A DNA stretch of 35,135 nucleotides from Alphaproteobacteria bacterium (GTDB lineage: Bacteria; Pseudomonadota; Alphaproteobacteria; DSM-16000; Inquilinaceae). Position 1 is the first letter of the stretch, and the number at the start of each line of letters is the position of its first letter. Location: contig JANQKE010000214.1 in assembly GCA_028281265.1 (NCBI GenBank), forward strand, positions 1 through 35,135, read 5' to 3'. The translations under genes and the position numbers were made by a program. The notes under the pieces were generated by a model. That model worked only from the letters and a program-made list of their open reading frames with translations, was not told where the DNA came from and ran no database searches. Shown here one piece after another: positions 1 through 35,135 of this stretch.

Positions 1-199
1 AGCCTCGCAGGACGCCCGGACGCGAGCACGACGTGAGATGAGGTCACCGCGGCGCAAGTCGGCGTAAGCGGTGTTGCGGCACCCGGAGACCACCCGACCC
101 CGTTCGGACGGAAGGCCCGCCGGCTCCCGGAGGAAACCGGCGGGTCCGACACAACGGCGGGACGCGGTCGGACGGCGGCCGATCCGGCCTGGTTTGCCG
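1..199. other. Region downstream of ftsZ, no gene recognised
   Basis: No convincing coding sequence is seen between the window edge and the ftsZ stop. Long open frames on the plus strand here are antisense to ftsZ and have the arginine- and proline-rich composition typical of shadow frames in GC-rich DNA. The stretch holds a GC hairpin (114-146, listed separately) and a 36-nt stretch (34-69) that resembles one upstream of der. The lpxC gene often found beyond ftsZ in dcw clusters is not within these 199 nt. Confidence 0.5.
114..146 (-). terminator. Possible terminator hairpin after ftsZ
   Basis: An 8-bp GC stem (CCCGCCGG at 116-123, CCGGCGGG at 137-144) with a 13-nt loop lies about 55 nt past the ftsZ stop. 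No clear U-tract follows on the minus strand, so intrinsic termination is only a possibility; the hairpin might instead protect the 3' end of the dcw transcript. Confidence 0.3.
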
Positions 200-1903
200 T
201 CAGTTTGCCTGGCGGCGCAGGAAGGCCGGGATGTCCAGGCTGTCGTCCTCGTGCTTGGGCAGTGCCGCACGGCTGCCCAGATCGACCTCCGACAGCTTGG
301 AGGCCGCGCCTTGGGACGCCGTTTCCCCTCCCAAAGCCGGGTTCTGGCGCGGCGCCGGTGCCTCCTCCCGGCCGCGGGTCATCCGGCCGAACAAACCGCC
401 GAAGCGGCTCTGCTTGTTCGTCGCCGCGGGTTCGGTTGCCGCCGCCGCGGGCTTCGGCCCTGCCGGTTCGGGTTCGGCAAGCTCGACCAGGTCGTGCTGA
501 AAGGGCTCGTGCTGGTCGAAGGTGGTCTCCTCGGCCGGTGCTACGACGCCGTCCTCGGCAAGCTCGGCGGCGCTGTCGAGGATCAGCGGATCCTGTTCCT
601 CCGCAGTCGGCTCGTCGCCATAGACCGGCGCTTCGGCGGGCCGCGCCTGCCGGGCTTGGGCCACCGCGGCGGCGGAGCGCATGGGCTTGCTGACATACGG
701 GAAGGCCGGCCGGGCCGCTGCCGGACCGGTCGACCCGCCGCTGGCCACCGGCCGCATGCCGTCCGACCGCGGTTGAATCGGTACGACGCTCGGCGTCGCC
801 GGCCGGGCCCCGGCGGCGGGTCGCAGCGGGGTCACCCCCGGCGCCGTCCCAGCAGGCCGGTGACCGGCCTGGCGCGGTTCCCCGCCGCGGCCGTCCGTCA
901 GGCTCGAGCCGATCGTCCGCACCGGCGCGGCCGCGGCGGCCTGCTCGATCCCGGTGGCGACGACCGACACGCGGATCTTGCCGTCCATCTCCTGGTTGAA
1001 GGTGGACCCGAAGATGATGTTGGCGTCCGGATCGACCTCCTCCTTGATGCGGTTGGTGGCTTCGTCGACCTCGTATAGGGTCATGTCCATACCGCCGGTG
1101 ATGTTCACCAGCACCCCGCGCGCGCCCTTCATCGACACGTCGTCGAGCAGCGGGTTGGAGATCGCGGCCTCGGAAGCCTGGACCGCCCGGCGCTCGCCCT
1201 CGGCGTCGCCGGTCCCCATCATCGCCTTGCCCATCTCCTGCATGACGGTGCGGATGTCGGCGAAGTCGAGATTGATCAGCCCCGGCATCACCATCAGGTC
1301 GGTGACCCCGCGCACCCCGGAATGCAGCACCTCGTCGGCCATCTTGAAGGCGTCGGCGAAGGTGGTCTTCTCCGTGGCGATCCGGAACAGGTTCTGGTTG
1401 GGGATGACGATCAGCGTGTCGACGAACTGCTGCAGATCCTCCAGGCCGGCTTCGGCCACCTTCATCCGGTGTGCGCCTTCGAAATGGAACGGCTTGGTCA
1501 CCACGCCGACGGTCAGGATCCCGCGTTCCTTGGCCGCCCGGGCGATCACCGGGGCGGCGCCGGTGCCGGTGCCGCCGCCCATCCCGGCGGTGATGAAGGC
1601 CATGTGGCAGCCTTCGAGATAGCCGTCGATCTGTTCGATCGCCTCTTCGGCCGCGGCCCGGCCGATATCCGGGCGGGAGCCCGCGCCGAGGCCTTGGGTG
1701 ATGTCGGTGCCGAGCTGCAGGGTCCGGTCCGACGCCGACATCCGCAGCGCCTGGGCGTCGGTGTTGGAGACCAGGAACTCCACGCCTTCGAGATTGGCGC
1801 GGATCATGTTGTTGACCGCGTTGCCCCCGGCGCCGCCGACGCCGATGACGATGATACGGGGCTGGAGCTGGGTTTCGCTGTCGGGAATGGTCAGGTTGAG
1901 CAT
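200..1903 (-). CDS. ftsZ: Cell division protein FtsZ
   Basis: Tubulin-like GTPase that polymerises into the Z ring at mid-cell and recruits the divisome. The GTPase domain covers about residues 1-325. It shows an N-terminal glycine-rich nucleotide loop ([13 protein letters not shown], from residue 21) and the tubulin signature GGGTGTG at 109-115. A Pro/Ala-rich linker of roughly 220 residues follows, then the conserved C-terminal peptide (DIPAFLRRQ, 557-565) that binds FtsA. The 567-residue length is long compared with about 383 in E. coli but normal for alphaproteobacteria with extended linkers. The ATG at 1903 is preceded by AGAGG about 8 nt upstream. Unlike its neighbours, ftsZ is separated from ftsA by 165 nt, so it may have its own promoter, though none was recognised. 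Last gene of the cluster. Confidence 0.98.
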
Positions 1904-2068
1904 GGGATGGCCTCTAGATCTTGGGTGTGCCGGGGGGCGTGTTCTTCAGGTCGGGGGGTGTCCGGGGCGGCGGCCGCCCGGGTTCGGTCGGGCGGACGGT
2001 CGACCAGTCGCCGCCGCCGCCGGGTCGGATGGCCACGGGGCAGTCGGGTCGGCGGACGGAACGAACGG

Positions 2069-3349
2069 CTAGCCTGCGGCACGGAACCACCCTCCCAGTC
2101 CCAGCCGTCCCCAGAAGCTGCCGGCGGTATCGCCGTCGAGCACGCCGGGCAGCGCCAGTTCGCTGGCGTCCCGGGTGGCGTGGCGCAGCAGACCCAAGGC
2201 GACCGTGAAGGCCGGCTGATCGGCGATATCGATGGCCCCGCCGGGGGACCGCGGGCGGCCGATCCGGACCTGCTTGTCGAGCACGGCCTGGGCGATCTCC
2301 CGCATCCCTTCGAGCTGGGCGCCGCCGCCGGTGAGCACCACGCGCCGGCCGGCGATCGGGGCGAAGCCGCTGGCTTCGATCCGGCCGCGGACCAGCTCCA
2401 GGATCTCCTCCACCCGCGGGCGGATGATGCCGGTCAGGATCGATCGCGGGATCGGGTGGGACAGGCCGCGGTCCTCCTCGCCCACCTGGGGCACGTCCAG
2501 CGTTTCGTGATCGTCGGCCGAAGAGGTCAGGCAGCTCCCGTGCAGGGTCTTGAGCCGCTCCGCCGAGGTCAGCGAGGTGGTCAGCCCGTGGGCGATATCG
2601 TGGGTGATGTGCTGGCCCCCGACCGGGACGAGGTCGGTGAACACGCACCGGTCTTCGACGAACACGGCCGTTCCGGTGGTGCCGCCGCCGATATCGATGA
2701 CCGTGCAGCCGAGGTCCCGCTCATCCTCATCGGCGACGGCGAGGCCGGCCGCATAGGCGCTCATCACCCAGCGGTCGACGGTCAGGTGACACCGGTCGAT
2801 GCAGGTCGACAGGTTCCGGATCGGGCCGGACTGGGCGGTGATCACGTGCAGCTCCGCTCCCAGCTCCTCGCCGAACATGCCGCGCGGGTCGCGCACCCCG
2901 CGATTGCCGTCGATGGCGTAGGTCACCGGGATCACGTGGACGATCTGGGTGCCGGGGGCGACCGGCCGGCGGGCGTGGGTCTGCTGCAGCCGGGCGAGGT
3001 CGATATCGCCGACCGGATGGCCGTGCACGGGGATCTTGATCCCGACCGTCTGGGATGCCGGCCCGCCGGTCGAAAGATTGACCAGAACCGATCGCAGTTG
3101 GCCGGTCCCGGCCATATCCTCGGCGGCCTGCACGGCCGCGGCGATCGCCGCTTCGCCCTCGTGCATGTCGACCACCGTGCCCGCGCGCAATCCCCGGCTG
3201 ACCGTGTGGCCGACCCCGATCAGCCGCAGCCCGCCTTCCTCCTCCACCCGGGCGATCAGGCAGGCGATCTTGGACGAGCCGACATCCAGGGCGGCCAGCA
3301 GCTCCCCCTTGGGCTTGGGGCGCAGGCGTTTGATCGTCGGGGCTGCCAT
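2069..3349 (-). CDS. ftsA: Cell division protein FtsA
   Basis: Actin-like ATPase that tethers FtsZ filaments to the inner membrane and signals to the late divisome. The 426 residues show the actin-fold phosphate loops DVGSSK (22-27) and IDIGGGTTG (218-226), and near the C-terminus a third motif, VVLTGGGAQLEG. The protein ends with an aromatic amphipathic helix (FWGRLGLGGWFRAA), the usual membrane-targeting sequence. The chosen ATG overlaps the ftsQ stop by one base (TAATG), which supports this start over longer in-frame extensions reading back through ftsQ. Length is normal for the family. The FtsZ C-terminal peptide that it would bind is intact in the next gene. Confidence 0.97.
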   Translation of the reverse strand: MAAPTIKRLRPKPKGELLAALDVGSSKIACLIARVEEEGGLRLIGVGHTVSRGLRAGTVVDMHEGEAAIAAAVQAAEDMAGTGQLRSVLVNLSTGGPASQTVGIKIPVHGHPVGDIDLARLQQTHARRPVAPGTQIVHVIPVTYAIDGNRGVRDPRGMFGEELGAELHVITAQSGPIRNLSTCIDRCHLTVDRWVMSAYAAGLAVADEDERDLGCTVIDIGGGTTGTAVFVEDRCVFTDLVPVGGQHITHDIAHGLTTSLTSAERLKTLHGSCLTSSADDHETLDVPQVGEEDRGLSHPIPRSILTGIIRPRVEEILELVRGRIEASGFAPIAGRRVVLTGGGAQLEGMREIAQAVLDKQVRIGRPRSPGGAIDIADQPAFTVALGLLRHATRDASELALPGVLDGDTAGSFWGRLGLGGWFRAAG

Positions 3350-4218
3350 TAGGTGCTCTCCTCGGGCAGCAGCCTGAGTTCGCTGGCGATCGGGGAGGTC
3401 TGGATCACCAGCCTGTCCGGCAGACGCAGGTCGATCGATACGATGTCGCGATCGAGGAGCGCATCCTCGGCCTCCACCCGGGCCAGCCGGGCCAGCGCGT
3501 CGGCCACCCCCTCCTCGGGCAGCCGCAGGACCACACCGTTGTCGAGTTCGAGATCCCAGCGGCGGTTCGACACCCGGACGCCGGCGCGCAGATGCGCGGC
3601 CACCGACGGCTCGCCGGCGACCAGGGCCAACAGCGCCGGCGCGTGTTCGGGGGCATCGGTGCCGACCACCAGCGGCAGGTCGGCGAACCGGCCGAGCCCG
3701 GTCTCCGTCAGCACGATCCCGTCCGCGTCGATCAGGCTGACCCGGCCGCCCCGCTGCCACAGGGCGAGCGGGGCGCGCTCCTCCAAGGCGACGATCAGCG
3801 TGTCGGGCAGCCGGCGCTGGATCCGGGCCGTCCGGACCCAGGGCAGGTCCTCGATCGCCTGCCGCGCCGCTGTCAGGTCGACCAACAGAATGGGGTCGCC
3901 GCGGTCGACGCTCAGCGCCGCCCGCAGCGCGTCGACCGAGGTCTCCTGCCGGCCGGTGGCCAGCACGTCGCCGACCGACAGGCCGATCGCAACCGAGGCG
4001 TCGACCGCGCCGGAGCGCGCCCGATCCCAGTGCGTCTCGGCGGTGCCGCTGTGCAGGTACCAGGCGATCGACGTGGCCAGGGCGACCGTCGGCACCAGGA
4101 CCGCACCGGCGACCAGCATCCGCCGGCGCCAGGGCCGCGGCGGCGGGCGCCGGTTGTGCCGCTGTTGGTTCCGCGGTGCCGATCGGGTCGGCTGGCGGCT
4201 GGGCTTCACGCGCGGCAT
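3349..4218 (-). CDS. ftsQ: Cell division protein FtsQ
   Basis: Bitopic inner-membrane divisome protein that in the known pathway joins FtsB/FtsL and recruits FtsW/FtsI. The 289 residues start with a basic cytoplasmic tail rich in Arg and Pro (1-33). One membrane segment (about 34-55) follows. The periplasmic part has a POTRA-like domain (about 85-155, with the PWVRTARIQRRLPDTL strand region) and the FtsQ beta domain. The ATG at 4218 has GGAGG about 7 nt upstream and overlaps the end of ddl by 13 nt, the only longer overlap in the cluster. Order ddl-ftsQ-ftsA-ftsZ is the standard dcw order. Sequence conservation of FtsQ is low in general, so the call rests on architecture, context and the POTRA-like region together. 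Confidence 0.95.
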   Translation of the reverse strand: MPRVKPSRQPTRSAPRNQQRHNRRPPPRPWRRRMLVAGAVLVPTVALATSIAWYLHSGTAETHWDRARSGAVDASVAIGLSVGDVLATGRQETSVDALRAALSVDRGDPILLVDLTAARQAIEDLPWVRTARIQRRLPDTLIVALEERAPLALWQRGGRVSLIDADGIVLTETGLGRFADLPLVVGTDAPEHAPALLALVAGEPSVAAHLRAGVRVSNRRWDLELDNGVVLRLPEEGVADALARLARVEAEDALLDRDIVSIDLRLPDRLVIQTSPIASELRLLPEEST

Positions 4219-5168
4219 AGCGCGTCCTCCACCAACCAGGCGCACAGCGCGTCGAAGTCGATCCCCAGATGCCGGGCCTGTTCGGGCACCAGGCTGATCG
4301 CCGTGAAGCCCGGCTGGGTGTTGATCTCCAGGAAGAACAAGCCATCGGTGCCGGGCTTGGCGTCGTCCCAGCGGAAGTCCGAACGGCTGATCCCCTGGCA
4401 TCCCAAGGTCCGATGGGCCAGCAGCGCGATCCGCATCGCCTCGTCGGTCACTGCGGCCGGGATCTGTGCGGGAATGCGGTGGACGGCATGCCCGGGCACG
4501 TATTTGGCGTCGTAGTCGAAGAAGCCGTGGCTGTGCTCGATCTCCGTCACCGCCAGGGCGCGCTCGCCCATCACGCCGACGGTCAGCTCGCGCCCCGGGA
4601 TGAACACCTCCGCGGCCAGGCGCTGGCCAGCCGGCCATTCCGCCGCGGCGGGGGCCGGGGCGTTGCCGCCCGCGTGCACGACCCGCACGCCGACGCTGGA
4701 GCCTTCGTCGGCCGGCTTGAGCACGTAGGGCGGGGGCAGCGGGTGACGGCCGTCGAGATCGGCCGCCTGCAACTCGATCCCGTCGGGTGCCCGCACGCCG
4801 ACGCCGGCCAGAACCCGCTTGGTCAGCGGCTTGTCCATGGCGATGGCCGAAGCCGGTATGCCGGAATGGGTGTAGGGGAGCCCGAGCATGTCGAGCAGGC
4901 CCTGGATCACCCCGTCTTCGCCGCCGCGACCGTGCAGTGCGTTGAACACCACCGTCGGTCTCGGGGTCAGGGACTCGACCAGGGCCACCGGGTCGCGACG
5001 GACGTCGATCCGCCGTACCTGGAAGCCGGACCGGGCCAGGGCGTCGGCGCAGGCCGTCCCGGAGGTCAGGCTGACCTCGCGCTCGGCCGACCAGCCGCCC
5101 ATCAGGACGGCGACATCGACCGATTGCCGCGACGGGCGGTTTCCGGGGGAGCTGGCGACGGCGGACAT
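4206..5168 (-). CDS. ddl: D-alanine--D-alanine ligase
   Basis: Cytoplasmic ATP-grasp enzyme that joins two D-alanines to make the dipeptide added by MurF. The 320 residues include the N-terminal GGWSAEREVS motif (24-33), the LKPADEGSSVGV loop of the ATP-grasp fold, and the C-terminal metal/ATP region EINTQPGFTAIS. The family usually has Met after QPG and this protein has Phe. The ATG at 5168 overlaps the murB stop by one base (TGATG) and is preferred over a start 33 nt further upstream that would overlap murB more. Length is normal. Often named ddlB when inside a dcw cluster. Confidence 0.96.
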   Translation of the reverse strand: MSAVASSPGNRPSRQSVDVAVLMGGWSAEREVSLTSGTACADALARSGFQVRRIDVRRDPVALVESLTPRPTVVFNALHGRGGEDGVIQGLLDMLGLPYTHSGIPASAIAMDKPLTKRVLAGVGVRAPDGIELQAADLDGRHPLPPPYVLKPADEGSSVGVRVVHAGGNAPAPAAAEWPAGQRLAAEVFIPGRELTVGVMGERALAVTEIEHSHGFFDYDAKYVPGHAVHRIPAQIPAAVTDEAMRIALLAHRTLGCQGISRSDFRWDDAKPGTDGLFFLEINTQPGFTAISLVPEQARHLGIDFDALCAWLVEDALCRA

Positions 5169-6085
5169 CACCCGGCCTCCCCGATCCGGCGGATCTCCCA
5201 CCGCAGATCGATCCCGCTATCGGCCCTGACCGTCTCCCGGACGCGCTCGCCGAGGCCTTCGAGATCGGCGGCCGTGGCGTCACCGGTGTTGATGAGGAAG
5301 TTGCAGTGCTGCTCGGACACCATCGCCCCGCCCAGACGCAGGCCGCGGCAGCCGGCCGCCTCGATCACCTGCCAGGCCGACAGGCCCGGCGGGTTGGCGA
5401 AGGTCGACCCGCCGGTGCGGGCGCGGACCGGCTGGGTGGCCGCCCGCTTGGCGCCGATCTCCGCCATCCGGGCGAGCCCCGCCTCCCGGTTGCCCGGTTC
5501 GGCCCGCAACGCCGCCTCCACCAGGATCCAGTCCGCCGGTGCGGCGCAATGGCGGTAGGAGAAGCCCAGATCGGCGGCATCGACGGTGCGGACGCGCCCC
5601 TGCCGATCGACGATGGTGGCGCTGATCAGCACGTCCTTGAGTTCCGTGCCATAGGCCCCGGCATTGGTGCGCATGCCGCCGCCCAGGGTGCCGGGAATGC
5701 CGACCAGGAATTCGAGCCCCGTCAGCCCGGCTTCCACGCTCGCCCGGGCGATGTTGGCATCCAGTGCGGCCGCCCCGGCGATCACGCGCGTCTCCTCGAC
5801 CCGGATGTCGGTGAAGGCCCGGCCCAGGCGGATGACGACCCCGCGAATGCCGCCGTCCCGGATGATCAGGTTGGAGGCCACGCCCAGCACCGTCACCGGA
5901 ATGTCGTCCGGCAGATCGGCCAGGACGGCCGAGAGATCGTCCCGGTCCGCCGGCTTGAACAGCATCTCGGCCGGGCCGCCGACGCGGAACCAGGTCGCTT
6001 GCGCCAGGGGGGCCCTTGCGGTCAGGCGGCCGCGGATCGGGGGCAGCCGGTCGATCAGGCTATCGCGTCGGGTCATCGCCAGCAT
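5168..6085 (-). CDS. murB: UDP-N-acetylenolpyruvoylglucosamine reductase MurB
   Basis: FAD- and NADPH-dependent enzyme that reduces the enolpyruvyl group to give UDP-N-acetylmuramic acid, the second committed step of peptidoglycan precursor synthesis. The 305 residues show the FAD-binding FRVGGPAEMLF stretch (33-43), the GIPGTLGGGMRTNAGAYG region (129-146), a catalytic serine in GGSTFANPPG (Ser227) and the C-terminal glutamate (Glu297). The ATG at 6085 overlaps the murC stop by one base (TGATG); a second ATG three codons downstream is a less likely start. Length is normal. Confidence 0.97.
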   Translation of the reverse strand: MLAMTRRDSLIDRLPPIRGRLTARAPLAQATWFRVGGPAEMLFKPADRDDLSAVLADLPDDIPVTVLGVASNLIIRDGGIRGVVIRLGRAFTDIRVEETRVIAGAAALDANIARASVEAGLTGLEFLVGIPGTLGGGMRTNAGAYGTELKDVLISATIVDRQGRVRTVDAADLGFSYRHCAAPADWILVEAALRAEPGNREAGLARMAEIGAKRAATQPVRARTGGSTFANPPGLSAWQVIEAAGCRGLRLGGAMVSEQHCNFLINTGDATAADLEGLGERVRETVRADSGIDLRWEIRRIGEAG

Positions 6086-7542
6086 CAGTTCCGTCCCCGC
6101 TGCCGGGGTGAACCGGCCGAATCGCTTGCCCGAGCATAGAGTTCCCTGAGTCCCTCAGGCAATGTATTCGCCCACAAAGTGATGTTCCCTGCACCCAGGC
6201 AGACCACAAAATCTCCGGGATCTGCCAACATCTTGATTTGATATGGCAAGTCATTCGGATCGCTGAGCGGCAGGGCATTTCTGTGCCCGCGCAAGGTGAG
6301 TCCCTCGACCAGAGTATCGCGATCCGCACCGTCGATCGGCTGTTCTCCGGCGGCGAAGACATCGGCCACCAGCACGGTGTCGGCATCGTTGAAACAGCCG
6401 CAGAAATCCTCGAACAGGCTGTGCAGACGGGAGTAGCGGTGAGGCTGGACGACGGCGATCACCTTGTGCGATCCGGCGCCGGCGCGGGCCGCTTTCAGGA
6501 CGGCGGCGATCTCCACCGGGTGGTGACCGTAATCGTCGATGACGGTGATCCCGTTGACCTCGCCGGTCTTGGTGAAGCGGCGCTTGACGCCGCCGAACCC
6601 GGCCAGGCCGTCCCGCAGGACGGCGTCCTCCACCCCCATCTCGTGGGCTACGGCGATCGCCGCCAGGGCGTTCTGGACATTGTGCTGGCCCAGCATCGGC
6701 AGATGCAGCCCGTCGATCCGCCGCCGTTCCCCGGCCAGGCGCGACGACAGCAGGATGTCGAAGCGGGTACCGTCGGCGCCGATGTGCATGTCGACCGCCC
6801 GGACATCGGCCTGGGGGCTCACGCCATAGGTGATCAGCCGCCGATCCAGCACCCGCGGGATCAGCGCCTGCACCTCCGGATGATCGATGCACAGCACCGC
6901 GAAGCCGTAGAAGGGCACATTGGTGACGAAGGTCTCGAACGCTTGCCGCACCCGGTCGAAGCTGCCGTAGAAGTCGAGATGCTCGGGGTCGATGTTGGTG
7001 ACCACGGCGATGGTGGCCGGCAGCCTGGTGAAGGTGCCGTCGCTCTCATCCGCTTCGGCGACCAGCCAGTCTCCGGCGCCCAGCCGCGTGTTGGTGCCGT
7101 AGGCGTTGATGATCCCGCCGTTGATGACGGTGGGGTCGATGCCGGCGGCTTCGAGCAAGGTGCCGACCAGGCTTGTGGTCGTGGTCTTGCCATGGGTCCC
7201 GCCAACGGCGATCGACCAGCGCAGCCGCATCAGTTCGGCCAGCATCTCCGCCCGGCGGACCACCGGGATCAGGGCCGCGCGGGCGGCAGCCACCTCCGCA
7301 TTGTCGGGCTTGACGGCGCTGGAGATGACCACGACGGCCGCGCCGGACACGGTTTCGGCCCTGTGGCCGATCGCGACCGGGATCCCCAGCCCCCGCAGGC
7401 GCTTGACGTTGGCGTTGTCGGTGATGTCCGAGCCGCTGACCGAATAGCCCAGATTGTGCATCACCTCGGCGATGCCGCTCATCCCGATGCCGCCGATGCC
7501 CACGAAGTGCAGCGTCCCGATATCGAGGGGAAGGTGGCGCAT
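6085..7542 (-). CDS. murC: UDP-N-acetylmuramate--L-alanine ligase MurC
   Basis: First Mur ligase: adds L-alanine to UDP-MurNAc using ATP, in the cytoplasm. The 485 residues show the N-terminal Rossmann motif [11 protein letters not shown] (about 15-25), the ATP-binding GTHGKTT (115-121) shared by all Mur ligases, and the central-domain ADESDGTF and [11 protein letters not shown] motifs. The ATG at 7542 overlaps the murG stop by one base. Base composition falls slightly near the 3' end (about 6100-6300), but the reading frame is uninterrupted. Confidence 0.98.
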
Positions 7543-8669
7543 CAGGCGGGCCTCCCGGTCTCGATCGCATCGGCGCCGTGGCCGAGGCCGAGGCCGATCG
7601 CCAGATCGGCCAGCCGGTCGGCCGCATCGATCGGGGCGAACGCCCGCGCATTGCCGGCCATCCAGCCCAGCCGGCCGACATCCATCAGCAGATGGTTCAC
7701 CATCTCCCGCAGCCGCTCGGCGGTAAGAGAGTGCTGCGGCGCGAGCATGGCGGCCCCGGCGGCCTCGAGGGCTTGGGCGTTCAGGGCCTGGTGGTCGTCG
7801 GTCGCGAACGGGTAGGGGATCAGGATCGCCGGCCGGCCCAGGCAGGTGAGTTCGGCCACCGTCGAGGCGCCGGCCCGGGCGATCACCAGATGGGCAGCCG
7901 CCAGCCGGTCCGGCACGTCGGTGAAGAACCGGGCGAGGTCGGCCTCGATCGGGGTGTCCGCGTAGGCGGCCCGGACCCGGTCGAGATCCTCGGTGCGGAC
8001 CTGCTGGGTCAGCCTGATGCGGGCCTGGACCTCGGTCGGCAGGCCGGTCAGCGCCGCGGGAACCAAGTCGCTCAGCGCCCTGGCGCCCTGGCTGCCGCCG
8101 AGTACCAGGAGGCGGATCGGCCGATCGGCGGCGGGCGGGGCGTAGACGGTGTCGCGGTGGTCGAGGAAGGCCGGGCGAACCGGGTTGCCGGTCATGATCA
8201 CCGGCGCCTTGATATGGGCCTTCAGGCCGTCGACCCGCGGGAAGCCGGTGCCGATGGCGGCCGCCTTGTTCGCCATCAGCCGGTTGGCCCGACCGAGATG
8301 GGCGTTCTGCTCGTGCAGCAGCAGCGGCACGCCGGCCCCGGCGCCGGCATACAGGGTCGGGATGCTGGCGTAGCTGCCGAAGCCGATCACCGCCGCCGGA
8401 TCGAGCCGTCCGATCAGCCGGCTCGCCTGGCCGGTGCCGCGGGCCAGCAGCACCGCCGCCTTGGCCTTGGCCAGCAGCCCGCCCGACGGGCTGGCGGCGG
8501 CGATCCGGTGGACCGGCACGTCGGGCAGCGCGTCGAACGCCTGGCCGCGGGCGTCGGTCACCAGGACCACGTCCCGGCCCTTGGCCAGCAACGCCCGCGC
8601 CGTGGCCTCCGCCGGGAACATGTGCCCGCCGGTGCCGCCGGCGGCGAGCAGGATGGGCTGCGCGCTCAC
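7542..8669 (-). CDS. murG: Lipid II synthase MurG
   Basis: Peripheral inner-membrane GT28 glycosyltransferase that transfers GlcNAc to lipid I to form lipid II. The 375 residues start with the glycine-rich [10 protein letters not shown] loop (11-20). The UDP-GlcNAc-binding region follows ([13 protein letters not shown], then [13 protein letters not shown]), with the [11 protein letters not shown] stretch after it. The start is GTG at 8669, overlapping the ftsW stop by four bases (GTGA); no in-frame ATG gives a better fit to the family start. It acts between MraY and the flippase/polymerase step. Confidence 0.97.
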
Positions 8670-9835
8670 CGGGCCGTCCTCAGGGTCAGCGGGGTTCCGG
8701 CTTGGCTCGACGTGGCCGCGGCGGCATAGCCGGGCCGCCGCCGGGTCAGGGCCAGCAGCATGCCGACGGCGATCGACACCGCGACCAACGACGATCCGCC
8801 GTAGGAGATGAACGGCAGGGTCATGCCCTTGGTCGGGATCAGGCCCAGGCTCGAACCGAGATTGACCAGCGCCTGGATGCCGAACTGCGCGGCCAGGCCG
8901 GCCGCGGCGATCTGGACGAACAGCCGGTCCTCCCCCATCAGGCGCAGGAACGCGCGCAGGACCAGAAAGGCGAACAGCCCGACCACGATCAGGCAGGCGA
9001 TCAGGCCGAACTCCTCCCCTGCGGCGGCGAAGATGAAATCGGCATGGACGTCGGGGACCAGATACTTGATCGCCCCTTCCCCCGGGCCGACCCCGACCAG
9101 ACCGCCGTTCCGGAACGCGTCGATCGACCGGTCGAGCTGATAGGTGTCGCCGTCTTCGGGGTTGAGGAACCGGTCGATCCGGCTCTGTACATGCGGCAGC
9201 ATGCCGTAAGCCGCGACCACGAAGCCGATCCCCGCCAGACCCAGGACGATCACCAGCAGCATCGGCAGCCCGGCCAGCACGAACTGCATGCCCCACACGG
9301 CCGACACCACCAACGCCATGCCGAAATCGGGCTGCAGCAACAGCAGCCCCACGGCCACCGCGTAGAGCACCAGCGCCAGCGCCCAGGGCTTGAGGCGGCC
9401 TTGCGCGGACCCGCGCGCAATCAGCCAGGCCGATACGACGACAAACGCGGGCTTCAGGAACTCCGACGGCTGGACGGTGACCGGCCCCAGGTCCAGCCAG
9501 CGGGTGGCGCCTTTGACCTCGTCGCCGATGACCAGGGTCAAGGCCACTCCCAGACACGCGCCGCCCAGCAGCATCACCGCGAACTGCCGGACCCCGGTCG
9601 GGGACATCAGGGAGGTGATCAGCAGAGCCGCCGCCGCCGCCGACAGGAACATCAGGTGCCGGACGACGAAATGGAACTCCGGCAGGCCGTTGTCTTCGGC
9701 CACCGGCGGGCTGGCACTGGCGATGAAGATCGTCCCGATCACCATCAGGGCCGCGATGACGCCCAGGCTCTGCCGGTCGACCGTCCACCACCATTGGCCC
9801 AGAAGGCTCGAATCGGTGCGGGTAAACGGGGTCAC
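8666..9835 (-). CDS. ftsW: Peptidoglycan glycosyltransferase FtsW
   Basis: SEDS-family multi-pass membrane enzyme that polymerises lipid II at the septum together with FtsI. The 389 residues hold about ten hydrophobic segments. The family signature is clear: a [15 protein letters not shown] stretch (231-245), GVGPGEG (248-254) and HADFIFA, which carries the predicted catalytic aspartate Asp266. The start is GTG at 9835, overlapping murD by four bases (GTGA). The next methionine would remove the cytoplasmic tail and part of the first membrane segment. Gene order identifies it as FtsW rather than RodA. Confidence 0.96.
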
Positions 9836-11268
9836 GGCCGCTCTCCCGCGCCATCGGAATGGGCGAGCAGGCGCGCCGACAGCCCCGCAGCGGCCGCTTC
9901 GAAGGCTTCTCCGCGGGCGGCGAAACCGGCGAACTGGTCCCACGACGCGCAGGCCGGGGACAGCAGCACCACCGCCGAATCGACCCGGTCGGCGAGGGCC
10001 CGCGCATAGGCCGCCTCGACCGCGCGGGCGAGGGTCGCGTGCCGCTCGCAGGGCACGTGACCGTCGAGATAGGCGGCGAACATGTCTTGGCCTTCGCCGA
10101 TCAGAAAGGCCGCGCGGAGGCGGTTCCGATAGGGGTCGACCGGCTCCAGCCCGCCGGGTTTGGGCCGACCCCCGGCGATCCAGTAGATGGTGTCGTAGCT
10201 CGACAGCGCCTTGGCGGCGGCCTCGGCGTTCGTGGCCTTGCTGTCGTTGACGAAGACGATGCGGCCGCCGGTGGCCGAGGGCAGTTCTCGCACCCGTTGC
10301 TGGCGATGGGCCAGGCCCGGAAAGGTCCTCAGGCCCTCGGCCAGCACGTCGGCCGGCACGCCGATGGCCTGGGCCACGGCGTAGGCGGCACACGCGTTCT
10401 GCCAGTTGTGGGCGCCGGGCAGGCTCTTGGCCTCCCGCAGGTCGAGGACGGTCGCACCGGTGGTGCCATCGACCAGCCCGCCCGCCGGCGCGGAGATCCC
10501 TTTCGCCAACAGCCGGTCGGCCGAGATCGGCACCACCCGCAAGCCCCTGGCCGTGGCGCGATCCGCCACCCCTTGGGTCCAGACATCGTCGACGCCGACA
10601 ACCGCCGTCGCCCCGGCCGACAGGTGATGGATCAGCCGTTCCTTGGCCGCGCAATACGCGATCATGTCCGGGTAGCGGTCGAGATGGTCGTTGCTGAGGT
10701 TCAGGAACACCGCCATCGACCACCGGGGCGCGGTCAGCGTCTCGAGCTGGTAGGATGACACCTCCAGAACGGTCCAGCCGTTCGGACCGGGATCGGGCAG
10801 CGTCAGCGCGGCCGGGCCGAGATTGCCGCCGACCGCGTTCGCCACCCCGGCCTCGGTCAACAGATGGCCGATCAGCGCGGTGGTGGTGGACTTCCCGTTG
10901 GTGCCGGTGATCCCGATCAGCCGGGCGTGCGGCCGTGCTTGGGTCAGCAGATCGATATCGCCGACGATCGCTGCGCCGGCCGCCAGGCACGTCGCCACCG
11001 CCGGGTGGGGGGTGGGGTAGCTCCGCGGGATCCCGGGGCTCAACACCAGCCGGTCGATCCCCGCCGCCCCCTCCGCAACGATGTCGCGAAGGGCGAAGCC
11101 TTGCGCTTGGGCCGCGGCACGGCGGTCGGCATCGTCGTCCCAGACATGGACCGGCAGGCCCGCGGCGCGCAGCGCCGTCGCGGTCGCCAGGCCGGACACG
11201 CCCAGGCCGAGGACGGCATAGGACTGCCGGGGCAGGGGGCTGAGGATCGGGGCGGCAGGTCGAATCAC
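9832..11268 (-). CDS. murD: UDP-N-acetylmuramoylalanine--D-glutamate ligase MurD
   Basis: Second Mur ligase: adds D-glutamate to UDP-MurNAc-L-Ala. The 478 residues show the N-terminal GLGVSGLATA motif (21-30), the ATP-binding GTNGKST (122-128), a VFLNLSNDHLDRY stretch in the central domain and a C-terminal VVLLSPACASWDQF motif typical of MurD. The start is GTG at 11268, four bases after the mraY stop. It is encoded between mraY and ftsW as in most dcw clusters. Confidence 0.97.
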   Translation of the reverse strand: MIRPAAPILSPLPRQSYAVLGLGVSGLATATALRAAGLPVHVWDDDADRRAAAQAQGFALRDIVAEGAAGIDRLVLSPGIPRSYPTPHPAVATCLAAGAAIVGDIDLLTQARPHARLIGITGTNGKSTTTALIGHLLTEAGVANAVGGNLGPAALTLPDPGPNGWTVLEVSSYQLETLTAPRWSMAVFLNLSNDHLDRYPDMIAYCAAKERLIHHLSAGATAVVGVDDVWTQGVADRATARGLRVVPISADRLLAKGISAPAGGLVDGTTGATVLDLREAKSLPGAHNWQNACAAYAVAQAIGVPADVLAEGLRTFPGLAHRQQRVRELPSATGGRIVFVNDSKATNAEAAAKALSSYDTIYWIAGGRPKPGGLEPVDPYRNRLRAAFLIGEGQDMFAAYLDGHVPCERHATLARAVEAAYARALADRVDSAVVLLSPACASWDQFAGFAARGEAFEAAAAGLSARLLAHSDGAGERP

Positions 11269-11272
11269 GCCG

Positions 11273-12358
11273 TCACCGCAGCTTCAGCGTGGACAGGCCG
11301 ATCAGCGCCAGGATGGCGGCGATGATCCAGAACCGGATGACGATGGTCGGCTCCGCCCAGCCCTTCTTCTCGAAGTGATGGTGGAGCGGCGCCATGGCGA
11401 AGACCCGTTTGCCGGTCAGCTTGTAGCTCGCCACCTGGACGATGACCGACACCGTCTCCAGGACGAACAGGCCGCCGACGATCGCCAGCACGAACTCGTG
11501 CTTGGTGATGACGCTGATCGCACCCAAGGCCCCGCCCATCGACAGCGACCCGGTGTCGCCCATGAACACCATCGCCGGCGGGGCGTTGAACCACAGAAAA
11601 CCCAGGCCGCCGCCGATCAGCGCGCCGCAGAAGATCGCCAGCTCCCCCGTGCCGGCGACGTGGTGGATCTGCAGATAGTCGGCGAAGATCACGTTGCCGG
11701 CGAGATAGGCGATGAAGCCGAACACCCCGGCGGCGATCATCACGGGCACGATCGCCAGCCCGTCCAGCCCGTCGGTCAGGTTGACCGCGTTGGACGCGCC
11801 GACGATCACGAAGACCGCGAACGGGACCAGGAACCAGCCGAGCTGGATCAGCAGATCCTTGAAGAACGGCACCGCCAGCCCGGTGTCGAGCGGCGCGGGG
11901 GTGGCGGCGATGAACCAAAGCGTGGCGACCAGGGCCAGGGTGACCTGGCCGGCGAGCTTGAGCTTGCCCGGCATCCCCTTGGTGTTGCGCCTGGTCAGCT
12001 TGAGATAGTCGTCGACGAACCCCAGCGCCCCGAAGCCGACCGTCACCAGCAGCACGATCCAGACATAGGTGTTGGTGATGTCGGCCCATAGCAGGGTGGA
12101 CACCGCGATCCCGATCAGGATCATCAGCCCCCCCATGGTCGGCGTGCCGCGCTTCTTGAAGTGGGTTTCCGGACCGTCCTGGCGGATCGGCTGGCCTTCG
12201 CCCTGTTTGTTGCGCAGCCAGCGGATCAGCCCCGGGCCGATCACGAACGCGATCACCAGCGCGGTCAGCAAGGCCCCGCCGGTCCGGAACGTCAGGTACC
12301 GGAACAGGTTGAACAGGATGAACTCGTCGGCCAGCGGGGCCAGGAGGACGGGCAGCAT
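11273..12358 (-). CDS. mraY: Phospho-N-acetylmuramoyl-pentapeptide-transferase MraY
   Basis: Integral membrane enzyme that transfers phospho-MurNAc-pentapeptide to undecaprenyl phosphate, forming lipid I. The 361 residues contain about ten membrane segments. The signature elements are all visible: PTMGG (73-77), the metal-binding FVDDYLK with Asp116/Asp117, [23 protein letters not shown], and the HHHFEKKGW loop near the C-terminus. The ATG at 12358 lies 6 nt after the murF stop. Family-normal length. Confidence 0.98.
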
Positions 12359-12364
12359 CGCGGG

Positions 12365-13861
12365 TCAGACTCCCCATCCGGCGGCCAACCGGATCGGATC
12401 AGCAAAAGGGCGATCGATATCCCCCTCGCCGATCTCGGGTTCGGCCAGCCCTTGGATGGCCTGAACCACCGTCGCCATCCGGCTGCCCAGGGACCCCTTG
12501 ACCATGACGACGTCGCCGGGCTGCAGGGCCTGGACGACGAGCGCGGCGAGCCCGTCACTGTCGGCGGCGTAGCCGGCGCGCAGCCGTGCCGGCAGCGCCT
12601 CGTAGAGATGTGCGGACAGCGGGCCGCAGGCGAAGACCCGGTCGATATCCGCTTCCAGGATCGCGGTGGCGATCGCCCGATGCTCCCGGACACCGATGCC
12701 GCCGAGCTCCAGCATGTCGCCCAGAACGGCGATGCGGCGGCCGGCACCGTCGGTGTCGAGCCGGCCGAGCACGGCCAGCGCCGCCCGGACCGAGGGCGGG
12801 CTGGCGTTGTAGCTCTCGTCGATCAGGGTGATCGCGCCGGGTGCGTCGGCCCCGCGCAAGGCGATCCGCTGGCGCGCGCCGCGGCCCCGCCCCGGCTGGA
12901 TGCGGCCGAGCGCGCGGGCCGCGGCGGTCACGTCGGCCCCGATCGCCTTGACCGCCAACAGGACCGCCAGGCTGTTGATCACCCAATGCTTGCCCGGCGC
13001 ACCTAAGGAGTACTGGATGATCTCCCCGCGGATCGAGGCGGTGGCCGCGCTGGCGGTGGCGTGCAGGGAACAGTCGAGCAGCCGCGCATCGGCCTCGGCG
13101 TGCTCGCCGAACGACCAGATCCGTCCCAGGCCCTGGGCCCGGGCGTTGCCGACCAGACGGGCGAAGTGCGGATTGTCCCGGAACAGCACGGCCGTGCCGC
13201 GCGGTCCCATGCCGGCGAAGATCTCCGACTTGGCGTCGGCGATGCCCTCGATGTTCTTGAAGTTCTCGATGTGCACCGGCTCGATCGTGGTGATGATCGC
13301 CACGTCCGGTGCGGCGAGCCCGGACAGCGGCGCGATCTCCCCGGCGTGGTTCATGCCCATCTCGATCACCGCATAGGCGGCGTCCCGCGGCATGCGGGCC
13401 AGGGTCAGGGGCACGCCGATATGGTTGTTGAGGTTGCCTTGGGTGGCGAAGGTCGGCGCCTGCGGGCGAAGGGCGGCGAACAGCGCTTCCTTGCTGCCGG
13501 TCTTGCCGACCGATCCGGTGATCCCGATGACCCCGGCGTTCCCGCGCAGCCGGGACCGTCGTGCGAGGTCGCGCAAGCCCTCGAACGTGTCGTCCACGCC
13601 GAGCAGCGGCGCGTCGGTACCGACATGGGGCGGCACGCGGTGCACCATCGCCGCCGTGGCCCCCTTGGCCAGAGCCTGGGCGACATAGTCGTGGCCGTCG
13701 AAGCGCGGCCCTTCCAGAGCCACGAACAGATCTCCCGGCTTGACGGTGCGGCTGTCGATCGACACGCCGGAGACCTTCCAGCGGCCCGAGGCGACACCGG
13801 CGGTGGCCGTTGCGGCTTCGTCGGCGGTCCACAACGCGTTGGTCGCAGATTTCGGGGTCAC
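12365..13861 (-). CDS. murF: UDP-MurNAc-tripeptide--D-alanyl-D-alanine ligase MurF
   Basis: Fourth Mur ligase: adds the D-Ala-D-Ala made by Ddl, completing the pentapeptide. The 498 residues show the N-terminal DSRTVKPGDLFVAL motif (36-49), the ATP-binding GSVGKT (116-121; Ser-Val where MurC/D/E have Thr-His or Thr-Asn), EMGMNHAGEI in the central domain and DESYNASPPS in the C-terminal part, all typical of MurF. The start is GTG at 13861, overlapping the murE stop by four bases (GTGA). The protein is somewhat longer than E. coli MurF (about 450) because of small insertions and a C-terminal extension. Confidence 0.97.
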   Translation of the reverse strand: MTPKSATNALWTADEAATATAGVASGRWKVSGVSIDSRTVKPGDLFVALEGPRFDGHDYVAQALAKGATAAMVHRVPPHVGTDAPLLGVDDTFEGLRDLARRSRLRGNAGVIGITGSVGKTGSKEALFAALRPQAPTFATQGNLNNHIGVPLTLARMPRDAAYAVIEMGMNHAGEIAPLSGLAAPDVAIITTIEPVHIENFKNIEGIADAKSEIFAGMGPRGTAVLFRDNPHFARLVGNARAQGLGRIWSFGEHAEADARLLDCSLHATASAATASIRGEIIQYSLGAPGKHWVINSLAVLLAVKAIGADVTAAARALGRIQPGRGRGARQRIALRGADAPGAITLIDESYNASPPSVRAALAVLGRLDTDGAGRRIAVLGDMLELGGIGVREHRAIATAILEADIDRVFACGPLSAHLYEALPARLRAGYAADSDGLAALVVQALQPGDVVMVKGSLGSRMATVVQAIQGLAEPEIGEGDIDRPFADPIRLAAGWGV

Positions 13862-15330
13862 GCCTCTCCCTCCCCCAGATCGAACAGCATGCGACGGGCC
13901 ACCGTGGCGTCGTCGAACGGATGAACGGTGTGGCCGATGGTCTGGCCGGGCTCATGGCCCTTGCCGGCGATCACCAGCACGTCCTCGGGCCGCAGCAGGG
14001 CGATCCCGGCCCGGATGGCCTCGGCCCGGTCGCCGATCTCCATCGCGTCGGGGCAGCCGGTCAGAACCGACGCCCGGATCGCCGCCGGGTCCTCGGTGCG
14101 CGGATTGTCGTCGGTGACGATGGCCTGGTGCGCGAACGTGGCGACGGCTTGGCCCATCAGGGGCCGTTTGGTGCGATCGCGGTCGCCGCCCGCCCCGAAC
14201 ACGACGACCAGCCGGCCGGTCACATGCGGCTTTAGGCTCCTGAGCACGGTGGCCAGGGCGTCGGGTGTGTGCGCGTAGTCGACGAACACCGGCGCGCCGT
14301 TGGCACGTCGTCCGACCCGCTCGAGCCGGCCGCGCACGCCGCGCAGCCGGGCCAGCGCGTCGATCGCCGCATCGACATCGTCGGGCAGCACCGTCTCCCG
14401 GGCGGCCAGGACCATGCCCAGCGCGCACAGCGCGTTGTGGGCCTGGAAGGTACCCACCACCGGGATCGTCACCCGCACCTCGCGGCCGAACACCCATCCT
14501 TCGAGGGCGAGACCGGTCTCGGTCGGGGTCAGGGCGTCGAGTACGACCTCCCGGCCTTGCCGCCCATAGGTATTGACCCGCCGGCCGGCCCGGTGGGCGG
14601 CGGCGGTCAGGCCGGCCGCCTGCTCGGTGTCGGCGTTGATCACCGCGACCCCGCCGGGGCGCAGCACCTCGGTGAACAGCCGGGCCTTGGCGGCGAGATA
14701 GGCCGCCATGGTGCCGTGGTAGTCGAGATGGTCCTGGCTGAGATTGGTGAAGCCGGCGACGGACACGGTCACGCCGTCCAGACGGTACTGGTCGAGCCCG
14801 TGGCTGGACGCTTCCATGGCCAGATGCGTGGTGCCGTCGTCGGCGAGGTCCTTCAGCAAGGCGTGCAGGATTACCGGATCGGGGGTGGTCATCGCCCCGT
14901 CGATGCTGCGCGTCGGACTGATCACCCCCAGAGTGCCGAGGCTGGCGGCCGGCACTCCCAGCCGGTCCCAGAGCTGCTGGGTGAACACCGCCGTCGAGGT
15001 CTTGCCGTTGGTGCCGGTGACGGCGGCGACGGTCTCGGGCTGGCGGCCGTAGAAGGCGGCGGCGACCTGGGCGAACCGGCGCCGGGGCTCGTCGTCGGCG
15101 ATCAGGGTCGGCGTGCCGTCCAGGCCGGCCGGCAGCCGCGTTCCGGTCGGTGCCAGCACGGCAAGGGCGCCCTTGGCGACCGCCTCGGGGATGAAGTCGC
15201 GGCCATCGGCGGCGTGGCCGGGCAGGGCGGCGAACAGAAAGCCGGGCTCGACCTTGCGGCTGTCGGCGGTCAGGCCCGTGATCTTGGGCAGCCGTTTGAG
15301 GAACGGCCCGATATCGGGTTGAGCCATCAT
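13858..15330 (-). CDS. murE: UDP-MurNAc-dipeptide--2,6-diaminopimelate ligase MurE
   Basis: Third Mur ligase: adds the third-position diamino acid to the stem peptide. The 490 residues show DSRKVEPGFLFAAL (23-36), the ATP-binding GTNGKTS (106-112) and DYAHTPDAL (351-359). The specificity motif DNPR (408-411) in established work marks meso-diaminopimelate rather than lysine enzymes, so a Gram-negative DAP-type wall is expected. Two tandem ATGs occur (15330 and 15327); the first overlaps the ftsI stop as ATGA and is used here. Length is normal. Confidence 0.97.
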   Translation of the reverse strand: MMAQPDIGPFLKRLPKITGLTADSRKVEPGFLFAALPGHAADGRDFIPEAVAKGALAVLAPTGTRLPAGLDGTPTLIADDEPRRRFAQVAAAFYGRQPETVAAVTGTNGKTSTAVFTQQLWDRLGVPAASLGTLGVISPTRSIDGAMTTPDPVILHALLKDLADDGTTHLAMEASSHGLDQYRLDGVTVSVAGFTNLSQDHLDYHGTMAAYLAAKARLFTEVLRPGGVAVINADTEQAAGLTAAAHRAGRRVNTYGRQGREVVLDALTPTETGLALEGWVFGREVRVTIPVVGTFQAHNALCALGMVLAARETVLPDDVDAAIDALARLRGVRGRLERVGRRANGAPVFVDYAHTPDALATVLRSLKPHVTGRLVVVFGAGGDRDRTKRPLMGQAVATFAHQAIVTDDNPRTEDPAAIRASVLTGCPDAMEIGDRAEAIRAGIALLRPEDVLVIAGKGHEPGQTIGHTVHPFDDATVARRMLFDLGEGEA

Positions 15331-17111
15331 TGCGGTGCGAACCTCGCCAACAGGGTGTCTTCCGGCGTCAGCGGGACGAACAGCGCCGAGCGGATCTCGG
15401 GCCGGGTTTCGTCCATCGTCGGCACCCCCAGCATCGGGCCGATTCGGGCGATGATCCGGCCGACCGCGGGGGCTGCGACCCAGCCGCCGGTGGCGAAGCC
15501 GAAGGTCCGCCGCGTAGCCTGCGGCTCGTCGAGCATGACGAACACGGCGTAGCGCGGGTCGGTCATCGGGAACGCCGCGACGAAGGAGGAAATCCGGGCA
15601 TCCTCGGAGTATCCGCTGCCCGCGGGCTTCTCCGCCGTGCCGGTCTTGCCGCCCACGGCGTAGCCCGGCACGAAGGCGCTGTTGCCCGAGCCCTCGGGGT
15701 AGGCGACGTTCGCGTATAGGAGCCGCCGGAGGGTCGCCGAGGTCCCGGGCGCGATCACTTGCGTGCCCACCAGCGGCCGCTCCCCGTCGACCCCGCGGGC
15801 GAGCAGGGTCGGCGGATGCAACACGCCGCCATTGACCATGGCGGCCATCGCCGTCGCCAGATGGGTCGGCGTCACCGACAGCCCGTGGCCGAACGCCATC
15901 GTCATCGCTTCGAGCGGTCCCCAGTTGTTCGGCAATTGCGGGCTGCCGCTTTCGGGCAGCTCCAGCGGCAGCGGGTCGAGCAGGCCGAACCGCTCGAAAT
16001 AGCGTCGCTGCATCTCCCGGCCGAACCGTTCGTACAGACGCACCGAGCCGATGTTCGAGGAATGGACGAACACCTCCGGTACCGTCAGGAGCCGGTTCTC
16101 GCCGCGGTAGTCGCTGATCAGATGCCGGCCGAAGCGGATCGGCTCGGACGCATCGAACCGGTCGGTCAGCCGCACCGTCCCGGTGTCGAGCCCGATGGCC
16201 GTGTTGAACACCTTGAAGGTCGAGCCGAGCTCATAGGCGCCCAGGGTCGCCCGGTTGAACCCGGCCTCGCCTGCCAGGGACTCCCGGCGGTACGGATGGA
16301 AGTCGGGCAGGCTGACCAGCGACAGGACCTCCCCCGTCCCGACATCGAGGACCAGAGCCGCCGCCCCGATGGCGCTGAACTCGGCCATCGCGGCGGAGAC
16401 GATGTCGGCGACCACCCCCTGGACCCGCAGATCGATCGACAGGCGGACATCCTCGCCGGCGCTCAGCCGATCCTCGAGCGCCAGTTCCATGCCGCGGATG
16501 CCGGTCCCGTCGCTGTTGGTCAGGCCGGTGACATGGGCGACCAGCGGACCGGCCGGGTAAAGCCGGCGGTCGATGGGGGTGAAGTCGATCCCCGGCAGGC
16601 CGAGCCGGTTGATCCGGCTCTGCTCCCGGGGCGTGATCCCGCGCTCGATATAGGTGAACCGCCCGGGACCGCCGAGCGCCTCGACGAGGTCGGACCGGTC
16701 GAGATGCGGCAGGACTTCGCTGATCCGGTCGGCCGTGGCCTCGGTGTCCTGGACGAGCAGCGGATCGGCATAGAGATCGACGGCCCGCGCCGTGGTCGCC
16801 AGGACGTGGCCGTTGCGGTCGAGGAGCTGGCCCCGCACCGGCGCCTCTGCTTCTGCCGCGGCTTCGGCTTCGGTGCCGTGGGGGACCGGAAAGGCCATCA
16901 GCGCGACGAGCTGACCCGTGACCGCCACGAAGCAGACGGCGAACAGCACGGTGGCCAGGCGCAGCCGCCAGCGGAACAGCGCCATCAGCCGTTCCCGCCG
17001 GGCATGCGGGGTTTCGCCGACCGGCCCGGTCATGCCGAGCCAGGCTTTGGCACCGAACGGCAGCCGGCGTTGTCGCCGCGGACCGGCCGATGGGCGGGTG
17101 GGGGTCTTCAT
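15327..17111 (-). CDS. ftsI: Septal peptidoglycan transpeptidase FtsI (PBP3 type)
   Basis: Class B penicillin-binding protein that cross-links septal peptidoglycan, working with FtsW. The 594 residues begin with a basic cytoplasmic tail, then one membrane segment (about 51-73), a non-catalytic pedestal domain (about 90-220), and the transpeptidase domain. Catalytic motifs are intact: STFK (Ser297 nucleophile, Lys300), SSN (351-353) and KTGTAEKP (KTG at 489-491). The ATG at 17111 overlaps the preceding ftsL stop by four bases (ATGA). Length matches alphaproteobacterial FtsI. Confidence 0.97.
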   Translation of the reverse strand: MKTPTRPSAGPRRQRRLPFGAKAWLGMTGPVGETPHARRERLMALFRWRLRLATVLFAVCFVAVTGQLVALMAFPVPHGTEAEAAAEAEAPVRGQLLDRNGHVLATTARAVDLYADPLLVQDTEATADRISEVLPHLDRSDLVEALGGPGRFTYIERGITPREQSRINRLGLPGIDFTPIDRRLYPAGPLVAHVTGLTNSDGTGIRGMELALEDRLSAGEDVRLSIDLRVQGVVADIVSAAMAEFSAIGAAALVLDVGTGEVLSLVSLPDFHPYRRESLAGEAGFNRATLGAYELGSTFKVFNTAIGLDTGTVRLTDRFDASEPIRFGRHLISDYRGENRLLTVPEVFVHSSNIGSVRLYERFGREMQRRYFERFGLLDPLPLELPESGSPQLPNNWGPLEAMTMAFGHGLSVTPTHLATAMAAMVNGGVLHPPTLLARGVDGERPLVGTQVIAPGTSATLRRLLYANVAYPEGSGNSAFVPGYAVGGKTGTAEKPAGSGYSEDARISSFVAAFPMTDPRYAVFVMLDEPQATRRTFGFATGGWVAAPAVGRIIARIGPMLGVPTMDETRPEIRSALFVPLTPEDTLLARFAPQ

Positions 17112-17767
17112 TGCGAGCCTCCCACCCCGGTTCGAAAGGTGGCCAGCAGCATGCCGATCGGGTCTTCCGCCGGCCCGGGCGCCGTGCCGGCGGCAAGGGT
17201 CGGACGTGCCGAGACCGCGGGCGGCTGCGCCCGCGCGGCGAGCGGTCCGGCCGGTCGCACCGTTGCGGCCGGGCGCCGGTCCGGCAGCGGCGGTCGCCAG
17301 GCCGGTGCCGGTTCGGTCGTCCGCCCGCCGGGGTCGATGGCGCTGGCCAGTCGCGTCTGGGCGAGGCCCGGAGTCGGGATCGGAGCCCGGTCGACCGGGG
17401 CGACCGGCGGCGGACCGCTGCCGGGCCGGCGGGGCGGTGGCGGAAACCGCAGCGCGAGCGGATGGGTCTGGCCCTCGGCCAGCGGCAGGACGGGCGGAAC
17501 GGCGCTCGATGCGGTGATGATCCGGTCGCCCGCGACCGGGCCGATCGGCAGATAGGCATCGGCCAGGGTGCGCAGCCGGTCCGGCTGGTTCACATAGGCC
17601 CATTCGGCGACCAGCACGTCGATCAGCGCGTGCTCGCGGTCGATCTGGCGCTCGATCCGGGCGAGCTCGCCCTGGAGCCGCTTGGTTTCCATGGAGGTAT
17701 GGAACACGGCCGAACCGGCGGCCAGAGCGAGGCCGGCGGACACGACGATGGCCGTGAGCCGCTTCAT
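17108..17767 (-). CDS. ftsL: FtsL-like cell division protein with Pro-rich tail
   Basis: Probable bitopic divisome protein. The 219 residues open with a membrane segment (about 5-24), then a short coiled-coil-like stretch (KRLQGELARIERQIDREHA) followed by VLVAEWAYVNQPDRLRTLA. That last stretch matches the alphaproteobacterial FtsL pattern (EWA-x-L/V-N-x-P-x-RL). The position between rsmH and ftsI and the ATGA overlap with rsmH support FtsL. Oddly, about 130 further residues form a Pro/Ala/Arg-rich, low-complexity periplasmic tail. FtsL proteins are usually about 100-150 residues, so this tail is extra; it keeps an open frame right up to the overlapping ftsI start, so it is unlikely to be a frameshift artefact. 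Confidence 0.82.
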   Translation of the reverse strand: MKRLTAIVVSAGLALAAGSAVFHTSMETKRLQGELARIERQIDREHALIDVLVAEWAYVNQPDRLRTLADAYLPIGPVAGDRIITASSAVPPVLPLAEGQTHPLALRFPPPPRRPGSGPPPVAPVDRAPIPTPGLAQTRLASAIDPGGRTTEPAPAWRPPLPDRRPAATVRPAGPLAARAQPPAVSARPTLAAGTAPGPAEDPIGMLLATFRTGVGGSQ

Positions 17768-18732
17768 GCCGCGTCTCCCGCCCTGGTCCAGGCCGGTGCC
17801 TCGGTTCGGACGGCGGACCGCAGCTTGGCCGACCGCGCCCGCGGGTTCGTCGCGATCTCGGCCTGTCCGGCGGTGATCGGTCTGCGGTGGGCGAGCCGGA
17901 ACGTCGCCGGCCGATGCCCGGGTTCCGTGACAGGCAGATGGCGGGAGCCGCCGGCGCCGGCGCCGGACCGCTCGGTCAGGAAACGCTTGACCCGACGGTC
18001 CTCCAGGCTGTGAAAGCCGACGACCGCCAGTCGGCCACCCGGCTTGAGGATCCGTTCCGCTGCGTCGAGGCCGCGATCGAGCTCCCCCAACTCGTCATTG
18101 ACGTGGATGCGCAGGCCTTGAAACGCGCGGGTCGCGGGATCGATGCCGTCCTTGCTCTTGGGGACGACGGCTCGGATGGTCTCCGCCAGGTCGAGGGTGC
18201 GGGTGTAGGGCCGTTCGGCCCTGCGGGCGACGATCCGCCGCGCGATCCGCCGGGCGAACCGCTCTTCCCCCAAATGGAAGAAGACGTCCGCGAGTTCGGT
18301 TTCCTCGGCCGTGTTGACCACCTCCGCGGCGGTCGGGCCGTCCTGTCCCATCCGCATGTCGAGCGGGCCGTCGGTACGGAAGGAAAAGCCCCTGTCCGGG
18401 TCGTCGAGTTGCGGCGAGGACACGCCGATGTCCAGGGCGACGCCGTCGGCGGCATGGATCCCATGATCGGCCGCGAGCCGGTCGAGACCGCCGAAGCGGC
18501 CCCTGGCCAAGGCAAAACGGCCCGGATAGGCCGCAAGCACCGCCTCGGCCGCCGACCAGGCAGCCGGATCCCGGTCGATGCCCAGCACGCGGCAGTCCGC
18601 CGCGGCCAGCAGCGCCAGACTATAGCCGCCGCGACCGAACGTGCCGTCGATGATGACCTCGCCCGCGCTCGGCGTCAGAGCGGCCACCACCTCGGCGCAC
18701 AGCACCGGAACATGGATGCCCGGTCCGGTCAT
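17764..18732 (-). CDS. rsmH: 16S rRNA m4C1402 methyltransferase RsmH (MraW)
   Basis: SAM-dependent methyltransferase that N4-methylates C1402 of 16S rRNA in the decoding centre. The 322 residues start with the family motif HVPVLCAEVV (7-16) and the SAM-binding DGTFGRGGYS (29-38). They continue with DIGVSSPQLDDPDRGFSF, PLDMRM and the C-terminal VVGFHSLEDRRVKRF, all characteristic. The ATG at 18732 overlaps mraZ by four bases (ATGA). Second gene of the dcw operon, as in most bacteria. Confidence 0.98.
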   Translation of the reverse strand: MTGPGIHVPVLCAEVVAALTPSAGEVIIDGTFGRGGYSLALLAAADCRVLGIDRDPAAWSAAEAVLAAYPGRFALARGRFGGLDRLAADHGIHAADGVALDIGVSSPQLDDPDRGFSFRTDGPLDMRMGQDGPTAAEVVNTAEETELADVFFHLGEERFARRIARRIVARRAERPYTRTLDLAETIRAVVPKSKDGIDPATRAFQGLRIHVNDELGELDRGLDAAERILKPGGRLAVVGFHSLEDRRVKRFLTERSGAGAGGSRHLPVTEPGHRPATFRLAHRRPITAGQAEIATNPRARSAKLRSAVRTEAPAWTRAGDAA

Positions 18733-19184
18733 GAGCGCATCCCCGGCGCCGGCGGCAACTCGGTGTCGCTGACGCTGGCTTGCAGGCGGGCCTTGTGGGC
18801 GGCCAGACGCTCCGGATCCCAGAGTTGGAAGAACTTGCCCCGACCGACGAACAGGCCGATCTCCTGAAGGCCGGCCTGCTCCCGCATTCTCTGCGGCAGC
18901 ACGATCCGGCCGTCACCATCGACCTGGGTGATGTGCGGGGCCCCGAAATACTGCAGTTCCATCAGGTCCCGCTTGGGTGAGCCGATCGGCAACTGGTCGA
19001 TCCGGGCCTCGATCTCATCGAGATAGCTGTCGGACCACCCGTCGATCCCCCCGGTCTCCGGATCGACCCCGAGATACAGCTCCTGCGTGGGCTGGCGGGC
19101 CAGCACCGTGCGGTAGGACGCGGGCACCGAGACCCGTCCTTTCTTGTCCACACGGTTTTCGAAGCTGCCGACGAACCTGTTCAT
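18729..19184 (-). CDS. mraZ: Transcriptional regulator MraZ
   Basis: DNA-binding protein of the AbrB fold that in E. coli represses its own dcw operon. The 151 residues hold two SpoVT/AbrB-type repeats: one at the N-terminus (FENRVDKKGRVSVPASYR) and one in the second half (ITQVDGDGRIVLPQRMREQ). The ATG at 19184 has no strong Shine-Dalgarno sequence just upstream, which may mean modest translation. First gene of the cluster. Candidate operator repeats lie upstream over a promoter at 19338-19365. Confidence 0.97.
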   Translation of the reverse strand: MNRFVGSFENRVDKKGRVSVPASYRTVLARQPTQELYLGVDPETGGIDGWSDSYLDEIEARIDQLPIGSPKRDLMELQYFGAPHITQVDGDGRIVLPQRMREQAGLQEIGLFVGRGKFFQLWDPERLAAHKARLQASVSDTELPPAPGMRS

Positions 19185-19324
19185 GCTGATCGGTGAGAAC
19201 CGCCGGGGCGGGCGGCTCGCGCCATGCTCCCTCGCGCTTGGGGTGGATGCCGTTCTCCGGTTGTTCCGGGCTCGATCGATTGCCGGGATCGGCTGGAGTC
19301 GATTGGGCTAGAATGGATCAATCA

Positions 19325-19359
19325 CGGGAATTCATGGAGTATCATGGAACTTCGTGGGG
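19325..19359. promoter_or_regulatory. Candidate MraZ operator, TGGNN repeats every 10 bp
   Basis: Three TGGNN units stand exactly 10 bp apart on the plus strand: TGGAG (19335), TGGAA (19345) and TGGGG (19355). A weaker fourth, CGGGA, starts at 19325. E. coli MraZ is known to bind direct TGGGN repeats with 5-nt spacers, which is the same geometry. The units overlap the -10 and spacer of the predicted mraZ promoter, fitting autorepression. The repeats read on the strand opposite to mraZ, and only one matches TGGGN fully, so the assignment is an inference. Confidence 0.5.
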
Positions 19360-19365
19360 CGTCAA
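19338..19365 (-). promoter_or_regulatory. Predicted sigma70-like promoter of mraZ/dcw operon
   Basis: On the minus strand TTGACG (19365-19360) is followed after 16 nt by GATACT (19343-19338). These match the -35 and -10 consensus at five and four positions. Transcription would start near 19331, giving a leader of about 145 nt before the mraZ ATG. Confidence 0.45.
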
Positions 19366-19427
19366 CGTGAACCCCGCCGCCAGACCGTTGAATTTCTTTA
19401 GGATTCTTGATCAAAACTCTCGATCGT

Positions 19428-19454
19428 TGAATCAAACGACTCCAGTTTGATTCA
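19428..19454. repeat. Perfect 10-bp inverted repeat containing GANTC sites
   Basis: TGAATCAAAC (19428-19437) and GTTTGATTCA (19445-19454) are exact complements around a 7-nt spacer GACTCCA. Each arm and the spacer contains one GANTC site (19429, 19438, 19449), the target of the alphaproteobacterial cell-cycle methylase CcrM. It lies about 65 bp upstream of the predicted mraZ -35 box, a plausible place for an operator; a hairpin role is also possible. Confidence 0.5.
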
Positions 19455-19627
19455 GGTCTTATCTCAAGTGATGTATAAGGTATGATCTTGATTTGTTCTC
19501 TTTTATATCAGTGGCGAGCCATACGATCGGCCGGGCCGGCGCTGCGGTCGGTCTGGGCCGGCATGGGTCGCGGAGGCTCGATGCGTGGCCCTGCCTGGAA
19601 TCCGATGGGTCGACGGGGTGTCGGCGA

Positions 19628-19649
19628 CGGGCCGGTCGCGACCGGCCCG
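19628..19649. repeat. 22-bp perfect GC palindrome
   Basis: The half CGGGCCGGTCG is followed directly by its exact complement, ending at 19649. It lies in the GC-rich middle of the mraZ/RTX intergenic region. It could be a protein-binding site or a cruciform or hairpin; no T-tract follows on either strand, so an intrinsic terminator is unlikely. Confidence 0.45.
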
Positions 19650-19696
19650 GTCTCAAACGATGCTTTGCAGAATGCGACGAAGGCCTCTCCGTTGAA

Positions 19697-19718
19697 TTGT
19701 GCAAAATGCAATGCACAA
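19697..19718. promoter_or_regulatory. Inverted repeat TTGTGCA-N8-TGCACAA upstream of RTX gene
   Basis: Two exact 7-bp arms (19697-19703 and 19712-19718) flank an 8-nt spacer that itself contains TGCA. The dyad is 22 bp long, a typical operator size, and sits 179 nt upstream of the RTX gene start. No regulator is recognised. Confidence 0.4.
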
Positions 19719-19896
19719 CGACGTCCTGCGTTCTGCGTTGCTCGGATTTGAAATTATTATTCTGTAGTCGAACTTATGAAGAACTTTCATTTCAATAATC
19801 CGGCCGATCCGATCTGGCACACCGCCTGCTCTTGTCCGGTCACCGACCCGTGCATTGGCGGGTCGAAGGCACATTGAGGATCGACGGAGCGCGACT

Positions 19897-22191
19897 ATGG
19901 ACACCACTTTCTACACGGCCGAGATCCTGACCGACGGCTATGTCACCTATGCCGATCAGCCGATTAGCTTCCGGTTCACCGGCCTGGAGCTCGAAGGCAC
20001 CGACGGTGGGGTGATGACCATCGTGCTGAGGGATGCCGACCCGGTGGAACAGCCGGTGCTGCGCATGGTCGGCAACGACGATTTCGAATACGCGCTGGTC
20101 GAGCTGGAGAAGAACGATCCCAGCCAGGAAGGCACGTCCACCACGGTCTTGACCTTCGATTGGGATCCGGCCGGTGATTTCGAAGACACCTACGAGTTCG
20201 AGATCTGGAACGAGGCGACGTCGAACACCCATTACCGTGCCGAGCTGGTCAGCGTGACCATGGAGGCGAACCCCCCTGTCGAGCCCGACAATCCCGGCGT
20301 CACCCAGACCGAGCCGGCATATGGCGGCTGGTGGGGCGGCGACGGCGACGACACCCTGACCGGCCAGGACACCGACGATCAGATGACCGGCGGTGCGGGC
20401 GACGACGTGATCGCCGGCGGCGACGGCGACGACACCTTGTCCGGCCATGACGGCGACGACGTCATGCAGGGCGGTGCCGGTGACGACAAGCTGTACGGCA
20501 ATGACGGCGACGACACCCTCAGCGCCGGCAACGGCGACGACATCGTCGAAGGCGGCGGCGGCGACGATCAGATCGAGGGCGGCTGCGGCGACGACGACAT
20601 GCAGGGCGAGCACGGCGACGACGTCCTCTACGGCAATGCGGGCGAGGATATCCTGGCGGGCAATGCCGGAGATGACGAGCTGTACGGTGGCGCCGGCAAC
20701 GACACCCTGACGGCCCATGGCGGCGACGATGTGGTGATGGGCGGCACCGACGACGGCACCGTCACCTACGAAGGCGAGATCGAGCCGCCCTTCGTGTCCG
20801 AAGACGTCACCGTCAAACTGGTCGGCGTCGGCGCCGGCCGGACCGTCACCGTCGAAAGCACCGATCCGGGGTTCGAGAGCGGCCGCACCTTCGCCGGTGA
20901 GATCCTGGTCGAAATCGACGGTGTGAAGCACCTGGCCTTCTGCACCGAGATCAACGAGCCGATCGGTTTCAGCACCTATGAGTACATCACCGCGCAACTG
21001 ACCGAGGTGCCGGACAGTGCCGGCGGGATGAGCCCCGAACAGGCCGACCTGATCAAGCAGCTCTACGAGATCATCGAGCTCGATCTCGAAGATCGCGGGC
21101 TCAGCAACGACGGTGCCCAGGATCTGCTCGTCGTCTCCAAGCCGGGCAATCAGGATCTGCTCACCCTGCCGGGCGACAAGACCTTGACCGCCGATCAGGC
21201 CACGGCGATCCAGATCCTGATCTGGGAGATCGTTCACGACTACGAGCCCGGCGGCGAGATCCCCTCGCTCGACGAGGGGGCGCTGACCTTCACCAATGTC
21301 CGGAACGGGGCCAAGGAGCTGTTCGAGGAGTACCGCTCCAAGCTCGAATACCCCAAGGCGCCGGACGCCTGTGCGGACGATGACTACGAGCTGACCGGGC
21401 ACGAGGGCGACAGCACCCTGGCCGAGGGCGATCTGGTTGGCGTCGAGGTCGGCGACGAGCTCTACGGCGACGGCGGGGCCGACACCTTCATCTACCGTGC
21501 CGGCGACGGCGTGGACCGGATCTGGGATTTCAAGGCCGACGAGGGCGATGAGATCCATGTCTACGGTTTCGACGGGGTCGAGCGGGTCGAGATGGTCCAG
21601 TTCGACGGTGACCAGCATGAAAGCACGATGCTGGTGTTCGGCGACGACCAGGCGATCGTGTTCAACGACTCCCCCATGGCACCGAGCGAGGCCGACGGTT
21701 TCGACGGCGTCCGGTTCTTCGACGCCGCCGGCGACGAGATCGGGCCGGCCGCCGAACCGAACGGTGCGCCCGTCGTCGATCCCGCACCGATGGTCGATCC
21801 CGTGCCGACGGCCGACCTGCCGGATGACGATCCCCAGGCTCCGGCGACGATCGATGCGGACCATGTCTACACGCCGGGCGGGGACGAGACGATCGTCGGC
21901 GGTCAGAAGGGTGATCTGGTTCTGGGCGGGACCGTGGATCGCTGGTGGGACGGCTTCACGGCGCAACTGTCCCTGACCAACACCGGTGAGGAGGCGATCG
22001 ACGACTGGGAGGTCATGCTGGATGTCGGCCACGATCTGAGCGCCCACTGGAACGTCACGGTGGTGGACGAGGAGGGCGGCATCGTCACTCTGGACGATGC
22101 GGGCTGGAACCAGTCGATCGGTGCCGGTGAGACCGTTTACTTCGGCTTCAACGGCGTTGGCGACTTCGATGGTGACATCATGCTGCTCTGA
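19897..22191 (+). CDS. Secreted RTX protein with TED-like domain and CBM2
   Basis: A 764-residue, strongly acidic protein, predicted to be exported by a type I secretion system and to bind calcium outside the cell. Layout: an unrecognised N-terminal domain (1-140) with no signal peptide; about fifteen RTX half-repeats of the GGxGDDxLxG type (148-283); a domain (about 288-490) with LAFCTE (Cys349) and AIQILIWEI (Gln439), resembling Cys-Gln thioester domains; a second small RTX-like block (about 519-545); a Pro/Asp linker (615-655); and a C-terminal CBM2-like module (about 658-764) with Trp684, Trp718 and Trp737 at the positions of the family's ligand-binding tryptophans. The ATG at 19897 is preferred over an upstream TTG because GGAG lies about 8 nt before it. 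It stands alone, divergent from mraZ, with its own terminator; no T1SS genes are nearby. A surface adhesin or matrix protein is inferred. Confidence 0.85.
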   Translation: MDTTFYTAEILTDGYVTYADQPISFRFTGLELEGTDGGVMTIVLRDADPVEQPVLRMVGNDDFEYALVELEKNDPSQEGTSTTVLTFDWDPAGDFEDTYEFEIWNEATSNTHYRAELVSVTMEANPPVEPDNPGVTQTEPAYGGWWGGDGDDTLTGQDTDDQMTGGAGDDVIAGGDGDDTLSGHDGDDVMQGGAGDDKLYGNDGDDTLSAGNGDDIVEGGGGDDQIEGGCGDDDMQGEHGDDVLYGNAGEDILAGNAGDDELYGGAGNDTLTAHGGDDVVMGGTDDGTVTYEGEIEPPFVSEDVTVKLVGVGAGRTVTVESTDPGFESGRTFAGEILVEIDGVKHLAFCTEINEPIGFSTYEYITAQLTEVPDSAGGMSPEQADLIKQLYEIIELDLEDRGLSNDGAQDLLVVSKPGNQDLLTLPGDKTLTADQATAIQILIWEIVHDYEPGGEIPSLDEGALTFTNVRNGAKELFEEYRSKLEYPKAPDACADDDYELTGHEGDSTLAEGDLVGVEVGDELYGDGGADTFIYRAGDGVDRIWDFKADEGDEIHVYGFDGVERVEMVQFDGDQHESTMLVFGDDQAIVFNDSPMAPSEADGFDGVRFFDAAGDEIGPAAEPNGAPVVDPAPMVDPVPTADLPDDDPQAPATIDADHVYTPGGDETIVGGQKGDLVLGGTVDRWWDGFTAQLSLTNTGEEAIDDWEVMLDVGHDLSAHWNVTVVDEEGGIVTLDDAGWNQSIGAGETVYFGFNGVGDFDGDIMLL

Positions 22192-22260
22192 TCGGCGTAT
22201 TTCCCGGTTTACCTGAATTCCATACCCTCTAATGTACTGTTTGAGAGTTGCTCCTAACTC

Positions 22261-22294
22261 AGCCCGGGATCGAACGGTCCCGGGCTTCTTTTTC
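22261..22294 (+). terminator. Intrinsic terminator of the RTX gene
   Basis: A perfect 9-bp stem (AGCCCGGGA at 22261-22269, TCCCGGGCT at 22278-22286) with an 8-nt loop is followed at once by TCTTTTT. It lies 70 nt past the RTX stop codon. This is the clearest rho-independent terminator in the window. Confidence 0.9.
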
Positions 22295-22514
22295 GTCTCG
22301 GATCCGGTGTGGTTGGGTGTGATGGGGTCGTCACTCCGGGAGGCGACGCGGTTCTGCCGAGCCGGTTTTGCCGGATCGTTCGGGGCCAGGCAGCCGGCGG
22401 CGGTTCACGCCCGGCTGCCGGTGACCCGGCGCTGCCACCCGGTCGGCCGGCGACACCGATGCGCAGGGTTGAGCCTCCGGTGCCGCATGCCCACGCCGGC
22501 AGATCCAGCCGGTC

Positions 22515-22598
22515 GTCCCTGAAAACACTCTAACTCTTTGAAGTAGATCAACTTATCTGTGTTCGGGCGAGTCCATGTGAACGCAGGTCGCTCCAGCG
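22515..22598. repeat. Intergenic repeat copy A, with a joined 18-nt motif
   Basis: Positions 22528-22598 align without gaps to 25326-25396 (71 nt, 56 identical, 79%). The central dyad is degenerate here. The preceding bases 22515-22532 (GTCCCTGAAAACACTCTA) match the reverse complement of 35025-35042 at 17 of 18 positions, so this locus joins parts of two repeat types. It resembles the short palindromic intergenic elements common in alphaproteobacteria; the family name is not known to me. Confidence 0.6.
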
Positions 22599-22641
22599 CG
22601 TGCCGACGTGCTTGGCCGTCGTGCGGTGGTGGCACGCTTGC

Positions 22642-23067
22642 TCACGCTGTCGTCCATCGCTTGTAGGTAAGAGCCATGGCGAGGCAGCTTTCCAGCGCAT
22701 CTTTGGAATAGCCATCTTCAAGCGGCAGGTGGATTGCGCGGTTGCCAACGAATGCGAGCTCTCCGCTGTGACGCTCGCGAAAGTCGTCCACAAGTCTTGT
22801 CGTGCAGATAAACAGGACCTGGGCAACGTCCGGCGCTTTTGCCGACCATGCGAGGCGGACCGTACTCCCGGCCTTCGTCGCCTCGGTCAGATAGGCTGGC
22901 TCGCCCCATTTGAGGGTCTCGGTCAGCGGGCCGACCTCCAGCCGCTCTGCAAGGTCGAGGATGGTCATGCGTACCTCAAGGAGGCGTGCGCGGGCGCTCG
23001 GCGGGTACCGATCAAAGGCGGCGGCCATGTCCGCAGGCATAGCTGGGGGTCCATTCGCGCTCGCCAT
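22642..23067 (-). CDS. DUF1801 domain protein
   Basis: A small soluble protein of 141 residues of the DUF1801 (YdhG-like) family, whose biochemical function is not established. The family hallmark LKWGEPAYL is at about residues 52-60, followed by a beta-rich part (VRLAWSAKAPDVAQVLFICTT) and a basic, aromatic C-terminus. The ATG at 23067 has GAGG about 9 nt upstream; an adjacent TTG codon is a less likely start. Base composition is visibly poorer in G+C than the neighbouring genes, as is the non-coding DNA upstream, which suggests recent acquisition. It is transcribed alone, convergent with the RTX gene. Confidence 0.85.
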   Translation of the reverse strand: MASANGPPAMPADMAAAFDRYPPSARARLLEVRMTILDLAERLEVGPLTETLKWGEPAYLTEATKAGSTVRLAWSAKAPDVAQVLFICTTRLVDDFRERHSGELAFVGNRAIHLPLEDGYSKDALESCLAMALTYKRWTTA

Positions 23068-23561
23068 CAATCAAACCTCGTGAAGACGATTGCCAGGGCA
23101 CTGATAGAAGATGTATTAGGTTTCGTTCATGGTTGAAAGCTACCACGGCAGGCTTGGCCGAAAACAGAAAGTTGCGGAGGAGCTTTGCACTTTTCAGGAT
23201 ATGCCACGATGCAGGTTTAGAACCATTCGGCACGCTTTGGCGACGGCGCTCCGAATACGGAAGCGGTTATTGAACGATGCCGCAGCATCCGTCATATGGG
23301 TTCAAAACGGACTTGGGAGACACCTGCTTGGAAACATACGATCAACACAAATCGATGTAGCATGCCCGAGCGCCATGTCGCGGAATCAGCCAGCACTGCG
23401 TGGTGAGCAGCTATTGCTTCCTGGAGTTACAGCGAAGGAATAGTTCGCGTTTTCATCCCGCACGGCTCGAGGGAGGGGGGCGAACGGAGCGCCGTCATGC
23501 CGGGCCGTCGGCCGAATGCACCGGCGGTGACGCGGCGGGGCATCCCTGATCGGAACGAGCG
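23068..23561. other. Low-GC intergenic region, no gene accepted
   Basis: This 494-nt stretch, markedly poorer in G+C than its surroundings up to about 23450, should hold the promoter of the DUF1801 gene and possibly that of the PAS gene. A plus-strand frame of 104 codons (ATG at 23129 to 23443) and a minus-strand frame of 73 codons (23012-23233) exist. Neither shows a recognisable motif, and the second overlaps the DUF1801 gene. I see no decisive promoter. A decayed acquired segment is possible. Confidence 0.4.
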
Positions 23562-24131
23562 GTGACGACCGAAGAAACCGACCCTTTTTCCAGCAGCGGC
23601 GATCCGGCGGCCGGACCGGATGCGGGGGCTCGCGGGTTTCGCTTCCGGAAGATCGACCGCGCGCCGCTGACCGACCCGGACGTGCTGATCACCGAGCCGT
23701 GCCGCCGGCTGGTCACGGCCTATCGGTTGCTGCTGCCGGACCCCACATGGTCGATCGACCTGCTGCCTGCGATCGGGCCGATCCTGCAGCATCTGTTTCT
23801 GATTCGCCGGCTCGGCCCGGGACGCTATCACTATCGCGTTCGGGGCGAGGAAGTGCGGCGCTTGATCGGCCGGGATGATGCGCCTGATCTGATCGACGGC
23901 GCCAGCGGCAATGCCTTCGACCGCGAACTCGCCCGGTATCTGGACTATGCCTGCGACACCGGGTCGACCATGCGTTGCTATGGTGACCTCGAGCAAAAGG
24001 ACCGCCTGCCGGTGCTGTTCGAAAGCGTCGACCTGCCGTTCCTGGACGATGGCGGACAACGTTCGGTCATCCTCGGGGCATTGTGCGGTATCGAGCGGGA
24101 TCAGGCGGTGCGGGCCGCCCCGGTACGGTGA
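23562..24131 (+). CDS. PAS_5-type domain protein
   Basis: A 189-residue cytoplasmic protein that resembles the alphaproteobacterial PAS_5 family, single-domain PAS proteins of unknown role. The pattern LLLPDPTWSIDLLPAIGPIL (about 56-75), then HLFLIRR, then the strand YHYRVRGEEVRRLIGRD, is the recognisable core; no output domain (kinase, GGDEF, HTH) is attached. The start is GTG at 23562 with a modest GGA upstream. The last four bases overlap the GTG of the following gene (GTGA), so the two are likely co-translated. The ligand or signal cannot be told from sequence. Confidence 0.7.
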   Translation: MTTEETDPFSSSGDPAAGPDAGARGFRFRKIDRAPLTDPDVLITEPCRRLVTAYRLLLPDPTWSIDLLPAIGPILQHLFLIRRLGPGRYHYRVRGEEVRRLIGRDDAPDLIDGASGNAFDRELARYLDYACDTGSTMRCYGDLEQKDRLPVLFESVDLPFLDDGGQRSVILGALCGIERDQAVRAAPVR

Positions 24132-25339
24132 GGCCGATCCCGGTCGACCGGGGCCAGGCCAGGCGGATCGCCCTAGCGGCCCAGGGATTCGGGGCGCGGC
24201 GGACCGCCGCCGTGTCGTCCTGGCCCCGGATCGCCGGGATGATCGACCGCCTGGGTGTTCTGCAGATCGATTCGGTCAGCGTGCTCGCCCGCTCGCACTA
24301 TCTGCCGGTGTTCTCCCGCATCGGCCCGTATGACCGGGCGGCGCTCGACCGCCACAGCCTGGGCGCGCGGGGTCGCCGGCTGTTCGAGTACTGGGCCCAC
24401 GAAGCCTCGTTCCTGCCGCTGGCGAGCCAGCCGCTGTTCCGCTGGCGCATGGCCCGCGCCGCCGCCCATGACGGCATCTACAAGGGCCTCGCCCGGTTCG
24501 GGGCGGAGCGGCGGGACTATCTCGACACCGTCAAGCGGGAGATCGCCGACAAGGGCCCGGTGACGGTGCGCGAGCTGGACGATCCGGGGGACAGGGCGGG
24601 TCCCTGGTGGGGCTGGAGTGCGGGCAAGACCGCCCTCGAATACCTGTTCTGGACCGGCGACGTCACCGCTGCCGGCCGACGCGGGTTCGAACGGGTCTAC
24701 GACCTGACGGAACGGGCGCTGCCGCCGGCCATCCTCGGCCTGCCGACCCCGCCGGAACCCGAAGCGGTCGACGCCCTGATGCGGCAGTCGGCACGTGCCT
24801 TGGGGATCGCCACCCAGGCCGATCTGCGGGACTATTTCCGGCTGCCGGTCGATCTGTGCCGGGCGTCGGTCGCCCGGCTGGTCGAGGCGGGAGCGCTGCT
24901 CCCGGCCGACGTCGAGGGCTGGGGGCGGCCAGCGTATCTGGCCGCCGATGCCGAGGCTCCGGCCCGGTTGAGCCCGACCGCCCTGGTCGCGCCGTTCGAT
25001 TCGCTGGTGTGGCAGCGAGAGCGGACCGCGCGGCTGTTCGGCTTCCACTACCGGCTCGAATTCTACACCCCGGCCGAGCGGCGCCGGTACGGCTACTATG
25101 TGATGCCGTTTCTGATGAACGGCCGGCTGGTCGGCCGGGTCGACCTCAAGGCCGACAGGGCCGCGAGCGTCCTCAGGGTCGAGGCGGCGTTTCACGAGGA
25201 GGCAGAGCGGCCGCACCGCATCGCCCCCGCCCTGGCGGCGGAACTGGCACTGCTGGCCGGCTGGCTCGGCCTTGCGGGGGTCCGGTCGGCCGGACGGGGT
25301 CCGCTCGCCGGCGCGCTGACCGATGCTCTAAATCTCTGA
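24128..25339 (+). CDS. YcaQ/AlkZ-like winged-helix DNA glycosylase
   Basis: A 403-residue protein of the HTH_42 family (tandem winged helices). Characterised members such as E. coli YcaQ and Streptomyces AlkZ excise bulky or cross-linked alkylated bases. The active-site motif in YcaQ-type enzymes is Gln-hydrophobic-Asp; here Gln46-Ile47-Asp48 lies in GVLQIDSV. Other family features are LARSHYLPVFSRIGPYD just after it, LFEYWAHEASFLPL, a central winged-helix part and the C-terminal YGYYVMPFLMNGRLVGRVDLK strand pair. The GTG at 24128 overlaps the PAS gene stop; a longer start inside the PAS gene is less likely. The last codons and stop lie in a repeat element (25326-25396). Substrate range is inferred from the family. 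Confidence 0.87.
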   Translation: MRPIPVDRGQARRIALAAQGFGARRTAAVSSWPRIAGMIDRLGVLQIDSVSVLARSHYLPVFSRIGPYDRAALDRHSLGARGRRLFEYWAHEASFLPLASQPLFRWRMARAAAHDGIYKGLARFGAERRDYLDTVKREIADKGPVTVRELDDPGDRAGPWWGWSAGKTALEYLFWTGDVTAAGRRGFERVYDLTERALPPAILGLPTPPEPEAVDALMRQSARALGIATQADLRDYFRLPVDLCRASVARLVEAGALLPADVEGWGRPAYLAADAEAPARLSPTALVAPFDSLVWQRERTARLFGFHYRLEFYTPAERRRYGYYVMPFLMNGRLVGRVDLKADRAASVLRVEAAFHEEAERPHRIAPALAAELALLAGWLGLAGVRSAGRGPLAGALTDALNL

Positions 25340-25396
25340 AGTCGATCACCTTGCCTGCGTTCAGATGAGCCCATCTGAACGCAGGTTGATCTAGCG
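25326..25396. repeat. Intergenic repeat copy B with 14-bp hairpin
   Basis: This is the 71-nt partner of 22528-22598 (79% identical without gaps). It contains a perfect 14-bp dyad: CCTGCGTTCAGATG (25354-25367) and its complement at 25372-25385, with loop AGCC. The element starts inside the 3' end of the glycosylase gene, supplying its last codons and stop, and ends just before the convergent permease gene. The hairpin may separate or stabilise the two transcripts; there is no U-tract. Confidence 0.65.
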
Positions 25397-25401
25397 GCCG
25401 G

Positions 25402-26358
25402 TCACGCCACGCCGTTCGGGACGGCCGGCGCGCGATAGAGCTTTCTGGCCAGCCAGCCATAGCGCGGGGCGAACAGCATCGCCGCGCCCTGGAACAACCC
25501 GGCGACCACCGCGATCATGCCCGCAGCGCCGACCGCATTGGGCAGGCCGATCAGGCCGGGCCCGAACGCCGCGACGAGATACCCGAGCGCTCCCGCCAGC
25601 CCCGCCACCGCCGCGCTGATCCAGAGCTGGGATCTGAGATCGTCGGTCAGCATCCGCGCCGTGGCGGCGGGGCAGATGAACATCGCGATCACCAGGATCG
25701 AGCCCACCGCGTCGAAGGCGGCGACGGCCGTCACCGCCACCATCACCACCAGGCCGATCGAGATCGGCCGCGCGTTGACGCCGACGCTGATCCCGAAGCC
25801 CGGATCGAAGGTGCTGATCTTGAGTTCCTTGAAGAACAGGGCGATCAACGCGGCGACCAGCGCGGTGACGACGACCAGACGGACGATCGTCTCCGGCACG
25901 CCGGCCAAAGCCGCCGGGTCGATCAGCGAGTGCCAGCCTTCGGCATCCAGCCACAGGGTGGCTTCGAGATTGCCGTAGAGCGCGTGCTTGACGTCGAGAT
26001 GCACCCCGCGGGCGCCGGACTGTTCCAGCAACAGCACGCCCAAGGCGAACATGGCCGTGAACACCACCCCCATCGCCGCTCCGGGCTCCAGATTGCCCAG
26101 CCGGCGGATCACCTCGATCAACAGCACCGAGACGAGCGCGGCCGCCCCGGCACCCAGCATCATCGGCCAGGTCGCGATCTCCCCGGTGATCAGGAAGCCG
26201 ACCACGATTCCCGGCAGAACGACATGGCTGATCGCGTCGCCCACCAGCGCTTGCCGGCGCAGCACCAGGAAGTTGCCTAGGAGGCCGCAGGAGATCGCGG
26301 CCAGCATGCCCACCAGGATCGCCGGCAGGTCCAGTTGCAGAAAGGTGACGGCATCCAT
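25402..26358 (-). CDS. Mn/Zn ABC transporter permease (second)
   Basis: Integral membrane subunit of a cluster-9 (ABC-3 family) metal importer. The 318 residues hold about eight or nine hydrophobic segments. The family pattern GLLGNFLVLRRQALVGDAIS, followed by HVVLPGIVVGF, appears near the N-terminus, with AFDAVGSILVIAMFICPAAT in the later half, close to the homologous motif of the first permease. The ATG at 26358 overlaps the first permease stop by one base (TGATG). Metal specificity cannot be read from the permease itself. It is the last gene of the operon. Confidence 0.92.
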   Translation of the reverse strand: MDAVTFLQLDLPAILVGMLAAISCGLLGNFLVLRRQALVGDAISHVVLPGIVVGFLITGEIATWPMMLGAGAAALVSVLLIEVIRRLGNLEPGAAMGVVFTAMFALGVLLLEQSGARGVHLDVKHALYGNLEATLWLDAEGWHSLIDPAALAGVPETIVRLVVVTALVAALIALFFKELKISTFDPGFGISVGVNARPISIGLVVMVAVTAVAAFDAVGSILVIAMFICPAATARMLTDDLRSQLWISAAVAGLAGALGYLVAAFGPGLIGLPNAVGAAGMIAVVAGLFQGAAMLFAPRYGWLARKLYRAPAVPNGVA

Positions 26359-27605
26359 CAGGCATGGCCCTCCGACGGGGTCGGGTCCGTGATCGGAGCC
26401 ACCTTGTCGCCCCCGCCGGCGACGCTCTCCAGCCAGCGGATCCGGTCCGGCGGCAGCGCCCGGTCGACCGGAGTCAGGGCCCAGCTAGGATGTCGGACCG
26501 CGGCTTCGGGGTCATGGTCCAGATGGATCCGCCATAGGGCCAGGTCGCGGGCGGCGGCCTGCGCGTGGGTTCGGCCGGCCTCGGTTGTGCTGCCATCGGC
26601 CCTGATCCAGCCACGGCGGCGGGCGCTCCACCGGCCGAGGCGATCGGTGATCGGACGGCCTTCGGCCATCGCGACCAGGGCGAGCCGCTCGCGCACGGCG
26701 AGCGACACCGCACCGCGCCGGGCGGTGGCGGCGGCCACGCCGCGCACCGGCGATAGCAGGAGGCTCACCAGGAAGATCGCCGCCAGCGTCAGAACGATGA
26801 GCGCGCCTGTCGGCAGGTTCGGGGCAATGGCGGAGATCGCGGCTCCGACATAGGCGCCGGCGGCCCCGATCATCGCGGCGATCCACACCACCTGCGACAG
26901 CCGGTTGGACCAGAACCGCGCTGCGACCGGGGGGATGATCACGATCGCGATCACCAGGATCAGACCGACGGCCTTGAGCCCGATCACGATCACCGCCAGC
27001 AGCAGGGCCAGGATCACCAGATCGATGCGTTCCACCGGCCAGCCGCGGGCGGCGGCGAACTCCGGATCGAAGGCGACCAGGCCGAACTCCTTGAACGCCA
27101 GCGCGACGGCGAGGGCGACGATCACCGCGGAAACGGCGATCAGTTCGGCTTCCGACCGCAGCATCGACGCGGTGGAGCCGAGCAGGAACGCCTCCAGCCC
27201 GGCGGCCGAGCCGACCCGCAAGGTCTGGATATAGGTCAGCAGCACCAGGCCCAGCCCGTAGAACGTGCTCAGCACGGTACCGATGGCACTGTCCTCGGGC
27301 AGGCGGGTGCTGCGGGCGATCCACTGCACCACCAGCACCCCGACCACCGCGCTGGCCGCCGCCCCGGTCAGCAGGACCGGCAGGGTGCGGGGGTTGAACC
27401 CCAGGTAGAAGGCGATCAGGAACGCGATCGCGACGCCGGGCAGGGTGGCGTGGCTGATGGCATCGGAAATCAGCGCCCGTCTGCGCAGCAAGGTGAACAC
27501 GCCGATCATGCCGCCGGCGGCCCCCAGCGCGGCCGCGCCGATCAGCACCAATGTGGTGTTGTAGCCCCCTTGTAGGGTCAACACGGTGAAAAGGTCCGTC
27601 AGCAT
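26358..27605 (-). CDS. Mn/Zn ABC transporter permease with DtxR-like tail
   Basis: Integral membrane subunit of the same metal importer. Residues 1-287 form the ABC-3 permease (RRRALISDAISHATLPGVAIAF near 41-62; KAVGLILVIAIVIIPPVAA, 211-229). Residues about 290-415 are a soluble extension unusual for a permease. Its first part looks like a winged helix (VRERLALVAMAEG, then GWIRADGSTTEAGRTHAQAA). The stretch ARDLALWRIHL (352-362) and the following HPSWALTPVDRALP resemble the dimerisation helix and the AE-x-x-EH region of DtxR/MntR regulators. The metal ligands expected there (for example EHH) are missing. Chlamydial YtgCR is a known permease-regulator fusion. The ATG at 27605 is 85 nt downstream of the ATPase stop. 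Confidence 0.9.
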   Translation of the reverse strand: MLTDLFTVLTLQGGYNTTLVLIGAAALGAAGGMIGVFTLLRRRALISDAISHATLPGVAIAFLIAFYLGFNPRTLPVLLTGAAASAVVGVLVVQWIARSTRLPEDSAIGTVLSTFYGLGLVLLTYIQTLRVGSAAGLEAFLLGSTASMLRSEAELIAVSAVIVALAVALAFKEFGLVAFDPEFAAARGWPVERIDLVILALLLAVIVIGLKAVGLILVIAIVIIPPVAARFWSNRLSQVVWIAAMIGAAGAYVGAAISAIAPNLPTGALIVLTLAAIFLVSLLLSPVRGVAAATARRGAVSLAVRERLALVAMAEGRPITDRLGRWSARRRGWIRADGSTTEAGRTHAQAAARDLALWRIHLDHDPEAAVRHPSWALTPVDRALPPDRIRWLESVAGGGDKVAPITDPTPSEGHA

Positions 27606-27690
27606 CGCTGTCGGGTCCTCGAACGGTCAGTATGCGTATCCGGGTCGCCGGTGCGGGCGCTCGGCCTGTGTCCGGCTGCCCGGAGGACGA

Positions 27691-28497
27691 TCAGGCTCGC
27701 CGCCGGTCGAGGGCGATATCCGCTTGGGCGAGCCTGTCGCCATAGGCGCGCACCAGGGCGTCGGCCGTAAACGTGGTGCCCATCGGTCCGGCCGCGATCT
27801 TGCGCTGGTTCAGGATCAGACAGTGATCGAAATAGTCCGGTGCGGTGCTGAGATCATGATGCACCACGACTACCGTGCGGCCCGCCTGATGCAGTTCCCT
27901 GAGCACGGCGATGATCGCCGCCTCGGTCGCCGCGTCGACGCCGGCCAGCGGTTCGTCCATGAAATAGAGATCCGCGTCCTGGGCCAAGGCGCGGGCCAGG
28001 AACACCCGCTGCTGCTGGCCGCCGGAGAGCTGACCGATCTGCCGGTCGGCGTAGTCCGCCATGCCCACCCGGTCGAGCATCGCCCGCGCCTGCTCACGGT
28101 GCTTGCGGCGGACCGGGCGCAGCCAGCCGATCTTGCCGTAGAGCCCCATGGTGACGACGTCGATCGCGGTGGTGGGGAAGTCCCAGTCGACGGCCGTGCG
28201 CTGCGGCACATAGCCGACCCGCTGCCGGGACCTGGACACGGGTTGGCCGAACACCCGCACCTGGCCGGCCAGGGTCGGCACCAACCCCAGCACGGCCTTG
28301 ATGAAGGTGGACTTGCCCGCCCCGTTCGGGCCGATCACCGCGATCAGCCCGGCATCCGGAGTTTCGTAGTCGATGTTCCACAGAACCGGCTTGCGATCAT
28401 AGGCAACGGTCAGGCCGCTCACCGCCAGCGGGCAGGTCTCCCGCACGGGCGGGTGCAGGGTCGCACCGACTGCGAGGGCTTGGATCGCTGGGCTCAT
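27691..28497 (-). CDS. Mn/Zn ABC transporter ATP-binding protein
   Basis: Cytoplasmic ATPase that drives the metal importer. The 268 residues contain all nucleotide-binding motifs in order: Walker A GPNGAGKST (56-64), Q-loop Gln99, signature LSGGQQQR (157-164), Walker B LYFMDEP (177-183), D-loop GVD, and the H-loop at VVHHD (about 211-215). The stretch YVPQRTAVDWDFPTTAIDVV is typical of the Mn/Zn/Fe (MntB/ZnuC-like) subfamily. A short N-terminal extension of about 20 residues precedes the core. It lies 45 nt downstream of the substrate-binding protein gene. Confidence 0.94.
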   Translation of the reverse strand: MSPAIQALAVGATLHPPVRETCPLAVSGLTVAYDRKPVLWNIDYETPDAGLIAVIGPNGAGKSTFIKAVLGLVPTLAGQVRVFGQPVSRSRQRVGYVPQRTAVDWDFPTTAIDVVTMGLYGKIGWLRPVRRKHREQARAMLDRVGMADYADRQIGQLSGGQQQRVFLARALAQDADLYFMDEPLAGVDAATEAAIIAVLRELHQAGRTVVVVHHDLSTAPDYFDHCLILNQRKIAAGPMGTTFTADALVRAYGDRLAQADIALDRRRA

Positions 28498-28542
28498 GAT
28501 CGCGGGCCGTCCTGGTTGGGAACATGGGGTGAGCGTGGCTGC

Positions 28543-29541
28543 TCAGCTTGCCGCACCGAGCAGTCCCTGGAACCCGCCGGCCGGGGCGTCACCGCCCAGG
28601 GCCCGGGTGATGGTGGTGACGTTGTGGTCGAGCATGCCGACATAGGTGCCTTCGTAGGTGCCGGCACTGCCCATGGCGTCGGAGAACAGCTCACCGCCGA
28701 TCGCCACCCTGTGGCCTCGGGCGGCGGCCCCTTCGATCAGCGCCTGCACGTTGCGGTCGGCGACCGAGGTTTCGACGAACACGGCGCCGACCTCCCGCTC
28801 GACCAACAGGTCGATCATCGATTCGATCTGCTGCAGCCCGGCCTCGCTCTCCGTGCTCAGGCCTTGGATGCCGAGCACCTCGAAGCCGTAGGCATCGCCG
28901 AAATAGTTGAACGCGTCGTGGGCGGAGATGACCACGCGCGCTTCCTGCGGCACCGTCGCCAGCGTTGCCTCCGCGTAGTCCGCAATGGCGTCCAGTTCCG
29001 CCAGATACGCTTCCGCATTGGCGGCATACAGGGCGGCGTTGTCCGGATCGACCTCGCTGAGCAGGGCAACGACATCGTCCACGCCCTCCGCCCAGAGGCG
29101 GGCGTTCATCCAGGCATGCGGGTCGGCCCGGCCTTCGTAATCCACGCTCGGGAGAAGCCGGTCTTCGGGCAGGGTCTCGGCATACGCCAGCACCGGCTTC
29201 CGCTCGCCCAGATGGTGCAGCAGATCTTCCATCTGCGCTTCGAGATACAGGCCGTTGTAGATCACCACATCGGCCTGGTTCAGCAGGACCATGTCGGTCC
29301 GGGTGTGCTGATAGCTGTGCGGGTCGACCCCTTCGCCCATCAGGATGGTGACGTCGGCGGCGTCGCCGACGATCGCGGATGTCAGGTCCCCGATCTGGGC
29401 GATCGTGGTGACGATCGACAGGCGGTCCTGGGCGCCGGCCGGTCCGGCGGTCAGGACCGCCAGCGCGGCGGCGGCCGTCCCGGCGGCGATCAACAGCCGT
29501 CGGTCGACAGATCCGAGGGCAAGGTTGGCGGCAGGCATCAT
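28543..29541 (-). CDS. Periplasmic Mn/Zn-binding protein (TroA/MntC/ZnuA family)
   Basis: Substrate-binding protein of the metal importer. The 332 residues begin with a long signal peptide: basic DRRLL near residue 13, hydrophobic stretch 16-33, cleavage likely after AGA near 37. Cluster-A9 metal ligands are recognisable: His75 in DPHSYQH, His142 in DPHAW, His208 in ISAHDAFNYFG and Asp288 in LFSDAMG. This His3Asp set resembles TroA, whereas PsaA/MntC-type Mn proteins have Glu at the third place. No His-rich ZnuA loop is present. Two tandem ATGs start the gene (29541 and 29538), with AAAGGA about 10 nt upstream. The divergent mntR neighbour favours manganese as the main substrate, but Zn or Fe is not excluded. 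First gene of the operon. Confidence 0.92.
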   Translation of the reverse strand: MMPAANLALGSVDRRLLIAAGTAAAALAVLTAGPAGAQDRLSIVTTIAQIGDLTSAIVGDAADVTILMGEGVDPHSYQHTRTDMVLLNQADVVIYNGLYLEAQMEDLLHHLGERKPVLAYAETLPEDRLLPSVDYEGRADPHAWMNARLWAEGVDDVVALLSEVDPDNAALYAANAEAYLAELDAIADYAEATLATVPQEARVVISAHDAFNYFGDAYGFEVLGIQGLSTESEAGLQQIESMIDLLVEREVGAVFVETSVADRNVQALIEGAAARGHRVAIGGELFSDAMGSAGTYEGTYVGMLDHNVTTITRALGGDAPAGGFQGLLGAAS

Positions 29542-29736
29542 CGGTCAGGGTCCTTTCTTCGTCACTGACAATGGCAGCGGGTGCTCGGAATATCCACCCC
29601 GCCAAGGATGTTTTTTGACTTCTCCGACTATCTGCCTGACCACTATAATGTAGTCAAGGCTAAAAATTTGACGCTATTGCGCCGCGGCGTGTACGGTATC
29701 GTTCCTTCCCCAAGGCTCTCGAAGCGATCCCCCGCG
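29542..29736. promoter_or_regulatory. Divergent promoter region of Mn transporter and mntR
   Basis: This 195-nt gap is AT-richer than the flanking genes and must serve both directions. It contains the dyad at 29638-29655. Possible -35 boxes are TTGACT on the minus strand (29657-29652), overlapping one arm of the dyad, and TTGACG on the plus strand (29667). Their -10 partners are weak. Confidence 0.5.
29638..29655. promoter_or_regulatory. Candidate MntR operator dyad
   Basis: GACCAC-TATAAT-GTAGTC is an 18-bp imperfect palindrome (5 of 6 arm positions pair; the core TATAAT is also a perfect -10 hexamer). It lies about 100 bp from both divergent starts. The size and AT core fit a DtxR/MntR-family site, but the sequence is not a known consensus. 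Confidence 0.45.
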
Positions 29737-30219
29737 ATGACCGAACTCCAAGACGCCGATCAGCAGGCGGCGCAGTTCCAGCGCATCCGCGATGCCCACC
29801 GCCTGGAGGTGGCGGAGGACTACGTCGAGATGATCGCCGATCTGATCGAGGCGCAGGGCGAGGCGCGGGCCGTCGATCTCGCCAGCCGGTTCGGCGTGAC
29901 CAACGCGACCGTCAACAACACGATCGCCCGGTTGCAGCGGGAAGGGCTGGTCCACAGCCGCCCGTACCGGTCGATCTTCCTGACCGAGGAGGGCTGGTCC
30001 ATGGCCCGGGCCTCGCGGGAGCGGCATGTCATCGTCCGGGACTTCCTGCTTGCGATCGGCGTCCGGCGCTCGGTGGCCGAGGCCGATGCCGAAGGCGTCG
30101 AACACCATGTCAGCGCCGAAACCCTGGCCGCCTTCAAACGTCTGACCCGGGAGTTGGCGCGAACCGGGGGCTCGGCTGCGGCCGATCGCGGCGCTCCGCG
30201 CCCGGCGGCGGCCGAATAG
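29737..30219 (+). CDS. mntR: Manganese-responsive regulator MntR
   Basis: DtxR-family metal sensor that represses metal uptake when manganese is plentiful. The 160 residues have an N-terminal winged helix-turn-helix (about 22-92; recognition region GVTNATVNNTIARL) and a dimerisation domain ending in DAEGVEHHVS. All six ligands of the binuclear Mn site known from B. subtilis MntR have counterparts: Asp28, Glu31, His97, Glu119, Glu122 and His123. A disordered Ala/Arg tail (145-160) follows. The ATG at 29737 gives the family-typical N-terminus; a longer in-frame version would run through the operator region and is rejected. It is divergent from the Mn/Zn transporter operon, its likely target. 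Confidence 0.93.
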   Translation: MTELQDADQQAAQFQRIRDAHRLEVAEDYVEMIADLIEAQGEARAVDLASRFGVTNATVNNTIARLQREGLVHSRPYRSIFLTEEGWSMARASRERHVIVRDFLLAIGVRRSVAEADAEGVEHHVSAETLAAFKRLTRELARTGGSAAADRGAPRPAAAE

Positions 30220-30230
30220 GGACGACTCCG

Positions 30231-30614
30231 ATGACACCGGACAGGGAGCCGAGCCTCAACGTGTTGGGCGGCCCGCTCGATCTCTGCGGTACGGCGCCGA
30301 TGACCGGCTTCTACCGGGACGGCTGCTGCGAGACCGGTCCGGAGGACCGCGGCAGTCACACCGTGTGCGCCGTGGTGACGGCGGAGTTCCTCGCCTATTC
30401 CAAGAGTAGGGGGAACGATCTGACGACGCCCGTCCCCGCCTTCGGCTTTCCCGGTCTCAGGCCGGGGGACCGCTGGTGCCTGTGCGCCATCCGCTGGCGC
30501 GAGGCGCTGGAGGCCGGGGTCGCGCCGAAGGTCCGCCTGCAGGCCACGCATCAGCGGGCACTCGATGTCGTCTCCCTGCCGGACCTCAAGCGTCACGCCC
30601 TGGATCTGAATTGA
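30231..30614 (+). CDS. DUF2237 family protein
   Basis: A 127-residue conserved protein of unknown function. The family pattern is unmistakable: NVLGGPLDLCG, MTGFYRDGCCETG, HTVCAVVT, GNDLTTPVP, FPGLRPGDRWCLCAIRW and a C-terminal VRLQATHQRAL. Conserved cysteines (in LDLCG, DGCC, HTVCA, WCLC) could bind a metal or form disulphides; this is an inference. The start ATG is 11 nt after the mntR stop, so it may be co-transcribed with mntR. Confidence 0.92.
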   Translation: MTPDREPSLNVLGGPLDLCGTAPMTGFYRDGCCETGPEDRGSHTVCAVVTAEFLAYSKSRGNDLTTPVPAFGFPGLRPGDRWCLCAIRWREALEAGVAPKVRLQATHQRALDVVSLPDLKRHALDLN

Positions 30615-30636
30615 TCGGATCGACCCGGCGGCGGTC

Positions 30637-30652
30637 CGTTCTCGCGAGAACG
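30637..30652. repeat. 16-bp perfect palindrome after DUF2237 gene
   Basis: CGTTCTCG is followed directly by CGAGAACG, 22 nt past the DUF2237 stop. There is no T-tract on either side. It could be a weak terminator shared with the convergent DUF2794 gene or a protein-binding site. Confidence 0.4.
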
Positions 30653-30814
30653 ACCAGGCAGATCATAAGACAAGGCTGTGGAGAACGCGGTGCACCTCGG
30701 TCGTCCGGTGATGTCTCATGAGCCGAAGCGGAAGGCGTCCGGTGTCATTCTGAGGAGCGTCGGCGTACGATATCCTTGAAGCTTCGGAATCCGTGCAGCT
30801 TCGGATCCCGAGGC

Positions 30815-31147
30815 CTATTCCCGGACCAGCCGCAGTCTGTCGGGCAGGGCGGTGAGAACGTCGGCGAGATTGCCGCCTTTCCTGAGACGGTTGTTCTGAT
30901 CGAAAGCGGCATATTCCGGTCCGCCCGCGCCCATCGACTTCGCGATCGCGAAGGCCGGCCGGTCCGCGGTGTGCCGGAAGATCGAGAACACCGCGACACC
31001 CTGGTGATGGTCGATGGCGTAATCCTTCCATTCCCCGCGGGCAACGCGTTCCGAATAGACGGCCAACAGGGCCGACAGTTCGCTGCGGTTGAAATAGACC
31101 CGGGCGCGGCGGTTGCGGTAGTCGGAGAGCCGAACGATCGTCGACAT
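30815..31147 (-). CDS. DUF2794 family protein
   Basis: A 110-residue alphaproteobacterial conserved protein of unknown function. Recognisable features are VYFNRSELSALLAVYSERVARG-type helices (about 17-39), GEWKDYAIDH (38-47), VAVFSIFRH (51-59) and a C-terminal LRKGGNLADVL. The ATG at 31147 gives the usual short N-terminus MSTIVRLSDYRN. It is single, convergent with DUF2237 and divergent from the tetratricopeptide gene. Confidence 0.87.
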   Translation of the reverse strand: MSTIVRLSDYRNRRARVYFNRSELSALLAVYSERVARGEWKDYAIDHHQGVAVFSIFRHTADRPAFAIAKSMGAGGPEYAAFDQNNRLRKGGNLADVLTALPDRLRLVRE

Positions 31148-31419
31148 GAGCGCGCTTGAGGATCCTCACCGGGGATTGCGGGCAACGACGCCAGCCGGAT
31201 GGTTCCTCAATTCGGCGGCTGCGTCCAGCCTTGCGACCGGCCGCGGCGAGGGGGACGGTTGCGCCGTGCCGCGTGGACGGCGATATAGACGAGCAGTGCG
31301 CCCGATGCCGCCGGCGCCGATGGCCGCCCGGGTGGGGTCGGAGACTCCGCGGGTGTCGGCCGGACACCCTCACGCCAGGGCCGGCCGCGATCCCAACAGT
31401 GACGGTTGGAAACCTGGTC

Positions 31420-32058
31420 ATGTCGGATGTGTTCCGCGAGGTCGATGAAGAGCTGCAGCAGGACCGCGTCAAGCGGCTCTGGCACCGCTACGGAACGGTG
31501 TCGATCACCGTTGTGGCGGTGATCCTGGCCGGCGTGGCCGGCTGGACCTGGTGGCAGAACGACCAGCTTGCCCAGAGCCAGGCCCGTACGGCGGAGCTGT
31601 TGTCGGCCACGGTCCTGATCGACGGCGACCCCGCCCGGGCCGCGCAGGCCCTGGCGGCGCTGGGTCAGCAGGACGGATCGCTGGCGACGCTCGCCAGGCT
31701 GTTCGAGGCGGGCGTGCAGATCCACAGTGCTGATACGGAAACCGCCATCGCCCTGTTCGACCAGATTGCCGGCGACCCGGATACCGATCCGTTGTGGCGG
31801 GATGCCGCGATCCTGCAATCGGCCGTCCTGCAGGTGGGCCGTGCCGATCCGGCGGTGCTGTCGGCGATGGTCGATCCGCTGCGGGGCGACGATCGGCCCT
31901 TCCACCACACGGCCGACGAGGTCGCCGCGGCGATCGCGCTGGATGCCGGGGATATCGACGGCGCGCGACTGATCTATGAACGTCTGGCCGAAGACGCGGC
32001 CGCCCCCGGCGGGCTGCGGCAGCGGGCCGACCAGATGCTGGCGGCGCTCGGCTCATGA
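31420..32058 (+). CDS. YfgM-like tetratricopeptide membrane protein
   Basis: A 212-residue bitopic membrane protein. A charged N-terminus (MSDVFREVDEELQQDRVKRLWHRYG) precedes one membrane segment (about 26-46), and a periplasmic helical region with degenerate TPR-like units follows (for example PARAAQALAALG, DGARLIYERLAED). This is the layout of E. coli YfgM, which assists the SecYEG/periplasmic chaperone network and is also encoded just before bamB and der. The ATG at 31420 is preferred over an in-frame upstream start because the extra 88 residues are Arg/Pro-rich and unlike the family. The stop overlaps the bamB start (ATGA). Confidence 0.88.
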   Translation: MSDVFREVDEELQQDRVKRLWHRYGTVSITVVAVILAGVAGWTWWQNDQLAQSQARTAELLSATVLIDGDPARAAQALAALGQQDGSLATLARLFEAGVQIHSADTETAIALFDQIAGDPDTDPLWRDAAILQSAVLQVGRADPAVLSAMVDPLRGDDRPFHHTADEVAAAIALDAGDIDGARLIYERLAEDAAAPGGLRQRADQMLAALGS

Positions 32059-33401
32059 TCCGTCGTCCTGAAAAGGCTGGGTTGCCGGGTCTGACGCTGG
32101 TTGCGGCAGCACTCCTGCTCGTCGGTTGCGGCGACCGGTTCTTCGGGGCCGGTAATGACGGCCCGCCCTTGCCGGGGGAGCGCATCTCCCTGATGTCCCT
32201 GACACCGGAAATCGAGACCGACCCCAACGCCCGGGACATCGCGATCGAGCTGCCGCCGGCCCAGGCCTTGCCGACCTGGCCGGGCGCGGGCGGGCAGCCC
32301 GGTCACGTCAATGGTCATCTCGCCTTCCAATGGCCGGCGGAACGGGTGTGGTCGCAGTCGGTCGGCGATGGTGCGGACAGCAATCGTCGGCTGATCGCGG
32401 CCCCTGTGGTGGCCGAGGGGCAGGTCTATGCGCTCGACTCGACGGGCCATGTGGCGCGGATCGATCTCGCCTCGGGTGAGCGGGTTTGGCGGATCCGTGT
32501 CGCCGACCCGCGCGAGGACAGCGTGCCGTTGGGCGGCGGCGTCGCCCTGGCGAGCGGAATGCTGTACGTCACCACCGGCTTCGGCGAAGTGCTGGCGCTC
32601 GATCCGGCCAACGGAGGATTGGTGTGGCGGCAACGCACCCGCGCCCCGATCCGCGGGGCGCCGGCCGCCGACGGGGCTCGCGTGCTGGCGATCACGGTGG
32701 ATAGCGAGGTCGAGGCCTTCGACGCCCGGACCGGGGAGCCGCTGTGGAACCATGCCGGGCTGCTGGAGGATGCCGCCGTGCTCGGCGGGACGTCGCCGGC
32801 GATCGGTCCCGGGGTTGCGATCGTGCCGTTCGCGTCGGGCGAGGTGTTCGCGCTGCGGCTCGAATCCGGCCGGGTCGCCTGGTCCGACAATCTAGCCGCC
32901 GTGCGCCGGTTCGGGGCGCTCGCCAGCCTCCCCGATATCCGGGCCCTGCCCGTCACCGACGGTGAACTGGCGATCGCCGCCAGCCATTCGGGTCGTATGG
33001 TCGCGCTCGAGCTGCGCTCCGGAGCGCGACTGTGGGAGCAGGCGATCCCGTCGATCCAGATGCCCTGGCTGGCCGGTGACTGGGTGTTCGCGGTCAGCAC
33101 CAATGCGCAGGTGGTGGGCTTGTTCCGGCCCGGCGGCAACCCGATCTGGGTGTCGCAGCTCGAACAGTATCGCAATCCGGCCGACCGGATCGGCCCGATC
33201 ACCTGGTATGGCCCGGTTCTGGCCGGCGACCGCCTCGTCGTTGCCAGCAGCGAAGGCGATCTGGTCACCCTATCCCCCCAGGACGGCCAGGAGATCGATC
33301 GCCGGCGGATCCGCGGCGGCGGGGCGGTGGTCGCCCCCCTCGTCGTCGACCGGACGCTGCTGGTCCTGGCCGAAGACGGTACCCTGACCGCCTATCGCTA
33401 A
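32055..33401 (+). CDS. bamB: Outer membrane assembly lipoprotein BamB
   Basis: Component of the BAM complex that inserts beta-barrel proteins into the outer membrane. The 448 residues start with a lipoprotein signal peptide ending in the lipobox LVGC (acylated Cys25), then a linker and an eight-bladed beta-propeller. PQQ-like blade repeats of the type VYALDSTGHVARIDLASGE, GEVLALDPANGGLVWR and FALRLESGRVAW are visible. The ATG at 32055 overlaps the preceding stop by four bases. Order with der directly downstream matches E. coli yfgM-bamB-der. Confidence 0.93.
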   Translation: MIRRPEKAGLPGLTLVAAALLLVGCGDRFFGAGNDGPPLPGERISLMSLTPEIETDPNARDIAIELPPAQALPTWPGAGGQPGHVNGHLAFQWPAERVWSQSVGDGADSNRRLIAAPVVAEGQVYALDSTGHVARIDLASGERVWRIRVADPREDSVPLGGGVALASGMLYVTTGFGEVLALDPANGGLVWRQRTRAPIRGAPAADGARVLAITVDSEVEAFDARTGEPLWNHAGLLEDAAVLGGTSPAIGPGVAIVPFASGEVFALRLESGRVAWSDNLAAVRRFGALASLPDIRALPVTDGELAIAASHSGRMVALELRSGARLWEQAIPSIQMPWLAGDWVFAVSTNAQVVGLFRPGGNPIWVSQLEQYRNPADRIGPITWYGPVLAGDRLVVASSEGDLVTLSPQDGQEIDRRRIRGGGAVVAPLVVDRTLLVLAEDGTLTAYR

Positions 33402-33605
33402 GGTCACGTCGCGACGAGCGAGGTTCATCGCGACGTGGCGGGCGCGCCCGAGCGCGTGCGAGGCAAGCCTCTCGCGGGGCGCTTGACTGCGAGGACGGTT
33501 TGAGACGAGGCCATCTCGGCGCAAACCGGTATAAGGCCGCTTCGGCCCCCATCCCGGCCCCGGCCCCGAATCGGTCCGGCCCCGTTTCCCACGCTGCCGC
33601 TATCC
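33402..33605. other. bamB-der intergenic region
   Basis: This 204-nt gap has a 10-bp perfect hairpin just after bamB (33405-33437) and a second possible hairpin around 33459-33475. The stretch 33501-33536 is 75% identical to 34-69. A promoter for der is likely here, but no convincing -35/-10 pair was found. Confidence 0.4.
33405..33437. repeat. 10-bp inverted repeat after bamB
   Basis: CACGTCGCGA (33405-33414) and TCGCGACGTG (33428-33437) are exact complements around a 13-nt loop, starting 4 nt after the bamB stop. No U-tract follows. It could act as an attenuator or 3' stabiliser between bamB and der. Confidence 0.5.
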
Positions 33606-35027
33606 ATGCCTGTCACCTTGGCCATCATCGGCCGCCCCAATGTGGGGAAATCGACCCTGTTCAACCGCCTGGTGGGTCGGCGCGTCGCCATTGTCGACGA
33701 TACGCCGGGGGTCACGCGGGACCGCCAGATCGCGACCGGCCGGATCGGTCCGCTGGCCCTGTCGGTCATCGACACCGCCGGGCTCGAGGAGGCGTTCGAC
33801 GACAGCCTGGAGGGGCGGATGCGCCGCCAGACCGAGCGGGCGCTGAGCGAGGCCGATGTCGCGGTGCTGGTGATCGATGCCCGGGTCGGTGTCACGCCGC
33901 TGGACCGGGCGTTCGCCCGGTGGATTCGCCGCCAGCCGGTTCCCGTGCTGCTGGTTGCCAACAAATGCGAGGGGCGGGCGGCCGATGCCGGTCTGACCGA
34001 GGCGTGGGAGCTGGGCTTGGGCGAGCCGATCTCCCTGTCCGCCGAGCATGGCATCGGGATGGCGGCTCTGGTCGAGGCGCTGTTGCCCTTCGAGCGGACG
34101 GACGGCCAGGCGAAGGCCGACCCCGAACTGACGGCCGATCTCGATATCGACGTCGTCGAAGACGCCGAGGCCGACGAGGAGGACGGCCCGGAGGTCGCCG
34201 AAGGGGACGATGACGGCCGGCCCATACAACTCGCCGTCGTCGGCCGGCCCAATGTCGGCAAGTCGACCCTTGTCAACGCCCTTTTGGAAGAGGACCGGGT
34301 GCTGACCGGCCCGGAAGCGGGGATCACCCGGGACGCGATCAGCGTCGACTGGTCGTGGGCGGACCGGCCGATCACCCTGGTCGACACCGCCGGCATGCGG
34401 CGCAAGGCCCGGATCGAGGACAGGCTCGAGAAGGCCTCGGTCGGCGATACGCTCGGCACCCTCCGCATGGCCCAGGTGGTCGTTCTGGTGCTGGACGGCA
34501 CCTTGGGTCTCGAACGCCAGGACCTCACCATCGCCCGCCATGTGATCGACGAGGGCCGCGTGCTGGTGATCGCGGTCAACAAATGGGATGTGGTGGCGGA
34601 CCGGGATGCCGCAATGGCCGGCATCCGCGACCGGATCGAGACCAGCCTCGCCCAGGTCCGCGGGGTTCCGGTCGTGCCGATCTCCGCCTTGCGGGGCCAG
34701 CGGCTCGACCGGCTGATGACGGTGGTGGTCGAGACCTACCGGATCTGGAACCGCCGGGTGAAGACCGGCCCGCTCAACCGCTGGCTTGCCCAGATGCTGG
34801 AGCAGCATCCGCCCCCGGTCGTACAGGGCCGCCGCCTCAAGCTGCGCTACATGACCCAGGTGAAGGGCCGGCCCCCGACCTTCGCCGTCTTCACGACCCG
34901 GCCGGCCGAACTGCCGGACAGCTATCTGCGGTACCTGACCAACGGTCTGCGGGACCGCTTCGGCTTCGACGGCGTGCCGATCCGCCTGCTGATGCGCAAG
35001 GGCAAGAACCCCTACGCCGGACGCTAG
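33606..35027 (+). CDS. der: Ribosome-assembly GTPase Der (EngA)
   Basis: Double-GTPase needed for 50S ribosomal subunit assembly. The 473 residues hold two G domains: G1 motifs GRPNVGKS at 9-16 and again at 213-220, DTAGL and DTAGM for G3, and ANKCEG and VNKWD for G4. They are joined by a strongly acidic linker (about 165-205). The C-terminal KH-like domain (about 385-473) includes [18 protein letters not shown] and ends [13 protein letters not shown]. The first G4 motif has Cys-Glu where many proteins have Asp, which is common in domain 1 of Der. The stop codon TAG is the first three bases of a repeat (35025-35042). Confidence 0.97.
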
Positions 35028-35042
35028 AGCGTTTTCAGGGAC
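35025..35042. repeat. 18-nt repeat motif overlapping the der stop
   Basis: TAGAGCGTTTTCAGGGAC is the reverse complement, with one mismatch, of 22515-22532. It starts with the der stop codon. The sequence after it to the window end (35043-35135) shows no gene; further parts of the element may lie there. Confidence 0.55.
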
Positions 35043-35135
35043 TATCGGGTCGATCTGTTGACGTGTGCCGGATCGATCCGTGGAGGCGCGTAGCACGGCG
35101 CGATGCGGTGCCATCGGGCAAGCGGCGCAACGCAG

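Follow-up and report, generated by a model that had tools for sequence, protein, structure and literature searches.

The C-terminal tail of the first permease in an alphaproteobacterial cluster 9 metal importer descends, as judged from profile comparison and predicted structure, from a DtxR/MntR-type regulator domain that has parted with one helix of its helix-turn-helix (HTH) motif and with its metal site. Our best reading, which we put at roughly 60%, is that the transporter retains a retired repressor domain as a structural or allosteric module, a function that we infer. That a repressor domain fused to an importer became, in one lineage, a conserved regulatory or assembly domain binding neither DNA nor metal, even in genomes without DtxR-family proteins, is a proposition we hold at a little better than even odds.

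The importer locus and its neighbouring genes

Within the window, the whole 35,135-nucleotide stretch of DNA that was analysed, the minus strand carries a four-gene, manganese-type importer encoding a substrate-binding protein, an ATPase and two permeases, and a genuine MntR is encoded divergently from it:

25402-26358, minus strand: permease 2, ABC-3, without a DtxR-type tail; 318 amino acids
26358-27605, minus strand: permease 1, ABC-3, with a C-terminal tail; 415 amino acids (Pfam ABC-3, E 5e-57, residues 20-284)
26754-27548, minus strand: membrane (ABC-3) domain of permease 1, residues 20-284
27691-28497, minus strand: importer ATPase (Pfam ABC_tran; the best-scoring NCBIfam models, those for Mn/Fe importer ATPases, stay under cut-off)
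28543-29541, minus strand: substrate-binding protein of the ZnuA/cluster 9 family (Pfam ZnuA, E 3e-75)
29737-30219, plus strand: genuine MntR, divergent (NCBIfam MntR equivalog, above cut-off; six of six metal ligands present)

Permease 1 scored 193.7 bits against PF00950 (cut-off 20.1), placing it in the ABC-3 (cluster 9) family. Its best sequence relatives in the PDB were the permeases of 7kyo/7kyp (E 1e-25) and ZnuB 9oko, and none of these solved permeases aligned past residue 288. The stop codon of permease 1 overlaps the ATG of permease 2 in the string TGATG (26356-26360), which suggests translational coupling of the two genes. The annotation of Azospirillum ramasamyi lists the same importer gene order, divergent mntR included. 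Numbered from the ATG at 29737, the window MntR holds His97, Glu119, Glu122 and His123, just as the sequence-only reading had described, together with Asp28 and Glu31. A scan of the region between MntR and the importer for an inverted repeat, as a candidate MntR box, found none. Elsewhere in the window, a tRNA-Arg called by ARAGORN (11570-11659, minus strand) lies inside a same-strand long ORF (11265-12377) and is probably a false positive.

The tail belongs to the DtxR/MntR family

In permease 1, the Pfam ABC-3 match stops at residue 284, and the remaining 131 residues constitute the tail; nucleotides 26358-26740 encode residues 289-415 plus the stop codon. The two tail strings quoted in the sequence-only reading were located where it had placed them, ARDLALWRIHL at residues 352-362 and HPSWALTPVDRALP at residues 372-385. 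The predicted parts of the tail are as follows:

26361-26756, minus strand: cytoplasmic tail, residues 284-415; a reduced winged helix followed by a DtxR-type dimerisation region (pLDDT, fold search, hhalign)
26661-26750, minus strand: tail helix 1, residues 286-315; a single long helix that sets in where the membrane domain ends (model)
26616-26642, minus strand: the one HTH-type helix that is left, residues 322-330, with no counterpart of HTH helix 2 (model comparison)
26514-26582, minus strand: helix 4, residues 342-364; contains ARDLALWRIHL, with Leu at the His77 metal-ligand position
26454-26477, minus strand: LTPVDRAL, residues 377-384; corresponds to the MntR segment with Glu99, Glu102 and His103, replaced here by Thr, Asp and Arg
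26418-26450, minus strand: final helix of the tail, residues 386-396; corresponds to DtxR helix 6 (models)

Direct searches revealed nothing of this ancestry. No Pfam model matched the window tail at E 1, neither PF02742 nor PF01325 was reached at that level by the window tail or by the scanned alphaproteobacterial tails, and Pfam scans of 23 tails returned no DtxR model. Searching the PDB with the tail by phmmer gave no match, and a tail-profile search gave weak unrelated matches only, such as histone H2A.Z. The tail is too diverged for Pfam or sequence search, so that its link to DtxR needs either Planctomycetota intermediates or a structure model.

The intermediates supply a two-step homology chain. 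The same tail occurs on about 46 distinct alphaproteobacterial orthologues, and the profile built from the alphaproteobacterial tails matched a profile of Planctomycetota permease tails in hhalign at 97%, with a score of 64-71 over 80 columns; 40 column-shuffled control profiles reached at most 16.3 and a reversed profile 19.2. The window tail on its own scored 35.6 against the Planctomycetota profile. The Planctomycetota tails are in turn clear PF02742 domains (17/17, best 1.4e-29), with matches to DtxR-family PDB chains at 3e-25. Against free regulators, the alphaproteobacterial profile scored more weakly (36.3, with controls at 21.2).

Structure prediction led to the same family. AlphaFold2, run on the window tail with 22 homologues, gave a mean pLDDT of 87. 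In Foldseek the E-values of the model were weak (best 0.33, probability 0.87), and the first 33 matches were all DtxR, IdeR or MntR. VIA-align likewise ranked 39 DtxR/MntR/IdeR entries of the PDB at the top, above the MarR-type rows, over 92-109 residues and with Z of 5.3-6.7, a range that is moderate and weak by itself and that is in line with the profile comparison, an independent source of evidence. As a control, the Planctomycetota tail closest by tree position (L184) was also modelled, and it reached Z 14.1 to MntR and a Foldseek E of 5e-5. Taken from profiles and predicted folds, DtxR/MntR regulator ancestry and a two-domain fold are confirmed for the tail, and the earlier proposal of a C-terminal winged helix with a DtxR dimerisation region holds, since the profile scores exceed the shuffled controls and the top folds are all of this family. 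The profile comparison and the structure prediction that it had recommended both bore it out, though the profile link runs through the Planctomycetota PF02742 tails with no direct Pfam match.

Loss of an HTH helix

Comparison of the two models locates the main structural change in the winged helix. Both models contain helix 1, helix 4 and helix 6. Between helix 1 and helix 4, the L184 model has a pair of HTH helices and a wing of two strands, where the window tail has a single HTH-type helix and a reduced wing; helix 5, present in L184, is broken in the window tail. Helix 1 and the wing are a median of 33 residues apart in alphaproteobacterial tails, whereas the median is 54 for Planctomycetota tails and 55 for free regulators. 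Spacing and models together indicate that a 21-residue deletion removed one HTH helix from the alphaproteobacterial tails. By both measures, the window tail lacks the complete winged HTH for DNA binding.

Among the Planctomycetota tails, the DNA-binding model PF01325 was recognised in only 1/17, whereas the dimerisation half was recognised in all 17, a disparity which suggests that the DNA-binding signature was lost before the metal site.

These observations bear on the possibility that the tail is freed by proteolysis as a metal-dependent repressor, in the manner of the chlamydial fusion YtgCR. The architecture, a permease followed by a DtxR-type domain, is that of the cleaved YtgCR (PMC7755916, PMC5599777). 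However, every alphaproteobacterial tail is without the HTH helix and without five of the six metal ligands, and internal start codons in the tail are not conserved, Met313 being replaced by Leu in most orthologues. Since one helix of the HTH is gone, a releasable repressor of the YtgR kind is very unlikely here, close to negligible.

Loss of the metal site and replacement of its ligands

The sequence-only reading had also stated that the metal ligands are absent from the tail, and the alignment agrees: at His77, Glu99, Glu102 and His103 (B. subtilis numbering) the window tail has L, T, D and R, and at the Asp8- and Glu11-equivalent positions, which lie in tail helix 1, L and V. We examined these columns in a joint alignment of 28 free regulators, 25 Planctomycetota tails and 47 alphaproteobacterial tails, where counts are of sequences and not of independent events, the tails of rows L009 and L043 being identical. 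Asp8, Glu11, His77, Glu99 and His103 are kept in 0/47 alphaproteobacterial tails; Glu102 is kept in 40/47, with Asp in its place in 6/47. The replacements are uniform, His77 having become Glu in 44/47 and Asp8 having become Gln in 45/47. The Planctomycetota tails keep His77 in 21/25, Glu102 in 25/25 and His103 in 23/25, and Glu11 in only 2/25.

Such uniformity might point to a rebuilt acidic site through which the tail binds metal or another ligand and inhibits import in replete cells, much as the regulatory domains of MetNI and ModABC do. Such a sensor would be consistent with Glu at the His77 position, an acidic residue at Glu102 (46/47) and the Gln fixed at Asp8, as well as with the retention of most ligands by the Planctomycetota tails, and ABC importers with substrate feedback through cytoplasmic domains provide a precedent (PMC10710835). 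Yet His77, Glu99 and His103 are lost in all the alphaproteobacterial tails, the window tail carries its four substitutions at the ligand positions, the clade of the window conserves no alternative ligand cluster, and the regulatory domain of MetNI and ModABC sits on the ATPase. We consider a sensor unlikely, while inhibition of transport as such, which the sequence-only reading had raised, may belong to what the tail does.

One residue distinguishes the permease tails as a group. The Trp of helix 4 (in ARDLALWRIHL), at DtxR position 82, is invariant among them, being found in 47/47 alphaproteobacterial and 25/25 Planctomycetota tails versus 0/28 free regulators, a contrast to be taken as a lead, since the regulator set is small and free regulators with Trp 82 may exist outside it. 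One further ORF with Trp at this position was found at L161:1201-2241 (Planctomycetota, G251). Its 346-residue product begins with one membrane helix, similar to the last part of an ABC-3 permease, and continues into a DtxR-type domain containing HRLWE and DPHGDPIP and then FeoA/SH3-like repeats; an apparent FeoB GTPase lies just downstream. From its sequence, this ORF reads as a membrane-anchored DtxR without an ABC transporter.

Distribution and evolutionary history of the tail

Orthologues were collected from genomes, and the alphaproteobacterial carriers include Shimia, Ruegeria, Roseovarius, Planktotalea, Chelativorans and Microvirga. Their tails span about 116-132 residues and share 29-37% identity with the window protein, versus 51-61% for the membrane domain. 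Two adjacent permeases are present in all 41 alphaproteobacterial loci examined, and in the inspected loci only the first bears a tail, the second ending about 13 residues or less past the membrane domain. The survey proposed in the sequence-only reading, of permeases with intact and decayed tails, yielded full tails in Planctomycetota, reduced ones in Alphaproteobacteria and none on the first permease of the alphaproteobacterial systems L191 and L193; this last loss indicates that the tail is not essential for transport.

The Planctomycetota permease tails are longer and carry the motifs HRLWE ... EH ... DPHG..IP. In four Planctomycetota loci (L180, L181, L183 and L184), PF02742-type tails occur on both adjacent permeases of one operon, so that two DtxR-type domains could pair inside one transporter. 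Winged-helix-only tails occur on importers of the same type in L012-L015, Paracoccus L203, Halomonas L200 and Deinococcus L202, and on both subunits in Paracoccus. A free 131-residue DtxR-type regulator is encoded on a plasmid of Deinococcus peraridilitoris (L199:4423-4818), its start overlapping the end of a second, winged-helix-tailed permease; it is perhaps a split or regained regulator. A tblastn search of plasmids with an Anaerolineae tail gave one marginal match only.

The membrane-domain tree, made by a quick method with SH-aLRT support only, resolved two permease lineages, both with full-tailed Planctomycetota members. The alphaproteobacterial first permeases adjoin full-tailed Planctomycetota permeases, and the tailless second permeases adjoin a tailed one. 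This topology fits loss and reduction of the tail from a tailed ancestor, a direction that would depend on the root.

Selection on the tail

Within four close pairs (L025/L035, L037/L048, L051/L052 and L040/L047), the dN/dS of the tail is 0.05-0.09, comparable to that of the membrane domain (0.03-0.16). Such low values indicate that the tail is maintained in those lineages; they cover close pairs elsewhere in Alphaproteobacteria, the window tail having no close relative. The window copy is among the most diverged and departs from several conserved positions, for instance with Leu where other tails usually have Glu (the His77 position), and constraint there could be relaxed.

These data weigh on the suggestion that the tail is a remnant of a YtgCR-like fusion. 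Descent from such a fusion is supported, as it fits the tree in which full-tailed Planctomycetota permeases adjoin the first permeases; decay is not supported. A functionless, drifting remnant would account for the missing metal site and HTH helix, for the lower identity of the tail than of the membrane domain, and for its complete disappearance in L191 and L193. Against this, the close-pair values are low, the reading frame is intact in the retrieved alphaproteobacterial copies, the Trp, Thr and Gly positions are invariant, the fold is predicted confidently by AlphaFold2, and the substitutions at ligand positions are fixed rather than random. Because of purifying selection in Alphaproteobacteria and the new residues fixed at ligand positions, decay is unsupported, and we regard a functionless remnant as quite improbable.

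Relation of the tail to MntR

The sequence-only reading had offered interaction with MntR as a further role. The tail might dock to MntR or compete with it, for example as a heterodimer through the dimerisation region, tuning repression to transporter abundance; a genuine MntR is divergent from the importer in the window and in Azospirillum, and the dimerisation half is the better-kept part of the tail. Few tail-bearing systems have such a partner, however. A DtxR-type ORF lies within 4 kb at only 4/41 alphaproteobacterial loci. PF02742 gave no match at E 0.1 in 27/37 tail-bearing genomes (36 distinct, as G156 and G286 appear identical), among them G008, a nearby genome of the same family as the window, and G037, with an estimated completeness of 100%. 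The count may be somewhat too high, given incomplete genomes in the set and the chance of missing a diverged MntR. Given these low numbers, MntR interaction is unlikely as a general function and docking, as an account of the tail, is decidedly remote, although it could be a local addition in the window's clade.

A proposed course of events

We return to the preferred reading, a retired repressor domain serving the transporter. A DtxR/MntR-type regulator domain would have become fused to the permease of a cluster 9 metal importer, and the ancestral tail, as still seen in Planctomycetota, probably bound metal and fed back on transport or expression. In the alphaproteobacterial line, sequence and models suggest that DNA reading was lost with the deleted HTH helix and that the MntR/DtxR metal site was lost as well, while the winged-helix/dimerisation scaffold was kept. 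Tethered through one long helix to the last membrane helix, the tail would lie at the cytoplasmic face near the ATPases. There it may stabilise assembly of the permease pair or modulate ATPase coupling, acting on neither transcription nor MntR.

Tails that PF02742 recognises in Planctomycetota, metal-dead and HTH-less tails in Alphaproteobacteria, and permeases without any tail form a natural series for asking whether a permease-borne DtxR domain works on gene expression, as it does in Chlamydia, or on the transporter. The solved permeases that match by sequence end at the membrane domain, and these widespread cytoplasmic tails lie beyond structural coverage. The series also carries a warning that homology alone is insufficient to name such permeases repressor fusions.

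Comparison with known systems

The closest described parallel is Chlamydia trachomatis YtgCR (CT069), compared here through its description in PMC7755916 and PMC5599777. Both proteins join an ABC-type metal permease and a C-terminal DtxR-like domain in a single reading frame. YtgCR is cleaved to release an iron-dependent repressor (PMC7755916, PMC5599777) and its YtgR part keeps the metal residues (PMC5599777), whereas the window tail has neither the ligands nor the HTH helix, and the window encodes a separate MntR next door. Orthologous permease-repressor fusions occur in 11 phyla, according to a passage of the review PMC5599777 that cites Thompson et al. 2012.

With the free regulators MntR, DtxR and IdeR (PF01325 + PF02742), the tail shares the two-domain fold, the helix order, the T..G motif of the wing and the dimerisation helices. 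It differs in falling below PF02742/PF01325 detection, in missing HTH helix 2 and five of the six ligands, and in being joined to a membrane domain. By membrane-domain tree and tail profile, the nearest full-tailed relatives are the Planctomycetota PF02742-tailed ABC-3 permeases (L058, L061, L176-L186), which have Trp at position 82 in common with the alphaproteobacterial tails; they retain HRLWE...EH and most ligands, all winged-HTH helices appear in the L184 model, and their tails often occur on both permeases. The winged-helix-only tails (L012-L015, L203, L200, L202) also place a short winged helix behind the last membrane helix in importers of this type, but are without the dimerisation region, and their HTH part looks longer than that of the window.

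MetNI and ModABC, in which transinhibition acts through cytoplasmic domains on the ATPase (PMC10710835), offer a possible working analogy of a cytoplasmic domain modulating an ABC importer. Their domain has another fold and a known ligand and sits on the ATPase, whereas the window domain sits on the permease, and no ligand site was found in it. The literature searched, largely outside subscription papers, describes no specific tail function for Mn importers, and within it we found no account of the conserved metal-dead, HTH-less alphaproteobacterial tail or of the tails consisting of a winged helix only in Paracoccus, Halomonas and Deinococcus. The permease-repressor fusion itself is already known from YtgCR.
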